NCBI RefSeq assembly: GCF_034522235.1
Contig: NZ_JAXHLN010000002.1
Location: forward strand, 310,896-374,895
Origin: Thiohalophilus sp.
GTDB taxonomy: Bacteria; Pseudomonadota; Gammaproteobacteria; UBA6429; Thiohalophilaceae
DNA: 64,000 nucleotides
Direction of reading: 5' to 3'
The position numbers were made by a program, and so were the translations under genes. Positions 1 through 64,000 of the stretch are shown piece by piece. The first letter of the stretch is position 1. Every line of letters starts with the position of its first letter. The notes beneath the pieces were generated by a model. It did not search any database. It saw only the letters and a list, made by a program, of their open reading frames with translations, and was not told the DNA's origin.

Positions 1-920
1 GGAGTACGGTACTGCTGGTTGGCGATATCGTGCGGCTGGAAGGCCTGACCGAAGACGTGCAAACGGTCGGTGAGATGCTGGGCGAGGAAGTGCAGGAAAA
101 GTTCGATGAGAACTCGGAACTGGACACCCGCTCCATCGTGGTAGAGAACACCTCCGTAGTGAATCGGACCCTGAACGATCTGGGTATCCGGCTCAGATAC
201 AATATCTCTATCACCCGCGTGATTCGCTCCAATGTTGAATTTGTGCCGCGTCACGATCTCTCGCTGGAATACGGCGATGTCGTTGTCGCGGTGGGGACAC
301 CCTACCAGCTCGATCAGCTGGAGCTGTTCCTTGGCCATGAGCACCACACCGTGCAACGGCGGGTGGATATCGGCTCGCTGGCCGCGACGTTGTTTCTCGC
401 CTTTGCCATTGGCGGCCTGATCATCCCGGTGCCGACGCTGGGGCCATTTTCCCTGGGGCTCGCCGGTGGGGCACTGGTGGCGGGGTTGATCTTTGGCCAT
501 TTCGGTCGGATTGGGAATTTTATCGGGCGCTTCCCACGTAATGCGACAGCCGTGCTGAAAGAATTGGGGCTGGCGCTGTTTTTCGTCCAGGTCGGGTTTG
601 ATACCGGACAGAGCTTTGTCGAGTCCCTGGATTTTCAGGCCGTCTATTACGCCATGTACGCGGTGCTGTTCGCCGTTATTCCCATGCTGGCCAGTTTCCT
701 GTTCGGACACTTTTACATGAAAATCCCGGTGAGCGAGTGTTTTGGTGTCATTTGCGGCGGTATGACGTTCACCCCGGGGCTGGATATCATTCGCCAGGCC
801 GATGTCTCGGAGCGACCGGTCATCGCGTACTCCTCGGTCTACCCGGTCGCGCTTATCCTGGTGATTGCCCTGGTACAGGGGATGCATCTTGCCCTGATCA
901 GCCTCGGTGTCGTTCAATGA
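1..920 (+). CDS. AspT/YidE-YbjL family transporter, C-terminal part
   Basis: The reading frame is already open at the window edge, so the gene's start lies outside. About 80 soluble residues come first, with a TrkA-C-like (RCK_C) pattern ending in GDVVVAVGTPYQLDQLELFLG. About five hydrophobic segments follow, with glycine-rich helix-helix motifs (GLAGGALVAGLIFGHFGR, CGGMTFTPGL). This is the second half of the AspT/YidE/YbjL 'duplication' transporters, which have two membrane halves flanking two TrkA-C domains; characterised members exchange aspartate for alanine. The substrate here cannot be told. The stop is followed at once by repeats. Family call is strong; specificity is not. Confidence 0.85.
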   Translation, partial: STVLLVGDIVRLEGLTEDVQTVGEMLGEEVQEKFDENSELDTRSIVVENTSVVNRTLNDLGIRLRYNISITRVIRSNVEFVPRHDLSLEYGDVVVAVGTPYQLDQLELFLGHEHHTVQRRVDIGSLAATLFLAFAIGGLIIPVPTLGPFSLGLAGGALVAGLIFGHFGRIGNFIGRFPRNATAVLKELGLALFFVQVGFDTGQSFVESLDFQAVYYAMYAVLFAVIPMLASFLFGHFYMKIPVSECFGVICGGMTFTPGLDIIRQADVSERPVIAYSSVYPVALILVIALVQGMHLALISLGVVQ

Positions 921-932
921 TTAATCATTAAT

Positions 933-967
933 CACAAGTCACAAGTCACAAGTCACAAGTCACAAGT
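933..967. repeat. Heptanucleotide tandem repeat, 5 x CACAAGT
   Basis: Five perfect head-to-tail copies of the 7-base unit CACAAGT start 12 bases after the transporter stop. It is one of three 7-base arrays in the window; the others are at 7318 and 20211 and have different units. Confidence 0.95.
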
Positions 968-1092
968 CAGTGTTACACCCGGCTGATGATATATTATTCA
1001 AGGACTATCAATATCTTGTCATTGCTTAACAGGCTGTTTCCCCTTTCCCGTCATCGCGCTTTACCGGAACTCAACGCGATACCACCAACCAA

Positions 1093-1112
1093 GGGTCGGA
1101 CCACCGCAACAT
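1093..1112 (+). repeat. REP-like arm upstream of the transposase remnant
   Basis: The 20-mer GGGTCGGACCACCGCAACAT recurs exactly at 7567-7586, and its first 12 bases recur inverted at 2011-2023 on the other side of the transposase remnant. A small hairpin (TGAGGC at 1152-1157 pairing with GCCTCA at 1165-1170) lies between this arm and the transposase start. REP-associated transposases are typically bounded by such palindromic elements. Confidence 0.7.
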
Positions 1113-1206
1113 ATTGAAACCACGGAACTTTCACTTAAAATAAGTACTGTCTGAGGCCTTAAACGCCTCATTTCATGGATGAAAACGTCGCTTTGAGGAA
1201 GCCGTC

Positions 1207-1957
1207 ATGCCGCGCGCGAGTCGCTATTTTTTTACCCCATCACGTCTGGTACATTACCCTCTGCTGTCACCGGAAAGATTTTCTGCTCAAATTCGCCAAA
1301 GACCGTCTGCGCTGGCGGTACTGGCTGTACCAGGCCAAAAATCGTTTCGGGCTTTGCGTGTTGAACCACTTTGCCACCTTCAATCACATTCACCTGCTGG
1401 TCCGCGATCGCGGCGAGGGGGAAATGCCCGGTCGATGCAGCTTGTCGCCGGACGGACCGCGCAGGAATACAACCGGCGAAAAGGCCGCAAGGGGGTGGTT
1501 CCGGGAAGACCGCTATCACGCCACCGCAGTCGATAGCGAAGGCTATCTAGCGCGCTGTATGGTGTACATCGATCTGAGCATGGTGCGGGCCGGTGTTGTC
1601 CGCCACCCGGCCGAGTGGGCGGTGTGCAGTTACCGTGAGATACAGCAACCGCCGCAACGCTACACCGTGATTGATCGGCGGGCCCTGTGTGAGCTGTTGG
1701 GGTTTCATGATGATGCCGCGTTGAGGCAACAGCATGCCGACTGGATCGAAGCCGTGTTGGCCAAAGGGGAATACGCGCGCGAACCCGGCTGGACGGAGAG
1801 CCTGGCTGTCGGTGAGTGGGATTTTCTCGAGGCGGTCAAGTCGACACTCGGTCACCGTAGCTGCCGCCGGGTGATCGATGAACAGCACGGGATGCTGGCG
1901 TTGCGTGAACCCGTCACGGCCTACTGTGCTGATTTGGGGGGAGAATCGCCATTGTAA
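1207..1957 (+). pseudogene. REP-associated (Y1/IS200-like) transposase, frameshifted
   Basis: The start MPRASRYFFTP at 1207 follows a good ribosome site (GAGGAAG). Coding then jumps frame to HHVWYITLCCHRKDFLLKFAKD and the HxH motif (NHIHLLV, nicking-metal ligands of HUH/Y1 transposases). It returns to the first frame for RSMQLVAGRTAQEYNRRKGRKG, and jumps again for FREDRYHATAV...CMVYIDLSMVRAGVV, the conserved second half. At least three frameshifts are therefore needed, so the gene is very likely dead. The family (RAYT, TnpA-REP) mobilises or maintains REP sequences, and REP-like arms flank this copy. The C-terminus may also be altered, since its frame ends at 1957 without a familiar tail. Confidence 0.85.
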
Positions 1958-2008
1958 GGGTGAAACAAGGGCTGATTTGAAAGAATTTGTCCAGTTTTTC
2001 AATAAGTT

Positions 2009-2057
2009 ATGTTGGTCCGACCCAAGCTGTACCCTTGGTCCGGCCCAAGCTGTAAAA
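2009..2057 (-). repeat. REP-like arm downstream of the transposase, with a 23-bp duplication
   Basis: ATGTTGGTCCGACCC at 2009-2023 is the near reverse complement of the arm at 1093. Within the block a 23-base unit beginning TTGGTCCGRCCCAAGCTGTA is repeated head to tail (2012-2034 and 2035-2057, few mismatches). The pair of inverted arms brackets the transposase remnant. Confidence 0.65.
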
Positions 2058-2058
2058 T

Positions 2059-2289
2059 TTCGAACGCAAGTCCATCGAAGAGGTACTGAGTGCGGGCAAG
2101 GAGACAAAGGCCGAGCTCAATGCCCAAACCGTGGTCAGCTATCTGATCGCCCAGCGTTACATGGATACATTATCCGGTATCGCCAAAGAGGGCGATCACA
2201 TGATGGTGCCATACGAGGCTACTGGTATCTTGGGCAGCCTGGAGTCGATCAAATCACTGTTCACAGGATCAGGTGGGAGCCCGACATAG
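2059..2289 (+). pseudogene. Band-7/SPFH (stomatin-like) protein, C-terminal remnant
   Basis: An open frame with no proper start reads FERKSIEEVLSAGKETKAEL, then a stretch ending YMDTLSGIAKEGDHMMVPYE and ATGILGSLESIKSLFTG, then a stop. It resembles the helical tail of QmcA/stomatin-type band-7 proteins, where an alanine-rich helix is followed by a (V/M)MMP.EA..(I/L)LGSL motif. The SPFH domain and membrane anchor are missing. The remnant begins exactly where the REP-like block ends, so an insertion or deletion there probably cut the gene. About 76 residues remain. Confidence 0.6.
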
Positions 2290-2305
2290 AGCTGAGGAAA
2301 AAGGT

Positions 2306-2462
2306 TGACACGTTCCGCCCCAGCTCCCCATGCTGGCAAGCGTCGGCCTCGGCGATAATCCGGAGCTTGGTACTCCTTAGTGAATTGCTGGCGACTGCGC
2401 TTTTCCAGATTGGGGTTTGGGGTCACCTGATTCTCCTGCTGATCGGACGATGGCTTGGGCAT
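2306..2462 (-). pseudogene. IS3-family OrfA (helix-turn-helix) N-terminal remnant
   Basis: On the minus strand the start MPKPSSDQQENQVTPNPNLE runs into KRSRQQFTKEY. After a one-base shift near 2370 it continues KLRIIAEADACQHGELG. This is the start of OrfA proteins of IS3-type elements (HTH that binds the terminal repeats). Only about 50 codons survive; the rest of OrfA and all of OrfB are absent, and no terminal inverted repeats were found. It is a dead scrap facing the band-7 remnant. Confidence 0.65.
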
Positions 2463-2577
2463 CTTGGGCTACTCGCTGCTGGCCCCCAAAATCTACGTTA
2501 TCTCACCCAGGGGACTGTATGGCGGGAGGTTGCACATAGGGCAGTGAAACTCCGCGCCGGGAGCGTAGCGCCTTCGC

Positions 2578-2868
2578 AGCCCGGACGAGGTGCTTTATGC
2601 CGTGGCCTCCGCGTGGGATATGGATGCGAAGGCGCTCCTCCACCCGGCGCGGCCGGTAACTTGCGCCCAGGGAGCGCCAGGCCCGCCAGGTGACCATGCT
2701 GCTGTGCTGGAACGAGACCGAGATGACCCTGGCGGCTATCGGTGAGCGGTTCGGGGGATTCACTACTCGGCGGTAGGCCAGAATATCAGGCGGATTCAGG
2801 GGGTAATGAGGAAAGACAAAAGGTTGAGCGAGGCTTACAGAACTGTCATGTCAAGATTTGACCTCTAA
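2578..2868 (+). pseudogene. DnaA C-terminal-domain protein, frameshifted remnant
   Basis: Three frames must be joined. SPDEVLYAVASAWDMDAKAL (2578 onward) leads to RQVTMLLCWNETEMTLAAIG, then after another shift to HYSAVGQNIRRIQGVMRKDK and ...YRTVMSRFDL with a stop at 2866. The pattern is the DnaA_C DNA-binding fold (A-x-x-L..., IG..FGG..HSAV..., R). This domain occurs as a C-terminal extension in some REP-type transposases, which would fit the transposase remnant upstream. At least two frameshifts and no N-terminus: non-functional. Confidence 0.55.
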
Positions 2869-3087
2869 GTCGGAATCCGTGACCAGGCCGGAGCCGGAAT
2901 TAGAGTGTGCATGACCTCATGCGCTAACTGTCTTTGACAGTCACCGGTTGCCAGGTGATGTTACTGATAAGGTGCTTGAAGTATCAACCTTTGGATTGGT
3001 TAATTTTGCGTTATCATAGGTGATTAATTTTGGGTTGTCACAACCAGGCAATCGGTAAGTTTTTATAGAAAAAATGGTTCTTCACTT

Positions 3088-4098
3088 ATGAAAATAAAAC
3101 CTATAGATAAATTAATTCGAAATATAAGAAAAAAATATTATATACATGCATACAAAAAAATATCTACATTACAAATTGAGGCAATCAAAAAATTGCCTGA
3201 TTCACCATTTAAAAAAAATCCTCCAAATGGATATTGTAGAGGGATAGATTTTTATGAAGAATCAGATTTAAGACGCATCCTGACCTTGGCAATGGTGAAA
3301 TATTACAAAAAATTAGGTCAGATACCTGACTTGATAAATCCCAAATACTTTAATGAAAAGATACTTTGGTTAAAATTTTTTTCTGAGATCAAGATTCCTG
3401 AGAGTGGTAATAAGCTTCTCACGTCACATTTCATTCCGGAGGACCTTGCGGATGTTGTTCAATGCCCCGAAATTTATTGGCGTACATCTGTACCTAGGCT
3501 CCCAAGAAATCATGAAATAAAACGGGGATCTTACTATATAAAAGCCACGCATGGGTCAGGCATGTACAAACAAGTATGTTATCCGCTTGACGAAAGAAAG
3601 ATTGTAAAGCTTGAACAAGAATGCAAAAGATGGCTTGCTAGACCTTTTGGGCTTGAAGACGGTGAGTGGTGGTATAATGTTTTTGATAGAGAAATAATAA
3701 TTGATGAAGATGTTGTAGGAAACAACAGATCTACATCATATGATTTCTTTGTATTTAATGGAAAAGTTGAATATATATTACTTCACAGGAAGGTGAACAG
3801 AAAGTCTGGGGAAGTGGAAGAACTTACGCGCCTCGACTCCGATTTTTGTCCTTTACCGTCTTCGCTACAGTCAGCCAGGCCGCAAGTTAAAAATCAGGAT
3901 TTACCTGATGAGATAAAGCAACAAATGAAGTACTTGGCATCTCGAATCGGAGGTTGCGTGCCTTTTGCAAGAGTTGATTTATTGTTTGGAAGTAATGAAA
4001 GAATATATCTTCTCGAAGTCACATTTTCCCCCGCCAACGGGTTGGCAAAAAGACCTGTTGAACTTGAAATGTGGCTAGGAAACAAATGGGTATTGTAA
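3088..4098 (+). CDS. TupA-like ATP-grasp amide ligase
   Basis: The 336-residue protein fits the TupA-like ATP-grasp family. It has an N-terminal helical region, the family hallmark FNEKILWLKF (about residue 89), the ATP-loop segment YIKATHGSGM (about 152), a YDFFVFNGKVEYI strand pair (about 212) and a metal-site-like ARVDLLF...IYLLEVTFSPANG end. ATP-grasp enzymes form acyl-phosphates and then amide or peptide bonds; TupA makes a polyglutamate-type cell-wall polymer. The substrate here is unknown. The gene is A/T-rich, especially the first 400 bases, unlike its neighbours, and lies next to transposon wreckage, so horizontal gain is likely. The next gene begins 17 bases downstream, so the two are probably co-transcribed. 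Confidence 0.75.
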   Translation: MKIKPIDKLIRNIRKKYYIHAYKKISTLQIEAIKKLPDSPFKKNPPNGYCRGIDFYEESDLRRILTLAMVKYYKKLGQIPDLINPKYFNEKILWLKFFSEIKIPESGNKLLTSHFIPEDLADVVQCPEIYWRTSVPRLPRNHEIKRGSYYIKATHGSGMYKQVCYPLDERKIVKLEQECKRWLARPFGLEDGEWWYNVFDREIIIDEDVVGNNRSTSYDFFVFNGKVEYILLHRKVNRKSGEVEELTRLDSDFCPLPSSLQSARPQVKNQDLPDEIKQQMKYLASRIGGCVPFARVDLLFGSNERIYLLEVTFSPANGLAKRPVELEMWLGNKWVL

Positions 4099-4115
4099 AT
4101 TTTGGAGGGATTGAC

Positions 4116-5492
4116 ATGTATTCAGAACCGAATTTTATGGCTCTTTATGACGGGGGAACTCCATCAGGTATAAGCGATGCTCCATTAATCATAAATACCT
4201 GTTTGACTGGCAACGTACTTCAACGTGACAAAGCACCACACTTACCCATGAATACGATGCAAATCATTGAGGATGGTTTGCAAGCCATCGAGCATGGTGC
4301 CAGCATGCTGCACATCCATGCAAGGGACGAAAACGGTCGTCCCGAATGGCGACCAGAACCTTACGCACGTATTTTTGAGGGCATCCGCAAATATAATTCA
4401 GATGTTGTATTAATAGCCACTACCAGCGGACGAGAACACGGGAGCGTGGAAAAACGAGCAGCGGTTTTGAGTCTGGAAGGGGATGCAAAACCAGATATGG
4501 CTTCTTTGACTTTAGGTTCTCTTAACTTCCCTAATACTGCTTCTATCAACGCACCCGATACGATCCAGGAACTGGTAATCCGCATGAAAGAACGGAACAT
4601 TCTTCCTGAACTCGAAGTTTTTGATATGGGCATGCTTAATTACGGCTTCTATTTGCGTCGCAAAGGAATGCTGCCAAAAAACTGTTATATTAATCTTTTG
4701 CTGGGTTCATTGGGGAGTGTACCAGGAAGAGTACTTGATCTCTGTAATCTGACGCGCGAGATTCCGGCATCATGGATTTGGGCCGCTGCGGGGATCGGGC
4801 GCTATCAGTTAAGTATGAACACCGCCGCAATGCTCCTGGGTGGACATGTGCGAGTAGGACTTGAGGATAGCCCTTTTATGGATTACAAGCAAATGCAGCC
4901 TGCAAGCAATGGCGATTTAGTTGCACGTGTTGCCAGACTTGCCGATGAGTTAGGTCGGCCGGTTTCTTCGCCGGCTCATACCAGGAAACATCTGGGCATA
5001 GGGGATTCAGCCAATTGGGAGGCGACCGAGGCTTACATTCGACCAATGCAGCAGGAGGATCTGCCGGATGTGTTGAGTTTGCTTGAAAAGTGGAACATGA
5101 AGCCGGAAAGCACAAGCAACACAGGAGTCCGGCCCGAACGTGATCATATTGAAATCGGGAACACTTTTGTCGCCCTATTACAAAACAGGATTGTCGGTGT
5201 GGGTAGTTTTCTTATGATTGACGCCGAGCATGCGGAAACAGCCAGCCTTGCAGTTTCCCCCGAGTTTCTCGGTTGTGGAATTGGTTATAAATTACAGCAT
5301 AAACGGCTCGAAGAAATGCGTGCACGAGGTGTTCACCATGTGCGAACCGAAGCCGATCGTCCGAACGTTATCCACTGGTATATAGAAAAATTTGGTTATC
5401 GAAAGACGGGAACAACTCATAAGCGACACGACTTTGGAGATTCCGAACGCAAAGAATGGACGGTGCTTGAACTCAACCTGAAACATGAATAA
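4116..5492 (+). CDS. BKACE (beta-keto acid cleavage enzyme) fused to a GNAT acyltransferase
   Basis: The start at 4116 is chosen for its GGAGGG ribosome site; a start at 4071 would overlap the previous gene. Residues 20-300 form a DUF849/BKACE TIM barrel: HIH at 66-68 (zinc ligands), then R246, E250 and D251 in HVRVGLED, matching the Arg/Glu/Asp set of 3-keto-5-aminohexanoate cleavage enzyme. BKACEs convert a beta-keto acid plus acetyl-CoA into acetoacetate plus a new acyl-CoA. Residues about 307-458 form a GNAT domain with an acyl-CoA loop (EFLGCGIGYKL). The fusion suggests that the CoA thioester released by the first half is used by the second to acylate an amine; this is inference. It lies between an ATP-grasp ligase and a convergent Mur-type ligase. 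Confidence 0.85.
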   Translation: MYSEPNFMALYDGGTPSGISDAPLIINTCLTGNVLQRDKAPHLPMNTMQIIEDGLQAIEHGASMLHIHARDENGRPEWRPEPYARIFEGIRKYNSDVVLIATTSGREHGSVEKRAAVLSLEGDAKPDMASLTLGSLNFPNTASINAPDTIQELVIRMKERNILPELEVFDMGMLNYGFYLRRKGMLPKNCYINLLLGSLGSVPGRVLDLCNLTREIPASWIWAAAGIGRYQLSMNTAAMLLGGHVRVGLEDSPFMDYKQMQPASNGDLVARVARLADELGRPVSSPAHTRKHLGIGDSANWEATEAYIRPMQQEDLPDVLSLLEKWNMKPESTSNTGVRPERDHIEIGNTFVALLQNRIVGVGSFLMIDAEHAETASLAVSPEFLGCGIGYKLQHKRLEEMRARGVHHVRTEADRPNVIHWYIEKFGYRKTGTTHKRHDFGDSERKEWTVLELNLKHE

Positions 5493-5553
5493 ATAGAGAA
5501 CTCATATAAACCGTATTGGATATGTAATAAAATCAAATAGAATTGTTTGTGTG

Positions 5554-6885
5554 TTATGCACGCACATAGCGGGAAATGTAGTGGTTGTGAAACAGTTGAG
5601 CCGGAGCATCAAGCAAAGGGCATACATCGCAGGAACGTACTTTCACCTTACAATATGGCACAACGCAAGATACTTGATGGCCTAAAATAGAAAGTACTAC
5701 ACGGCGCAAACGCTGAGTGCTCTTACCTTTGATCAAGACTATGTCACCTTTGCGCAATTTGAGCTCCAGCAACGACACAACTGCCTTGAAATCCGGTCTG
5801 ATAAGCTGGACCGACTCCCGGCTTAAACCCGCTTCCACAGCACCTGCACGAATGCCGCTCATACCTGTGCCCAGACAGATCACCTCGTCAGCAATTTTTC
5901 CCAGCCACCGACCAATTTCTCGATTTAAATCACCTTGTTTGTATGGCGGTTCCTCCACGCCACCAAACACCACTATCTTGCGTGAAGCTGGAATTGATGC
6001 TAAGACATCAAATGCAGCATGGACAGACTCAATTGTCCCCTTGAAGCTATCGTCGAGCAGCGTTATGTCTCCAGGCAATCGTAGCATTTCCATCCGAGAT
6101 TCCGCAGACGCCACTTCACTCAGCCGCGCAACGGCAAGGTCAATATTCACGTTTTCTATGTTAGCCACTGCCAAGGCAGCAAGGAAGGGATAGACCATGT
6201 GAAGGCCTAAAAACTGGGTTTTAATTTGAAAGGACCCATTTGGAAAAATGGCAGTGAATGTAGTTCCGTCGGAGGAGCTTTTTATTTGTTCAGCCCTGAT
6301 GTCATTATCTGTGTTCAAACCTACCGTGATTACTTGTGCATTAGTTTGAGTCGCCATCCAACGTACATTTGGATCATCGCCGTTCAGGATTGCAATACCC
6401 CTATTTGACAAAGATCGGACCATCTTTACCTTTTCAGCACGCGTGTCGTGCAACGTGGGAAACGAACGATTATGCTCGCTCTTGATCGAGGTTACAACAA
6501 CGATATCGGGCCTTAGCATTTTGGCATATGACTCCATTGGACCTGGACCAGCAACGCCGGCTTCAATAACGGCATGGTGGTCGTTCCAATGAATTCGTAA
6601 GATATTTGCGGCGAGGCTTGACCCGTAGTTACTGAAAGAAAAATATCTTTCCGGACAATTCAGAGCTGCACTAATCGTCCGGCGTGTAGTAGTTTTGCCA
6701 AGGGAACCTACAACTGCAACAATACGGGTTCGCCGAAGAAAAATTCGGCGATATGCCTTTGCCAGCCTTGATAAGTAACGATGATAACGATCAAATTCTC
6801 GACGCAGAAAAATATGACCTGAATTTGGCAATGCACGAAATAATCGTATTAGATCAGGCAATTTCTGTATATTCTTAAGTCTCAT
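5554..6885 (-). CDS. Mur-ligase-like ATP-dependent amide ligase with Cys-rich tail
   Basis: The 443-residue protein has a basic N-terminal region, then a Mur-type P-loop VVGSLGKTTT (about 58-67), an acidic Mg-site segment AVIEAGVAGPGPME, SEHNRSF, RAEKVKMV (position of the carbamoylated Lys in Mur ligases), and a MurF-like C-terminal domain with LDDSFKGT and GDIVLIKGKSTQRLR. The N-terminal UDP-sugar domain of true MurF is replaced by a short basic stretch, so the substrate is probably not UDP-MurNAc-tripeptide. The tail carries four cysteines (407, 412, 419, 422; C-x4-C-x6-C-x2-C), unusual for the family and possibly a metal site. It is convergent with the BKACE-GNAT gene, 61 bases away, and probably belongs to the same pathway. 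Confidence 0.8.
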   Translation of the reverse strand: MRLKNIQKLPDLIRLFRALPNSGHIFLRREFDRYHRYLSRLAKAYRRIFLRRTRIVAVVGSLGKTTTRRTISAALNCPERYFSFSNYGSSLAANILRIHWNDHHAVIEAGVAGPGPMESYAKMLRPDIVVVTSIKSEHNRSFPTLHDTRAEKVKMVRSLSNRGIAILNGDDPNVRWMATQTNAQVITVGLNTDNDIRAEQIKSSSDGTTFTAIFPNGSFQIKTQFLGLHMVYPFLAALAVANIENVNIDLAVARLSEVASAESRMEMLRLPGDITLLDDSFKGTIESVHAAFDVLASIPASRKIVVFGGVEEPPYKQGDLNREIGRWLGKIADEVICLGTGMSGIRAGAVEAGLSRESVQLIRPDFKAVVSLLELKLRKGDIVLIKGKSTQRLRRVVLSILGHQVSCVVPYCKVKVRSCDVCPLLDAPAQLFHNHYISRYVRA

Positions 6886-7179
6886 TCAAACAAAGTTTTT
6901 CTCGTTAGAGGATAATTTATATGAAAAAGAGATTATGAGTTTACTCAACTTTCGGGGTTGATAGTCGAAAAGGTTTAAAATATAACACGCTGACATCATT
7001 GTTAGTATTGACTGGATTTACTTTCTTTGCAAACAAATCAAGAAAGGAAAGGAAGTCAGTCACATGCACCATAACCTTATTATCGGAATAAAATCAAACG
7101 GTGATCTCTGAAAAACTGAGCATTTTTTGCCAATTTCTTCACTGAATTTAAAATCGGCAGCCTGCTCACTAAGTCAGTT

Positions 7180-7437
7180 ATGCCCAAAACCAAAGGAGTC
7201 GCACTGTTGGCTGTTTTTGCCGTCGTTTTCAATCTGGCCTTTACCGGGAAGAATACTTTTCAGGGCATTGTGAAGGACAAAAAGATCACCATCGGAAAAA
7301 ATGCGATATACAATTCAGCGGAAAGCGGAAAGCGGAAAGCGGAAAGCGGAAAGCGGAAAGCGGAAAGCGGAAAGCGGAAAGCGGAAAGCGGAAAAACGGG
7401 ACAGATTTATTTTTACGTAAAACGGGACAGATTCTGA
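7180..7437 (+). CDS. Doubtful small ORF with signal-like start and heptamer-encoded repeat
   Basis: The frame encodes 85 residues. A hydrophobic start (GVALLAVFAVVFNLAFTG) could be a signal or anchor. After about 45 residues the frame enters the 7-base repeat at 7318, which reads as a seven-residue repeat ESGKRKA about three times, and ends in TGQIYFYVKRDRF. No ribosome site is visible before the ATG. The repeat makes the C-terminus length-unstable, since one unit more or less changes frame. It may be a chance frame. Confidence 0.25.
   Translation: MPKTKGVALLAVFAVVFNLAFTGKNTFQGIVKDKKITIGKNAIYNSAESGKRKAESGKRKAESGKRKAESGKTGQIYFYVKRDRF
7318..7394. repeat. Heptanucleotide tandem repeat, 11 x GCGGAAA
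   Basis: Eleven perfect copies of GCGGAAA. They are followed by two spaced copies of ACGGGACAGATT (7397-7408 and 7423-7434), so the array sits at the edge of a larger repeated block that continues to the REP-like 20-mer at 7567. Confidence 0.95.
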
Positions 7438-7452
7438 CGGAATCCCGCAAAA

Positions 7453-7560
7453 TCACGCATAACATTGCACCTCAAACTGTTCGCGCAGTGCCTGTAACGC
7501 CTGCTGGAAACCTGTTTCTCGGAAGGGCAGTTCCTCTTTCTGTAACACACGACAGCGGCT
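7453..7560 (-). pseudogene. Unidentified C-terminal gene remnant
   Basis: On the minus strand a frame reads RCRVLQKEELPFRETGFQQA then LQALREQFEVQCYA and a stop at 7453. The amphipathic, natural-looking composition suggests the last ~34 codons of a lost gene, cut at the REP-like element at 7567. The family was not recognised. It could be a chance frame. Confidence 0.25.
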
Positions 7561-7566
7561 ATGGCG

Positions 7567-7586
7567 GGGTCGGACCACCGCAACAT
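7567..7586 (+). repeat. Third copy of the REP-like 20-mer
   Basis: Identical over 20 bases to 1093-1112. It lies directly before the truncated DUF2189 frame and directly after the unidentified minus-strand remnant, so it appears to mark the breakpoint of both. Confidence 0.7.
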
Positions 7587-7591
7587 TACTT

Positions 7592-8173
7592 GTTTCTTTA
7601 GCCTGGACCAGTGAGAGTTATTTGCTGGTTGCACTGTTTATCTGTCTGCTGGTAGTGGGGCCCGCACTCGCATTCGGCCTCTACGATATAAGCCACCAGC
7701 TCGAGAAAAACCACGAGCCGAGTTTTCGTCACGAGCGTAGCAAGGCTTTTCTTAAAATGGGGCACGAGCTCATGCTGGCGCTGTTGCTGAGCCTGATGTT
7801 CATGTTTCTGCTCATCCTTGTTTCGATTGTGATGAATGTTGTGACGATAGCCGGGCAATCGGCGGCTTCTGCGGCGGTGCCGCTGTCTAATACAGGGTTC
7901 CTTGTCGTTGCCGTTATTTTCGGCGGCCTGCTGTTTGGTGCCAGCTCATTTGCCTTGCCAATGATTCTGGACCGGGATGCCGATGCCATGACGGCAATTA
8001 CAACAAGCTTTTATGCGGTGTGGCGAAACAAGTCGGCTCTGGCGCTCTGGGCATTGCTGATTCTGGCACTGACAGCAATAGGATTCGCGACGGCACTGAT
8101 AGGCTTCGTGCTCATCGCGCCGGTACTCGGTTATGCGACGTGGCACGCGTACCGTGAAACGATCATCACATAA
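7592..8173 (+). pseudogene. DUF2189 membrane protein, 5'-truncated
   Basis: The open frame starts without a good start codon (a TTG at 7622 is the only candidate and lacks a ribosome site). It gives about 190 residues with at least four membrane segments: LLVALFICLLVVGPALAFGL, the DUF2189 signature LYDISHQLEKN...PSFRHERSKAF, two central helices, a glycine-rich helix, and a last one ending APVLGYATWHAYRETI. Family members run about 250-280 residues, so roughly the first 60-80 (cytoplasmic tail and first helix) are missing. The REP-like 20-mer at 7567 abuts the cut. It may still be translated from the TTG, but loss of function is more likely. Confidence 0.7.
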
Positions 8174-8426
8174 TATCCAGGGGGATCGGTTAGCCCGGAG
8201 GTTATTCCGTGTTTACCCCCGGATTTCCTCCAGACGAGCGCTGGGTCACCTTTTGTTGAGCCGTATCGGCCAAGCGATGCTGTTACACATTGGCGACAAA
8301 TATGGCGCTCGGTCAGGAGTGCCTTATCGAAGAAAAACCAGATAAATAAATTAAGGCCTTAAACCAGTACCCTGAGCTGCAATTTATCTGACTCTGGTAA
8401 TTCTGTTTGTTGCTTGCCCTTGTCGC

Positions 8427-8660
8427 CTACATGCCGACCAGTTCGGCGTGATAGCCGTTTTCCCGGGCCACTTCAACCAGTCGTTGTGAGGCAATCTGAT
8501 CGGGGTTGTACTCGACAATTATCAGATGAGGCTGGTTGTCACGATAATCCGCTGCCATCACGCTATCGAGTTGCAGCAGCCGGTCGCGCAATCCATCACG
8601 CTGGTCCGAACTGGTTCTTTCATCGATATGCAGCATCACATCAACCATTTTGGATTCCAT
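8427..8660 (-). CDS. HMA-fold small protein without metal-binding cysteines
   Basis: The 77 residues follow the beta-alpha-beta-beta-alpha-beta pattern of heavy-metal-associated domains: VDVMLHIDE strand, a helix DQRDGLRDRLLQLDSV, strands MAADYRD and HLIIVEYNP, a helix SQRLVEVARENGY, and a final HAELVG. There is no cysteine at all, so the usual CxxC metal site is lost and copper or mercury binding is unlikely. It stands alone between a DUF2189 remnant and a stress-type gene pair. Its role is unknown. Confidence 0.65.
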   Translation of the reverse strand: MESKMVDVMLHIDERTSSDQRDGLRDRLLQLDSVMAADYRDNQPHLIIVEYNPDQIASQRLVEVARENGYHAELVGM

Positions 8661-8931
8661 GTTGCAGCTCCGTGGTTACTATGTACTTAAAGTCTAGTAG
8701 ATTCGTTATGAAAATGGGGATTAGAAATTTATTTTGAACCTGCCAGGAATGCTAAAAAGGCACAATCGTAAAAGGGCCGGTAAAATGCAAACTATTATCG
8801 TCTTTGAGAGTAGCTTCAATGCCTGACGCATTCCCGGTATTGATTTATTTCAATGCGGTGCGACAGTGTTGAGCTAATTTTTAAACAGGTGCATATAAGA
8901 GGAAGCGATATCATCTCAAGGGAGTGTGGCT

Positions 8932-9444
8932 GTGAGTGAATATCAACACAAGTTGGCGGGTATTTTTCCCGATGCAGGAGCAATGGAACAGGCCGAGCGG
9001 TTGTTCCTCGATAAGGGTTTCCAGACCGGACAGATCACACCCATCAGGGCGGAAGAGGCAGTAGAGGAACAGCAGCATAAAATCGAGTCAGAATCCGGCG
9101 CTGTACGCGACGAGTTTATCAAAGACATCTCCATGGGTACCGGTGTCGGTGGTGTGGCCGGTGCGGCCGGCGCTGCCGGGATCAGCCTGGGCGCGCCGGC
9201 CCTGTTTGTCAGCGCGCCGGTTGTTGCCCCACTGATGGTGCTCGGCTATGCTGCCACGATTGGCGGGGTGGCCGGTGCGATTCATGGGTTGCATGTCAAA
9301 GAGGATGTTTTGACCGCGGTCGTGGAAGATGCTCTGAAAGAAGGCTATCCTGTACTCATGATTGAGGCGAGGGACAAAGCGGAAGCGGAAGATGCGTATA
9401 AACTGATGCAATCCACAATGCATATCGATGAGGTGAAATACTGA
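8932..9444 (+). CDS. Glycine-zipper stress-type protein, unknown function
   Basis: The GTG at 8932 is preferred over the GTG at 8926 because AAGGGAG (8918-8924) is then 7 bases away. About 170 residues: an N-terminal alpha/beta part (HKLAGIFPDAGAMEQAERLF) resembling general-stress 17M-type folds, then a 60-residue glycine/alanine-rich stretch with GxxxG patterns (GVGGVAGAAGAAGISLGAP) that could insert in or line a membrane, and a charged tail. Its stop overlaps the start of the next gene (TGATG), so the two are translationally coupled. Function unknown. Confidence 0.7.
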   Translation: MSEYQHKLAGIFPDAGAMEQAERLFLDKGFQTGQITPIRAEEAVEEQQHKIESESGAVRDEFIKDISMGTGVGGVAGAAGAAGISLGAPALFVSAPVVAPLMVLGYAATIGGVAGAIHGLHVKEDVLTAVVEDALKEGYPVLMIEARDKAEAEDAYKLMQSTMHIDEVKY

Positions 9445-9626
9445 TGTCGAAAAAGCCCGACAGCCCGGAACAGGCTTCGTTACCGGAAAAAGTCAGTTGT
9501 GCTGTATGCCGGAAGGAAGTTCCTCGCGTCGACGCCCTCAAGGATGAGGGCGAAGAATATATTCGCTGGTTCTGTGGGCTCGATTGCTATAACCAATGGC
9601 GGCAGGATGAAAATCAAAACAACTAA
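9444..9626 (+). CDS. Small DUF3330-like zinc-ribbon protein
   Basis: The 60-residue protein has two cysteine pairs, VSCAVCRKEVP and WFCGLDCYNQW, spaced as in DUF3330 proteins, which often sit beside mercury-resistance genes and transposons. They probably bind one zinc. The ATG overlaps the stop of the glycine-zipper gene by one base. No resistance genes are next to it here. Function unknown. Confidence 0.7.
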   Translation: MSKKPDSPEQASLPEKVSCAVCRKEVPRVDALKDEGEEYIRWFCGLDCYNQWRQDENQNN

Positions 9627-9660
9627 TATTTAGCTCAAGACAGATTTATTACTCCTGGAG

Positions 9661-10881
9661 TTACAGAGACTTGAGCTTTTGCAATACAGGATGGAGTAAC
9701 GGTGCCTGGACAAACACCGAGAAAAATACCACCCCGTAGGTGATGGACTGGATCGTGTACCAGGAATCCAGTTCAAGCGGCAGGGAGAGCGCCAGGGCAA
9801 TCGCCACCGCCCCGCGTAAACCACCCCAGTAAATAATGAAATGTTGCTGGCGATTCAGCGGCTCGACGCCGGGAATCCGGCCAATGAAAGGAAGGCTGGT
9901 ATAGATGCCAATTGCGCGCGCCAGTAAAACAGCCAGAATGCCAAACAACATTGCCAGCCACATGTCTGTGAACATGCTTAGTGTGAATGTGAATCCCACG
10001 AGCAGAAACACAAAGGCATTGGCCATAAAGGCAAAGAATTGCCAGATGGATAACAGTAACGGAAACCGGTTCTCCTCTGGATGTTTTCTGGTTTCCCAGC
10101 CCAGGCACAATCCGTAGCCCAGTACCGCGACAATGCCGGAGACGTGCAACCATTCCTTTGCGCCGAGGAAGGTCAAATACGCAAAGCCGAGCGTAATGCC
10201 GGTAAATACCATCGGGTCTGTCACCCAGCGATTGGCCAAAATAACGAGTAACCCGGCGATAATACCAACTACTGCACCACCAAACATGACATAGAGAAAT
10301 TGCAGAATCGGGGTATGCCAGGAAAGTTGTTGCCCCGGCTCAAGAGCTATCGCAAGCAAGAGCGAAAAGAGCACGATGGCGATTGCGTCGTTGAACAGGC
10401 TCTCTCCCTCCATGACTACCGTTAAACGCGGATTAATATTAAATTGTTTGAACATGTCCAGAACGGCAACCGGGTCCGTTGCCGAGAGTAATACGCCACA
10501 TATCAGTGCCGCGACCCAGGGAAAGGCGCTGTGATCAATGCTGAAGTAGAGAATGCTGGCTGTGATCAGAGTGGTAAGCAGGAGCGCGGGTATTGCCAGT
10601 AATAAAATCGGTGTCAGGTTTCGCACCAATAAACGGATATTGATATTCAGGGCAGATTCGAAAATTAAAACGGGAAGAAATACGTTGAAAACGATATCTT
10701 TAAAGTGGTGCCAACGGAGTCCGCTATCAATTCCAAACAGGCCGATGACGACGCCGGACAGATAGCCGATTAATAACAGAAGCGCACTGAAAGGGATTCG
10801 AAAACGGGCTGATACCGGATAGGCAGCCGAGGCCAGAAGTAACATAGCAGTAAAAATGAGAATTATACGGCTAATTTCCAT
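9661..10881 (-). CDS. nhaP: CPA1-family Na+/H+ antiporter (NhaP type)
   Basis: The 406 residues form about 12 membrane segments. Typical CPA1 motifs are present: SATDPVAVLDMF (discontinuous helix), GESLFNDAIAIVLFSLLL (the ND pair expected for ion binding) and YWGGLRGAVAIALALSLP (GGLRGA motif). It should exchange sodium or potassium for protons across the inner membrane, for pH and salt balance. There is no long cytoplasmic tail, so it is a short NhaP-like form. It is convergent with the DUF3330 gene. Ion preference cannot be read from sequence. Confidence 0.88.
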   Translation of the reverse strand: MEISRIILIFTAMLLLASAAYPVSARFRIPFSALLLLIGYLSGVVIGLFGIDSGLRWHHFKDIVFNVFLPVLIFESALNINIRLLVRNLTPILLLAIPALLLTTLITASILYFSIDHSAFPWVAALICGVLLSATDPVAVLDMFKQFNINPRLTVVMEGESLFNDAIAIVLFSLLLAIALEPGQQLSWHTPILQFLYVMFGGAVVGIIAGLLVILANRWVTDPMVFTGITLGFAYLTFLGAKEWLHVSGIVAVLGYGLCLGWETRKHPEENRFPLLLSIWQFFAFMANAFVFLLVGFTFTLSMFTDMWLAMLFGILAVLLARAIGIYTSLPFIGRIPGVEPLNRQQHFIIYWGGLRGAVAIALALSLPLELDSWYTIQSITYGVVFFSVFVQAPLLHPVLQKLKSL

Positions 10882-11156
10882 AATATCGCCTTAACGCTCT
10901 GATTTCCTTAATTAAGGATAGCAAGGAAAATACAGATGCAATATAAATCGGTGGACGACAGCTTGTCTTGCTGAAAAAAAGCGGGAATACAGCTTCCTGA
11001 AATGTTAGCGAAAATGTAGCCCGACACCGAATCATTGGTGGTATTGACGTCAATTTATTGGCGGCTAAAAAAATTTATTTGGACCTCAAGTCCAATTTAT
11101 GAAATAACCCTTCCCTGATTCTGACTTACCAATAACTCGAGACAAGGGGAAACATA

Positions 11157-11801
11157 GTGAAACTGATTTTGTTAGGCGCGCCGGGTGCCGGCAAGGGCAC
11201 CGTGGCCAATATGCTGAGTGATATCGACGGCTCTGTACAAATTTCCACCGGCGACATTCTGCGCGCGGCGGTCAAGGAGGGCACCGAGCTGGGCAAGGAG
11301 GCCGAGGGCTATATGAACGCCGGCGACCTGGTGCCGGATGAGCTGATCATGGGGATCATGAAAGAGCGCCTGAAGGAAGACGACTGCAAAAACGGTTATC
11401 TGCTGGACGGGTTCCCGCGCACCATTCCCCAGGCGGAACAACTCAAGACCGTGCTGGAAGAGATGGGTGAAAAACTGGACGCGGTGGTCGACCTGGATGT
11501 GCCGCGCGAGGTACTCCTCGATCGTCTGACCACGCGCCGGACCTGCACCCAGTGCAATGCCATCTATAACATCAAGAGCAAGCCGCCCAAGGTCGAAGGC
11601 GTCTGTGACGAGTGTGGCGGACCGGTGGTGCAGCGCGATGACGAAACCGAGGAAGCGATTGCCAGCCGGCTGGATACCTATAACGAGAAGACCGCGCCAC
11701 TGGCGGGTTTCTATGAGAAGGAAGGCATGCTGATGCGCATCAATGCCACTTCCAGTGACGACGTGGTCGCTGCGATCAAGGAGAAATGCGGTCTCGCATA
11801 A
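11157..11801 (+). CDS. adk: Adenylate kinase
   Basis: The start is GTG, with AAGGGGA six bases upstream. The 214-residue enzyme catalyses AMP + ATP = 2 ADP. P-loop GAPGAGKGT at residues 7-15, AMP site STGDILRAAV, the DGFPRT motif, and a long LID with four cysteines (CTQCNAIYN...CDECGG), meaning a zinc-type LID rather than the zinc-free form of E. coli. Length and order are typical for bacterial Adk. Both neighbours are on the minus strand, so it is monocistronic. Confidence 0.97.
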   Translation: MKLILLGAPGAGKGTVANMLSDIDGSVQISTGDILRAAVKEGTELGKEAEGYMNAGDLVPDELIMGIMKERLKEDDCKNGYLLDGFPRTIPQAEQLKTVLEEMGEKLDAVVDLDVPREVLLDRLTTRRTCTQCNAIYNIKSKPPKVEGVCDECGGPVVQRDDETEEAIASRLDTYNEKTAPLAGFYEKEGMLMRINATSSDDVVAAIKEKCGLA

Positions 11802-11911
11802 CTATCTTGTTAACATGAGTAACGGGGGCATGCCCGGAAAGGGTTTTGACCCCTTAAACCTTGTTCCTGTATTGAAAAAATGGAGTCGCTCTGGCCCGAA
11901 ACACGACCCGT

Positions 11912-12751
11912 TTAGCCGGCAGTCTGATAGAGGTGTACATCCCGCTGCGGGAAGGGGATGCTGATGCCTTCCCGATCAAAGGCCGTTTTCACTTTTTCGG
12001 TCAGTTCGAACTTGAGCGGCCAGTAATCGGGGGCATTGACCCAGGTTCGTACCGTCAGATCGACCGAATTGTCGCCCAGGTTACTCAGCAATACCTGCGG
12101 TTCCGGGTCGTTGAATATCCGCTCTTCACTCGTCATGATAGCCATGATGACTTCGCGCGCCTTGCTGACATTGTCGCCATAACCGATGTTAAAAACGAAA
12201 TCCAGCCGACGGGTGGCCTCGGCGGAATAGTTGGTGATGATGCCATTGGACATGGCGCCGTTGGGAACGATGATGCGCACGTTGTCCGGGGTGGTCAGGA
12301 TGGTGTTGAAGATCTGGATATCCGTCACCGTGCCGCTGACGCCCTGGGCGGTAATATAATCGCCAACTTTGTAAGGCCGGAACATGAGAATCAACGCGCC
12401 ACCGGCGAAGTTGCCCAGGCTGCCCTGCAGTGCCAGTCCCACGGCCAGGCCGGCAGCACCCAGTACGGCGATGAATGAGGTGGTGGCAATCCCCACCATG
12501 GAGGCAACACTGATCAATAGCAGAACTTTTAAACCGATACCGACCAGACTTTGCAGAAAACGCGACAGCGTGGGCTCCACCTTGCTGCGTTCCATGCCTT
12601 TGGCCATGACTTTGACCAGGCGACTGATCAGCGACAGGCCGACAATGAGGACGACAATGGCAAGCACGAACCGGGGGCCAAACTGCATCAACAGCTCAAC
12701 GCCCTTGTCTGCGTAGGTTGATAGTTGTTCCGAAGTGAAGAACTCGTCCAT
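11912..12751 (-). CDS. mscS: Small-conductance mechanosensitive channel (MscS family)
   Basis: The start at 12751 has GAAGGAG eight bases upstream. 279 residues, close to E. coli MscS. Three membrane helices; the third is the pore helix with the Gly/Ala pattern AVLGAAGLAVGLALQGSLGN FAGG, then the beta domain (FRPYKVGDYI, GTVTDIQIFNT, VPNGAMSNGIITNYS) and the C-terminal alpha/beta cage domain. It opens under membrane tension to release solutes on hypo-osmotic shock. It is convergent with adk. Confidence 0.93.
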   Translation of the reverse strand: MDEFFTSEQLSTYADKGVELLMQFGPRFVLAIVVLIVGLSLISRLVKVMAKGMERSKVEPTLSRFLQSLVGIGLKVLLLISVASMVGIATTSFIAVLGAAGLAVGLALQGSLGNFAGGALILMFRPYKVGDYITAQGVSGTVTDIQIFNTILTTPDNVRIIVPNGAMSNGIITNYSAEATRRLDFVFNIGYGDNVSKAREVIMAIMTSEERIFNDPEPQVLLSNLGDNSVDLTVRTWVNAPDYWPLKFELTEKVKTAFDREGISIPFPQRDVHLYQTAG

Positions 12752-13161
12752 TGGTCTGGCTCCTTCGCGGCTCTCGGACGCCGTTGTTATTGAGTTTTTT
12801 GTTAAATGGCAGCCAGAGTGAGCATCAAGCATCTACCTGGCCGGGGCTGAAAATTAATGTCCAATATTAGGCGATAAAACCTGCTAACAAAAGGGGATAC
12901 CGTTTACTGTTTCTCCGGCTGGAATTGCTTTATGTTTCTACAATCCGGAGTTGTTTTATCCGTTGTTGGAGCGCCTTGCGTTTGGCTGGGCGCCAGTGAA
13001 GAAGTTAGATAGAGCTTAAGTATTCTTATATTATTCAGGGTTAATAGTTATCACCTTTTTCGGTAACGCTTTAGGGCGAAGGGCCGATAACCCTATTCTG
13101 TATAGGGTGTGATACAGGCCCGTCGTGAACAATCGTACCTCCGAAACCTATCTGCTCCATT
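12752..13161. other. Gene-free stretch upstream of mscS
   Basis: No convincing coding frame, repeat or terminator was seen here. It should hold the mscS promoter, but no clear -10/-35 pair stands out. Confidence 0.5.
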
Positions 13162-13351
13162 CGTGAGCCAGTTGCCATTAATAGTCCGCTTTTTAACTTG
13201 GCGGAAGTATCGGGATCAGTGTATTTCCCTATCATAGCCAAATCCCGGACGAACTCATTCACAATGCTGACGTGGCCATGTACCACGCCAAGCGCAATGG
13301 CAAAAATGCTTATATTTATTACGCACGGCTGTCAGCGGTATAGCACGGGGC
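13162..13351 (+). pseudogene. GGDEF domain, C-terminal remnant
   Basis: A frame ending at 13351 reads SIGISVFPYHSQIPDELIHN followed by ADVAMYHAKRNGKNAYIYY, the last third of a diguanylate cyclase domain. A frame change near 13205 links it to VAINSPLFNLAEVSG just upstream. The GG(D/E)EF active site and everything before it are missing, so the remnant cannot make c-di-GMP. Confidence 0.7.
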
Positions 13352-13372
13352 GGGCAAGGTATGCAGTCACGG

Positions 13373-14134
13373 TCAGGGGAGTAGTATGGCCGGGCCCGTC
13401 ATCACCCGACGCACCAGTTCCGCCTGACGATTGGTGCCAGTTTTTCGGAAAATCGCCTTGAGCTGGGAGCGCAAGGTATTGCCGGACAGGCCGAATGCTT
13501 TTTCCATTTCCTTTATCGTCAAACCCTCACACAAGCCATTGACCAGTCGGGATTCGGCAGGTGTCAATGCATATAACATGTGCAGAATCTCTGTTGAAAC
13601 TTTACTGTCAGAGATCGAATCACCAAGAAAAATCACCGCCTGTGCCTGGTCCGCGAGTGCACTGTACTGATGGTGCTCCAGACCCAAAGGCACGACAAAG
13701 ATGGTCAGATTGCCGGCTTCGCTACTCAAGGACATTTGGCCACCCTGATATTGATTTTGACGCAGCGCTTCGTCAATCAGCCAGGACAGCTTATGGGATT
13801 CTACAGCATGCTCGCAGTAGATTTTATCTGAAGTTATATTCAGACTTTTCCCGTTGGAGATAATCTCCGCGGCACGCCTGTTATGCCAAATGGGTCTCTT
13901 GTTGCGGTCAAGAAAAACGATACCAAAGGGTAAACAGTCTATGGCATCATAACCTGCCCTGCATTGTTGCTGATGCTCGTGCAGCCGGTTTTGTATCTCA
14001 ATGGTATTTTTCAGATGCGGGGTCAAAAGATTAAACATTGAGATATTGGCATCCGAAAAACTGCCCGTTTTAAACGAACGATGCAAACCGATTACAAAGT
14101 GGCCCTTGTCATTCTCCATGACATTGGCGCCCAT
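13373..14134 (-). CDS. LuxR-type HTH regulator, 5'-truncated
   Basis: The C-terminal 65 residues are a LuxR HTH ([20 protein letters not shown]...[27 protein letters not shown]). Before it is a PAS-like sensor segment ([22 protein letters not shown]). Coding-quality sequence continues upstream of the first ATG ([20 protein letters not shown], to about 14194), where it meets a truncated SDR gene. Relatives are about 370 residues, so roughly 100 N-terminal residues are missing. A shortened protein from the ATG at 14134 is possible but lacks an evident ribosome site; it is probably a pseudogene. Confidence 0.65.
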
Positions 14135-14184
14135 TAAATGATGTATCTCGTATTGGCGAAGGTATTCATGATAAAAAGGATTGC

Positions 14185-14634
14185 AATTGGCGAACCATGC
14201 AGGTGAATCTGACCGGCTATTTCCTGGTGGCCAAGCACACCATTCCGGCCCTGCGCCAAACCCGAGGGAGTATTGTTAATATTGCCTCGACCCGGGCCCT
14301 CCAGTCCGAGCCACATACCGAAGTCTATGCCGCCAGCAAGGGTGGGGTAGTGGCGTTTACCCATGCTCTGGCGATCAGCCTGGGGCCGGCTATCCGGGTC
14401 AACTGCATCACCCCGGGCTGGGTCGCTACCGATGACTGGCAGGCCCCTTCCCGGCGGAAGGCGCCGGAACTGCGTGAGACCGATCACCGCCAGCACCCGG
14501 CCGGCCGGGTCGGCCATCCCGCTGACGTTGCAGCGATGGTTGATTATCTGATCAGCGACGCAGCGGGCTTTGTCACCGGCCATAACTTCATTCTCGACGG
14601 CGGAATGACGCGCAGGATGATCTACGCACCGTAA
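14185..14634 (+). pseudogene. Short-chain dehydrogenase, 5'-truncated
   Basis: The frame opens as [18 protein letters not shown], mid-way into an SDR. It keeps the catalytic Ser ([11 protein letters not shown]), the YAASKGG Tyr-x-x-x-Lys motif, PGWVATDDW, and the end [11 protein letters not shown]. The N-terminal Rossmann half, with the GxxxGxG cofactor loop and NNAG, is gone, so it cannot bind NAD(P). The cut coincides with the cut of the divergent LuxR gene: one deletion removed both 5' ends and the promoter region between them. Confidence 0.8.
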
Positions 14635-14683
14635 CAGGATCACTAAAGAACTCTGATTCCGTTAATTCTGCTATCTTTTGGCG

Positions 14684-15709
14684 ATGACTGACGCCCTGCT
14701 TCCCGCGGTTCTGATTTTCGCGCTTGCCGCGATGTTTATTGCCGTGTTTGGCGTGCGAATGACCCGCGTGGCCGGGGAGCTGGCACGGCGCACGGGGATG
14801 GGCGAGGCGATCATGGGCGCCCTGTTCATCGGTGCGGCGACCTCGCTGTCGGGGATCACCGCCTCGGTTACCGCCGCGTGGTCGGGGCATGCCTCGCTGG
14901 CGGTGAGCAACTCCCTGGGGGGGATCGCGGCGCAAACAGCCTTTCTGGCCATTGCCGATTTCTTCTACCGGCGCGCCAATCTCGAGCATGCCGCCGCCTC
15001 GGTGGAAAATCTGATGATGACCGCGTTTTTGATCATCCTGCTGTCGATTCACCTGGTGGCGCTGTCTGTCCCGCAGTTGAGCGTCCTGGGCGTCCATCCG
15101 GCGACGCCGGTGCTGATTATCACCTATCTGTTTGGCATGTGGCTGCTCAACCGTACTCACGAGATGCCTATGTGGTATCCCAAACGGACCAGCGATACCC
15201 GACGGGAGCAGACACATACCCGACGCTCACGCGGGGCGACGCTTTACGGTCTCTGGCTGCGCTTTTTAGCACTGGCAGCCCTGGTCGCCACGGCCGGCTG
15301 GTTCTTGACCCACGCGGCGGTCACCATCAGCCGGGAAACCGGGCTGGCCGAAGGGGTGGTGGGCGGGATATTTATTGCCATTTCCACCTCTCTGCCCGAG
15401 CTGGTAATTGCCGTGACCGCCGTGCGCATGCGCGCCCTGACCCTGGCGGTGGGGGATATCATCGGCGGTAACGCTTTCGATACCCTGTTTATCGCCCTGT
15501 CCGACATCGTCTACCGAGGGGGTTCCATCTACGCGGCGCTGACCCATTACGAGACCTTCTGGTTGGCATTGACGCTGCTGATGTGCGCGGTATTGATAAT
15601 GGGCTTGATTCAGCGCGAACGTCACGGGATTGGCAATATCGGCCTGGAGAGTGCGACGCTGCTCGTGCTTTATCTGGGCGGCGTGGGGCTGATCACCCTG
15701 GTGTTGTGA
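14684..15709 (+). CDS. CaCA-family cation (Na+/Ca2+-type) exchanger
   Basis: The start ATG at 14684 is chosen; an upstream TTG is also possible, and no clear ribosome site supports either. About 342 residues with ten or so membrane helices in two inverted halves. The alpha-repeats are visible: GALFIGAATSLSGITASVTAA...SNSLGGIAAQT and GGIFIAISTSLPELVIAVTAV...VGDIIGGNAFDTL. The second is canonical (TSLPE); the first has SG where the ion-binding PE is normal, so stoichiometry or ion choice may differ. A charged loop near residue 170-185 separates the halves. Confidence 0.85.
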   Translation: MTDALLPAVLIFALAAMFIAVFGVRMTRVAGELARRTGMGEAIMGALFIGAATSLSGITASVTAAWSGHASLAVSNSLGGIAAQTAFLAIADFFYRRANLEHAAASVENLMMTAFLIILLSIHLVALSVPQLSVLGVHPATPVLIITYLFGMWLLNRTHEMPMWYPKRTSDTRREQTHTRRSRGATLYGLWLRFLALAALVATAGWFLTHAAVTISRETGLAEGVVGGIFIAISTSLPELVIAVTAVRMRALTLAVGDIIGGNAFDTLFIALSDIVYRGGSIYAALTHYETFWLALTLLMCAVLIMGLIQRERHGIGNIGLESATLLVLYLGGVGLITLVL

Positions 15710-15780
15710 TCCGAGGCGTCTGAAGTAAAGGGGCCGGCACTTTTAACCGCTCCATCGCACAGGTTCAAGAGGAGAACCGC

Positions 15781-16131
15781 ATGTCGTATTACCTTGTTAA
15801 AATTGCCGTGACGACGCTGTTGATTGTGCTGATTTCTGAAATCGCCAAACGCAGTACGTTAATTGGCGCAATCCTGGCATCGGTCCCCATCGTTTCCGTG
15901 CTGGCTATGATCTGGCTGTATATTGATACCCGGGATATTGATAGGGTCAGCACCCTGGCAACCAGCGTGTTCTGGCTGGTTCTCCCTTCCCTGGCATTGT
16001 TTATCGTTCTGCCGGTCCTATTGAAGCAGGGGCTGAATTTTTATTTGAGTCTGGGCGCTGCGATTGCCGTCACGGTGGGCTGTTACTGGTTGATGGTCTA
16101 TGTGCTGCACTATTTTGGCATAAAATTATAA
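15781..16131 (+). CDS. DUF3147 inner-membrane protein
   Basis: Four hydrophobic segments in 116 residues, with the DUF3147 pattern ISEIAKRSTLIGAILASVPI and a central IDTRDID loop. A good ribosome site (AAGAGGAG) precedes the ATG. The family is widespread and uncharacterised. It lies 71 bases after the cation exchanger on the same strand and may share its transcript. Confidence 0.85.
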   Translation: MSYYLVKIAVTTLLIVLISEIAKRSTLIGAILASVPIVSVLAMIWLYIDTRDIDRVSTLATSVFWLVLPSLALFIVLPVLLKQGLNFYLSLGAAIAVTVGCYWLMVYVLHYFGIKL

Positions 16132-16185
16132 CAACTCGTGTTCAAGGGCACGCCGCAGGGCAGCGGGTGTCGCAGACCAGGGCTG

Positions 16186-17271
16186 TCAATGCTTCATGTC
16201 CTGCGGAGCTATGTCGGGTTTCTTGCGTGCCAGAAATTGCCGCCATGCCTGATAGGTGTCGTGACGCTTGTAGGCGCCGGTCAAGATATAGTCCAGGACA
16301 CTGTTCAGGCGATAGACCCAGACGACCGAGTTGATACGGATGATCTCCTTGCCGTTTTCATCGAAAAAGACCAGGGTCGGGGAATAGTACAGATCGAGTT
16401 CGTCGGCCCATTGCCGGGCGGTGAGCCGTCGGCCGCCCGGTGTGATGAGCCTGGTGTCCGATTGCATATCAAGCTGTATCACGTCCATCTGTTTCAGGCT
16501 GGCTATGATCCTGTCGTTACCGAGCGGGCCTGCATGTAATACATCACAGGCGTGGCAGCGTGGTTGCTCGAAAAACACGGCCAGGGGGCGAGCGGCTGGC
16601 ATTTTGCTGCGGTCGAGTGCATAGGGTGGAGAAGCAAATACCGGGTGGGTGTTGAGCCGGTCCTTGCCGTAGCTTTCTGCCAGCACGGCACGGCTCAGGT
16701 AGTCACGAAAGGGCTCTTTGGCATAATGCCGATCGCTGACATATTCCAGCGCCGCGCGAAATTGATACGGCGGATGGTAACCCTGCAGTTTGAGTACCTG
16801 CTTTTTTTGCGCGTTGTAAAATAACAGGGAGGGCGTGAAGTTGGTCCGCTGCTCGACCGCGAAGGCTTTCTCCTCGTAGACTTTGCCGTCGATGGCGGTG
16901 ATATTGCGGGCGCCTTTGACATCGAGGGCGATGACATCGAAATTCTCCCGGGTGTATTTGACAATCTCCGGGTCCCCCCAGTTGTTTTGCAAGTGGGCCT
17001 TACAATAGGGACAGTGATCCTGGCCGAAGTAAACGATAACTCCTTTCTTGCCCGCCGCAACGGCTTCCTCGATATCATCGTAAAGATCCAGAAAGCTGAG
17101 CTTGAACCAGTCGGGATGCGTGACGGGCTCCTCCAGCGGCCTGTCAGAAAAAGGCGCGATCGGATCGTTTTGCGCCTGCAGGCCGGTCGCGGCGGTGGCA
17201 AATGATAGAAAGACGATGTACCGGAGGATATTCCGCACAATCGTCTCAAATACAGCCTGTCGCTTAATCAC
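16186..17271 (-). CDS. Periplasmic protein with two thioredoxin-fold domains
   Basis: The GTG at 17271 (VIKRQAVFETI) gives a normal signal peptide ending near ATGLQAQ; a longer frame from 17379 would put about 36 polar residues before it. Domain 1 (SoxW/thioredoxin-like, about residues 50-190) has the redox motif CPYC in YFGQDHCPYCKAH. Domain 2 (about 215-330) has CHAC in FFEQPRCHACDVL. Both have the following cis-Pro segments (FTPSLLFY, YSPTLVFF). It probably reduces or isomerises disulfides in the periplasm; the tandem arrangement would allow electron transfer between domains. Partner unknown. Confidence 0.8.
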   Translation of the reverse strand: MIKRQAVFETIVRNILRYIVFLSFATAATGLQAQNDPIAPFSDRPLEEPVTHPDWFKLSFLDLYDDIEEAVAAGKKGVIVYFGQDHCPYCKAHLQNNWGDPEIVKYTRENFDVIALDVKGARNITAIDGKVYEEKAFAVEQRTNFTPSLLFYNAQKKQVLKLQGYHPPYQFRAALEYVSDRHYAKEPFRDYLSRAVLAESYGKDRLNTHPVFASPPYALDRSKMPAARPLAVFFEQPRCHACDVLHAGPLGNDRIIASLKQMDVIQLDMQSDTRLITPGGRRLTARQWADELDLYYSPTLVFFDENGKEIIRINSVVWVYRLNSVLDYILTGAYKRHDTYQAWRQFLARKKPDIAPQDMKH

Positions 17272-17476
17272 CGTTTTACCTGGCGTCTTTGTCGGGTATT
17301 TTCCGGAATCCGATCGTCTCCCTTTATAACAAAAGCGAAACGGGGTGTCTCGAAGAAAGGCCGACCGGCAAACCGGCAACGTCTATCCGTGCAAGGTGGC
17401 GCTAACTGTGGACACCGGGTTTTACAGCATGTCGCGGCAAACGAGCAGGACAGTCCGTCCGTTGCCGACCGATAGC

Positions 17477-19195
17477 TCAATAACGATAACTGCCTTCCAC
17501 CTCGTCGCGGCTCAGCACACCATAGATGCGGGGCAGCCCAGGCACGTTCTGGCTGGTGACATAGGCCATCTCCTTGCCGCTGTCGTGCAGGAGTTGCCGC
17601 GCTTCTTCCATGGTGGCGCGCATATCGACGGCCACCAGGGTGCGGCGCTCGCCGGGTAACTCCATCAGATCAAACTGTTCGACATCGGGGGACTGCTTGC
17701 GGGCATAGGCCAGATCCACGCCCGCCAGCGCCATCTGCGGTTGGTTCTTTTCCTGGATCAATACCCAGACCGGCTCGTCCTGCAGGGCGCGATCCACCTG
17801 CTGTGCCTCGACCTGCCGGGGCAGGACGACGATCTTGCGGTTCATGGCGCTGGCCACGCCGACCCGCCGTAACGATTGCGCCACGGGATCGCTGCGATAA
17901 TCCAGGCCGCGGCCGCGCAGCAGGGTATGGAACAGGGATTCGCGCCGGAAGAGCCGCCCGCTGACGATGGTCGAGGTCACGACCGCCAGCATCCCCGGCA
18001 GGATAAAGTTCGGCTCCCCGGTCAGCTCCAGGATTGCAATCAACCCGGCCATGGGCGCCTGCAGGGTGGCGGCCATCATGGCGCCCATGCCGATCATTGC
18101 GTACAGGCCGACACTGCCGGGTTCGATGAAGCCGAGCTGGATGCCGATGGCCCCCAGCAGCCCCCCGGCGGCCGCGCCGATAAAGAAGGTCGGGCCGATG
18201 ATCCCGCCGGGCAGCCCCAGGCCGATGCCGCCGGCGGTGGCCAGTACCTTGACGATCAGCACCACGAGCAGCAGGCGCAGGGCGATCTCGCCGCCGAGGA
18301 TGGCATTGACCGTGTCATCGCCAATGCCCATCACCTCGGGGACGAACAGCCCGCAGACGCCGACCAGCAGGCCCGCCAGCACCGGCCGCGACCAGTGGGG
18401 CAGGCCCCGGCTGCGCAGGGCGACCTGTTGAAACAGGGCATTGAAGCCGGCGGCGAGCAGGCCGATCAGGATCCCGCATACCAATATATAGGGCAGCTGT
18501 GCCACGCTGCCCAGGTGCAGCTCGGGGACGGAAAAGGTGTAGGTGTTGCCGAATACCAGCTGGCTGATGGCGGTGGCACTGACCGTGGCCAGAATCACCG
18601 GGGCAAAACCGGCCACGGTGTATTCGAGCATCAGCACTTCCATGGCGAACACCGCCCCGGCCAGCGGGGTATTGAAGGAAGCGGCAATCCCGGCGGCGGC
18701 GCCGCAGGCGGTCAGCACCCGCAGGCTGTTATGCGGCAGGCCCAGCGCCTGGGCCGGCAGATTGCTGCTGGCTGCCCCCAGGTGGGCGCTGGGTCCCTCG
18801 CGGCCGACCGAATGCCCGGCGATCATCGAAATCGCGCCGCCGAAAAACTGCACCACCGCGTTGATCCACGGCAGGCGGCCCTGATGATAGGCCAGGCGTT
18901 CGATCACATGCAGCACCCCGACGGTCTGCGCCGGAGCCGATACCAGGCGAAACAGCACTCCGATTAGCAGCCCGCCCGCCAGGGCAGTGCCCAGCCGCCA
19001 GTGCCAGGACAGGGACTCGAAGTCTCCGGCCTGCGTCATCGGATAGAGTGAGGTCTGCGCCGCGTCGACCAGCAGGCGCAGGGCGATGACCGTCAGGGCC
19101 GCCAGGATGCCGGCGACCAGCCCGAGGAAGGAGAGCGGCAATATTGCATCCGGCCGGGCCAGCTGGATGCGGAATCGCTCCAGCCATTCGCTCAT
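17477..19195 (-). CDS. clcA: ClC-type chloride channel/antiporter with C-terminal CBS pair
   Basis: Starts at MSEWLERF; five codons upstream another Met is possible. About 570 residues. ClC motifs in order: GREGPSAHLGAASSN (contains the gating Glu), ANNTPLAG-type region SFNTPLAGAVFAMEVLM, and GLGLPGGIIGPTFFIGAAAGG. A C-terminal CBS pair (VASAMNRKIVVLP to YGVLSRDE) may bind nucleotides. It probably exchanges chloride for protons or conducts chloride, as in acid resistance. The gene 19295-19621 lies just upstream on the same strand, likely one transcript. Confidence 0.92.
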   Translation of the reverse strand: MSEWLERFRIQLARPDAILPLSFLGLVAGILAALTVIALRLLVDAAQTSLYPMTQAGDFESLSWHWRLGTALAGGLLIGVLFRLVSAPAQTVGVLHVIERLAYHQGRLPWINAVVQFFGGAISMIAGHSVGREGPSAHLGAASSNLPAQALGLPHNSLRVLTACGAAAGIAASFNTPLAGAVFAMEVLMLEYTVAGFAPVILATVSATAISQLVFGNTYTFSVPELHLGSVAQLPYILVCGILIGLLAAGFNALFQQVALRSRGLPHWSRPVLAGLLVGVCGLFVPEVMGIGDDTVNAILGGEIALRLLLVVLIVKVLATAGGIGLGLPGGIIGPTFFIGAAAGGLLGAIGIQLGFIEPGSVGLYAMIGMGAMMAATLQAPMAGLIAILELTGEPNFILPGMLAVVTSTIVSGRLFRRESLFHTLLRGRGLDYRSDPVAQSLRRVGVASAMNRKIVVLPRQVEAQQVDRALQDEPVWVLIQEKNQPQMALAGVDLAYARKQSPDVEQFDLMELPGERRTLVAVDMRATMEEARQLLHDSGKEMAYVTSQNVPGLPRIYGVLSRDEVEGSYRY

Positions 19196-19294
19196 TTTCG
19201 ACGGGATCATGGGGTGTCTTGGTCGGTGGGGTGGGGCGCCGACGTCTCACCCGGGCGGGTGACGATCGTTGCGCTGCCGGAACCGGGCGGCGGT

Positions 19295-19621
19295 TCAGGA
19301 GGCCGGCGGCTCCCCATGCAGCGAGCTGAGAAAAGTATCGACCTCGGCCATGACATGATCCAGCGAGCCGCTGACCAGGTGTCGGCCCTCGCCGTCGTGG
19401 GCACAGTAGGCATCCTGCTCGCGATCCCGGCTGAGGGTGAGGACCAGATACTCGTCCGCGCCGCCGGCGAACAGTTGAAAAATATCGTCATCATCGTTGT
19501 CCTTGGCCCAGTGCCAGCGCGTCGCCCGCCCGTGGGCCACTTCGTGAGCGGCAAAGCTTTCCACGCGCTCGCGATCGTGTTTGCCGAAAAAATTATCGGG
19601 CAGTTCAATAATCTCCGCCAT
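19295..19621 (-). CDS. Hypothetical protein upstream of the ClC gene
   Basis: The 108 residues include a His-rich segment (ESFAAHEVAHGRATRWHWAK) followed by an acidic run and an EYLVLTLSRDREQDAYCAHD stretch. It reads like a small soluble alpha/beta protein; no family was recognised. It ends 99 bases before the ClC start and shares its strand, so an operon is likely. Confidence 0.55.
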   Translation of the reverse strand: MAEIIELPDNFFGKHDRERVESFAAHEVAHGRATRWHWAKDNDDDDIFQLFAGGADEYLVLTLSRDREQDAYCAHDGEGRHLVSGSLDHVMAEVDTFLSSLHGEPPAS

Positions 19622-19799
19622 CAGGCTCTCCCATTGTCGTTATTCAGTAAACCGGTCGCTCAGTCTTGCATCCCTGGCAGTGGCTATCAAGCGCGGTGAG
19701 CCACCTCTTGATGTAATCCGGTTTACTGCAACCGCTTTCCCGCTCATCTTTGATAAACTGCCAGGTACGCTAAAATCGCTTGTCAGTGGAGTTGTAATC

Positions 19800-20111
19800 A
19801 TGTTTATTGTCGCCAATCGCGTGCCGGTCGCCGCCGGATGGGAAGAGACCTTCGAGGAACGTTTTCGCCAACGGGCCGGCCAGATCGATCAGCAGCCGGG
19901 CTTTGTGCGCATGGAAGTCCTCCGGCCAGAGAGTGATGAGACCCCCTATGTGGTGCTGACCACCTGGCAGGACAAAGCGTCGTTCGAGGCCTGGGTAGGC
20001 AGCGAGGATTTCAAACTGGCCCACAGCAATCTGATGCCGAAAGAAGCATTCGACGGCGAGGGCAAGCTGGAAATGCACGAGGTCGTCGTGGCCAGCGAAC
20101 AATCCGGTTAA
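19800..20111 (+). CDS. Antibiotic-biosynthesis-monooxygenase (ABM) fold protein
   Basis: The ATG at 19800 gives a 103-residue ferredoxin-like ABM domain: FIVANRVPVAAGWEETFEER, then PGFVRMEVLRP...YVVLTTWQDKASFEAWVGSEDFKLAH. This pattern is shared with heme-degrading monooxygenases of the IsdG/HmoB type as well as quinol monooxygenases. It has a Trp/His-containing pocket segment, but the substrate cannot be fixed. It is divergent from the ClC operon. Confidence 0.8.
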   Translation: MFIVANRVPVAAGWEETFEERFRQRAGQIDQQPGFVRMEVLRPESDETPYVVLTTWQDKASFEAWVGSEDFKLAHSNLMPKEAFDGEGKLEMHEVVVASEQSG

Positions 20112-20210
20112 CAGCCCGGGCCTCTGGCACGTTGTATACACCACTCTTGGAATTGTTTAATGACGATGATCGATCACTTGACCGATGAATGAACCCGGTT
20201 CAGCTTTTAC

Positions 20211-20287
20211 TGCCAACTGCCAACTGCCAACTGCCAACTGCCAACTGCCAACTGCCAACTGCCAACTGCCAACTGCCAACTGCCAAC
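20211..20287. repeat. Heptanucleotide tandem repeat, 11 x TGCCAAC
   Basis: Eleven perfect copies of TGCCAAC, the same copy number as the GCGGAAA array at 7318 but a different unit. A REP-like hairpin follows 13 bases later. Confidence 0.95.
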
Positions 20288-20300
20288 TATCTATACAATC

Positions 20301-20370
20301 CCTGTAGGAGCGGGCTTCGACCGCGACGGTGCCAGATTCGGCAGTCGCGCCCGCGGGGCGCTCCTACAGG
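20301..20370. repeat. REP-like hairpin element (CCTGTAGGAGCG type)
   Basis: The ends CCTGTAGGAGCG (20301-20312) and CGCTCCTACAGG (20359-20370) are a perfect 12-bp inverted repeat around a GC-rich centre. The core GTAGGAGCG...CGCTCCTAC recurs at 23231-23298. This is the style of dispersed REP elements in gammaproteobacteria. Confidence 0.85.
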
Positions 20371-20485
20371 CTCACTATTCAGCTGTTCTGCCAATTTTCT
20401 TTTCCCACAAAAACTACGTTCAAAGCCTGTTGTTAAGCCTGCCTGCCCCGTCTAGACTTCTGGCAGGTTTTTCGGAGGGCTTCGC

Positions 20486-20953
20486 ATGGCAACATTGAAC
20501 ATCAACGGCGAAACGGTCGAGGTGGAGGTCGATGGCTCGACGCCGCTGCTCTGGGTGCTGCGTGAGCAGCTGGGGCTGACCGGCACCAAGTATGCCTGCG
20601 GCATCGGCCTGTGCGGATCGTGCACGGTGCATGTCGATGGCGAGGCGGTGCGCGCCTGTACCGTGCCGGTCTCTGCCATGGATGTCACCAAGCAGATCGT
20701 CACCATCGAGGGGCTTTCCGAGGATAACAGCCATCCGCTGCAGCAGGCCTGGAAGGAGCTGGATGTGCCGCAGTGCGGTTACTGCCAGCCGGGGATGATC
20801 ATGGCCGCGGCGGCGTTGCTGAACAACAACGCCGAGCCCAGTGACGCGGAGATCAATAACCAGGTCACCAACATCTGCCGTTGCGGCACCTTCAACCGGG
20901 TGCGGCGCGGGATTCACCGGGCCGTGGCGATCGGCAAGGAGCGCACCTCATGA
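20486..20953 (+). CDS. 2Fe-2S subunit of a molybdenum dehydrogenase (IorA-like)
   Basis: The 155 residues carry two [2Fe-2S] clusters: a plant-type one ([15 protein letters not shown] with a later Cys in VRACTVPV) and a second helical one ([11 protein letters not shown]...[11 protein letters not shown]). It is the small electron-transfer subunit of the xanthine-oxidase family, closest in layout to isoquinoline 1-oxidoreductase alpha. Its stop overlaps the start of the large subunit by four bases (ATGA). No FAD subunit is nearby, so electrons probably go to a cytochrome or quinone. Confidence 0.93.
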
Positions 20954-23160
20954 AAACCGACAGCATCGATGTGTCCCGGCGCGAGTTTCTGATCACCAGC
21001 ACCCGCGCGGCCGGGCTGGGCGCGGGCTTCTCCCTCGGGCTCTATCTGCCCATGAGTGCCACGGCCGTGGCGGGCGAGTGGGATGAGCTGCCCTCCGAAG
21101 GTTTCCCCGAAATCGGCGCCTGGGTCGTCATCCAGCCCGATGACACGGTCATCATTCGCATCGCCCGTTCCGAAATGGGCCAGGGGACCTTGACCGGCCT
21201 GGCGCAACTGGTGGCCGAGGAGCTGGAGTGCGACTGGGACAGGATCATTACCGAATACCCGACCCCCGGCGAGAACCGTGCGCGGGATCGGATCTGGGGG
21301 AGCTTTTCCACCGGCGGCAGTCGGGGCATCCGCGACAGCCACCGCTATGTGCGCAAGGGCGGGGCCGTGGCGCGGGAGATGCTGCTGCAGGCGGCGGCCG
21401 ATCGTTGGGATGTGCCCAAAGGCGAATGTCGCGCGGCCAACAGCGTGATTACCCACCAGCCCAGCGGGCGCACGCTCACCTACGGCCAGGTGGCCGAAGC
21501 GGCTGCCGAATTGTTCCCGCCGCAGCATGTGGCACTGAAACAACCGGACGAGTGGGAAATCATCGGCAAGCCGATCCCGCGTCTGGACACCGACGACAAG
21601 CTCAACGGCAAGCAGATCTTCGGCGCCGATCTGCAACTGCCCGGCATGCTCAACGCCGCGATCAAGGCCTGCCCGACCTTCGGTGGCAAGCTCAAAGCGT
21701 TTGACGAGAAAAAGGTCACCGGCATGCCCGGCGTGCGCAATGTGGTGCGCGTGGGTGAGGACGCCGTCGCCGTCGTGGCCGATACCTGGTGGCAGGCCAA
21801 CCAGGCGCTGGAGGCGTTGCCGATCACCTGGGACCATGGGCCGAACGCGAAACTCGACAGCGCCGCGATCGATAAAATGCTCGAGGAGGGACTGACCTCC
21901 GACAAGGATGTCTTTGTCGGTAACCAGGCCGGTGATGTCAACAAGGCGTTAAACGGCGCGGCCAGCACCGTCGAGGCGACCTATCGCTATCCCTACCAGA
22001 ACCACGCCACCATGGAACCGATGAACGCCACCGCGCTGTGGAGCAAAGACAAGTGCGAGGTCTGGTGCCCCACGCAAAACGGTGAGGCGGCTCTCAAGGC
22101 GGCGGTCGACGCCGCCGGGTTACCGGTGGACAAGTGTGATGTGTACAAGATTCACCTGGGCGGCGGCTTTGGTCGGCGCGGGGCGTTTCATGATTTTGTC
22201 ACCCAGGCGGTGACCATCGCCAGACAGCTGCCCGGTACCCCGGTCAAATTGTTGTGGAGCCGCGAGGAGGATATGGCCCACGGTCACTATCATCCCATCA
22301 CCCACTGCAAGCTGGTCGGCGCGCTGGACGAGGCCGGCAACCTGACCGGGCTGAACGTGCGTATCTCGGGCCAGTCGATCCTGGCCGCCGTGATGCCCGA
22401 CGGGCTGCAGGACGGCATGGATCCGGTCACTTTCCAGGGCTTTCACTCCGAGGGCGACCACGCCATCAGCTACACGGTGCCCAACCTGCTGGTGGAGCAC
22501 GCCATGCGCAACCCGCCGGTGCCGCCGGGCTTCTGGCGCGGGGTCAACATCAACCAGAATGCTATCTATATGGAATGTTTTCTGGATGAGCTGGCCCATG
22601 CCGCCGGCCGGGATCCGCTCGAGTTCCGCCGCAGCCTGATGGCCGATCAGCCAAAAAGCCGGGCGGTGCTCGATGCCGTGGCCAAAAAAGTCGGCTGGGA
22701 TAAACCGGCCGGTGAAGGCGTGCATCGCGGCCTGGCGGTGGTCAAGACCTTCGGCAGTTACGTGGCCGCCTGCGCCGAGGTATCGGTGGATGAGCAGGGC
22801 AAACTCAAAATCCACCGCATCGTCGCCGCCACCGATCCCGGCCATGCCGTCAACCCGCAACAGATCGAGGCGCAGGTGGAAGGCTCGTTCGTCTTCGGTC
22901 TGTCGGCGCTGCTTTACGGTGAGTGCACCATCAAGGACGGCGGCGTCGAGCAGACCAATTTCCATGACTTCCCGTCCATGCTGATGGATGAGATGCCAAA
23001 AGTGGAGACGATTGTCATGCCCTCCGGCGGCTTCTGGGGCGGGATCGGCGAGCCGACCATCGCCGTCGCCGCGCCGGCGGTGCTCAACGCCATCTTCGCC
23101 GCCACCGGCAAGCGAATCCGGCAGGTGCCGCTCAAGGATGTGGATTTGAGTGCGGCCTAG
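20950..23160 (+). CDS. Molybdopterin-binding large subunit (IorB-like), Tat-exported
   Basis: 736 residues from the ATG that overlaps the small-subunit stop. The N-terminus has a twin-arginine signal (SRREFLITSTRAAG, then a hydrophobic run), so the folded complex is exported to the periplasm. Mo-cofactor segments include EMGQGTLTGLAQLVAEE, GGGFGRRGAFHDFV, PPGFWRGVN and the end SGGFWGGIGEPTIAVAAPAV with the expected catalytic Glu. The family hydroxylates N-heterocycles or oxidises aldehydes; the substrate is not predictable. No Mo-insertion chaperone (XdhC-like) lies next to it. Confidence 0.92.
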   Translation: MKTDSIDVSRREFLITSTRAAGLGAGFSLGLYLPMSATAVAGEWDELPSEGFPEIGAWVVIQPDDTVIIRIARSEMGQGTLTGLAQLVAEELECDWDRIITEYPTPGENRARDRIWGSFSTGGSRGIRDSHRYVRKGGAVAREMLLQAAADRWDVPKGECRAANSVITHQPSGRTLTYGQVAEAAAELFPPQHVALKQPDEWEIIGKPIPRLDTDDKLNGKQIFGADLQLPGMLNAAIKACPTFGGKLKAFDEKKVTGMPGVRNVVRVGEDAVAVVADTWWQANQALEALPITWDHGPNAKLDSAAIDKMLEEGLTSDKDVFVGNQAGDVNKALNGAASTVEATYRYPYQNHATMEPMNATALWSKDKCEVWCPTQNGEAALKAAVDAAGLPVDKCDVYKIHLGGGFGRRGAFHDFVTQAVTIARQLPGTPVKLLWSREEDMAHGHYHPITHCKLVGALDEAGNLTGLNVRISGQSILAAVMPDGLQDGMDPVTFQGFHSEGDHAISYTVPNLLVEHAMRNPPVPPGFWRGVNINQNAIYMECFLDELAHAAGRDPLEFRRSLMADQPKSRAVLDAVAKKVGWDKPAGEGVHRGLAVVKTFGSYVAACAEVSVDEQGKLKIHRIVAATDPGHAVNPQQIEAQVEGSFVFGLSALLYGECTIKDGGVEQTNFHDFPSMLMDEMPKVETIVMPSGGFWGGIGEPTIAVAAPAVLNAIFAATGKRIRQVPLKDVDLSAA

Positions 23161-23229
23161 CCTGGCCCTTCGGGCAGGGCCGAGGGCCGAGTGACGAGTG
23201 ACGAGGAAAACACTCTCACCATATGGCTC

Positions 23230-23299
23230 GGTAGGAGCGGCTGCGCCGCGATAGATCGTGCAGGGCCACGGGGCTTGTCGCGCCAGAGGCGCTCCTACG
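23230..23299. repeat. REP-like hairpin element downstream of the dehydrogenase genes
   Basis: GTAGGAGCG at 23231-23239 pairs with CGCTCCTAC at 23290-23298, the same core as the element at 20301. The two copies bracket the two-gene dehydrogenase operon. Confidence 0.8.
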
Positions 23300-23551
23300 G
23301 CTCTCTTGGCCCTGCTGCGTCCGGAAGGACGCTACAGTCTAACGCTGCCAACTGCGACTGCAATTTGCCGACTTCTCTTTTGTGCGGCTGAAAACCCCCA
23401 GAAAAATCTGGTAGCGCTTCGCAACCTTCAAATAAGCATATCAATAACTGCTTAATTCCTGCCGCTCATCGGGTATAACAACCCGGTTTGATATCACTTC
23501 TTTTAGCAAACGACCAGGTTGTGTCCCCGAATAGGCTGGACTAGACTATAG

Positions 23552-23567
23552 CTAGTTAACTAACTAG
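23552..23567. promoter_or_regulatory. Palindromic operator of the adjacent TetR gene
   Basis: CTAGTTA-AC-TAACTAG is a perfect inverted repeat ending 8 bases before the TetR start codon, overlapping its ribosome-site region. The position suggests autorepression. Confidence 0.75.
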
Positions 23568-23575
23568 GTATTTCG

Positions 23576-24157
23576 ATGACACCTCGCCCGAGCAATACAC
23601 AACGCCAGCAACAGTTGATCGAAGCGGCCAGTCGGCTCGTCCATCAACAGGGTTTTGCGGAAACCACCCTGGCGGCGATCGCCGGCCAGGCGCAGATGCC
23701 GAGTGGCAGTATCTATTACTACTTTCGCAATAAAGACGATGTGGTTCGCGCCATTGTCGAACAGCGGGTGCGTGAGCTTGAGGAGCGGTTGCACGGCTTT
23801 GAGCAGCTTGCCTCAGCCGGGGCGATGATCGAGGCGGTTATCAATATCTGGCAGGAGGACAGCGAAATCGACGCCCGATATGGCTGCCCCATCGGGAGCT
23901 TGTGTTATGAGCTCGCCAAGCAGGGCGGCGAGAAGCAACAGCTGGCCTCGCAGCCTTTGCGGATTCTGTTGCAGTGGTGCGAAGCGCGTTTTGTCGAGAT
24001 GGGACACCAGGATCGGGCGGCGGATCTGGCCCTGCATCTGCTGGCGGCATTGCAGGGTATCAGTTTGATTGCCAATGCGTTAAGTGATCCCGATCTGATC
24101 AGGCGCGAGAACGATCAATTGCGCGCCTGGCTGGCGGATCTTGAATCGGATTATTAA
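23576..24157 (+). CDS. TetR-family transcriptional regulator
   Basis: The 193-residue protein has an N-terminal TetR HTH (IEAASRLVHQQGFAETTLAA...MPSGSIYYYFRNKDDVVRAIV) and an all-helical ligand domain with two cysteines (YGCPIGSLCYELA). A perfect palindrome sits just before the start, which suggests self-regulation. A secreted DsrE-like gene follows 81 bases downstream on the same strand and is the likely co-regulated target. The inducer is unknown. Confidence 0.9.
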   Translation: MTPRPSNTQRQQQLIEAASRLVHQQGFAETTLAAIAGQAQMPSGSIYYYFRNKDDVVRAIVEQRVRELEERLHGFEQLASAGAMIEAVINIWQEDSEIDARYGCPIGSLCYELAKQGGEKQQLASQPLRILLQWCEARFVEMGHQDRAADLALHLLAALQGISLIANALSDPDLIRRENDQLRAWLADLESDY

Positions 24158-24238
24158 TACAAACTAAAAACACGATAACCAGCCGGCACGGGTTGTCGGG
24201 ATAACACCACCACCCAACGAGAAGTGAGGAGAAGCAAG

Positions 24239-24766
24239 ATGAGAAGTATTAATCGAGCACTGCAAGCAATGTTACTGAGCCTGCTATTAGCGCCGTTGTC
24301 TATCGCCCAGGCCGAAGAGATGGCGCCCTACGGCACGGCGAAGACCAATATGCATGAGTACCCGACCATCAATGCTGTTTTTGATGCCAATTACGAGGAC
24401 CCCAAAAAGCTCAATATTTTGCATGCGTTTGTCAAAAATACGGCCAAACCGCTCAAGGGCCATATGGTAGTCGTTACCCACGGGCCGGAGCTGCGCCTGT
24501 TTGCCAAGGAGAACTACATGAAATATCAGGGAATCGTCGATAAGCTGGCCGCCCTGGCCGAGGACGGGGTCGATTTCCGGATGTGTAACAATGCGCTGCG
24601 TGCAGCGGGCTTTGAACCCTCGGACATGCACGGCTTTATTACCGTTGTCCCGGCGGGTTTTCCGGAGATTGCCTACCTGCAGTCCAAGGGCTATGAGTAC
24701 ATCAACCCGATTCCGTACTCGGTACGCGATGTGCGTTATCTCGATCAGCCACAGAAGAAAAAGTAA
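24239..24766 (+). CDS. Secreted DsrE-like protein
   Basis: The ATG at 24239 follows GAGGAGAAG. 175 residues with a clean signal peptide (AMLLSLLLAPLSIAQAEE). The mature part has the DsrE/DsrF fold pattern: NILHAFVKNTAKPLKGHMVVV, THGPELRLF, KLAALAEDGVDFRMCNNALR with a single conserved-position Cys, and GFPEIAYLQSKGYEYINP. Periplasmic DsrE-like proteins accompany sulfur-oxidation loci and may bind or relay sulfane sulfur. It follows a TetR gene. Confidence 0.75.
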   Translation: MRSINRALQAMLLSLLLAPLSIAQAEEMAPYGTAKTNMHEYPTINAVFDANYEDPKKLNILHAFVKNTAKPLKGHMVVVTHGPELRLFAKENYMKYQGIVDKLAALAEDGVDFRMCNNALRAAGFEPSDMHGFITVVPAGFPEIAYLQSKGYEYINPIPYSVRDVRYLDQPQKKK

Positions 24767-24780
24767 CTAAATAAGTGTTC

Positions 24781-24895
24781 CGAATACCCGAACACTTTGT
24801 TCAAAAGATTGCTTCGCTTCGCTCGCAATGACCGAAAATCGTGGGTCATTGCGAGGAACAACGTGACGAAGCAATCTCTCTGGACTGGTATTCGG
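24781..24895. repeat. Nested palindromic dispersed repeat
   Basis: The outer arms CGAATACC (24781) and GGTATTCG (24888) enclose the inner arms AGATTGCTTCG (24806) and CGAAGCAATCT (24867). Between them are GCAATGACC and GGTCATTGC, forming a third nested pair. It looks like a small mobile (MITE-like) or REP-type element between two genes and would form a long hairpin. Confidence 0.75.
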
Positions 24896-25053
24896 GACGC
24901 TTGTTTAGTTAGTGGTAACGCTCTGGAAGGGGATGTGCCTCTCCCCTTTTTTATGTGCTGCTCACAAAATGGTGATAATCCTTGCGCTGTTTGTCATTGA
25001 AAACGGGATACGTAGCCGGGAGCTTATAAGAAACGCTGATGGGTTTTGATTTG

Positions 25054-25611
25054 TCATAATTGCATCCGATGCCGGGCATACAGGCCGGCGATCAGCAGAC
25101 CAACAAGCAGTGCCGCGCCAGCCAGCCAGTACTGGTACTCCTCCAGGTTCTCCAGCAGCTTTTCCGCACCCTTGCCCAGGGCAAAGCCGGCCCAGGAGAC
25201 GCCCAGTCCCCAGACCGTGGCCGGTATCAGATCCAGCAGGGTAAAGCGCAGGTGGCTGATGCCGGTCATGCCCAGAGCGAAAGGGGTGATGGCGCGCAGG
25301 CCAAACAGACCCCGATAGCCAAAGATGATCAGCATATTGTGACGCTCGAGCAGACTGCGAATCCGCGCCACGCGCGGTTGCCACCCGGGGCGATTTTCCA
25401 GTACGGCCCGACCCTTGAGGCGGCCGAGCAGAAAGAAAAACTGGTAGGTCAGGATCGAGCCGATGATTGATGCCATCATCACCCAGTGTAATTCCAGCAG
25501 TCCCCGGTGGGCGAGGAAGCCGGCGGTCAATACAATCGCCTCGCCCTCGACAAAAACGCCGAGCGCGACTGCCAGGTAGCCGTAGGTGGCAATGGCTGAT
25601 TCGAGCGTCAC
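25054..25611 (-). CDS. DedA-family membrane protein
   Basis: The GTG start at 25611 follows AGAGGA. 185 residues, with the DedA signature FVEGEAIVLTAGFLAHRG, GSILTYQFFFLLGR (the usual G/D-x3-G region), FGYRGLFGLRAITPFALGM and the glycine-rich NxxxAxxW-like helix VWGLGVSWAGFALGKGAEKL. DedA proteins are inner-membrane lipid scramblases or flippases needed for envelope homeostasis. Usual length. Confidence 0.88.
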   Translation of the reverse strand: MTLESAIATYGYLAVALGVFVEGEAIVLTAGFLAHRGLLELHWVMMASIIGSILTYQFFFLLGRLKGRAVLENRPGWQPRVARIRSLLERHNMLIIFGYRGLFGLRAITPFALGMTGISHLRFTLLDLIPATVWGLGVSWAGFALGKGAEKLLENLEEYQYWLAGAALLVGLLIAGLYARHRMQL

Positions 25612-25740
25612 GCGATGGATTCCTCTGTCTGAAAACCGGGAACGGAGCACGGAATTACCTAATGTTAAGAGGTACTTTGGGCTGATTCAATAACTCAGTC
25701 CGACTATATCGTACGCAAGGCAGGCCTGGACGTTATTCAT

Positions 25741-26205
25741 ATGTCATTACTTTCTTACAGCATATCAATCCCGCTATGGCTTCTGGTCATCATGATCGTC
25801 ATCATGCTCCCGACCCTGATAAAGCTGGTCAGGCTAGGCTACCGGTTCAAGCAGGGCGGGCTGGTCAGGGAAGAGCAGGGCGACACGGTTGTCTGGAAAG
25901 TGCAGAACCGGATCAGTGCTCCTGACCCCAAAAAGCGCGCATCAGCCAGGAATGAAGAGAAAGAGAAGGAGCGCGAAAAGAAGGCGGAACTGGCCCGGAT
26001 TCTGACGATACTCATAAAGGAAGGCGACAAGGGTGTGTTGATGAAAACCATTGCCGACAGGATGGGTATCAGTATGATCCATGCGCAACATGCCATGAAA
26101 AAGCTTGTAGATAAAGGTATGGTGGAAGAGGTTGCCGGTGTCAGCGGCACGAAGTATTACCTGACCCAGGCGGGCAAAGAATATTGTCGCCGTAAAGCGA
26201 AATAA
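25741..26205 (+). CDS. Membrane-anchored winged-helix protein
   Basis: One N-terminal membrane helix (LWLLVIMIVIMLPTLIKLV) is followed by a charged coiled-coil-like run (ASARNEEKEKEREKKAEL) and a MarR-like winged helix: LARILTILIKEGDKGVL, then MKTIADRMGISMIHAQHAMK, then the wing VEEVAGVSGTKYYLT. It could be a membrane-bound regulator, but DNA binding is not proven; similar domains also mediate protein contacts. It is isolated. Confidence 0.7.
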   Translation: MSLLSYSISIPLWLLVIMIVIMLPTLIKLVRLGYRFKQGGLVREEQGDTVVWKVQNRISAPDPKKRASARNEEKEKEREKKAELARILTILIKEGDKGVLMKTIADRMGISMIHAQHAMKKLVDKGMVEEVAGVSGTKYYLTQAGKEYCRRKAK

Positions 26206-26341
26206 AAAATCAGTAATAAATAGAAGATTATATCTGCCCGCCACCACTGTTGGAAGGTTGCGGGGTGATTTGTCCGGGTCTTTGCTCTTCGGCAAAAGCT
26301 GATAAGATGGGGTGTGCTCATGACCCGGGACCAAGAGTTCC

Positions 26342-27151
26342 ATGCCAGTTTACCTGCTTGTCGATAACGGTTCCAAACAACCGGACGCTACATTGTATTT
26401 GCGTTGCCTGGCCGCCCGGCTGAGCGAACATACGGGCAAGACTATCCACCCGGTCTCGCTGCAGCATGCAGACGCGATTCCCGAGGAGGAACTGGATGGT
26501 ACGCCCGCGCAGGTGTTTCCCGAATTTCTCCGGACCCGGTTGGCGCAGGGTGAACAGGAATTTGTGGTGGTGCCGTTGTTCTTCGGACTGAGCCGGGCGA
26601 TCACCTCGTTTATTCCCGCCGAGGTGGCGAGACTCAAATCGACATATCCCGAACTGACGGTCAGGGTGGCCCCGGTCACCTGGCCCCTGCCCGAGGGCGA
26701 ACCGCGCCTGGCGCAGGTCGTGTTCGAACATATCCAGCAGGCCCGGCGGCAGAGCGTAGATGGGGCAAAGCTGGTACTGGTCGACCACGGCTCCCCGAGC
26801 CCGATGATAACCGAGGTACGCAGGGGCGTTGCCCAAACTCTGGCAAGGCAACACGGCCTTGAGGTGGACCAGGCGGTCATGGAGCGCCGTGAAGGCAAAG
26901 AATACGATTTTAACGGCGATCTGCTCGCGACCTGGCTGCGACAACAGGCGGAGCGGGGTGTGACAGAGGTGATCGTCGCCATGCTCTTCTTCCTCCCCGG
27001 TCGCCATGCCGGCCCGCATGGCGACGTGGCGGAAATCTGCAATACCGTGACGAGCGATTATCCGCAGCTTAACTACACTATTACCCCCCTGATCATCGAC
27101 CATCCGTTGTTACTGGAAATTCTCAAAGATCGTCTTGAAGCGGGAGAGTAG
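26342..27151 (+). CDS. Two-domain CbiX/SirB-type chelatase-like protein
   Basis: The 269 residues comprise two CbiX repeats. The second keeps LVLVDHGSPSP and LPGRHAGPHGDV, with histidines where the metal and tetrapyrrole sites normally lie. The first has VDNGSKQP (His to Asn) and GLSRAITSFIP (His lost), so it is probably structural only. The family inserts Co or Fe into sirohydrochlorin for cobalamin or siroheme. A chelatase role is likely, though no other tetrapyrrole gene is nearby. Confidence 0.78.
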   Translation: MPVYLLVDNGSKQPDATLYLRCLAARLSEHTGKTIHPVSLQHADAIPEEELDGTPAQVFPEFLRTRLAQGEQEFVVVPLFFGLSRAITSFIPAEVARLKSTYPELTVRVAPVTWPLPEGEPRLAQVVFEHIQQARRQSVDGAKLVLVDHGSPSPMITEVRRGVAQTLARQHGLEVDQAVMERREGKEYDFNGDLLATWLRQQAERGVTEVIVAMLFFLPGRHAGPHGDVAEICNTVTSDYPQLNYTITPLIIDHPLLLEILKDRLEAGE

Positions 27152-27286
27152 TTAAAAGTGCCGGCTAGTATACAGAGGATCCGGCCGGCAAGAGACCGGT
27201 TCTATTGCAATTCGTAAGCCCCGTTGTCCGTTACAGCGATTTTGTCCAGGGTTTACTGACCACACGATTTGGCATATAGATCGGAT

Positions 27287-27991
27287 ATGAATATGAACTC
27301 GATCCTCGTGACGGGTAGCAACCGCGGGCTAGGTCTGGAATGGGTGCGTCAGTATGCACAGCTGGGATGGCGGGTCTACGCTACGTGTCGCTTTCCGGAG
27401 CAGGCCGATGAACTGCACAAGCTGGCAAGTGACCATCCGAATGTCTCCGTCCATCCGCTTGATGTCACCCGGGCCGAGCAGATCGGGGCGCTGGCCAGAG
27501 AATTGAGCGATGTTGCCATCGATATTCTGGTGAATAATGCCGGTGTTTATTACGAACGCTGGGGCAAGGACAAACTCGGTAGCATTGATTATGCCAACTG
27601 GCAGCAGACCTTCGCGGTGAACGTCCTGGGGGCCATGCGGGTCAGTGAAGCCTTGCTGGATGCGGTTGCCCGCAGCCGGCGCCGTCTGCTGGTTGGCATC
27701 AGCAGCCACATGGGCAGCATCACGGATATCGACAGTGGCAAGAATTACGCCTATCGTTCCAGCAAGGCGGCCCTGAACGCGGCTATGACCGGTTTATCCC
27801 ATGAAGTCGCGCCGCGCAAGGTCGGTGTGTTGTTGCTGCATCCCGGTTGGGTCCAGACCCGCATGGGAGGCGATTCGGCGCCGTATACACCTGCCGAGAG
27901 TGTGCAGGGGATGCGTCAAATCATCGATGATTTCACGCTTGAGCAGTCAGGCGTCTTTCTGCGTTTTGACGGCACCCCAATGCCCTGGTGA
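27287..27991 (+). CDS. Short-chain dehydrogenase/reductase
   Basis: The 234-residue single-domain SDR has the cofactor loop TGSNRGLGLEW, an NNAG motif (LVNNAGVYYE), the catalytic Ser (SSHMGSI) and YRSSKAALN (Tyr-x-x-x-Lys). The Arg after the first strand (ATCRFPEQ) suggests NADPH. The closest functional types are C-factor/CsgA-like and carbonyl reductases; the substrate is unknown. It is a single gene. Confidence 0.88.
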   Translation: MNMNSILVTGSNRGLGLEWVRQYAQLGWRVYATCRFPEQADELHKLASDHPNVSVHPLDVTRAEQIGALARELSDVAIDILVNNAGVYYERWGKDKLGSIDYANWQQTFAVNVLGAMRVSEALLDAVARSRRRLLVGISSHMGSITDIDSGKNYAYRSSKAALNAAMTGLSHEVAPRKVGVLLLHPGWVQTRMGGDSAPYTPAESVQGMRQIIDDFTLEQSGVFLRFDGTPMPW

Positions 27992-28250
27992 CAGGTAGCC
28001 GGATAGTCCCTCCAACAAGCAGGTCTGCAAACTTGTAATGACCTGACCGGACATCGCGTCAGAGAATGGAATATCGGATTTCTCCGGGGAATATTTGATT
28101 TCCATCCGGTTCGCTGTTACACCTTGGTCAGCGGATATCGATAATTCAGGAATTTCGAGATGTAGCCGTCAATATGAAAGCCTGCGGATGGCGGCTGATC
28201 GTTGTTCCGGCAACCTCGATTAATATCTCTTTTGCAAAAGAGGAAGGGCG

Positions 28251-29672
28251 ATGGGAATGTCACGTTCAGGATTGGCGATTGGTCTGTTCCTGATTACGCT
28301 GCTGCTCGCCTGGGTTTTTCATGGTACCGGTGTCGTGGGTAATGATGCCGGCCGCAACATTTATATCCCTCAAACGCTGACGATACCCCTGCAGGTGAAG
28401 GCGGCTTACAACGGCGAGAAGATGTTCTTCCGTTACCGGTGGCCCGCAAAGCAGCCGCATATATACCATGACATGCTCCGTTATCAGGACGGCAAGTGGC
28501 TGCGTATCGGCAAAAGCCCGATCGGCCGGCAGCCGCAGGGGATCTACGAGGATCGAGTGACGATGCTGGTGGACGACGGTCGCGTGCCGGCGTTCGACAA
28601 ATACGGCGGTTATGCCACTATCGGTAACGGCATGCGGTTTTTCACCGACGAGGCGGATGCTGCAGCGGTCAAGGCCCATCCCTACCTTGGTGGAAAGAAA
28701 GGCAAGTCCGATGTGCGCAAGTACCTGCCTGCCACGCGAACCGACCCGGCGGACTGGACATCGATCGTCCCCGAACAGGAACTGGGCGAGCTGCGTGAGG
28801 CGGGCTACTTTCTGGATTTGTGGCATTGGCGGGCGCATCGTTCCAATCCGATTGGCAAGTCCGATGATCAGTTTGTGGCCGAGTACCGCTATGGTGATGA
28901 GGGGCAGGGCGTCTATACCACCAACTGGGACAGTGCGAACAACCGGCCCATGTGGATGTTCGACCCGGACAAGGTTGGTTTTGCCGCACTCAGCTGGGCG
29001 GACCTGGAACAAAAGCGGCTGGGTTTCGACGATATCTATTACTTGCGCAAGGCCGAGGCCATACCCTTCGATCCGGATCATGCCTGGGAGGATGGCGATA
29101 CCCTGCCACGGCGGATGTTGCGGCCGGGGTCGGGCTCTCATTCCGACATCAGCGTCTCAAGTCAGGGGCGCTGGCGGGCGGGGTACTGGGAGGTGACCCT
29201 GGAGCGGGCTCTGGACACGGGCCATCCGTTGGATGACAAGGCCTTTGTCCACAAACAGCTGTACTGGCTGGCCTTCGCGGTTCACCGTAACGCGAGTGGT
29301 GGCCGCTGGCACTACGTGTCGTTGCCGGTCACGCTGGGCATGGAACGCGATGCGCCGTTACGCGCGGCACGCTTCGAGGGCGAGCAACCCGGCTGGCAAC
29401 AGGACTGGTTTGAGGTGACGTTGTTTTATCCCGGGCAGGTCAGCTGGCCGCTGTTGACCAGTCACGCCCATGCCGGCGCGGAGAAGATCGCGCAGGATGT
29501 CCCAGTCGCTTCCCGGCATACACCGAAACAACTGGCCCATTACGGGGTCGAAATGGAATTCAATGCGGCGATTATCACTCACTGGTTCTGGACCCTGATT
29601 GCCGGTATGTTGCTGATTACCGGATTCGGATTTGCATTGGTGCGCACGCTGCAGGCAGAGACGAGGCGATAA
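28251..29672 (+). CDS. EB_dh (ethylbenzene-dehydrogenase heme-domain) membrane-anchored protein
   Basis: An N-terminal signal/anchor (IGLFLITLLLAWVFHG) is followed by an EB_dh-like beta-sandwich (TLTIPLQVKAAYNGEKMFFR, TMLVDD, WHWRAHRSNPIGKSDDQ, RWRAGYWEVTLERAL) and a C-terminal membrane helix (WFWTLIAGMLLITGFGFALV). In DMSO-reductase-type enzymes this domain binds heme b via Met and Lys or His, feeding electrons; here it stands without a molybdenum subunit. A DUF2231 membrane gene starts 3 bases after the stop, so the two likely form a membrane heme-protein pair. Strong ribosome site. Confidence 0.78.
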   Translation: MGMSRSGLAIGLFLITLLLAWVFHGTGVVGNDAGRNIYIPQTLTIPLQVKAAYNGEKMFFRYRWPAKQPHIYHDMLRYQDGKWLRIGKSPIGRQPQGIYEDRVTMLVDDGRVPAFDKYGGYATIGNGMRFFTDEADAAAVKAHPYLGGKKGKSDVRKYLPATRTDPADWTSIVPEQELGELREAGYFLDLWHWRAHRSNPIGKSDDQFVAEYRYGDEGQGVYTTNWDSANNRPMWMFDPDKVGFAALSWADLEQKRLGFDDIYYLRKAEAIPFDPDHAWEDGDTLPRRMLRPGSGSHSDISVSSQGRWRAGYWEVTLERALDTGHPLDDKAFVHKQLYWLAFAVHRNASGGRWHYVSLPVTLGMERDAPLRAARFEGEQPGWQQDWFEVTLFYPGQVSWPLLTSHAHAGAEKIAQDVPVASRHTPKQLAHYGVEMEFNAAIITHWFWTLIAGMLLITGFGFALVRTLQAETRR

Positions 29673-29675
29673 GCG

Positions 29676-30224
29676 ATGGAAGCCTATCATCACATGCTGG
29701 TGCATTTCCCGCTTGCCCTGTGGACGACCGGGGCCATTATTATTCTGGTGAGGACCGTCTCCGCCGGCCGCTTTGCCCTGGCGGCAGATCGGGTGCTGGC
29801 CCCGATTCTGTGGCTGGGGACGGCCCTCGGTCTGCTGGCCTATGCCAGCGGCTTGCTGGTCTGGTCGCCGGAGGCGATCACCTACACACCCATGGGCCGC
29901 AATCATATTCTCGCCGCAACCTGGACCCTGGCCTACTGGGCGCTGATTGCCGTGTTGCGTCAGCGTGCAGGCGAGGCGGTCTGGAAAGGCCACAATCGCT
30001 GGTTGATGCTGTTGCTCGGGGCACTGGGCGGTGTATTGCTGGCGGTGGCCGGAACCCTGGGGGGACATCTGACCGGTAGCGCCACCGCGTTGTCCAGCGT
30101 ATTGCGAGCATTGGGTTGGGAGGTCTACACGACATTCTATATGCCCGTCTGGATGATTGTGATTACCTGTCTTGTCGCGCTTTCGCTGGTGATTATAGGC
30201 ATACAAAGTCGACGCCCTGAATAA
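29676..30224 (+). CDS. DUF2231 membrane protein (possible b-heme partner)
   Basis: The 182 residues have four to five membrane helices with conserved-looking histidines (YHHMLVHFPLAL near the start, MGRNHILAA, WKGHNRW, GTLGGHLTG), as in the DUF2231 family, suspected of heme b ligation. It is directly coupled to the EB_dh gene. Together they could move electrons between the quinone pool and a periplasmic partner; this is inference. Confidence 0.75.
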   Translation: MEAYHHMLVHFPLALWTTGAIIILVRTVSAGRFALAADRVLAPILWLGTALGLLAYASGLLVWSPEAITYTPMGRNHILAATWTLAYWALIAVLRQRAGEAVWKGHNRWLMLLLGALGGVLLAVAGTLGGHLTGSATALSSVLRALGWEVYTTFYMPVWMIVITCLVALSLVIIGIQSRRPE

Positions 30225-30307
30225 AACCGGGAATGGCGCGGTACCGGGGATATCCCGGGCTTCCCCTCAAGTCGGCGCCGCTCAGGTTGGCCGGCTGGCC
30301 CGGGCTT

Positions 30308-30445
30308 ATGGATATTCTGCTGCTTTTGGGGATTCTTGCTCTGGAAATGTTGGCCGGTTGTGGCACCATGAGTGCTTACGAGCCACCGAAAGAGAAGCAG
30401 CCTCACGCTAACGTGACTGCCCTGCTACGGCATATGAGCAAATAA
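30308..30445 (+). CDS. Small putative lipoprotein
   Basis: The 45 residues begin MDILLLLGILALEMLAGCGT: a hydrophobic signal ending in a lipobox (L-A-G-C). A short polar tail follows (YEPPKEKQPHANVTALLRHM). It has no clear ribosome site, but the lipobox makes it plausible. Similar mini-lipoproteins often lie beside membrane oxidoreductase genes. Confidence 0.4.
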   Translation: MDILLLLGILALEMLAGCGTMSAYEPPKEKQPHANVTALLRHMSK

Positions 30446-30679
30446 AGCTCAAAAACGGAAAATTCAAGTTGAAACCTGTCGCGCGGTCCCAAAACACCTG
30501 AGAGATACGCGCAGGTATATGTAGCGAACAGCCCTGTATTGCTGCTTATATGGCCGGGGAGAGCCGGGGTGATTCCTCGGCTTTCCCTGCACGGCGTCTT
30601 ATTTTCGCCTGTCCTGGAAATTATCCGGTAATGGTCAATAATTAGGTAGCGAGAACTACAGATCAAGTCCGAGGGTGTG

Positions 30680-31255
30680 ATGAAAAAGATCGCGACATTG
30701 GGTGTGGCAGCATGCATGCTGCTGCTACCCGCTTATGTTTTTGCCCTGCAAATCAAGGGCGTCAAGTTCCCCGAACAGATTACGCAGGAAGCTTCACAGC
30801 AGAAACTGGTCCTGAACGGCGCGGGCGTTCGTGCCAAGTTCATTTTTGATATTTATATCGGCGCACTCTATCTCCCCGAGCGTTCAGACAGTATCAAAAA
30901 AATTCTGGACGATGGATCGCCCAGGCGCGTTGTTATGCACTTTCTTTATGACGAGATCGAAAAAAAGAAAATGCACTCCGCCTGGACAGAGGGGTTTGAG
31001 GATAATCTGACGGATGCGCAGTTCACCGGTTTGCAATCCGAGATAGACACATTCAATGCCGCGTTTGGTAATATCGTGGAGGGCGATGTCGTTATTATCG
31101 ACTTTCTGCCTGACAGCAATACTGTGGTACGAATTAACAACACGGAAAAAACCCGAATCAGTGGTGCCGATTTTCAGCGCGCCTTGCTATCTATCTGGCT
31201 GGGGGAATCACCGGTGGACGGCAGGCTGAAGAGGGCAATGTTGGGACGGGAGTAG
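30680..31255 (+). CDS. Exported chalcone-isomerase-like protein
   Basis: 191 residues after a signal peptide (IATLGVAACMLLLPAYVFA). The mature part has the chalcone-isomerase-like pattern IKGVKFPEQI, LNGAGVRAKFIFDIYIGALYL and VVMHFLYDEIEKKKMHSAW. Bacterial members are secreted, usually lack the plant active site and may bind fatty acids. The role is unknown. It is isolated, preceded by about 230 bases without genes. Confidence 0.8.
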   Translation: MKKIATLGVAACMLLLPAYVFALQIKGVKFPEQITQEASQQKLVLNGAGVRAKFIFDIYIGALYLPERSDSIKKILDDGSPRRVVMHFLYDEIEKKKMHSAWTEGFEDNLTDAQFTGLQSEIDTFNAAFGNIVEGDVVIIDFLPDSNTVVRINNTEKTRISGADFQRALLSIWLGESPVDGRLKRAMLGRE

Positions 31256-31430
31256 TTTGCTGGGCTACCTTTCACCTGACATTGGGGCAGGAAAGATCAG
31301 CCTGAATTCCCCTCGGGAAAGATGATTTTATCTCAGCGTTTTACGTGTGCCGTTGTCGTCTATACTTGAAGGAAGAGTCGGAGTCATGAAACCCACATAG
31401 TTCCCCGGTGAATACCGCAAGGAGGAACGT

Positions 31431-31763
31431 ATGACCGCCGTAAGACAAAATACAAATTTGCCGGAAATGGATGAAGCCGGGCTCATCGTCGATCCGGCGC
31501 AGTGGACGGAAGAGGCCGCTAACACTATTGCGGAGCAACTGAAGGTGGCGCCGCTGACAGACAACCATTGGCTGGTGATCTACAGTTTGCGGGATTACTA
31601 CAAGAAATTCGGGGTGGCGCCGGCCATGAACAGCGTCTGCCATCGCCTGGGTAAAGAAAAGTTCTGGGTACATGATTTGTTTCAAAGTTGCCTCAACGCA
31701 TGGCGTATTGCCGGATTGCCCAATCCTGGTGAGGAGGCCAAATCTTATCTCAATGATATGTAA
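31431..31763 (+). CDS. DsrC/TusE-family protein lacking the C-terminal cysteines
   Basis: The 110 residues fit the DsrC/TusE fold: DEAGLIVDPAQWTEEAANTI, LTDNHWLVIYSLRDYYKKFG and the C-terminal helix-turn region ending AGLPNPGEEAKSYLNDM. DsrC carries two essential Cys in its last 12 residues and TusE one; here that arm has none. Cys residues at NSVCHRL and LFQSC are elsewhere. It therefore matches the Cys-less class of DsrC homologues thought to be regulatory rather than sulfur-transferring. Strong ribosome site (AAGGAGG). Confidence 0.85.
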   Translation: MTAVRQNTNLPEMDEAGLIVDPAQWTEEAANTIAEQLKVAPLTDNHWLVIYSLRDYYKKFGVAPAMNSVCHRLGKEKFWVHDLFQSCLNAWRIAGLPNPGEEAKSYLNDM

Positions 31764-31895
31764 TCCGTGTAAGTCGTAAAATCGGATCGGGAACAGCCAG
31801 TGGTCTGAACTGTATCGGGCGTCCGGCGCCAATCAGGAACTGTCGGTATCGGTCGCTTTGACCAGTATGGATTGCGGCTGTTTGTGGCTGAATGA

Positions 31896-32572
31896 TCAAG
31901 CGATCGAGGCTCCGAACCAGAAGGCGATGCTTTTCTCGAGAAATTCGTCATAACGCCTGTAGTGTGTACCGTCGCATGAGAAGGTAACGCTAATCAAGCC
32001 ACTGAAAATATTGATCGAAGCCTGACGCAGATAGAAGGTGTTGTCAGTGGTGCGCAATGCCTTGAAGGTATCGAGGATTTTGGCGATTTGCTCAGGCTGC
32101 ACCAGAGCAAGCGAGGGATAGGACTCGTGAGGGTATATCAGGCAGATATCCGGATCGGTCAGGGCATCGATATCCAGGAGGCGGTAGCGATAAGGGTCGA
32201 GTGTCAGCCAGATAATCGCCTGGCTGCTGGCGAAATGAATCTGTACCTGGAAGCTCCCGTTCTGGGTAAGCAGCTCTTCGAGGATGCTCATAACCTGGTC
32301 CATGTTCCTGTCCAGGGGACTTTCTACGCGGGATTGCTGAAATACCAGTCCTCTGATTGCCGGATCGCCTTTGATCTGGCGTCATTCAGCAGATTGTCTG
32401 AAAAGCCCTGCCGTGACAGGCAGGTCGCGCAGGTCAAAGTCGATCTGGCGAGCAGGGACTCCAGCCGGTAACGGTTTTCCCAGAACGGTGCGAGTTGTCG
32501 ACTCAGATCCGCGATGGGCTTGCGCAATACGCGCGCGAGCTCCACGCGCTGGCGGCGGATGCTTTTTTCCAT
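31896..32572 (-). pseudogene. Cache/PDC-like sensor-domain protein, broken by a frameshift and a nonsense codon
   Basis: From MEKSIRRQRVELARVLRKP (start 32572) the frame holds until LESLLA. One base must then be skipped to continue QIDFDLRDLPVTAGLFRQSA. An in-frame TGA at 32382-32384 interrupts what is probably DAEGRQI-like, after which coding resumes RQIKGDPAIRGLVFQQSRVE and runs unbroken to the stop at 31896 (...SILEELLTQNG, CLIYPHESYPSLALVQPEQI, FWFGASIA). The whole would be about 225 residues, similar to small cache-type sensors. A partial protein could start at MDQVMSIL (32303), but the gene is probably dead. Confidence 0.65.
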
Positions 32573-32969
32573 GACATGTTGAGTATTATTTCCGTGTGCT
32601 GTTTGCGGAGGCCATCGAACGCGGTTAATGGCTACTTTACAAGGCATTGACAGACTGTAATTAGACACAATTCGCAATGTATTGCATCCCTTCTCACAAC
32701 GTGACCTGGTGCACGGTTTGTCTGAACAGCCCGACACCAGAACCCGGCTAAGGGTTAAGCTGGATGCCACAATATGCCAGGACAACGGCATGTTTTGGCC
32801 GAAGCTCGAAAATCTGATATTTCAGGATAGCGGTGGCGCCAGATGCCGAGATTATTCAGAACCGATAAACCCTTATCCGTCCTCCGGGGGTGGTGAGTTT
32901 GCCGCAAGAGCATGGACTGACTATATTCCTCCCTGATACCTGGTCCGCCTTTATAAGGAGTGTGATGAG
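32573..32969. other. Gene-free stretch
   Basis: No supported coding frame on either strand. It separates the broken sensor gene from the GFA remnant and presumably holds old promoters. A ribosome site (AAGGAGTG) is present just before the GFA start. Confidence 0.5.
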
Positions 32970-33090
32970 ATGCACTACCATGGAAGCTGCCATTGCGGCG
33001 CAGTCGGCTTTTCATTCGAGGCCGAGCCGATCGATAAAGGCCTGCGCTGTAATTGTTCCCTGTGCTCGCGCAAGGGCGCGATGATGTCGC
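32970..33090 (+). pseudogene. GFA/CENP-V zinc-domain protein, N-terminal remnant
   Basis: The intact start MHYHGSCHCGAVGFSFEAEP leads to LRCNCSLCSRKGAMMSP and then joins a FadL-type gene without the rest of the domain. The two zinc pairs (CHC, CNCSLC) are typical of glutathione-dependent formaldehyde-activating (GFA) proteins of about 115-130 residues; only the first 40 remain. The ribosome site and start are preserved, so a nonsense fusion may still be translated. Confidence 0.75.
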
Positions 33091-33621
33091 CTTGGCGTCG
33101 GCGCCTATCAAAAGAGCCTCGGCGGTGCCGTAACCGCCAATCCCGGCAGCGCGATGACCGCGGTCTCCAATCCGGCCGGCCTGGCCCGCGTCGGGTCCCG
33201 GGCAAACCAGAACCTGACAGTCTCTGCCGACATCAAGTGGATCAACTGGTCGGATACCATGGACAAGCTGTCGGTCAAGGGATCGGGTGGGTACGAGTTT
33301 CCGATGAACCCGGGCTGGGAGGATCAGACCATCTACGCGCTGGGTGTCGCCTATGATGCCAGTGAACGCGTGACGCTGCGGGCCGGTTACAATTATGCCG
33401 AGGCGCCGTTCGATGAAGACAAGGTCAGTTGCAATCTTCTTCTGCCGGCCATTGTCGAGACCCATTACACCGTCGGCATGAGCGTCGCGCTCAATAACCA
33501 TTGGGATCTGGGCTGGCACTACATGCTCGTACCGGAGAAGACCCTGACCGCCTCCGACAACGGTGCGAAGATAAGCCTCTCGGAGCAATCCATGGGGTTC
33601 AATATCGGTTCCCGTTTTTAA
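33091..33621 (+). pseudogene. FadL/OmpP1-type outer-membrane protein, head and tail joined
   Basis: Two pieces in one frame. The N-terminal plug piece LGVGAYQKSLGGAVTANPGS ... VSNPAGLARVGSRA is joined directly to the last third NQNLTVSADIKWINWSDTM ... ERVTLRAGYNYAEAPF ... GFNIGSRF, which ends in the aromatic residue needed for outer-membrane assembly. The signal peptide and most of the barrel are gone. FadL-type channels take up fatty acids and other hydrophobic compounds; this copy cannot fold. Its terminator hairpin survives downstream. Confidence 0.8.
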
Positions 33622-33642
33622 GCGTTAACCATTCCTGGCGAC

Positions 33643-33679
33643 GGTTTTGGGCTGAGTGCGCGAGCACCAGCCCAAAACC
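33643..33679 (+). terminator. Hairpin after the FadL-type remnant
   Basis: Arms GGTTTTGGGCTG (33643-33654) and CAGCCCAAAACC (33668-33679) pair perfectly. Inside them GTGC-GCGA-GCAC forms a GNRA tetraloop. It lies 21 bases after the stop. No strong T-run follows, so it may stabilise RNA rather than terminate. Confidence 0.75.
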
Positions 33680-33775
33680 AGTTTATATCATCTCTGTCTA
33701 CTGATTTCCTGATAATGCCAATCACGAGTTGCAGCAGGCATCAGCCTGAACGCGACGACTCCTCGATGCCTGAAC

Positions 33776-34573
33776 CTACCCGGTGATCGGCAGTATCATC
33801 TTTTTCCATATCGCCTTGTTCCGCCAGTGGGGCATTGCCCTCAGGGTCAGAACAATAGTAATAAAGAGTTGATTGGTAGTGCTGTTACCTATACCAGTAA
33901 TGTGTTCCAGCCCGGCGCCGAACTGTTGTACCCCCAACCCCAAAGTGGTGACAATGCCGAAGACGGTGGCCAAAATTGCCAGCAGATCCACCATGTCACC
34001 GGCCCAGCCGTGAGTATGCTTGCCCAATAAGGGGTGCAGCGCCGAGCGTAGCGCCAGCGGCTGGCCCTTACGATAGCCGAAGTAGGCGAGGATTAACGCC
34101 AGCAGGGCAAATACGCCCCAGGCATTCAGTCCCCAGTGAAAATAGGTAAGAACCATCGACATATCCGCGGAGGCAGAATTGTTATCGCCAATCAAAAATG
34201 GATTATCGTTATAATGACTCAAGGGTTCGGCGACCGCCCAGAACAGCAGCCCGACGCCCATGCCGGCGGCAAACAGCATTGCGAGCCAGGAGAGGGTGGT
34301 GAACTCGGGGACTTCCTGATCGTGACCGAGGCGCACGTTTTTGTAACGCCCCATCCCCAGCCAGATCACCATGGCAAGAAAGAACGCCATAACGACTACA
34401 TAATACCATTCCAGAAATGGGGTAAGAAAAGTACGACTGGAGGCAACGAAATGTTCGAGATCGGCTGTGCGGTAGAGGGCCAGCAGAGTGATAATCAGCA
34501 CCCAGAGAATGGAGAGAAAAGCGGCACGTGGATTTAAGCCCTTGAAAGGGCCATGAGTGGCGACATTGTACAT
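33776..34573 (-). pseudogene. BCCT-family transporter, C-terminally truncated
   Basis: Start at 34573 with GGAGGA five bases upstream. About 265 residues: helices up to FGIVTTLGLGVQQFGAGLEH, including the BCCT motifs GMGVGLLFWAVAEPL and FHWGLNAWGVFALLALILAY. Full BCCT proteins have 12 helices and over 500 residues; this one ends after about six. The last ~22 codons (LRAMPHWRNKAIWKKMILPI) do not fit the family. On the opposite strand the same bases read as a hydrophobic stretch (VIGSIIFFHIALFRQWGIAL), so the end is a join to another lost gene. It cannot transport betaine or choline as it stands. Confidence 0.8.
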
Positions 34574-34799
34574 AGCGTCCTCCGCGGGCCTGTTTGTGGC
34601 TGAATTCGTCTGTTTGACCTGCCCTGCTATAGAATACCGGGTTATTATGCCGATGGTGAAAAACAGTTCAGCTCTGATAAAGCAGATCTGATTTTTGCCA
34701 GACGATTTCAGTATAAAGCGTTGAATAGGTACCGACAATCTACTATTTTTGCTAAATCGAAACATGAATAGCCGGCCAACCCGAACTGGATTATATGAA

Positions 34800-35600
34800 A
34801 TGAAAAAAGTCATTCTCAGCCTTTTTGCTCTGGTAGTGATAGCGATTGCCGCTGCTGTCTTTTATGTTTTGACCAACCTTGATGCAATCGTCAAAGACAC
34901 CATTGAGAAATACGGATCCGAGGCGACACAGACTGCCATCCGGGTGGACAAAGTCAAAATCAAGCTTACCGAGGGTGATGGGGCTGTCTATGGTCTGACC
35001 GTCGCCAATCCCGAAGGTTTTGAGTTGGCACATGCTATCTCCCTGGGTGAGACGGCGATGGGAATTGATTTCAAATCAATTCGTGAAGAGCCCTATGTGA
35101 TTAACCATATTACTGTGCGGGGTCCCCGTGTTTTCTTCGAAGTCAACGCAAACACAAAAGCCAACCTGAATGAATTGAAGAAAAATCTCGTCATGAGTCA
35201 ACCTGCCGCGAAGGAGAGTTCGGAAACAGAAAAGAGCGCTGCAAAGCAGCCACGGCTGATTATCCGACGAATTACGTTCGAGCAAGGCGGGATCGCCGCT
35301 AAAGTGACACCGCTCAACAAGGACTATGAGCTCAATCTCCCCAATATCAATATGACCGATCTCGGTGGCAGCCAGGGGGCAACGCCAGGTGAACTGACCC
35401 GGGAGATTTTGCAGCGGCTGATTGATGTCACAATAGATGAAATCAGGAAAAAAGGGATCGATGCCGAGCTGGATAAACTCAAATCCGAGGCCAGGGAAAA
35501 AGTAGAAGAAGAGAAAGCCAGGCTTAAAGACGAGGCGGATAGCAAGATCGACGAAGAGAAGAAAAAGGCGGAAGACAAGCTCAGGCGATTATTAAATTAG
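34800..35600 (+). CDS. AsmA-like envelope protein with C-terminal coiled coil
   Basis: One N-terminal membrane helix (VILSLFALVVIAIAAAVFYV), then an AsmA/DUF748-like beta-rich part (VDKVKIKLTEGDGAVYGLTV, INHITVRGPRVFFEVNANTK) and a highly charged helical tail (residues about 220-266, LKSEAREKVEEEKARLKDEA) that should form a coiled coil. Short AsmA-like proteins act in envelope lipid handling. It is 45 bases upstream of the lipase gene, on the same strand; a joint role in lipid turnover is possible. Confidence 0.65.
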   Translation: MKKVILSLFALVVIAIAAAVFYVLTNLDAIVKDTIEKYGSEATQTAIRVDKVKIKLTEGDGAVYGLTVANPEGFELAHAISLGETAMGIDFKSIREEPYVINHITVRGPRVFFEVNANTKANLNELKKNLVMSQPAAKESSETEKSAAKQPRLIIRRITFEQGGIAAKVTPLNKDYELNLPNINMTDLGGSQGATPGELTREILQRLIDVTIDEIRKKGIDAELDKLKSEAREKVEEEKARLKDEADSKIDEEKKKAEDKLRRLLN

Positions 35601-35614
35601 TTTGAAGGAGATTC

Positions 35615-35638
35615 ATGACAATGCACGCGAGCCAATAA
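35615..35638 (+). other. Seven-codon leader ORF before the lipase gene
   Basis: A good ribosome site (GAAGGAG, 35604-35610) precedes ATG at 35615, which opens MTMHASQ and stops at 35638, 7 bases before the lipase ATG. The lipase start itself has no ribosome site, so ribosomes ending here may re-initiate on the lipase. Confidence 0.4.
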
Positions 35639-35645
35639 ATCGAAA

Positions 35646-36593
35646 ATGTTCTTTATCCGCCTGATCAAACTGACACGGATAACACTCGCCCTGGTGATTT
35701 CTGGCGTTATGAGCACGATTTCCAGCGCATCAGGTACAGAGAGGGCTGCGGTCGATTTCGTACAGATAAAAAATTATGCTGACTTCTCGGAAGCCTCCTA
35801 CCAGGGAAAATCCCGAGTTGACGAGGTTGGTCAGTCAAAGCAGCATTACCTCATCTATCATGGCTATATTCCTGAACTCTCTGTTACCTACTATTTGCTC
35901 AGAAGTGACAAGGATAAATCTCAGGTAGTTGTAGTCAGAGGGACGTCCAATATTGAAAATACTTTACTCAATATGGACGTCAAACTGGTGACTGATGCAC
36001 ATGCAGGCATCCGCCTGCATCGGGGATTTTCCCTGGCTGCGGAAAAAATATATCGAAAAATCAAGCCACAACTAAAGCCCGATTACACAGTCAGCGTCAC
36101 CGGCCACAGCCTGGGAGGCGCTGTGGCCTTGATTCTTGCCATGTATCTGGATCTTGACCAGTTTGATGTGACGCAGGTTGTCACCTTTGGACAGCCGAAG
36201 GTGACCAATATTGCAGGAGCTGCAAGGTTCGGCCATCTGAACATTCTCCGCGTGGTCGCCCCCAACGACCTGGTGCCATTGGTACCACCTCTGGATCCCG
36301 TGGATATCAACGATCTGGATATATACTGGCATATTGGCATGGAAGTAATCCTGCTTCCTGACAATCGCTATGCGATTTTAGATAGTACTGACAGTATGTT
36401 GCGTGTTTTTGGTTTCACCAAACAGCTGCCCTCCGAAAGTAATCTGCAAAACCACCAGATGGGGTACTACTTATCCTTAGTGGAGTCCAAGTTGCCTGTT
36501 GCAAGGCGTGAGTCTTTCAAGCTCGATTTAAACCTGTTCAACCTGTTCAACCTGTTTGATGATGCGCCCCAAGATGGGCATGCGATGGAATAA
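35646..36593 (+). CDS. Exported class-3 lipase
   Basis: 315 residues: a signal-like start (LTRITLALVISGVMSTISSASG), then a lipase-3 alpha/beta hydrolase. VVVVRGTSN oxyanion strand, nucleophile elbow VTGHSLGGAVALILA (Ser), VVTFGQPKVTN, and RVVAPNDLVPLVPP with the acid Asp; a later His in YWHIGM may complete the triad. The tail has a short repeat (FNLFNLF). The substrate is probably acyl-glycerol or phospholipid. No own ribosome site; the mini-ORF just upstream has one. Confidence 0.88.
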   Translation: MFFIRLIKLTRITLALVISGVMSTISSASGTERAAVDFVQIKNYADFSEASYQGKSRVDEVGQSKQHYLIYHGYIPELSVTYYLLRSDKDKSQVVVVRGTSNIENTLLNMDVKLVTDAHAGIRLHRGFSLAAEKIYRKIKPQLKPDYTVSVTGHSLGGAVALILAMYLDLDQFDVTQVVTFGQPKVTNIAGAARFGHLNILRVVAPNDLVPLVPPLDPVDINDLDIYWHIGMEVILLPDNRYAILDSTDSMLRVFGFTKQLPSESNLQNHQMGYYLSLVESKLPVARRESFKLDLNLFNLFNLFDDAPQDGHAME

Positions 36594-36822
36594 TAATAAT
36601 TATAATGTTTTTATTGCTTTGATAAGTATTACTAATATAAGTATTGCTTATTATTCTGAATTACCCGACGCGTGGCCAGTTATGAGAACAGGCTGAGCCG
36701 GCCGGTTTGGGTTGTTAACAGGAAAGATGATGCTTTATTTGTTTGTTTTTATTTTTCTGTGTCTCTCCTGGCGGTCTATACTTTGAATCCTTTCTCCACA
36801 GAGTCCGCTCAAGGAGGTTCTC

Positions 36823-37311
36823 ATGAGGCATATACCGCGAATTTTGAATTGTGCCGCAGTCAAACTTTTTTCTGTGTTGGATAACGCTCCTGAACAGTCC
36901 TCGATAGGAATATGCAATCAGGCTACGCAGCGTCCCGATGGTATTACGCAGCTGGCGATATGCAAAAAAAACGAGGGGGCTGGGTTCGCGTTGTATTATT
37001 GTGATGATAGTTGGAAAACCTTGCATGCCAGACACTTTGGCAGTCTTGATGAGGCCGCGCGTCATGCCGATGTTGAGTATCCCTCAGTGTCGGTTAAATG
37101 GTTGACGCCGCAGGAGGCCGCAAGATGCCAGGGGGAGTACGCCATGGACCCCCGTTGTGCGTTTTGTGGGAAAATATTTTCCAGTTATGAAAAGCTGATT
37201 TCTGGCGATGGTTCTTATATTTGTTATGGATGTATCGATTACTACCATGAATGTTATGTTATCAGACCTTATGCCAGGCAGAACACATCCTCCCGGCGTG
37301 CTGTAAGTTAA
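36823..37311 (+). CDS. Protein with a ClpX-type zinc finger, unknown function
   Basis: A strong ribosome site (AAGGAGG) precedes the ATG. 162 residues. The C-terminal 45 match the ClpX C4 zinc-binding domain (CAFCGKIFSSYEKLISGDGS then YICYGCIDYY). The N-terminal part is unrecognised but includes a repeated small domain (GFALYYCDDSWKTLHARHFG ... HADVEYPSVSVKWL). There is no ATPase. Such stand-alone fingers could present substrates to, or dock with, a protease or anti-phage complex; its role is unknown. Confidence 0.7.
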   Translation: MRHIPRILNCAAVKLFSVLDNAPEQSSIGICNQATQRPDGITQLAICKKNEGAGFALYYCDDSWKTLHARHFGSLDEAARHADVEYPSVSVKWLTPQEAARCQGEYAMDPRCAFCGKIFSSYEKLISGDGSYICYGCIDYYHECYVIRPYARQNTSSRRAVS

Positions 37312-37582
37312 GGTCGTGACTGAAAAACGGTGATTTTTACGCTATTTGATGTATCCATCAGGCGCTGTGTCGCACTTCAATGGTATAAAGCATGGCGACT
37401 TCCTCAATGAATTGTATTCAGCCTGCCAGAGTGAACTGAAATGAAGCTGAATACGCCCGGTGCCCCGCTACATAACAGCCAGGGAGACAGGGGCAGGAGA
37501 GATCGGCCCTCGTGTTGTCGGTGATTCACGACTGGCATGTCCCCGGTGGCCGCCGACAGTCGGCGCTACGGGGTTGCTGGCA

Positions 37583-38380
37583 TTAGCCGGGTGGGGCATC
37601 AAGCAGCTCGACACTGACCTGCATATCGCTGAAGGTGGCCGGTGGGCCGAACTGGGTGTAGATTGCCACATCGGCCGCATCGCGGCCGTAGGCGACAGCC
37701 AGTCGACCGCCGCGCAGGGTGCTCTCGGTGGGATCGAAGGTGTACCAGTGGTTGTCCACATAGGCCTCGAACCAGGCGTGCATGTCCATCGGCTCCAGCG
37801 CGTGCAAATAGCCGACCACCAGCCGTGCCGGAATACTGAGCGCCCGGCACAGGCTGATGCCCAGATGAGAGAGATCCCGGCAGACACCTTCGCCCTGCAG
37901 ATTGACCTCGACCGCCGAGAGGGGATAGGCGCTGGTGCCCGGCGCATAGCGAATCGACTCGCGCAGCCAGCGGATGATTTGCGCTACCTGGTCGTAGCCC
38001 AGCGGCAGGCCGTCGACGATCTCCCGTGCCATGTTGCCGAACTTGTCCGACTCGCAGTAACGGCTGGGCAGCAAGTACATGAGCACGTTGTCGGGCAGAT
38101 CCGGGATATCGACAAAGCCGCCGCCCGGTGCTTCTTCGAGGCTGTCTCGGGTGATGACATCCGCGGAGGTGCGAACATAAAACTCCCCGGCCGGCGCAAT
38201 CAGGCGCTGGCAGAGGTTGCCGAAGATGTCCGTGTACTCCTGCACCGGTACGTTGGGGGCAAAGATATAACTTTCCCGGGCGATCCACTGCCGCAGCCCG
38301 CTGCGGGCACGCAGCATGAGAATCAACGGCGTGGGATAGGCCAGTTGGAACTCAAGATTGCAGGTTGTTCGCATCCACAT
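37583..38380 (-). CDS. Transglutaminase-like cysteine protease
   Basis: The 265-residue protein has an N-terminal beta-sandwich (TCNLEFQLAYPTPLILMLRA) and a transglutaminase core with the triad: Cys in GEGVCRDLSHLGI, His in DMHAWFEAYV, Asp in WYTFDPTE. The family cleaves or forms amide bonds, often on peptides. It is divergent from tusA, sharing the upstream region that holds the TetR-type palindromes. Substrate unknown. Confidence 0.87.
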   Translation of the reverse strand: MWMRTTCNLEFQLAYPTPLILMLRARSGLRQWIARESYIFAPNVPVQEYTDIFGNLCQRLIAPAGEFYVRTSADVITRDSLEEAPGGGFVDIPDLPDNVLMYLLPSRYCESDKFGNMAREIVDGLPLGYDQVAQIIRWLRESIRYAPGTSAYPLSAVEVNLQGEGVCRDLSHLGISLCRALSIPARLVVGYLHALEPMDMHAWFEAYVDNHWYTFDPTESTLRGGRLAVAYGRDAADVAIYTQFGPPATFSDMQVSVELLDAPPG

Positions 38381-38556
38381 GCGGGCGCCTCGATCGGGTT
38401 GGGCGGGCCAGAATCACCCGCTATTGAGCAGCGTAACAGGGACAGTATTGAAGTGATAGCACTCGCTAACTTCCCGTTTTGCCTGGCTTTCTTCAGCAGG
38501 GGGCTAATCTGGCCCGGGGCAGCGTTTAACCTGCCGGGACAAAATCCGTCGTGTAC

Positions 38557-38612
38557 TTGAATGATCACTCAATAACAGCTACAGTGAAATTAGTTATTGA
38601 GCAGTCGTTCAT
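38557..38612. promoter_or_regulatory. Two TetR-type palindromes upstream of tusA
   Basis: TTGAATGATCACTCAA (38557-38572) and TTGAGCAGTCGTTCAT (38597-38612) lie 40 bases apart, start to start. They match the pair at 40997-41051 in pattern (TTGAAYRWTCRYTCAA) and in having two copies. They are probably the operator of the TetR regulator at 40227. Confidence 0.7.
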
Positions 38613-38655
38613 GAATTACGTGCGTTCTGAATCCTGGCCCATGAAAGGAGGAGTT

Positions 38656-38886
38656 ATGGCCGCCTATGATCAGGAACTGGATGCCAAAGGGCTCACTTGC
38701 CCGCTGCTGGTTCTGCGCGCCAAAAAGTCGATTGCGCAAATGGCATCCGGACAGGTGCTGCACATTGAAGCGACTGATCCGGGTGCGGTCAAGGACTTTG
38801 AAGCGTTTGCCAGACAGACCGGACATGAACTGCAGGAGTCTCGCGAGGAAAGCGGGACGTTTTATTTTGTGATTCAAAAAGCCTGA
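38656..38886 (+). CDS. tusA: TusA/SirA-family sulfur carrier
   Basis: Start at 38656 after AAAGGAGGAG. 76 residues: DQELDAKGLTCPLLVLRAKK contains the sulfur-carrying Cys, but the usual CPxP reads CPLL, a Pro to Leu change in the conserved loop. The rest (GQVLHIEATDPGAVKDFEAF) is typical. TusA carries persulfide sulfur between transferases. It is followed 16 bases later by a DsrE2-like gene, the common partner in sulfur-oxidiser dsrE2-tusA clusters, and then by a peroxiredoxin. Confidence 0.88.
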   Translation: MAAYDQELDAKGLTCPLLVLRAKKSIAQMASGQVLHIEATDPGAVKDFEAFARQTGHELQESREESGTFYFVIQKA

Positions 38887-38902
38887 GGGCGGGAGATCGA
38901 TT

Positions 38903-39385
38903 ATGAGTGATGCAAAGAAACTGGCCATCATCGCCACCAAGGGCACGCTGGATTGGGCGTACCCGCCGTTTATTCTGGCCTCCACTGCCGCGGCACTGGG
39001 CTATCAGGTGCAGATATTCTTTACCTTCTATGGCCTGCAACTGTTGCGCCGGGATCTGGACCTGAAGGTCTCGCCACTGGGTAACCCCGGTATGCCGATG
39101 CCCCTGGGCATGGACAAGTGGTTTCCGGTGCTTGGGACGGCCATTCCCGGCATGCAGTCCATAATGACCTCGATGATGAAAAAGAAACTCAAGAGCAAGG
39201 GCGTGGCAAGTGTCGAGGATCTTCGCAGTCTTTGCCAGGAGGCGGATGTGAAAATGATCGCCTGTCAGATGACGGTGGATCTTTTTGATATGGAACAGAC
39301 AAGTTTCATCGACGGTATTGAATATGGCGGCGCGGCAATGTTCTTTGAATTCGCCGGCGAGTCGGATATCTGTTTGTTTACCTGA
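38903..39385 (+). CDS. DsrE2-like protein
   Basis: The 160 residues have the DsrE/DsrF fold with a hydrophobic first half (LAIIATKGTLDWAYPPFILA) and Cys residues in LCQEADVKMIACQMTVDLFD; the ACQM position is the usual sulfur-binding Cys in DsrE2A-type proteins. Peripheral membrane association is likely (PFILASTAAALGYQVQIFFT). It works with TusA as a sulfane-sulfur relay in known systems. Same operon as tusA. Confidence 0.87.
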   Translation: MSDAKKLAIIATKGTLDWAYPPFILASTAAALGYQVQIFFTFYGLQLLRRDLDLKVSPLGNPGMPMPLGMDKWFPVLGTAIPGMQSIMTSMMKKKLKSKGVASVEDLRSLCQEADVKMIACQMTVDLFDMEQTSFIDGIEYGGAAMFFEFAGESDICLFT

Positions 39386-39461
39386 CACAGAACCAGTGAA
39401 GTAAACATACTGCTCACCAATCAGGAGCAGGCAATCCATCGACAGTACAAAAGGACAGATC

Positions 39462-40208
39462 ATGCGCACAGCCTATCAATTGGCACTGCCTGTTTTTATG
39501 GTGATCGGCCTGGTGATGTACTCAATTGCCGGAGCCGGGGAATCCGTTCCCAGCTATGAGCAGGCGCGGGAGCAATTTGAGGCCGAACGCCGGAAGAAAT
39601 CGAAGGGACCGAAGCTGAGTCACGAAGATCAGCAAATCATGCAACAGGCCGGAGAGGATCTCGCCACCAACATGCCGGATCCGGGACTCGAAGTGGGCGA
39701 GAAAGCACCGGACTTTATTCTGCCAAATGCTTTTGGTAACCCGGTCAGCCTGTACGATCAGCTTGAAAAGGGACCGGTCGTGCTCGTCTTTTATCGTGGC
39801 GCGTGGTGCCCTTACTGTAATCTCCAGTTACATACCCTGCGGGAAAGCCTGTCGGCGATCGAACGCGAGGGTGCACAGCTGATCACGGTGACACCGCAGA
39901 AGCCGGACAAGTCGCTGGAGCAGGTGAAAGAAGACGATTATCCGTTCGAGATCCTGAGCGATCTGGATAGTGCGGTGATGAAAGCCTACAACCTCTATTT
40001 TGAAGTGCCAATGGAATTGGCCGATGTGTACCGGCGTAACTTCGGGCTCGATCTGGCCGATTATAACGGTGAGGGCCGTTATGTTCTGCCGGTGCCGGCC
40101 ACCTATATTATCGACCGTGATGGGGTGATCCGGGCGGGAACCGCCGATGTGAATTACAAGGAACGCATGGAACCGGCGGCGATTGTCGAGGCCTTGAAGC
40201 AGCTTTAG
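39462..40208 (+). CDS. Exported AhpC/TSA-type peroxiredoxin-like protein
   Basis: Signal/anchor at residues 7-28, a helical linker, then a peroxiredoxin-like domain (GLEVGEKAPDFILPNAFGNP, VVLVFYRGAWCPYCNLQLHT). The active site is CPYC rather than the usual TxxC, as in thioredoxin-like peroxiredoxins of the redoxin group. It should reduce peroxides or persulfides in the periplasm or at the membrane. It lies 76 bases after the DsrE2 gene, same strand, and is convergent with the TetR gene. Good ribosome site. Confidence 0.85.
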   Translation: MRTAYQLALPVFMVIGLVMYSIAGAGESVPSYEQAREQFEAERRKKSKGPKLSHEDQQIMQQAGEDLATNMPDPGLEVGEKAPDFILPNAFGNPVSLYDQLEKGPVVLVFYRGAWCPYCNLQLHTLRESLSAIEREGAQLITVTPQKPDKSLEQVKEDDYPFEILSDLDSAVMKAYNLYFEVPMELADVYRRNFGLDLADYNGEGRYVLPVPATYIIDRDGVIRAGTADVNYKERMEPAAIVEALKQL

Positions 40209-40226
40209 GCGTGGTAAGCCGCCGGT

Positions 40227-40823
40227 TCAATGTTGCGTCGGCGAGCCAAGGGCGTAAAACAGATTGTCGATGATCTCGTGGAGTTTCTCGGCGTCGGGCC
40301 GGGTCTTGTGATAGACCCGCAGCCCGTAGATACCGGCAACCAGCAGACGCGCCAGGGCGGCCGGGTCACGGCTGGTGTCCAGTTCGCCGCGAGATTGCGC
40401 CTCACACAACACGCGAGCAAACTCCGTTTCCACCTCGGCAAACATGTCGCTCACCCGGCGGTTGATCTCCGCATCCCCGGCCGGCGTCTCGAGCAGGGTG
40501 TTGACCAGCAGACAGCCCTTGTTGTCCGGGTCGCACACCATCTCTTCGATTAGCATGTCGAAAAAAGCGCGCAGTCGTTTCAGTGGCGATTCATCACTGT
40601 GCAGGCAGGACTGGATCCGTTCGCGGATACCGCTGAAGTAGGCATCCAGTGCGGCGATGAACAGACTGCGTTTGTTCCGGAACGTGCCATACAGGCTGCC
40701 CGGTTGCAGATGGGTCGCCGCGGTCAGGTCCTTGACCGAGGTGGCGTGGTAGCCCTGGCGCCAGAAGACGCTCATGGCACGGCGCAGAGCGTCATCACGA
40801 TCGAATTCAATTGGACGCGGCAT
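40227..40823 (-). CDS. TetR-family regulator of the sulfur/electrophile locus
   Basis: Starts MPRPIEFDRDDALRRAMSVF; 198 residues. HTH: TSVKDLTAATHLQPGSLYGT then FRNKRSLFIAALDAYF. The ligand domain carries four cysteines (IQSCLHS, MVCDPDNKGCLL, VLCEAQ), the layout of NemR-like redox/electrophile sensors. Matching palindromes lie before the divergent gene at 41073 and before tusA at 38656, so it probably represses both operons and itself. The old-yellow-enzyme target fits the NemR comparison. Confidence 0.88.
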   Translation of the reverse strand: MPRPIEFDRDDALRRAMSVFWRQGYHATSVKDLTAATHLQPGSLYGTFRNKRSLFIAALDAYFSGIRERIQSCLHSDESPLKRLRAFFDMLIEEMVCDPDNKGCLLVNTLLETPAGDAEINRRVSDMFAEVETEFARVLCEAQSRGELDTSRDPAALARLLVAGIYGLRVYHKTRPDAEKLHEIIDNLFYALGSPTQH

Positions 40824-40996
40824 TTTTCTGTTTACCCTGTAACTTGCAGTTTGCTTGGAACGGGATTGTCCCCGATGTTTGACCCGGCCCCGCCGTGGAC
40901 AGTGACGTTCCCCGAAGGTCAGCTGCCCAGCCTGATTTGGCCAACGCACAGGCCGGATCACCTCGTTACTTCATCATACTTTAACAAAGAATAACA

Positions 40997-41051
40997 ATAC
41001 TTGAACAATCGTTCAAGTATGCCATACTGTCGATATTGAACATTCACTCAA
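40997..41051. promoter_or_regulatory. Two TetR-type palindromes between tetR and the CMD gene
   Basis: The first has 10-base arms ATACTTGAAC and GTTCAAGTAT around AATC (40997-41020); its core is TTGAACAATCGTTCAA at 41001. The second, TTGAACATTCACTCAA, is at 41036-41051, just before the ribosome site of 41073. It is placed to control the CMD-OYE operon and the divergent tetR gene. Confidence 0.78.
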
Positions 41052-41072
41052 AATTAACCGGGAGGCTCTCCA

Positions 41073-41630
41073 ATGACCCAGTTTACCTTTCATGATGAAA
41101 ATTCCGCCCCGCAAGATGCGCTGCCGACGATGAAACAGGCCAAGCAGGCCTTCGGTTTTGTGCCCAACCTGATCAGTGGCATGGCCAATTCGCCCGCCCT
41201 GGCCGAGGGGTATCTGACCCTCTCCGGCCTTTACGCCAACAGCAGCCTGACCCCGCAGGAGCAGCAGGTGGCCCTGCTCGCGGTCAGCCGCTACAACGGT
41301 TGTGACTATTGTGTCGCCGCTCACTCCATGATTGCGGATATGGCGCAGGTCCCGCCCGATGCGATCGCGGCACTGCGTGACGATCGCCCCATCGACGATC
41401 CCAAACTCGAAGCCCTGCGCCGCTTTACCGCCAAAATGGTGGACAAGCGCGGCTGGCTGAATGAGGCGGATATTCGCGAATTTCTCGATGCCGGTTTCGA
41501 GATGCAGCAGGTGGGCGATGTGATTCTGGCCGTCGGCATGAAAACTCTGAGCAACTACTTCAATCACATCGCGCAAACGCCGCTCGATGAGGCGATGAGT
41601 GAGTTTGCCTGGGAACGTCCCGCCACATAA
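41073..41630 (+). CDS. Carboxymuconolactone-decarboxylase/AhpD-like protein
   Basis: 185 residues, all-helical CMD fold. The redox motif GCDYCVAAH (CxxC plus His) is that of AhpD-type alkylhydroperoxidases, not of true decarboxylases. Typical neighbours FGFVPNLISGMANSPAL and LTPQEQQVALLAVSRYN are present. It probably reduces peroxides using a thiol partner. It overlaps the TetR operator region at its 5' end and is followed 52 bases later by an OYE gene. Confidence 0.9.
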   Translation: MTQFTFHDENSAPQDALPTMKQAKQAFGFVPNLISGMANSPALAEGYLTLSGLYANSSLTPQEQQVALLAVSRYNGCDYCVAAHSMIADMAQVPPDAIAALRDDRPIDDPKLEALRRFTAKMVDKRGWLNEADIREFLDAGFEMQQVGDVILAVGMKTLSNYFNHIAQTPLDEAMSEFAWERPAT

Positions 41631-41682
41631 ATTGTGGCTGAGCAAACCACATAACCAACCTTAACCGAAGAAGGAGACGTCA

Positions 41683-42777
41683 ATGTCTGCCGATCTGTTT
41701 AACCCGGCGAAAATCGGGGATCTGACCCTGGCCAACCGCATGGTGATGGCGCCGATGACCCGCAACCGGGCGATTGAGGACAATGTGCCCAATCCGCTGG
41801 CGGTGACCTATTATCAGCAGCGCGCCAGTGCCAGCCTGATTATCACCGAGGCCTCGCAGGTCTCACCCGAAGGGATCGGTTACCCGGCGACGCCGGGAAT
41901 TCATAGCGAGGCGCAGGTTGCCGGTTGGCGCAAGGTGGTCAACGCTGTCCATGAAGCCGGCGGCCATATTTTTATCCAGTTGTGGTATTGCGGACGCATC
42001 TCCCACCCGGATCTGTTACCGGGCAATGCCACGCCGGTGGCGCCGTCCGCGATTCGCCCCGCGGGGGAAGCCTTTACCTATGAGGGCCCCAAGCCGTTTA
42101 TTCAACCGCGCGCCCTGGAGATCGACGAGATTCCGGGGATTGTCGCGCAATATGAACATGCAGCAAACATGGCCAAACAGGCGGGCTTCGATGGCATCGA
42201 GGTGCACGGCGCCAACGGTTATCTGATCGATCAGTTCCTGCGGGACGGCACCAACCAGCGCGAGGATCAGTATGGTGGCAGTGTCGAAAACCGCCTGCGC
42301 CTGTTAAACGAAGTACTCGATGCCGTGTGTACGGTGTGGCCGGCAAACCGGGTCGGAGTACGCCTGACACCGGAGAACAGTTTTAATGATATGGCTGACT
42401 CGGATCCGCAAAATCATTTTGGCTATTTCATCAGCCAGTTGAATTCACGCGGTCTGGCCTATCTGCATCTGCTCGAAGGCGACATGATAAACCAGAGTCG
42501 CACCCTGGATTATCGGGTGTTGCGCGACCAATTCGACGGCCCTTACATAGCCAACAACGGTTATGACAAGGCACGAGCTCAGACCGTGATTGAAAAGGGC
42601 GATGCGGATCTGGTGGCGTTCGGTGTGCCTTTTCTGGCCAATCCCGATCTGGTGCGTCGTTTCAAGGAGGAACTGCCATTGAATGAACCCGATCAATCGA
42701 CATTTTATGGCGGCGATGAAAAAGGCTATACCGACTACCCTTTTTATGACGAGACGCGCCAGGCGATATCCTCATAG
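41683..42777 (+). CDS. Old-yellow-enzyme alkene reductase (NemA-like)
   Basis: 364 residues, FMN TIM barrel. Motifs: DLFNPAKIGDLTLANRMVMA PMTR, QLWYCGRISHPD, the His-x-x-Asn pair in EVHGANGYLIDQFLRDGTNQ, and DQYGGSVENRLR. The family reduces electrophilic C=C bonds with NADPH and often guards against reactive electrophiles. In the same operon as the AhpD-like gene and behind the TetR palindromes, a detoxification role is likely. Strong ribosome site (GAAGGAG). Confidence 0.93.
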   Translation: MSADLFNPAKIGDLTLANRMVMAPMTRNRAIEDNVPNPLAVTYYQQRASASLIITEASQVSPEGIGYPATPGIHSEAQVAGWRKVVNAVHEAGGHIFIQLWYCGRISHPDLLPGNATPVAPSAIRPAGEAFTYEGPKPFIQPRALEIDEIPGIVAQYEHAANMAKQAGFDGIEVHGANGYLIDQFLRDGTNQREDQYGGSVENRLRLLNEVLDAVCTVWPANRVGVRLTPENSFNDMADSDPQNHFGYFISQLNSRGLAYLHLLEGDMINQSRTLDYRVLRDQFDGPYIANNGYDKARAQTVIEKGDADLVAFGVPFLANPDLVRRFKEELPLNEPDQSTFYGGDEKGYTDYPFYDETRQAISS

Positions 42778-42882
42778 TTGTAAAGTCCATTTTTCGAAGC
42801 GGGTTAATGATTGTCCCATAGTCATGTGTGCCCGGATGTATGTTAGCTTAAGATTTGAATGGCGTAGCCGGGCACACTCAGT

Positions 42883-43743
42883 ATGCATGCGACTCATAAA
42901 GGCCTGTGGGCCGTTCACTCTGCGGTCTTCCTGTTTGGGCTGACCGCGCTGTTCTCCAAGCTGATTGCACTGACGGCACTGGAGATTACGCTGTTGCGCA
43001 GTCTGTTTGCCGTGCTTGCGCTGTGGGTGGTGCTGCGCTGGCAGCGGGAGCCGTTGGGACTGCAGACAAGCCGCGACTATTCCGTCGTCCTGCTGTTGGG
43101 CGTTCTGCTTGCCGGCCATTGGGTAACCTACTTCCATGCCATGCAGGTGTCCTCCATTGCCGTGGGCGTGATTGCGCTTTATACCTTCCCGGTGATGACG
43201 GTTTTTCTCGAGCCCCTGTTCCATGGTGAACGTGCGCGTTTTTTCGATATCCTCAGTGCCCTGGCCGTGCTGTTCGGAATCTATTTGCTGGTGCCCGAAT
43301 TCAGCATGGATGACACTACAACTCAGGGTGTGATGTGGGGTATGTTGTCGGCCTTGCTGTTTTCTCTGCGCAATATTATCCAGGGCCGCTATTTCTCCGC
43401 CTATTCGGCCAAGCATGCGTTGTTCTACCAGATACTGATTACCATTATCGTCCTGTTGCCGTTTGGTGCGCAGGTGGTGCCAGAGGTCAATATAGGGCAA
43501 TGGAGCCAGCTCCTGTTGCTTGGCGTGGTGTTTACCGCTCTACCGCACACATTATTTGCATTCAGCTTGCTGAATTTTAAGGCCAAAACAGCCAGCCTGG
43601 TTGCCTGCCTTCAGGTCGTCTATGCAACACTGTTTGCGGCACTTCTGTTAGGCGAATTGCCCGCTATGACGACGGTGATAGGTGGGGTAATCGTGGTTGG
43701 TGCCGCGATATTTGAAACATATATGGCAGGACGTCGACGCTGA
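42883..43743 (+). CDS. EamA/DMT-family transporter
   Basis: Ten membrane helices in 286 residues, arranged as two EamA repeats (GLWAVHSAVFLFGLTALFSK ... GVMWGMLSALLFSLRNIIQG). Such DMT proteins export or import amino acids, metabolites or drugs; the substrate is not readable. Positive-inside loops at LRWQREPLG. It stands alone, 105 bases after the OYE gene; a shared transcript is possible but not shown. Confidence 0.88.
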   Translation: MHATHKGLWAVHSAVFLFGLTALFSKLIALTALEITLLRSLFAVLALWVVLRWQREPLGLQTSRDYSVVLLLGVLLAGHWVTYFHAMQVSSIAVGVIALYTFPVMTVFLEPLFHGERARFFDILSALAVLFGIYLLVPEFSMDDTTTQGVMWGMLSALLFSLRNIIQGRYFSAYSAKHALFYQILITIIVLLPFGAQVVPEVNIGQWSQLLLLGVVFTALPHTLFAFSLLNFKAKTASLVACLQVVYATLFAALLLGELPAMTTVIGGVIVVGAAIFETYMAGRRR

Positions 43744-43808
43744 ATCACGTATAGCAGGTTTTTACAGCAGACAGATACAAAGACAGGTGATAGTCAATGG
43801 TATTGACA

Positions 43809-43837
43809 TTTAAAGCGATTGCTTGAATTTCTATAAT
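43809..43837 (+). promoter_or_regulatory. Sigma-70-type promoter before the gene at 43886
   Basis: A consensus TATAAT at 43832-43837 stands 17 bases from TTTAAA (43809-43814). It is the best promoter-like sequence noticed in the window and points at the broken small gene downstream. Confidence 0.55.
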
Positions 43838-43885
43838 GACAGCATATAGCCTACTGGGAGAGCTTTAGGTACCCGAAAATTTGAT

Positions 43886-44218
43886 ATGGCCTTGCTGATC
43901 ACCTTTCATGCGGTGGTGATAAAGGCCTGGATACGCCTGGTGACTCTGTTCAGCGCACTCTATTTCGGCGGGACCGACGCGAGTATTGCTGTGTTGTCCC
44001 AAAAGTTATTCAACAGTGGCGAAGGTCTCGGCCTGCTGGTCATCATGCTGGTCCTGGGCTATGCGACATGACATGCCTATCGGGTGTTGGTTGAATGGTC
44101 AAACCGTGACCGGGGCCTCAATCTGGTTGTATTGAGACTGGGCACCCGCCGTTCCAGACTCCTGAAGGTCAGGCGGATATTTGCCGCGACGGGTTCCGTC
44201 GGACCTTCAGGCCAATAG
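43886..44218 (+). pseudogene. Small membrane protein interrupted by a Trp-to-stop change
   Basis: The frame opens MALLITFHAVVIKAWIRLVT and runs through two hydrophobic segments to LGLLVIMLVLGYAT, then meets TGA at 44069-44071. The same frame continues HAYRVLVEWSNRDRGLNLVV ... KVRRIFAATGSVGPSG to a stop at 44216. GYAT-W-HAYR is a natural sequence (compare GYATWHAYR in the DUF2189 remnant), so the TGA is probably a mutated TGG. The whole would be about 110 residues. The family was not recognised. A shortened 61-residue protein may still be made. Confidence 0.5.
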
Positions 44219-44420
44219 TTATTGTGCAGGCAAAAGGTCGAATGTACGTGTGGCAATATTTACACCGACAACACACAATTTGACAAGATCTTAGGGTAAT
44301 TACCTGGTCGTTTTTGGATTTTATCAATGGGATTTGTGCCGTGTGTAGCAAAAACCGTCCATGCCAGCCTGTACAAAACAGAATATAGTAGTAGCCGTGT
44401 ACGTTATGAAATGATGTGTC

Positions 44421-45383
44421 ATGGATTGCAGGGTTTTTACCGACGAACTTGCCAAACTCTCTCTATTGCAGGGGGTTAATCAGGCCGACCTGAAATGGCT
44501 GCTGCACCATTGTGATGTAATTCACATGGAAAAGGATCAGGTTCTGCTTTCGCCGGATGAGGATAACAATACTATCTATATTCTCATGGATGGCCGGTTA
44601 ACTGTCCAGTTTGATCGGCAGCGTGGGGGAATGTTGACGTATGTTGACAAGGGTGGATGGGTCGGCGAGATGTCGGTGATCGATAATATGCGTCCTTCCG
44701 CCACTGTTATGACGGATACAAAAGTGAGGTTATTGGCAATACATGCCAGTATATGGTGGGAATTGATCGAGCGTTCTCATATTGCGGCACGAAATTTTCT
44801 TCGCGCCGTCTCCTTGCGGCTTCGCCAGGATAACAAGTTGATTACTGAAGGGATGCAGAAGCAGCTTATTTTTTCCGAAAAGGCGCAGACAGACTCGCTG
44901 ACAGGGCTGCGCAATCGTTATTGGTTGGAAGAAAAGTTACCTGAGATACTTGGGGCGCAGGATGCGGGGCTCGCACCGTGCAGTGTTGTGATGATGGATA
45001 TCGATCACTTTAAGGACTTCAATGATCGGCATGGCCATCTGGCAGGTGATAGTGTGTTACAGAATGTTTCGACAGTTATTCGGGACAATCTGCGGGAAAA
45101 CGATGCGGCAGTCCGCTATGGAGGCGAAGAGATAATTCTCGTTCTTCCGGAAACAAATACTGATAATGCCGATCTGATTGCGCAGCGGTTGGGCAGGTTG
45201 ATTCGTGAAAACAAGGTGGAAACTTACGATGGCGGAGTTCTGCCTGCGGTTACCGTCTCTATAGGAGTTTATACAATAACAAATGGCGATACATCTGAAC
45301 GCGTATTGAGCCGGGTCGATGCGGCATTGTATATAGCGAAAAATGCGGGGCGCGATCGAGTTATGGTATGGGAAGCGTCATAA
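44421..45383 (+). CDS. Diguanylate cyclase with cyclic-nucleotide-binding sensor domain
   Basis: Residues about 10-130 form a CNB-fold domain (HMEKDQVLLSPDEDNNTIYI, WVGEMSVIDNMRPSATVMTD) without an obvious phosphate-binding Arg signature. A linker helix leads to a full GGDEF domain at about 155-320: TDSLTGLRNRYWLEEKL, MMDIDHFKDFNDRHGHLAGD, and the active site RYGGEEIILVLPE (GGEEI). It should make c-di-GMP; the CNB domain may sense cAMP or simply mediate contacts. Single gene with no ribosome site visible. Confidence 0.9.
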   Translation: MDCRVFTDELAKLSLLQGVNQADLKWLLHHCDVIHMEKDQVLLSPDEDNNTIYILMDGRLTVQFDRQRGGMLTYVDKGGWVGEMSVIDNMRPSATVMTDTKVRLLAIHASIWWELIERSHIAARNFLRAVSLRLRQDNKLITEGMQKQLIFSEKAQTDSLTGLRNRYWLEEKLPEILGAQDAGLAPCSVVMMDIDHFKDFNDRHGHLAGDSVLQNVSTVIRDNLRENDAAVRYGGEEIILVLPETNTDNADLIAQRLGRLIRENKVETYDGGVLPAVTVSIGVYTITNGDTSERVLSRVDAALYIAKNAGRDRVMVWEAS

Positions 45384-45479
45384 CAACTCTGCCTTAGTCA
45401 CTCACATTGCATTTTAATCAGTCGATAAAAAATGATAATGGGCGGCCTGTAATTTGTCCCTCGGGTTCTGATTCCTGTA

Positions 45480-45977
45480 TTACATCTTCCCGATGATCTC
45501 CAGACACTTCTGCTTTAACTCCGCAGAGCGGCCTTCGTCGATAGTCAGATCCACCATTTTCTTGCAGCGCAGGATGGCCGCCTCAATGCCGTCAGGCGTA
45601 TCCGGGGCCTCATGCAGCATTTTGGTAATTTTCCCGGCGTCATTGCCGAGCACGAGAATCGCAGCGTCGACCAGCTTGGCTTTGACGGCCCGGGCATCGA
45701 ATGAACCGTCACTCTCCAGCTCATCGGTCTGTTCCGGTATGACGTCCAGTGGCTGCCAGGCCTTGTTGTTGGCCTCGATAAAGCCGTCCAGTGCGAGGCG
45801 TTCCAGAGCCTGCTCCAGGCCGTCAACCCCCACGGCTTTGTTGTGCAATTGATTGATGTCCGACTGACCATCCACCAAAATCAAAACCATGCGGAGTTTC
45901 CGATCGAGATTCGCGCTTCGCGTTGCGATCGCTTGTTCGCCAAATCGGGTCTTTGAGAAGACAAGGGTTGTATCCAT
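45480..45977 (-). CDS. Hypothetical helical protein, operon with 45995
   Basis: 165 residues from MDTTLVFSKTRFGEQAIATR. An N-terminal segment (NLDRKLRMVLILVDGQSDIN, then LERLALDGFIEANN) resembles a winged-helix-like protein-interaction domain, followed by a helical part rich in charge (CKKMVDLTIDEGRSAELKQK). It has two cysteines. The small membrane-protein gene ends its coding 17 bases upstream, so they are co-transcribed. Family not recognised; function unknown. Confidence 0.6.
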   Translation of the reverse strand: MDTTLVFSKTRFGEQAIATRSANLDRKLRMVLILVDGQSDINQLHNKAVGVDGLEQALERLALDGFIEANNKAWQPLDVIPEQTDELESDGSFDARAVKAKLVDAAILVLGNDAGKITKMLHEAPDTPDGIEAAILRCKKMVDLTIDEGRSAELKQKCLEIIGKM

Positions 45978-45994
45978 AACAGAACTTCCCGCGG

Positions 45995-46291
45995 TTACTC
46001 GCTGAGCGCAAGAATAATACGTTTGATGAGTGAAATGGTAACCACGACATAGACAGCCCCGAACAGGAAAATCACCGCGACCACGATGTTCAGGGTCTCC
46101 GGTGGCAATTTCCCCATGAACGGCATGCCTATATAACCCAGGGCAAACAACACCACCAGTCCGGCCAGGATTTTCCAGCGTCGGCCGACCATCCCGCCCT
46201 GGATGTGTTGTTTTAATGCGAAGACCTGCCATAAGGCATATAACATGATGGCGACAGCCAGTATGGTGATGATTAAGCTGATGTTTTCCAT
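45995..46291 (-). CDS. Small inner-membrane protein
   Basis: Three hydrophobic helices in 98 residues (ISLIITILAVAIMLYALWQV, WKILAGLVVLFALGYIGMPF, LNIVVAVIFLFGAVYVVVTI). No known domain was recognised. It is the first gene of a two-gene unit with 45480-45977. Confidence 0.65.
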   Translation of the reverse strand: MENISLIITILAVAIMLYALWQVFALKQHIQGGMVGRRWKILAGLVVLFALGYIGMPFMGKLPPETLNIVVAVIFLFGAVYVVVTISLIKRIILALSE

Positions 46292-46617
46292 GGATGGGGG
46301 CCCTCCGGAAAAACAGTGTTTACTAATCCGGCCGGTGCGGCAGTTAACATTTTTCCCTGACCGAGCAGCGGGGAATTAGCGGGATTGTTGTTACCTTAAA
46401 TAATAGTACGCATAGAATGTGTTACAAGTCACAGGATGGCTTTATTGCTGAATCTTGATGAAGCAGGTTAAGCATATAACTAAGTAATAATATGTATTGT
46501 TCTCCAGCCTGGACAAGGCGATGTCATTGGAGTCTGTTCGGCACATACATCTGATAAGCAAGGCCTCTGGCGTCGAAACCGCCGCAGTGATGTATATCTG
46601 TCGCTCGTAACGGGTAG
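46292..46617. other. Gene-free stretch between two minus-strand genes
   Basis: No supported coding frame. It should contain the promoter of 45995-46291 (right part of the gap on the minus strand), but no clear hexamer pair was picked out. Confidence 0.45.
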
Positions 46618-47376
46618 TTATGAGGATTTTCCCAGCAGGGCGATGCCGCTGATAATTAGCAGTATGCCAATGGCTCGTTGAAACTGGCGCTGGGTGATCG
46701 TGGTATGAATATGCCCCCCGATATACAAGCCGATCGCCATCAGCGGCAACGAGATAGCGATCCAGAGCAGTATCTCCCGGCTGTATAACCCGGCCACAGC
46801 ATAACCGGTAAGGCGGATGCCGCCTTCGATTAAAAAGACCGTGGCAATGGTGGAGCGAAATACGCTCTTTGGCAGGCCGCGCAACTGATAATAGATCACA
46901 TACAATGGCCCACCGGTGCCGAATAACGTGCCGATGATGCCGCCCAGTGAGCCGGCGGCAACGGACCAGCGGGTACTGCATTGATGTTTTAATGTTGGCC
47001 CGACAAGACTGTAGACGGCAAATAACAAAACGAACATACCCAGGGCATTGGCCAGAGTCGAGGTATCCAGACTCCTCAGCAAGTACAAGGCCAAAACAAC
47101 ACCGAGTATGGTGAACGGCAAGACCGTCAATACCTCTTGCCATGCGGTGTGACGGCGGTGACGCCAGCCGTGTACCAGCGATGCTGTAACATCCACGAAA
47201 CTGATGTATGGCACCACGAAAGTCAAAGGCATGAACAGTGCCAGCAGCGGAATCGCGATCAAACCTGAGCCAAAGCCGGTGATGCCACGAAAGATATAGG
47301 CGGCGAGCAGAATGGCGCTGGTCGCCAGCAGCAGCTCAAGGGGGAACGATGGGGACATGGGCGGGTAGTTTACCAT
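46618..47376 (-). CDS. TauE/SafE-family sulfite exporter-like protein
   Basis: About 250 residues with eight helices and the TauE/SafE repeats (FRGITGFGSGLIAIPLLALF, GGIIGTLFGTGGPLYVIYYQ). A second start at MSPSFPL, 18 bases inside, is equally possible. The family exports sulfite or organosulfonates; with sulfur-oxidation genes nearby, sulfite or sulfur-compound export is reasonable, but specificity is not readable. Confidence 0.86.
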   Translation of the reverse strand: MVNYPPMSPSFPLELLLATSAILLAAYIFRGITGFGSGLIAIPLLALFMPLTFVVPYISFVDVTASLVHGWRHRRHTAWQEVLTVLPFTILGVVLALYLLRSLDTSTLANALGMFVLLFAVYSLVGPTLKHQCSTRWSVAAGSLGGIIGTLFGTGGPLYVIYYQLRGLPKSVFRSTIATVFLIEGGIRLTGYAVAGLYSREILLWIAISLPLMAIGLYIGGHIHTTITQRQFQRAIGILLIISGIALLGKSS

Positions 47377-47551
47377 CCTTGGGCAGGGGTGCCTATTCTG
47401 CGCGGGGGTACCTGGTACGGCGACAGGGTTACCGGGAGTGCGAAAAAAGCTGGTAAACTGCGTCTGCTCCGGGCCACAGAGCCGGGCGAGTGCAGTCTGT
47501 CAGTGGCGGCAGTCTGGTGTGTCAGTCAATATTGTTTGAGTTGTAATTACC

Positions 47552-48427
47552 ATGGTCGATGTTATTCTCCGGGATCTGGATCCCGCCTCATTACGCGCCC
47601 GTGCCGGGCGCTGGATTGAATCGCCGCGTATCCAGCACGCGATTGTTGCGTTGATTATTATTAACGCGGTGATCCTCGGGCTGGAGACCTCCGGTACTGT
47701 GATGGCGCATCTCGGGCCCCTCTTGATCCGGGCCGACAGGGTTATCCTGGCTGTGTTTGTGCTGGAGATTGCGATCAAGCTGTTCGCCTACCGGCTGCGG
47801 TTTTTCAGCGTGGCCTGGAATGTGTTTGACTTTGTCGTCGTGGCCATCGCCCTGATCCCCGCCAGTGGACCATTGGCGGTACTGCGTGCCTTGCGTGTGC
47901 TGCGTGTACTGCGTTTGATCTCTATGGTTCCCAAGCTGCGCTTTATCGTCGAGGCACTGTTGCATGCCGTGCCGGGGATTGCCTCCATCGCCGGCTTGAT
48001 GCTGTTGCTGTTTTATGTCTTCGCGGTGATGGCTACCGGCCTGTTCGGTGAATCCTTTCCCGAATGGTTCGGTTCGATTGGCGCATCGATGTACACCCTG
48101 TTCCAGATCATGACGCTGGAGAGCTGGTCGATGGGGATTGTTCGACCGGTAATGGAACAGTATCCCCATGCCTGGCTGTTCTTCGTGCCGTTTATTCTGA
48201 TCGCGACCTTTACCATGCTCAACCTGTTTATCGGGATTATTGTCGATACCATGCAGACCATGCATGAGGCCGAGCATACCCGGGATCGTGGCGAGATTGA
48301 AAACGCCATCCACCAGGAAAGCGGGGCGATTGAACAGGAGATCCGTGCTCTGCGCGAAGAAATCCGGGCCCTGCATAATGCGGTGGCCAGCGAGCGTGCC
48401 AATCCGGATGTCGGCCGAACCGAGTAA
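47552..48427 (+). CDS. BacNav-type voltage-gated sodium channel
   Basis: 291 residues: six helices and a C-terminal coiled coil. Voltage sensor S4 RALRVLRVLRLISMVPKLR with Arg every third residue. Pore: LFQIMTLESWSMGIVRPVME, with the TLESWS filter of NaChBac/NavMs channels (sodium selective). S6 with TMLNLFIGIIVDTMQTMHEA, then a heptad-like helix (IEQEIRALREEIRALHNAV) that should hold the tetramer together. Sodium channels of this type can drive flagella or pH responses. Single gene, ATG without a strong ribosome site. Confidence 0.95.
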   Translation: MVDVILRDLDPASLRARAGRWIESPRIQHAIVALIIINAVILGLETSGTVMAHLGPLLIRADRVILAVFVLEIAIKLFAYRLRFFSVAWNVFDFVVVAIALIPASGPLAVLRALRVLRVLRLISMVPKLRFIVEALLHAVPGIASIAGLMLLLFYVFAVMATGLFGESFPEWFGSIGASMYTLFQIMTLESWSMGIVRPVMEQYPHAWLFFVPFILIATFTMLNLFIGIIVDTMQTMHEAEHTRDRGEIENAIHQESGAIEQEIRALREEIRALHNAVASERANPDVGRTE

Positions 48428-48520
48428 CCGTTTGTTTTTCAACAGCCTGCATCACTCCCTGATCTGATTTGATCCCGATCAAGGCATCATGCTCCCGTAT
48501 GATCGATAAAGGGGAGTATT

Positions 48521-49201
48521 GTGGCTAATCGCCTGCACAGGGGCCTTGTCAAATCGGGAACTCGACACAGCATGTCCATTTCGCGTCGCCAGCACTGGGA
48601 ACAGGTTTATCGGAACAAGGAGACCCGGGAAGTGAGCTGGTATCAGCCCCGTCCCGAGGTCTCACTGGAGCTGATCCGACGTGCCGGTTGTGGCCGTAAC
48701 GCCCCGTTGATCGATATCGGCGGTGGTGCCTCCACCCTGGTCGATTGGCTGCTGGAAGCTGACTATACGGATCTGAGCGTGCTGGATATTGCTGAACCGG
48801 CACTGCTCGCGGCGCAGCAGCGGCTTGGCCGACAGGCGGTAAAAGTGGCGTGGATCCAGGCTGACATTACCGAGTATGCGCCGCAGCGCAAGTACCGGAT
48901 CTGGCACGATCGGGCGGTATTCCATTTTTTGACCGGGGAAGCCGACCGTCAGGCGTATATTGCGGCGTTACGCGAAGGGCTACAGGTGGGAGGCCACCTG
49001 GTGATTGGCGCCTTTACGCTCGATGGACCGCCGATGTGCAGCGGTCTCCCGGTACGCCGCTACAGCGCCGGGTTGCTCAATCAGACCCTGGGCGAGGAAT
49101 TCGAGCTGCTGGGCTCTCGTGAGGAGAAACATACAACTCCGGCGGGAAAAACCCAGGCATTCTGCTTCTCTTTGTATGCCTATCGGGGCACAGAAGGGTA
49201 A
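48521..49201 (+). CDS. SAM-dependent methyltransferase (class I)
   Basis: Start GTG at 48521 has AAGGGGAG five bases before; an internal ATG (MSISRRQHWEQVY) is the alternative. 226 residues with SAM motif I LIDIGGGASTLVDWLL, motif II-like AVKVAWIQADITEY, and IWHDRAVFHFLTGEADRQAY. It resembles small-molecule methyltransferases (thiopurine-, tellurite- or chalcogen-type). The substrate is unknown. Followed 101 bases later by sqr. Confidence 0.87.
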   Translation: MANRLHRGLVKSGTRHSMSISRRQHWEQVYRNKETREVSWYQPRPEVSLELIRRAGCGRNAPLIDIGGGASTLVDWLLEADYTDLSVLDIAEPALLAAQQRLGRQAVKVAWIQADITEYAPQRKYRIWHDRAVFHFLTGEADRQAYIAALREGLQVGGHLVIGAFTLDGPPMCSGLPVRRYSAGLLNQTLGEEFELLGSREEKHTTPAGKTQAFCFSLYAYRGTEG

Positions 49202-49290
49202 ATTCGTAAAAACCGGGATTTTCTGATTTTCGTCAATTTTTTTTCCGGTTTTTTATGCCAATATATTTAAATAACTTGCATAAATTATGA

Positions 49291-50577
<1,287 letters not shown>

Positions 50578-50604
50578 GCGGATCTATCCATATAAGGAGG
50601 AGCG

Positions 50605-51075
50605 ATGTCGGAAAAGAGCACCGATAACTGGCTGGTACACGATCATCGCCGTTTCGAGGAGACCGTCAAACAATGCGAGCTTGCGGCCGGCGCCGAGGAC
50701 TGGAAAGCGGCTGTGCAGCTGTTCAACAGTGTGATTGATGATCTGAAACTGCATATACAAATGGAAGACGAGGTAATCTATCCGTTTTTCAAACAGGAAG
50801 TCGCGGATCCGGACGATGATATCGGGGATCTGATGTATGAACACGACAATCTGGAACGATTGCTGAACGATCTGGCCAAGGTGATTAAAAACCGGAATTT
50901 TGATCACTTTGAGACCTCCCTGGAGCCGCTCTATGAGGCGATGGTTGAGCACAACGCTCACGAAGAAGAGGTTCTCAAACGCATGGGTGACGAGCCCTTG
51001 CTGACCAATCGCGATAAAATCGTTCAGCAACTGGAGTCCATCAAACCGGGCGTCAGTCGCAACTGGGAGTTTTGA
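50605..51075 (+). CDS. Hemerythrin-like HHE-domain protein
   Basis: 156 residues in a four-helix bundle with iron ligands: LVHDHRRFEETV, LKLHIQMEDEVIYPFF, YEHDNLE, and VEHNAHEEEVL. It binds a di-iron site and may sense or carry O2, NO or sulfur oxides, or protect the quinone-reducing SQR next to it. Strong ribosome site (AAGGAGG). Confidence 0.88.
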   Translation: MSEKSTDNWLVHDHRRFEETVKQCELAAGAEDWKAAVQLFNSVIDDLKLHIQMEDEVIYPFFKQEVADPDDDIGDLMYEHDNLERLLNDLAKVIKNRNFDHFETSLEPLYEAMVEHNAHEEEVLKRMGDEPLLTNRDKIVQQLESIKPGVSRNWEF

Positions 51076-51100
51076 GTATAGCTTGCGGAGGGTCTTCCGA

Positions 51101-52150
51101 TCAGGCGATGGTCACCTTCGAGTCCAGATAGACGTCCTGAATGGCGTTGAGCAAGGTAACGCCTTCTTGCATAGGCTTTTGAAATGCCTTGCGGCCACTG
51201 ATCAGGCCCATACCGCCGGCCCGTTTGTTGATGACCGCGGTACGAACGGCCTGTTGCAAGTCGTTTTCACCGGACGCCCCGCCGGAATTGATCATGCCGA
51301 CCCGACCCATATAGCAATTGGCGACCTGGTAGCGGACCAGATCAATCGGATGCTCGGAGGCCAGTTTGTCATACATGTCGGGATGCGTTTTGCCAAAACC
51401 AATGGCGGTAAACCCGCCATTGAGTGTCGCCTGCTTCTGCTTGATGATGTCGGCATCGATTGTTGCTGCCAGATGGTTGGCCTGACCGGTCAGATCCGCC
51501 GCCGTGTGATAGTCATTACCCTCTTGTTTGAAGTCGTTGTTGCGCAAATAGGCCCACAGCACCGTAACCAGCCCCAGTGAATGGGCATATTCGAACGCCT
51601 CGCTGATTTCCATGATCTGGCGCCGGGATTCGGGCGAGCCATAATAGACCGTCGCACCGACGGCCACGGCGCCCATGTCAAAGGCCTGGTCGACGCTGGC
51701 AAACAGGGTTTGATCATAGTGCCTGGGATAGCTCAGCACCTCGTTGTGATTGATCTTGAGGATCATCGGAATTTTATGGGCATAGTCCCGGGCGACCGAT
51801 TGCAGCACCCCCAGGGTGGAGGCGATGGCATTACAGCCACCCTGTATCGCCAGTTCAAACAGATTGGCCGGATCAAAATAGGCGGGATTGGGGGCGAAGG
51901 ATGCACCGGCGGTATGCTCCACACCCTGATCCACCGGCAGAATCGAGACATAACCGGTGTTGGCCAGCCGGCCATGCTGAAAAATGGCATTGAGGTTGCG
52001 CAAGACCGCCGGTTTGCGGTTCTTATGCGCTACCACCCGTTCCAGGTAATCGGGGCCGGGCAGGTGAAGGTTCGTATCGGGCAGGGTGGTACAGCGATGA
52101 TTTAACAGGTCGTCGGCTTCGTGGCCAAGTAATGTGGTAATGTCGGTCAT
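51101..52150 (-). CDS. FbaB/DhnA-type class I fructose-bisphosphate aldolase
   Basis: Start at 52150; 349 residues. It has the long N-terminus and DhnA-like TIM barrel: [32 protein letters not shown], a candidate Schiff-base Lys in [10 protein letters not shown] and [14 protein letters not shown]. It makes fructose-1,6-bisphosphate from triose phosphates (or the reverse). It is unrelated in sequence to the class I enzyme at 52928, which is divergent; two aldolases of different families side by side suggest a role switch between glycolysis and gluconeogenesis/Calvin cycle. Confidence 0.85.
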
Positions 52151-52437
52151 GATGTCACCTGTTATATGATCGCTGGTATGCCGGAACAAGGCGGATTAAG
52201 GTGCGGAATATGTCAACATGCGCGATCCGCTAAGTCTTGTAAGTAAAGCATAGTCAACTTGTCGCTCCTGTGCAGTGCGAACAACCGAGTGCAAATACGC
52301 ACTGTAGCCAAGATCGTTTGTACCGTAAACGGGAGAAATATCGACAAACGGGTCAAAGAAGCCGTGGAATTGTGTCCTTCACACCTTATCCGATAATGAT
52401 GCCAGTGTAATCTATCAGGAACTGGTCATGCTCAGGT

Positions 52438-52515
52438 GGTCACGGCGACGAGCTGACCACCGCCGCCGGTGGCAGTCCTTCCTCCATTTCTATTGGCGCG
52501 GTCTACAAGTTCTGA
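52438..52515 (+). pseudogene. C-terminal tail of an outer-membrane porin
   Basis: The frame reads GHGDELTTAAGGSPSSISIG then AVYKF and a stop at 52513. A last strand ending in Phe is the outer-membrane insertion signal of porins and FadL-like barrels. Everything before is missing or out of frame. The strong terminator 27 bases later belonged to this lost gene. Confidence 0.5.
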
Positions 52516-52542
52516 GGCCGATTTTCTCACCGCCCGCTACAG

Positions 52543-52577
52543 ACGGATCTGTCATCCCGTGACAGATCCGTGTTTTT
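52543..52577 (+). terminator. Rho-independent terminator after the porin tail
   Basis: ACGGATCTGTCA (52543-52554) pairs perfectly with TGACAGATCCGT (52560-52571) over a TCCCG loop, then GTTTTT. A textbook intrinsic terminator that now follows only a gene remnant. Confidence 0.92.
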
Positions 52578-52927
52578 ATCCTGGTACCCTCGCGCTGAAC
52601 GCGGTTACTGGTTGGCTTTTTTAGTCAATAAACTGAAGTTATCAAACAGCCACAATCCTGCACTTTCTGTAACACCTTATTCCCCGGTACTTTTTACTGA
52701 CTTGTGAACGCCCGTCTGGCGCCATGTTTGTGCCTTTATCATGTTGCACTGAAAGTGATGACTTCCGTCGCACTGCAGGCCATAAACAATATTTTTTAGC
52801 CGTCAGCGAGTTTGTACGCTAGTTTTAGGGCTAAGAAAATTCAGCGCGTTACCGGCCCCGGGCCGCACCGAATGCTTTCGGCCGCGGGACGGAGAGTACA
52901 CGTCAAATAATTACAGGAGGTCGCACT

Positions 52928-53968
52928 ATGGATCACGCTGCACTGAAACAGACCGCCCGTGCCATGGTGGCACCCGGTCAGGGCATTCTGGCGATGGATG
53001 AAAGCAACCCCACCTGCGGCAAGCGCCTGCAGTCCGTGGGCGTCGAGAATACCGAGCCCAACCGGGTTGCCTACCGGGATTTGCTGCTCGGTACGCCGGG
53101 GCTGGGTGACTATATCAGTGGCGCCATTTTGTACGATGAGACCATCCGCCAGAAAAATCCGGCGGGGCGCGCCTTTACTGAATTGATGCAAGAACAGGAC
53201 ATTATTCCGGGCATCAAGGTCGATACCGGGGCCAAGGAACTGGCACTGCATCCGGGGGAGAAGGTGACCGAAGGGCTGGATGGCCTGCGTGAACGGCTGG
53301 AAGAATATCGGGGGTTCGGTGCACGGTTTTGCAAGTGGCGTGCGGTGATTACCATCGACACGAACAAAGGCTTGCCGAGCCGTGCCTGCATGGAAGCCAA
53401 TGCCCATGCGCTGGCCCGTTATGCGGCCCTCTGCCAGGAAGCCGGGTTGGTGCCGATCGTCGAGCCCGAAGTGTTGCTTGATGGCAGCCATTCCATCGAG
53501 GACAGTTTTGCCATCACCCGGGAGACCCAGCACACGGTCTTCGAACAGCTTTATCAGCAGAATATTTTCTTCGAAGGGATGGTGCTTAAGCCCAGCATGG
53601 TGATCAGCGGCAAGGATAACGCCAAACAGGCGGGTGTCCAGGAAGTGGCCGATCGTACCGTCGAATGCCTGCAACAGACAGTGCCTGCGGCCGTGCCGGG
53701 TATTGCCTTTCTCTCCGGCGGTCAGAGCGACGAGCATGCCACGCAACACCTGAATACCATGAATAGGCTGGCTGAGGAGTTAGCCTTGCCCTGGCAGCTC
53801 ACTTTCTCCTACGCCCGTGCCCTGCAGCATCAGGCATTAACTACATGGAAGGGCGATCCCGCCCAGATCGATGCTGCTCGCAAGGCATTACTACATCGCG
53901 CTAAACTGAATTCGCTGGCAAGTAAAGGCGAATACAAGGATGAAATGGAACGGCAGGAAGCCGCCTGA
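52928..53968 (+). CDS. Eukaryotic-type class I fructose-bisphosphate aldolase
   Basis: 346 residues: MDHAALKQTARAMVAPGQGI opens a standard class I aldolase. LAMDESNPTCGKRLQSVG, KWRAVITID, EPEVLLDGSHS, Schiff-base Lys in GMVLKPSMVISGKD, FLSGGQSDEHATQHLN and SYARALQHQAL. It cleaves or forms fructose-1,6-bisphosphate without metal. Ribosome site AGGAGG. A strong terminator follows 29 bases after the stop. Confidence 0.93.
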   Translation: MDHAALKQTARAMVAPGQGILAMDESNPTCGKRLQSVGVENTEPNRVAYRDLLLGTPGLGDYISGAILYDETIRQKNPAGRAFTELMQEQDIIPGIKVDTGAKELALHPGEKVTEGLDGLRERLEEYRGFGARFCKWRAVITIDTNKGLPSRACMEANAHALARYAALCQEAGLVPIVEPEVLLDGSHSIEDSFAITRETQHTVFEQLYQQNIFFEGMVLKPSMVISGKDNAKQAGVQEVADRTVECLQQTVPAAVPGIAFLSGGQSDEHATQHLNTMNRLAEELALPWQLTFSYARALQHQALTTWKGDPAQIDAARKALLHRAKLNSLASKGEYKDEMERQEAA

Positions 53969-53997
53969 ACGGGACCGACAATCGTGTCTCAGGGCCT

Positions 53998-54033
53998 GGC
54001 CGGACGGTGATGACGCCACCGTCCGGCCTTTTT
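53998..54033 (+). terminator. Rho-independent terminator of the aldolase gene
   Basis: GGCCGGACGGTG (53998-54009) and CACCGTCCGGCC (54017-54028) form a perfect 12-bp stem, followed by TTTTT. Confidence 0.95.
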
Positions 54034-54044
54034 GATGTGGCCCA

Positions 54045-54407
54045 CTAATTGTTTTGTGACGGGAGAAGTGTTGCTTTACCCTGTGAGGCAGAGGCATGGG
54101 TATCGGCCGATGAAACGACCGTATCGGCGGCAACTTTGAGCTGATACTTGCCAATACTTAGTGTGTCACCGGCTTGCAGTACATGCATGTTAACCCTTTT
54201 GCCGTTTACATAGGTGCCATTGGTACTGCCGAGATCTTCGATGTGGGTGGCACTGAAATAGGTGACGATTTGGGCGTGATGTTTGCTGACGGTTTTGTCA
54301 TTGAGTCGAACGGTATTGTCTCCTGCGCGGCCGATGGTGAGTGTACCGGCGAAAACCTCGAACACATTGATCTCTTCGCTGTTATATAGCACTGAGATTC
54401 TGGCCAT
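54045..54407 (-). CDS. FHA-domain protein
   Basis: 120 residues, essentially one forkhead-associated domain: LTIGRAGDNTVRLNDKTVSK HHAQI, then EDLGSTNGTYVNGKRVN. It binds phosphothreonine on partner proteins; no kinase or partner gene is next to it. Start at MARISVLYNSEEIN; the upstream Met is weaker. Confidence 0.9.
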   Translation of the reverse strand: MARISVLYNSEEINVFEVFAGTLTIGRAGDNTVRLNDKTVSKHHAQIVTYFSATHIEDLGSTNGTYVNGKRVNMHVLQAGDTLSIGKYQLKVAADTVVSSADTHASASQGKATLLPSQNN

Positions 54408-54797
54408 GGTTTTACCCCGTTCCACCGGTTACTAAATAATAATGGGTTGTTTCTGACTGCCTGATGACAGCTCGTTACCACCATTATACGCTTTTGTGTA
54501 AAAAATAAAAATCAGGGTAATTACCTAATGGATAACGGGTATCCCTGCTCCGGGAATCAGGGTCGGGTTGAGCGGTTTTCGAAAGTCTGGCTGTGGAGTC
54601 ATCGGCATTGTGATGGTCGCCGGGACTTGTAAATTGTGTCAAAAATCCTACAAAATAACTATTGAATTGATGAGATGTCGCTTGTGTTCGTTAAGGTGAA
54701 TTTAACTTAGTGTTTTGTAAGGTGTTACGATGAGTCAGTATCACGACGGTGAGCCTGCAGAGCAGGCGCCCGGGCCTGTGGAATCAGAAACTGGCCG
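54408..54797. other. Stretch upstream of the FHA gene and the GspE remnant
   Basis: No complete gene. A short frame opens at 54730 (MSQYHDGEPAEQAPGPVESE, ribosome site AAGGTG) and stops at about 54861, overlapping the start of the GspE-like remnant in another frame. This may be the remains of the same or an adjacent gene after a frameshift. Confidence 0.4.
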
Positions 54798-55079
54798 CGT
54801 ACTCTGCATACTCCGCTTGTTCAGGAACTTCTTGCCGTCATCGAGCAAGGTTATGATCTGAGTGGTCAGGATATTTTCTCAACCCTGGTACTGGTGATCG
54901 CTCAGCGTCTGGTCCGGAAATTGTGCCCGCATTGCAAGGTACAGGGTGAACCCGGGGAGACAGAACAGAAGTGGCTGAAAAACTGGTGGACATCCTTATT
55001 TTGCCGTTTGGTCAGCCGCTCCCCGAAGTCGGGGATCAGCTGCCCTTGCAGGTGGAGTATTATGATGATGGTGATATAA
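54798..55079 (+). pseudogene. GspE/PilB-type secretion ATPase, C-terminal remnant
   Basis: The frame reads TLHTPLVQELLAVIEQGYDL then STLVLVIAQRLVRKLCPHCK. The AQRLVRRLCPHC motif is the C-terminal zinc segment of type II secretion/type IV pilus ATPases. Walker boxes are absent and the segment before it does not fit the family well, so most of the gene is lost. Downstream codons (VQGEPGETEQKWLKN...) drift into an unrelated frame. Not functional. Confidence 0.5.
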
Positions 55080-55135
55080 GATACCGCTGGTCGGATAAAC
55101 TCAGAAACCAGGGGAAACCGGCCTTGGCGGGATAG
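54971..55135 (+). CDS. Small hypothetical ORF overlapping the GspE remnant
   Basis: A GTG-started 54-residue frame reads VAEKLVDILILPFGQPLPEV ... VEYYDDGDIRYRWSDKLRNQ ... stop at 55133. It has natural-looking composition, but no clear ribosome site and no recognised family. It could be the tail of a lost gene. Confidence 0.25.
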   Translation: MAEKLVDILILPFGQPLPEVGDQLPLQVEYYDDGDIRYRWSDKLRNQGKPALAG

Positions 55136-55181
55136 CTAAGGAGCAAGTCGTCTATTTCTGACAGTTATCCGTCTGGATTGC

Positions 55182-56390
55182 TTAAAATGACAGCTCTTCA
55201 ACATCAATACCGTATTCGCCATCGGCGAGCGTTTTGACAATTCTCACCGGCGTATCATTGTGGCTATAATTATCCAGATTGATTAAGGCAAAGTTGCCAT
55301 AAGGCTGTTTATCCGGATCAAGTAGCAAGATGATATCCGGCCTGAGATTCTGACCGGATTTCTGGGCTTTGACGATACCAACCTCACCGGAGCTCAGCTC
55401 AACCAGCGAGCCGGTCGGATAAGTACTCAGGGTCTGGATAAAGTATTCCACCAGCATTTCATCGAATAACCGTCCTCTCTGGTTATAGAGCATCTCTTCG
55501 GCTTTCGAGGGCGAGATGGCTTGTGCATACGGCCTGGGGCTGGTCACTGCAACATACTGGTCGATGATGCCGGCAATCTGTCCAAACAGAGGAATGTGCG
55601 CGCCTTTGAGGCCATCCGGATAGCCGCAGCCATCAAGTCGCTCGTGATGAGTCCGGACAATGTCCAGGACGCCCGAAGGATAACTGGTGTTGTCCTGGAT
55701 GTGCTTCAGACCGAGATCAACATGGCTTTTCATCTTCTCCCATTCTTCATTGGTGAGACGTTCAGATTTATGCAAGAGTTCTGTCGGCAAGCTGAGTTTA
55801 CCGATATCCATCAGCATGCAGCCAATCGCCAGATTTTGCAGCTCTTCTTCCACTATACCCAGCTTTCTGCCCAGGGCGGTTGCCCAGACGGCCGAGGTGA
55901 GTGAGTCCTTGTACAAGAAAGAGTCGAATTTTTTGAGTCGCGTCAGCCAGATATAGGCGTCAGGAGTCTTGGTGACGCTTTGCACCAGATTCTCAGCAGG
56001 TTGTTTGAAAAGTTCAAACGGTAAGGTTCCTCCCGAGCGAATGAGTGACTCGACTTCGGTGAAAACTTCGGAGAAGACCTGATGAGAATTCTGGATTTTT
56101 TTGATCTCATCATCGACGTTTGTCTTATCCGTATAGCTTGTCTGATGAAGAACGTCCGTCTCTGTTAAAGGCTCGGGCTGATCGGAATCCCTTCTTCTGG
56201 TGAGCTCGATTTCCTCATCGGGTACGATTACGTAAACATGCCGGCTGTGACGACGCAGCTCATCAATGTCGTCCTGATTGTTAATGACGAAGCCCTGAAA
56301 CATGAAAGGTGTTTCGACCCAGGGGCGATCCAGACTGGAGACATACATGCCGATTTCGACGTGATCTGACGGGATTTTTTTAATTGGCAT
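55182..56390 (-). CDS. HD-GYP-like protein with degenerate HD site
   Basis: 402 residues. DUF3391-type N-terminus (IKKIPSDHVEIGMYVSSLDR) then an HD-GYP domain: ALGRKLGIVEEELQNLAIGC MLMDIGKLSLPTELL and VRTHHERLDGCGYPDGLKGA. The GYP motif and HH pair are intact, but the HD dyad reads MD, and the earlier helix (YKDSLTSAV) has Asp where a metal-binding His is usual. Two metal ligands are therefore lost and c-di-GMP hydrolysis is doubtful; it may be a c-di-GMP-binding sensor. It is a single gene on the minus strand. Confidence 0.85.
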   Translation of the reverse strand: MPIKKIPSDHVEIGMYVSSLDRPWVETPFMFQGFVINNQDDIDELRRHSRHVYVIVPDEEIELTRRRDSDQPEPLTETDVLHQTSYTDKTNVDDEIKKIQNSHQVFSEVFTEVESLIRSGGTLPFELFKQPAENLVQSVTKTPDAYIWLTRLKKFDSFLYKDSLTSAVWATALGRKLGIVEEELQNLAIGCMLMDIGKLSLPTELLHKSERLTNEEWEKMKSHVDLGLKHIQDNTSYPSGVLDIVRTHHERLDGCGYPDGLKGAHIPLFGQIAGIIDQYVAVTSPRPYAQAISPSKAEEMLYNQRGRLFDEMLVEYFIQTLSTYPTGSLVELSSGEVGIVKAQKSGQNLRPDIILLLDPDKQPYGNFALINLDNYSHNDTPVRIVKTLADGEYGIDVEELSF

Positions 56391-56817
56391 GTGCTTACTC
56401 TATGGGAAGTTATACAAAAATCAATGAATTATGTGACAAATTCCAGGCGATAGTAAAGCCCGGGAACAGGTAAGGGGTGCCGGTGAACCCGCTCAGGAAG
56501 AGGCGCGGCCAAAAATAACGATTCGGGTTGCTTCGAGGCGTTGCGTGTCGACCCTGAACGCGGGTCAACCAGGCAGGGCGATGCCGGCTGATACCTAAAA
56601 TCCATTATATATCAAAGAGTTATATACCACGGTTGCCGGAGGCCGGGCAGGCAGGAGGTAATGCTGGCAGGCTGAGCAATCTGCATCTATCTTTAATTTA
56701 TAAGATAGATGATGGTACTTATAAGAACCATGCCTAAGCCGATAATTCAATCTGACCACCATGCTGGTTGATGGCAGCGAGCCGATATTACCCAAATTTG
56801 CCGTAAGGAAAATCGAG
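56391..56817. other. Divergent promoter region between the HD-GYP gene and aceA
   Basis: No gene seen. It contains A/T-rich runs and several short inverted repeats, none convincing as terminator or operator. It should hold both divergent promoters. Confidence 0.45.
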
Positions 56818-58149
56818 ATGAAAACACGCGAGGAACAGATTTGTGAGCTTGAACAGGAGTGGGTGCAAAACCCCCGTTGGACAGATGTAAAGCGAGGTTA
56901 TACGGCCGCCGATGTGGTGCGCCTGCGCGGCTCAATACAGCCGGAATTTACCTATGCACGGCAGGGCGCCGATAAACTCTGGCGCCGAATACACGGTGAA
57001 GCGAAAAAAGGCTACGTCAATTGTATGGGGGCGATTACCGCGGGGCAGGCCATGCAACAGGCCAAGGCCGGCGTCGAGGCCATCTATCTGTCCGGTTGGC
57101 AGGTGGCAGCCGATGGCAATACCTCGGAGACCATGTACCCGGATCAGTCGCTCTACGCCTATGATTCAGTGCCGACCATGGTTCGGCGTATTAACAATAC
57201 CTTCAAACGGGCTGACGAAATCCAGTGGGCGAAAGGCGTGGGGCCGGGGGATACGGATTATATTGACTATTTTTTGCCAATCGTTGCCGATGCCGAGGCC
57301 GGTTTCGGGGGCGTTCTCAACGCGTTTGAGCTGATGAAAAACATGATTGCCGCCGGTGCTGCCGGGGTGCATTACGAGGACCAGCTGGCTGCCGTCAAAA
57401 AATGCGGTCATATGGGCGGCAAGGTACTGGTACCCACCCAGGAGGCGATTCACAAACTCATTGCCGCACGGCTGGCCGCCGATGTCTGCAATGTGCCGAC
57501 GGTCGTGCTCGCGCGCACCGATGCCGAGGCAGCCAATTTGCTGACTTCCGATATCGACCCGCATGACCAGCCATTTTTAACCGGCGACCGCACTGCCGAG
57601 GGCTTTTATCGGGTCAAAAACGGACTGGAACAGGCCATCTCGCGCGGCGTCTCCTATGCCCCCTACGCCGACATGGTGTGGTGTGAGACCGGGAAGCCCG
57701 ATCTCGGCTTTGCGCGTGAATTTGCGCAGGCGGTACTGGCGGAAAATCCCAACAAGTTGCTGGCCTATAACTGTTCACCCTCCTTTAACTGGCGCAAGAA
57801 TCTGGACGAGAAAACAATCGCCCGTTTTCAGGACGATCTGGCCGAGCTGGGCTACAAATATCAGTTTATCACCCTGGCCGGCATTCACAGTATGTGGTTT
57901 AACATGTTCGATCTGGCTTATGACTATGCCCGTGGTGAGGGTATGAAACATTATGTTGACAAAGTGCAGCAGCCGGAGTTTGCCGCGCGCGAGAAAGGTT
58001 ATACATTCGCTTCGCATCAGCAGGAAGTGGGTGCGGGTTATTTCGATGATGTCACCAGCACAATCCAGGGTGGATTTTCCTCGGTCACAGCGCTGACCGG
58101 ATCAACCGAAGAGGAGCAGTTCGACGACTCGAAAAACACCAGATCCTGA
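56818..58149 (+). CDS. aceA: Isocitrate lyase
   Basis: 443 residues from the ATG after AAGGAA. Splits isocitrate to succinate and glyoxylate (first step of the glyoxylate shunt). [23 protein letters not shown] N-terminus, [10 protein letters not shown], the [14 protein letters not shown] signature with the catalytic Cys, and the PSFNW loop. aceK follows, but malate synthase is not in the window. Usual length for the short bacterial form. Confidence 0.97.
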
Positions 58150-58195
58150 GGGCGTAAACACCGGGCCAGACAACCGGAACCGGCCTCTGCACTCC

Positions 58196-59896
58196 GTGCC
58201 GACAGATGGTGCAGGCAAACCGCTGGTGACGGAAATTGCCGAGACAATTCTGGAAGGATTTAACCGGCATTTTGTTATTTTCCGTGATATGACCCGTGAA
58301 GCACGCGATAACTTCATTAACGGCGACTGGATGGCCAGCCGGCATGCGGCAATCCGCCGTATTAATCTGTATGACAATCGGGTTCGTGAGGCGATCAGGG
58401 AACTGCGTCAACGATTTGATGTTGATGTGCTCAATGCCGAATTATGGCAGGAGATCAAGTTCCATTATATGGGGCTGCTTTACGGCCATCGTCAACCGGA
58501 GCTTGCCGAAACATTCTACAATTCCGTTTTTGTCGGGCTGTTCGAGCGGCATTATTACAATAATGATTTTATATTTGTTCGTCCCTCGGTCTCCACGGAG
58601 CGCCTGGACAGTGATGATCCGGTCTATCACAGTTTCTACCCGTTGCGGGAAGGCTGGCGCGCGACGTTGCTGAAAATTTTACAGGAGGCCGATATAGGTT
58701 TGCCCTTTGGCGATCTGCATGCGGATCTGCGCCAAATAACCAGGGATATCCGTCAACACTCCAGTCTGCCGCGGAAATTGGCGCGGCATTTTCAAGTCCA
58801 GATGTTGCATCAGCCGTTTTATCGCAATCGCACGGCCTATCTGGTCGGGCGAATTATTAATGGGCCGGATCGCCTGCCGTTTATTTTGCGTATCCGACGC
58901 AATACAAATGGCACAGCATATGTCGAAAGACTCGTCTGTGAGCGTGATGAGGTGGCCAGCATGTTCACCTCGGCACGAGCCTATTTTCTGGTTGATACCG
59001 AGGTGCCATCCGCGCTGATTCGTTTTCTTCTGGGATTTCTGCCGGAGAAGACCGCCGCCGATCTGTACACCCAGATCGGGTTTCACAAGCAGGGTAAGGC
59101 GGAGTTCTATCGTGATTTCCTCGATCATCTGCAACGTTCATCGGATCCGATCGAGACTGCGCCGGGTAGCAGGGGCATGGTCATGGTGGTATTCACTCTC
59201 CCGTCCTATCCCTATGTTTTCAAACTGATTCGTGATGAGTTTCGGCCCCCGAAGGATACCACCCGCCAGAAGGTTATCGACCGCTATCATATGGTCAAGC
59301 AGCATGATCGTGTCGGCAGACTTTCCGATGCCTGGGAATTCTCCTATACGGCTTTTCCGTTGCAGCGGTTTACTCCCGAGCTGCTGGAAGAGCTGTATAC
59401 CGAGGCGCCATCGCAAATATCGGAAGAAGATAACCAGTTGGTTGTAAAACATCTGTTTATCGAACGCCGTCTTGAACCGTTCAACCTGTATCTTAAACAT
59501 GTCAATGGCGGGGGACTACGCCATGTACTACAGGACTATGGCGACGCTATCCGGGATATTGCCGCAGCCGGTATATTTCCTGGCGATTTGCTGCCTAAAA
59601 ATTTCGGTATCACCAGCTATGGCCGGGTGATTTTTTACGATTATGACGAAATCCAGCCGCTGCTTGAATGCAATTTCCGCAAGATTCCACCTCCCCGTTA
59701 CCCCGAGGATGAACTTGCCTCCGAGCCATGGTATTCTGTCGGTCCGAATGACGTTTTTCCGGAAGAATTTGCGACTTTTCTGTTCCCCGATCCTGTACAG
59801 CGAGAGTTATTTGAACAACTGCATCCCGAATTGCTTGATGCGGAATACTGGAAAAAGCTCCAGCATTACGTCGCTGAAGAACGTTTTCCTGAATAA
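58196..59896 (+). CDS. aceK: Isocitrate dehydrogenase kinase/phosphatase
   Basis: 566 residues, GTG start, 46 bases after aceA and same strand (aceA-aceK operon). Kinase-like core: MVMVVFTLPSYPYVFKLIRD (ATP-binding, catalytic Lys), GDLLPKNFGITSYGRVIFYD YDE (HRD/DFG equivalent) and an AceK-type regulatory N-terminus (AETILEGFNRHFVIFRDMTR). It phosphorylates and dephosphorylates isocitrate dehydrogenase, steering isocitrate into the shunt. The start is unsure since no ribosome site is visible. Confidence 0.96.
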   Translation: MPTDGAGKPLVTEIAETILEGFNRHFVIFRDMTREARDNFINGDWMASRHAAIRRINLYDNRVREAIRELRQRFDVDVLNAELWQEIKFHYMGLLYGHRQPELAETFYNSVFVGLFERHYYNNDFIFVRPSVSTERLDSDDPVYHSFYPLREGWRATLLKILQEADIGLPFGDLHADLRQITRDIRQHSSLPRKLARHFQVQMLHQPFYRNRTAYLVGRIINGPDRLPFILRIRRNTNGTAYVERLVCERDEVASMFTSARAYFLVDTEVPSALIRFLLGFLPEKTAADLYTQIGFHKQGKAEFYRDFLDHLQRSSDPIETAPGSRGMVMVVFTLPSYPYVFKLIRDEFRPPKDTTRQKVIDRYHMVKQHDRVGRLSDAWEFSYTAFPLQRFTPELLEELYTEAPSQISEEDNQLVVKHLFIERRLEPFNLYLKHVNGGGLRHVLQDYGDAIRDIAAAGIFPGDLLPKNFGITSYGRVIFYDYDEIQPLLECNFRKIPPPRYPEDELASEPWYSVGPNDVFPEEFATFLFPDPVQRELFEQLHPELLDAEYWKKLQHYVAEERFPE

Positions 59897-59928
59897 TAGC
59901 GGGTGCTAGCCAGACTAAGGGTATATTT

Positions 59929-60216
59929 GTGCGAAAGAAAACCGCCACCAATCCGAAAAAAATGCTGGCCAGGCATGACAAGCTTGTTCATTCGGAGGAT
60001 GTCAAGGTTGTCTCACATGTGCAGCGAGAGGAAGGTGAATGGATAATCAATACCGTGATGATTGAGGAGGTTGATGTTCCGTTTCGTTATAAGCGCAAGA
60101 AAAAATACAAGGACCTGACCGGCGCGCGAGTTAATCTGACCTATTACCCGGATCAAATAAGCGTAGCAGGCATAGAAATGGAAGTGATGAGCGTGGTCAG
60201 AATTAAAATCGCATAA
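59929..60216 (+). CDS. Conserved-looking small protein after aceK
   Basis: 95 residues (GTG start, AAGGG nearby): a basic N-terminus (RKKTATNPKKMLARHDKLVH), a middle (VVSHVQREEGEWIINTVMIE) and EVDVPFRYKRKKKYKDLTG. Composition is that of a small basic soluble protein. The family was not recognised. Same strand as aceK, 32 bases later. Confidence 0.6.
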   Translation: MRKKTATNPKKMLARHDKLVHSEDVKVVSHVQREEGEWIINTVMIEEVDVPFRYKRKKKYKDLTGARVNLTYYPDQISVAGIEMEVMSVVRIKIA

Positions 60217-60237
60217 TTCTGCTCTGGCTAAAAAACC

Positions 60238-60327
60238 TTACAGCACCTGTTGGGCCAGCCAGACAATCCCCCAGATTACTGAGATACAAATCAGGCATGC
60301 GAGCAGCAATTTTCCGGCTTTGGACAT
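60238..60327 (-). CDS. 29-residue single-helix membrane protein
   Basis: ATG at 60327 with GGAG at a 7-8-base spacing. The protein MSKAGKLLLACLICISVIWG ... is one hydrophobic helix after a short basic start and ends VWLAQQVL. Too short for most annotation pipelines. It is convergent with the gene at 59929; role unknown. Its ribosome site and charge bias make it credible. Confidence 0.5.
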   Translation of the reverse strand: MSKAGKLLLACLICISVIWGIVWLAQQVL

Positions 60328-60568
60328 GTAATACTCCGAGATTTAATTTCTCTGGTTTGTAGCACAATTTTGCGATATTGCATCCACCAGCATCCACCAG
60401 GAAGAGTATTTTTACTATCGCTAATATTGCCAATACCCTGACGGTTTGACATAAACTCTGAGGTTGTATCCACATATGCTGATGATTGCCCGGCCTGGGC
60501 GGTTTCAGTATGGTAGATGCAGCGGACCATTGTGAACCTGATGAAAATACAATAACAGGGGGGGGGTA

Positions 60569-62050
60569 ATGAGAGTTGCGGATACTGGTTTCAGTCGGCG
60601 GCAATTGATCGGGCTGGTGCTTGGCCCTTTGTTATTTGCACTAATGCTGTCGTTGCCTACCCCGGAGGGGATGTCACCCGAAGGCCAGAAGGCCGCGGCG
60701 GTCACCCTGTTGATGGCGACCCTGTGGATTACCGAAGCCATCCCGATTCCGGCTACCGCCTTGATTCCCATTGCTTTGTTTCCGTTACTGGGCGTGATGC
60801 CCACGGCGAAGGTCACGGCCTCCTACGCCAATCATCTGATTTATCTGTTCATGGGCGGTTTTCTGATCGCCATGGCGATCGAGCGCTGGGGACTGCACAA
60901 ACGTATCGCCCTGCAGACCATTCGCCTGGTCGGCACCACGCCGAGCCGGGTATTGCTGGGCTTTATGCTCGCGACGGCCTTTTTGTCCTGCTGGATCAGC
61001 AATACCGCCACCGCCATGTTGATGGTGACCATCGGCATCGCGGTTCTGCGCCAGTTATCGCCGGAACAGCCGGCGGAAGATGAAGCCCTGACACCGACCT
61101 GGTTTGGCATTTCACTGATGCTGGGCATTGCCTATGCCGCTTCCATCGGCGGGATCGCCACCCTGATCGGGACACCGCCCAATGCGATCCTCGCCGGCGT
61201 GGTGGAAAAACAGTACGGCTACAGCATCGGTTTTGCCGAGTGGATGCTGTTCGCCGCGCCCTTGTCGGTGGTAATGCTGTTTATTACCTGGTGGTTCCTG
61301 ACCCGGGTGGCGTTTCGCCAGACCATGGCCGAGGGATTAAGTGGGGGACGTCGTGTTATCCGCCAGCAACTGGATGAACTCGGGCCGATGAGCAGGCAGG
61401 AAAAGCGGGTGTTGATCGTGTTCGGTTTCGTGGTGCTGGTCTGGTTGTTTCGGGGCCTGATAAACGATATCCCGGCGCTGAGCGAGATCACCGACTCCAG
61501 TGTGGCGATCCTCGGCGCGTTGTTATTGTTTGTGATCCCGGCAGACATCAAAAAAGGGCAGTTTCTGCTCAACTGGAAAACCGCCGTGCGTATTCCCTGG
61601 GATATTATTATTCTGTTCGGCGGGGGTTTTGCCCTGGCCAGCGGCTTTGCTGCCAGTGGCCTCACCGAGTGGCTGGGGCAGCAATTGACCCTGTTACAGG
61701 GCGCGAACGTGGTTATCCTGGTGGGGGCGGTGGTCTTGCTGGTGATCTTCATGACGGAAGTCACCTCCAACACTGCGACCGCCTCGCTGTTATTACCGGT
61801 GATGTCCGGCTTCGCCCTGGCAGCGGAAATTGCACCGCTGGCGTTGATGGCCTCCGCGGCCCTGGCCGCCTCCTTTGCGTTTATGCTGCCGGTCGCCACC
61901 CCGCCCAACGCGATTGTGTTCGCCAGTCGGCAGGTGACGATTCCACAGATGGCACGGGTCGGCGTGTTATTGAATCTCATCGGTGCCGTACTGATTACCG
62001 GCTTTATTACACTGGTCTTGCCGTCGGTGCTGGAACTGGGTGTCAACTGA
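60569..62050 (+). CDS. DASS/SLC13-family sodium:anion symporter
   Basis: 493 residues, about 12 helices. Both SNT motifs are present: CWISNTATAMLMVTIGI and EVTSNTATASLLLPVMSGFA, plus LIGTPPNAILAGVV and VATPPNAIVFASRQVTI, the substrate/sodium sites. The family imports di- or tricarboxylates or sulfate with sodium; specificity unresolved. It has an unusually G-rich leader (GGGGGGGTAATG) before the start. Confidence 0.93.
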   Translation: MRVADTGFSRRQLIGLVLGPLLFALMLSLPTPEGMSPEGQKAAAVTLLMATLWITEAIPIPATALIPIALFPLLGVMPTAKVTASYANHLIYLFMGGFLIAMAIERWGLHKRIALQTIRLVGTTPSRVLLGFMLATAFLSCWISNTATAMLMVTIGIAVLRQLSPEQPAEDEALTPTWFGISLMLGIAYAASIGGIATLIGTPPNAILAGVVEKQYGYSIGFAEWMLFAAPLSVVMLFITWWFLTRVAFRQTMAEGLSGGRRVIRQQLDELGPMSRQEKRVLIVFGFVVLVWLFRGLINDIPALSEITDSSVAILGALLLFVIPADIKKGQFLLNWKTAVRIPWDIIILFGGGFALASGFAASGLTEWLGQQLTLLQGANVVILVGAVVLLVIFMTEVTSNTATASLLLPVMSGFALAAEIAPLALMASAALAASFAFMLPVATPPNAIVFASRQVTIPQMARVGVLLNLIGAVLITGFITLVLPSVLELGVN

Positions 62051-62446
62051 CGCCCTGTCTTTTTTTGATGAAGAGTGTTTCCTGCGCGGCAGCGAGGGAC
62101 GCTTTCAGATCGACAGCCTGATTCCCGTCTCCGGCAACGGCGTGGTGATGGGCGCCGAAGAAGACGGATCGGGGCTGCGTGATGTGACACTGAGCCAGGA
62201 GGCGCTGGCTGCCCGAACAAAGTTCCTGTGATACCACGAAAACTCTGATGCCGGTGGCGCGATTGCCGCCTTGCCGGCCTGATCGGTCCGACAGGCGCTG
62301 CGGCGTATTGACAGTGATAGAATGGAACCCCGGCGCCAGTCGGAACTCAAACTTTATTATCAGAACCTTGCCATCTGGCCATACAGCCTGGCCGTGACAC
62401 TGGCGTCATCCCGGGGTGCCCCGTTTCCCGTAACCGAGTGAATTGA
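62051..62446. other. Stretch between the DASS gene and the RND adaptor
   Basis: A frame beginning GTG 62040, overlapping the symporter stop, reads ECFLRGSEGRFQIDSLIPVS ... RDVTLSQEALAARTKFL to 62231. It looks partly natural but has no family and no own start signal. No promoter for the RND operon was identified with confidence. Confidence 0.35.
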
Positions 62447-63616
62447 ATGGCTATGATCTGGCGTAAACGAAAAACCTGGCTGCTGTTATTGCTGCCAGTG
62501 CTGATTGCGATCGGCTGGTTGCTGTACACCAACCTTAATGAAGCACCCCGGCAGCAGGGCAGGGAGTCCGATCGGGCCCTGCCTGTTGAAGTTGCCGAGG
62601 TGCGCCGGGGCCCCATGCAGATGCAGCGGACCTTCAGCGGGACACTGCAGGCCCGCGCCCAGTTTGTGGTAGCGCCCAAGATCAGCGGCCGGGTCAAGAA
62701 ACTCTATGTGGACCTGGCCGATTCGGTCACCCGCGGACAGGTGGTGGCGGAACTGGACGATGAAGAGTACCAGCAGGCCGTGGCCCGGGCCGAAGCGGAT
62801 CTCGAGGTCGCCCGCGCCAATCTCGAAGCCGCCAAAAGCGCGCTGGAAATCGCCCGGCGGGAACTGGCCCGGGTGGATCAACTGCGCAAGCAGGGGTTGA
62901 CCACCGATACCCAGTACGATGTCGCCAAGGCCAATCAGCTGGCCAAGCAGGCAGAAGTGGAGGTGGCCCGGGCCAATTTGCGCAAGGCCGAATCGGTGCT
63001 GGAAACCAGTCGCATCCAGCTGGGTTATACCCGGGTCAGGGCGGAATGGAGCGAGGGTCAGGAGCTGCGGGTGGTGGGCGAACGCTATGTGGATGAGGGC
63101 GATACCGTGTCGGCCAATGCGGCCTTGTTGCGCGTGGTCGAACCGGATCCCCTGATGGCGGTGATTCAGGTGACCGAGGCCGGTTATGCCCATCTGCAAG
63201 CCGGGCAACCGGCCACCCTGACCACCGCCGCCTACCCGGGCGAATCGTTCGCGGCGCGTATCGAACGCATCGCCCCGCTGTTCAGTGAAGCCACGCGCCA
63301 GGCCCGGGTTGAGTTGCGGGTGAATAATCCCACGCATCGGCTCAAACCCGGCATGTTTATTCGTGCCACGATTACACTGCAGGAGTTCGAGGCGGCGATC
63401 AGCGTACCGGAACTGGCCCTGACCGTGCGCGAGGGTGAACAGGGTGTGTTCGTGCTCGACGAGGAGACACAGCAGGTGCGCTGGCAGCCGGTGACTGCGG
63501 ACTTTCGCCAGGACGACTGGCGGCGCATTCTCGAACCGGCTGATCTGCGTGGCCGGGTCGTTACTCTGGGCCAGCAGTTTCTTGATGACGGTGTTGCTGT
63601 CAGGGTCGTTGAGTAG
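62447..63616 (+). CDS. RND efflux periplasmic adaptor (membrane-fusion protein)
   Basis: 389 residues: N-terminal anchor helix (TWLLLLLPVLIAIGWLLYTN), a lipoyl half (KISGRVKKLYVDLADSVTRG), a long coiled-coil hairpin (about 105-190, ARAEADLEVARANLEAAKSA), the second lipoyl half and a beta-barrel (VIQVTEAGYAHLQAGQPATL). It links an inner-membrane pump to an outer-membrane channel. The pump gene starts 7 bases after its stop. The short coiled coil and layout fit HAE1 or HAE2-type drug/solvent efflux. Confidence 0.93.
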   Translation: MAMIWRKRKTWLLLLLPVLIAIGWLLYTNLNEAPRQQGRESDRALPVEVAEVRRGPMQMQRTFSGTLQARAQFVVAPKISGRVKKLYVDLADSVTRGQVVAELDDEEYQQAVARAEADLEVARANLEAAKSALEIARRELARVDQLRKQGLTTDTQYDVAKANQLAKQAEVEVARANLRKAESVLETSRIQLGYTRVRAEWSEGQELRVVGERYVDEGDTVSANAALLRVVEPDPLMAVIQVTEAGYAHLQAGQPATLTTAAYPGESFAARIERIAPLFSEATRQARVELRVNNPTHRLKPGMFIRATITLQEFEAAISVPELALTVREGEQGVFVLDEETQQVRWQPVTADFRQDDWRRILEPADLRGRVVTLGQQFLDDGVAVRVVE

Positions 63617-63622
63617 GCACGG

Positions 63623-64000
63623 ATGATTCTTGCCGACGCCAGTGTCAGACGACCGGTTTTCACCAGCATGGTGGCGCTGGCGATCATCATTATCGGCCTG
63701 GTATCGATGACCCGGCTGCAGATCGATCTGCTGCCCAGTGTCGAACTGCCCACCCTGAATGTCCGCGCCCAGTACGAAAATGCCAGCCCCGAAGTCATGG
63801 AGCGCATGGTTACCCAGATCCTCGAGGAGATCGTGGCCACGGTGCCCGGCGTCGAGGAGATCGTTTCGCAATCCTCCGAAGGCACGGCCAACGTGCGGGT
63901 CAGTTTTTCCTGGGATACGGATATCAATGTCGCCGCCTCCGACATGCGCGCCCGGCTTGATGATGAGCGCAGTGAATTACCGGACGAGGTGACCGGGCTG
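63623..64000 (+). CDS. RND (AcrB-type) efflux pump, N-terminal part
   Basis: 126 residues reach the window edge. MILADASVRRPVFTSMVALA then a helix and the start of the porter domain: MTRLQIDLLPSVELPTLNVR, ASPEVMERMVTQILEEIVAT, VPGVEEIVSQSSEGTANVRV. It is the beginning of a proton-driven HAE-type efflux pump of about 1,000 residues, co-transcribed with the adaptor. Confidence 0.93.
   Translation, partial: MILADASVRRPVFTSMVALAIIIIGLVSMTRLQIDLLPSVELPTLNVRAQYENASPEVMERMVTQILEEIVATVPGVEEIVSQSSEGTANVRVSFSWDTDINVAASDMRARLDDERSELPDEVTGL

Follow-up and report, generated by a model that had tools for sequence, protein, structure and literature searches.

A low-GC block with TupA-like ATP-grasp, BKACE-GNAT and Mur-like ligase genes in Thiohalophilus sp.

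Three open reading frames lie together in the 64,000-nucleotide stretch of Thiohalophilus sp. DNA analysed here (the window), and all three are open, intact and correctly placed as judged from translation and Pfam searches. The first (3088–4098, + strand, 336 aa) encodes a TupA-like ATP-grasp amidoligase, identified by residue alignment and by a match to ATPgrasp_TupA (PF14305; 5.1e-14, 52.8 bits against a gathering cut-off of 25). The second (4116–5492, + strand, 458 aa) encodes a bifunctional BKACE-GNAT protein, recognised by alignments and by matches to BKACE (PF05853; 2e-79, 267.2 bits against a cut-off of 24.8) and Acetyltransf_1 (1.6e-11); the ATG at 4116, with GGAGG just 5′ of it, is a better start than the GTG at 4071. 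The third (5554–6885, − strand, 443 aa) matches Mur_ligase_M (1.8e-27) and Mur_ligase_C (1.1e-13) and was placed by alignments, a tree and a structural model in a putative clade for which the name Mur-Cys4 was coined in the present analysis. The gene identities of the original prediction are upheld, and the amide and acyl chemistry that it proposed fits each family. None of the three proteins had a PADLOC match and a role in anti-phage defence was rejected on that basis; the TupA-like protein had no match in the phage collection.

Only 17 bp separate the TupA-like and BKACE-GNAT genes, with a ribosome-binding site before the latter, and the two are probably one operon. The Mur-like gene runs convergently to them, a point absent from the original prediction, so the block as a whole is not a single operon. 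Two composition classes are present. The TupA-like gene has a GC content of 36.0% (GC3 0.306), in line with the A/T-richness originally reported for it, whereas the four flanking genes range from 49.7 to 59.1% (GC3 0.58–0.75). The BKACE-GNAT (47.6%, GC3 0.436) and Mur-like (46.5%, GC3 0.426) genes resemble each other.

Repeats mark both edges. A repeat search found a perfect 20-bp direct repeat on the + strand at 1093–1112 and 7567–7586, the 19-base core of which gave no match in 100 shuffles. Three copies occur genome-wide at one mismatch or fewer, the third (G000:C2:286675) lying inside an 85% match to window positions 1093–1271, about 50 bp past a polysaccharide-pyruvyltransferase-like gene. 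On the upstream side an ORF at 1175–1957 (+ strand), without a Pfam hit, is taken by us to be a decayed REP-associated (Y1-type) transposase-like gene; this label, like those of an integrase and some neighbours, was assigned by eye from the translation, with Pfam scans for some of these genes. At the downstream edge just the 20-bp copy and short tandem AGCGGAA repeats (7317–7394, + strand) were seen, and no transposase was present among the three downstream ORFs scanned with Pfam (to 10.9 kb). The bounded setting described in the original prediction is confirmed. Searches of 39 genomes of the same family returned no TupA or BKACE match in any of them. In the one same-genus genome the upstream permease is 94% identical and is followed by different genes; the two stretches compared there contain no DNA match to the block, and that whole genome has no TupA or BKACE match. 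Because of its low GC relative to the flanks, the absence of TupA and BKACE from 39/39 family genomes and the 20-bp repeat at both edges, the block looks horizontally acquired.

These features also bear on a different explanation, in which three unrelated cargo genes have come to rest in a transposon-rich zone, are weakly expressed or silent and have no common role. The transposase genes upstream, the two composition classes and the absence of TupA and BKACE from the 39 related genomes are all consistent with such chance wreckage. Against it, the three ORFs remain open with their motif residues kept and the TupA/BKACE-GNAT junction is operon-like, and we consider this explanation unlikely, if still one to be taken seriously.

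The low GC of the TupA-like gene has a counterpart further upstream. A GT25 glycosyltransferase gene (37.6% GC, GC3 0.281) and a polysaccharide-pyruvyltransferase-like gene (36.0% GC, GC3 0.293) lie among transposases 27–31 kb upstream, and the composition of the TupA-like gene matches both. Another 26–31 kb upstream on the contig there is an O-antigen-ligase-like gene, together with one of the HldE type that has PfkB and cytidylyltransferase domains. These glycan-type genes are at least 27 kb from the block, with other chromosomal genes between, and the low GC that they share with the TupA-like gene could be convergent.

Among relatives of the TupA-like protein the residues that we take to be diagnostic of ATP-grasp enzymes are well kept: the Lys in all seven relatives that cover it and RxD with the following Glu in 8/8. 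The His of KxxHG is present in 6/7. No PDB chain was found by sequence even at an E-value of 1. One relative adjoins an oligosaccharide flippase gene and another has a glycosyltransferase gene at a distance of about 2.4 kb; those in G251 and on the Deltaproteobacteria Smac51 plasmid are apart from recognisable glycan genes. According to PMC11800379, the C-terminal domain of the Campylobacter capsule protein Cj1438 is a TupA-like ATP-grasp that amidates glucuronic acid at its carboxylate. By this description it resembles the window protein, which differs in being a stand-alone 336-aa polypeptide that is extended at its N terminus and carries no glycosyltransferase. The namesake of the family is TupA of teichuronopeptide synthesis in alkaliphilic Bacillus, where the product combines polyglutamate and polyglucuronate in one polymer (PMC8153356). 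No polyglutamate or teichuronate genes were noticed by eye in the upstream stretches read here.

The BKACE half of the second protein is most readily compared with Kce, the KAH cleavage enzyme (DUF849; PDB 2y7d), which it resembles by sequence at 9e-47 and with which it shares the HxH...E metal site and a conserved Arg/Asp. Both His and the Glu are present in all 38 distinct rows of the alignment, Kce included, after removal of duplicates and of pieces shorter than 230 aa. The window protein differs from Kce in its fused GNAT domain and in its score of 232.9 bits, under the equivalog cut-off of 382 (NF052387). The position that we take to be Glu14 of Kce is Val in 7/7 of the GNAT-partnered rows. 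These seven rows, each paired with a GNAT that is fused before or after the BKACE or encoded by an adjacent gene, fall on one side of a branch with support 93/87, below the 95 mark. BKACE-GNAT is probably a single enzyme that both produces an acyl-CoA and passes on its acyl group. The structure predicted for it from two sequences has a pLDDT of 41 and was set aside. The catalytic Tyr (Kce Tyr145) is stated in PMC12871164 to be present in all BKACE sequences. In the column taken for it BKACE-GNAT has Phe, and Phe occurs in 33 of the 38 distinct rows; this residue therefore does not set BKACE-GNAT apart, and it was rejected as a mark of flavophos-like chemistry.

The Mur-Cys4 protein retains the middle and C-terminal ligase domains, as judged from Pfam, the structural model and Foldseek. 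MurF is the nearest fold (6.4e-27, TM-score 0.72) and the nearest NCBIfam model, and the two share the P-loop and the invariant Glu, His and Lys. In the model the N-terminal UDP-binding domain of MurF is missing and only helices, one of them long, are found there. The MurF profile (TIGR01143) is matched from position 60 on with 175.7 bits, under the cut-off of 288.6, and the motif that we take to be of the DxYNANP type is replaced in the alignments. The protein ends in a Cys4 tail (C-x4-C-x6-C-x2-C) that is absent from MurF. In the form C-x4-C-x5/6-C-x2-C this tail is present in 11/11 clade members and absent from all eight other MurF-like matches at the search thresholds, those of G134, G333, G352, G160, G274, G492, G741 and G666. 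It perhaps binds a metal, a suggestion without support from the model, since the tail has a pLDDT below 50. In a quick tree, in which long branches meet, seven Mur-Cys4 rows lie on one side of a branch with an SH-aLRT of 94, below the 95 mark.

The kinship with MurF raises the question of whether Mur-Cys4 is a cell-wall paralogue that supplies peptidoglycan, or intermediates of its recycling, with another amino acid or dipeptide. The nearest fold and profile point that way, as does a tandem Mur-Cys4 pair next to an L,D-transpeptidase gene in G346, apart from recognisable glycan genes. The missing UDP-binding domain, the replaced motif, the score below the murF cut-off and the presence in the carrier genome of another MurF-like match (a 465-aa frame) make this role improbable. 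In Gemmobacter a Mur-Cys4 gene sits between pyruvyltransferase and glycosyltransferase genes, and two clade members carry a fused peptidyl-tRNA-hydrolase (Pth) domain (G323, 1.7e-43; G359, 7.8e-38), with the domain order of one reversed in the other; the window protein lacks this domain. In the fused copies Arg or Lys replaces the Asn of what we take to be the Pth GGHNG motif, and each of these genomes holds a separate Pth that scores higher.

The original prediction had joined the three enzymes in a shared pathway. In its small-molecule form, BKACE-GNAT would make and transfer an acyl group, and amino acids would be attached by the TupA-like and Mur proteins to yield an amide or short peptide that is acylated. 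The 17-bp spacing with its ribosome-binding site and the similar composition of BKACE-GNAT and Mur speak for this, as does the finding that an ATP-dependent ligase or probable adenylating enzyme lies directly upstream of BKACE-GNAT in three of seven loci: the window, L081 (an ATP-grasp gene) and L078, where a gene that matches AMP-binding weakly (25.3 bits against a cut-off of 29.9) overlaps the BKACE-GNAT relative by 4 nt. For both L078 and G119 the AMP-ligase label comes from a match that falls short of the Pfam cut-off. To this extent the proposal of linked chemistry gains some ground.

Co-occurrence was assessed in a class sample of 369 genomes, with the subfamilies defined as TupA at E 1e-6, GNAT-partnered BKACE and Mur with the Cys4 tail. 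No genome besides the carrier held two of the three, in a test of low power, as chance predicts only 0.02–0.09 further genomes per pair. The Mur search stopped at E 1e-34 with the single window protein as query; more divergent proteins of the clade, for instance in G464, G444, G448 and G511, would score near this limit or short of it and could be missed. Under looser definitions three genomes hold two families: G274 has a TupA and a tailless MurF-like gene on different contigs, and G309 and G398 have TupA together with a BKACE that lacks a GNAT partner, the nearest about 2.4 Mb or more away and on different contigs, except for one TupA in G309 about 0.5 Mb from the BKACE. Twenty-two other loci were also read (nine Mur-Cys4, six BKACE-GNAT and seven TupA). 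They contain one pair, in G464, where a TupA gene with a Pfam score just at the cut-off lies about 4.7 kb from Mur-Cys4, which favours the shared pathway; no TupA was found next to the Mur gene of G444, G448 or G511, which belong to the same genus. One further hit, on a Paenibacillus plasmid, came without annotation. BKACE-GNAT was beside neither TupA nor Mur-Cys4 at any of the 22 loci; it and Mur-Cys4 have other neighbours elsewhere, and no clear glycan cluster surrounds the relatives of BKACE-GNAT. The refuting condition set out in the original prediction thus tells mostly against the shared pathway. Together with the convergent Mur gene and the differing composition of TupA, these results leave the shared pathway unsupported, and we give the small-molecule route a low probability.

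The explanation that we prefer, with about an even chance of being correct, is that the block is horizontally acquired cargo that decorates a surface glycan or peptide-like molecule and is not one conserved pathway. The cargo would have come from probably at least two sources and settled downstream of a transposon-broken glycan region. In favour of this are the intact ORFs with their motif residues, the foreign composition, the match of the TupA-like gene to two glycan-type genes upstream, the third repeat copy near one of these, the O-antigen-ligase-like and HldE-type genes, the glycan neighbours of some TupA and Mur-Cys4 relatives, the grouping of the GNAT-partnered BKACEs and the activity of the Cj1438 domain. 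Against it speak the relatives that lie apart from glycan genes, the distance to the upstream glycan-type genes and the chance that the common low GC is convergent. Domains, conserved residues, tree groupings, composition and contexts are observed, and substrates, products, metal binding and the glycan target are inferred from them. By analogy with the Cj1438 domain on glucuronate, the TupA-like enzyme would spend ATP to link the carboxylate of a sugar to an amine or an amino acid. The BKACE half would convert a beta-keto acid and acetyl-CoA to acetoacetate and a new acyl-CoA, from which the fused GNAT would pass the acyl group to an amine. Mur-Cys4 would couple an amino acid, driven by ATP, to a carboxylate whose carrier is not a UDP-sugar.

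The novelty sits in the parts, BKACE-GNAT and Mur-Cys4 being unusual and apparently undescribed subfamilies; searches of an open-access collection with few subscription papers gave no paper that combined the terms of such pairings, and one title that looked unrelated. Fused domains strongly hint that their reactions are linked. The fusion of BKACE and GNAT in both orders suggests a route in which a special acyl-CoA is made and attached at once. Likewise, a MurF-like ligase that lacks the UDP-binding part and has a Pth-like domain joined to it in either order points to an amide ligase whose substrates are not peptidoglycan precursors. A bolder proposal, which we advance tentatively and rate as rather unlikely, is that Mur-Cys4 is a new class of ATP-dependent amide ligase that, alongside a Pth-like partner, acts on esters of the aminoacyl or peptidyl kind, such as those bound to tRNA, that BKACE-GNAT is a one-protein maker and user of unusual acyl-CoAs, and that both are mobile cargo that would alter the surface chemistry of the cell.

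The three open reading frames of the block, matched by Pfam to a TupA-like ATP-grasp enzyme (3088-4098, forward strand), a BKACE-GNAT protein joining a DUF849 domain to an acyltransferase domain (4116-5492, forward strand) and a MurF-like ligase (5554-6885, reverse strand), lie at the coordinates originally predicted, and the observation of the three-gene set stands. The last base of the TupA frame is 4098, and BKACE-GNAT probably starts at the ATG at 4116, which follows GGAGG; the sequence thus suggests an operon of these two genes. The Mur-like gene is on the opposite strand, with 61 bp between its end and that of BKACE-GNAT.

The GC contents of the TupA, BKACE-GNAT and Mur genes are 36.0%, 47.6% and 46.5% respectively, compared with 49.7-59.1% in the four flanking genes measured. 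At E 1e-3, no match to the BKACE-GNAT or the TupA protein turned up in a sample of 39 genomes from the same genus or family, several of which were incomplete. A perfect 20-bp repeat occurs at window positions 1093 and 7567, and its 19-base core is found at three places genome-wide, in a single orientation. The third copy, about 50 bp beyond a pyruvyltransferase-like gene (G000:C2:285509-286624), is part of a stretch that matches window 1093-1271 at 85%. The pyruvyltransferase-like gene and a GT25 gene (G000:C2:282575-283354) have 36-38% GC, a composition that matches TupA; an ISL3-type transposase gene lies between them. Further upstream are an O-antigen-ligase-like gene (G000:C2:251374-252333), an HldE-type gene (G000:C2:255099-256556), an outer-membrane efflux gene and ThiC. 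Together, these features place the block downstream of a region that carries glycan-type genes and is broken up by transposons; other genes lie in between. Also upstream of the window, among transposase genes, are an AbiEii-like gene (L135:9755-10633) and, at L139:12383-18169, a SIR2-like gene close to an ATPase gene whose SMC/AAA matches are weak and below cut-off; on sequence, these would be defence-island-like cargo.

Co-occurrence was examined in a class sample of 369 genomes per search, this genome being counted in each set. TupA was found in nine genomes (E 1e-6), BKACE in 16 (E 1e-30; GNAT partner in three) and MurF-like matches in ten (E 1e-34; Cys4 tail in five). With strict sets (TupA at E 1e-6, BKACE with a GNAT partner, Mur with the Cys4 tail), no class-sample genome besides this one fell into more than one. 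Under looser sets, G274 carries TupA on one contig and a MurF-like gene without the tail on another, and G309 and G398 carry TupA and BKACE without a GNAT partner, far apart or on separate contigs. Chance predicts only 0.02-0.09 further genomes per strict pair, and the class sample alone thus shows neither a link nor its absence. The neighbourhoods say more. Profiles of all three families were run against nine Mur-Cys4, six BKACE-GNAT and seven TupA loci, covering at most about 10 kb on either side (15 kb in Gemmobacter), several being cut by contig ends. The sole pair was TupA with Mur-Cys4 in G464, about 4.7 kb apart and separated by glutamine-synthetase and FAD-oxidoreductase genes, the TupA match scoring 25.0 bits, just at the Pfam cut-off. 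Three genomes of the same genus (G444, G448 and G511) carry the Mur gene; no TupA appeared in the 13-20 kb that were read. The single shared pathway of the original prediction is not supported.

The genome collection yielded nine BKACE-GNAT relatives. A full-length fusion from Gallionellaceae (L078) is 61% identical to the window protein, three loci (L079, L080 and L081) have the reversed order, GNAT then BKACE, and two genomes of one genus (G123 and G246) encode the two as neighbouring frames. All six group with the window protein on one side of a branch with 93/87 support; the remaining 31 tree rows showed no such GNAT match in their flanking DNA, for many just 1.5 kb per side. All 38 aligned BKACE rows retain the metal-site and Arg residues, and 37 retain the Asp. 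A preprint (PMC12871164) places Tyr145 of the BKACE enzyme Kce in all BKACE sequences; the column taken for this residue holds Phe in 33 of our 38 distinct rows. Directly upstream of the L078 fusion is an AMP-ligase-like gene (below the Pfam cut-off), preceded by a TPR-sulfotransferase gene, and in L081 (Halorhodospira neutriphila, 823-3772) a different ATP-grasp gene directly precedes the fusion. No ligase was seen by eye directly upstream in the DNA read for L079, L080, G123 and G246. Other BKACE relatives, outside the GNAT-partnered group, are on plasmids with riboflavin genes. In a Streptomyces plasmid (L031) and a Salmonella plasmid (L032), BKACE is annotated beside RibA, gamma-glutamyltransferase, methyltransferase and riboflavin synthase genes, possibly a flavin-linked cluster common to distant hosts.

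The window Mur-Cys4 protein, so named here for its Cys4 tail, is without the MurF N-terminal part, the profile matching from position 60 on. Its structural model (pLDDT 80, seven sequences) has helices in the N-terminal part, and MurF is the nearest fold. The tail, C-x4-C-x5/6-C-x2-C, is present in 11 of 11 members, seven of which were placed in a quick tree and group together (SH-aLRT 94, just below the threshold of 95). In a phylum sample, the Mur profile matched eight of 398 genomes at E 1e-60 or better; five, this genome included, have the tail and three do not. G323 (L098:9152-11065) encodes a single 637-aa frame with peptidyl-tRNA hydrolase (Pth) in front and Mur behind, and G359 (L099:8836-11031) one open frame in the opposite order. 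Both fused Pth domains have Arg or Lys at the Asn position of GGHNG, which we take to be the Pth motif, and both genomes encode a separate, higher-scoring Pth; G000 (this genome), G001, G119 and G346 have one Pth each. Mur-Cys4 lies among glycan-type genes in Gemmobacter, with an Asn synthase, a weak GNAT match and a below cut-off AMP-binding match in G119, and next to an L,D-transpeptidase in G346. Separately, a MurF-like gene of G134 (L073:9000-10610) has a hydrophobic N-terminal part replacing the usual domain, and by eye looks to be inside a cell-wall gene cluster.

The closest class relative of TupA, from G251, is 28% identical and has the N-terminal extension in common with it; no recognisable glycan genes were seen by eye near its locus, and neighbours vary among the TupA genome loci read in this way. 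Of three annotated plasmid relatives, one is beside a flippase gene, a second has a glycosyltransferase gene about 2.4 kb away and the third is near neither; a fourth record carries no annotation. For this fold, the enzyme that has been tested is Cj1438C, the TupA-like C-terminal domain of the Campylobacter capsule protein Cj1438 (PMC11800379).

The novelty is in the BKACE-GNAT and Mur-Cys4 subfamilies, each with fusions in both orders, and searches of an open-access library found no description of either. For the block as a whole, a glycan- or peptide-decoration theme is our best guess, held at about even confidence.
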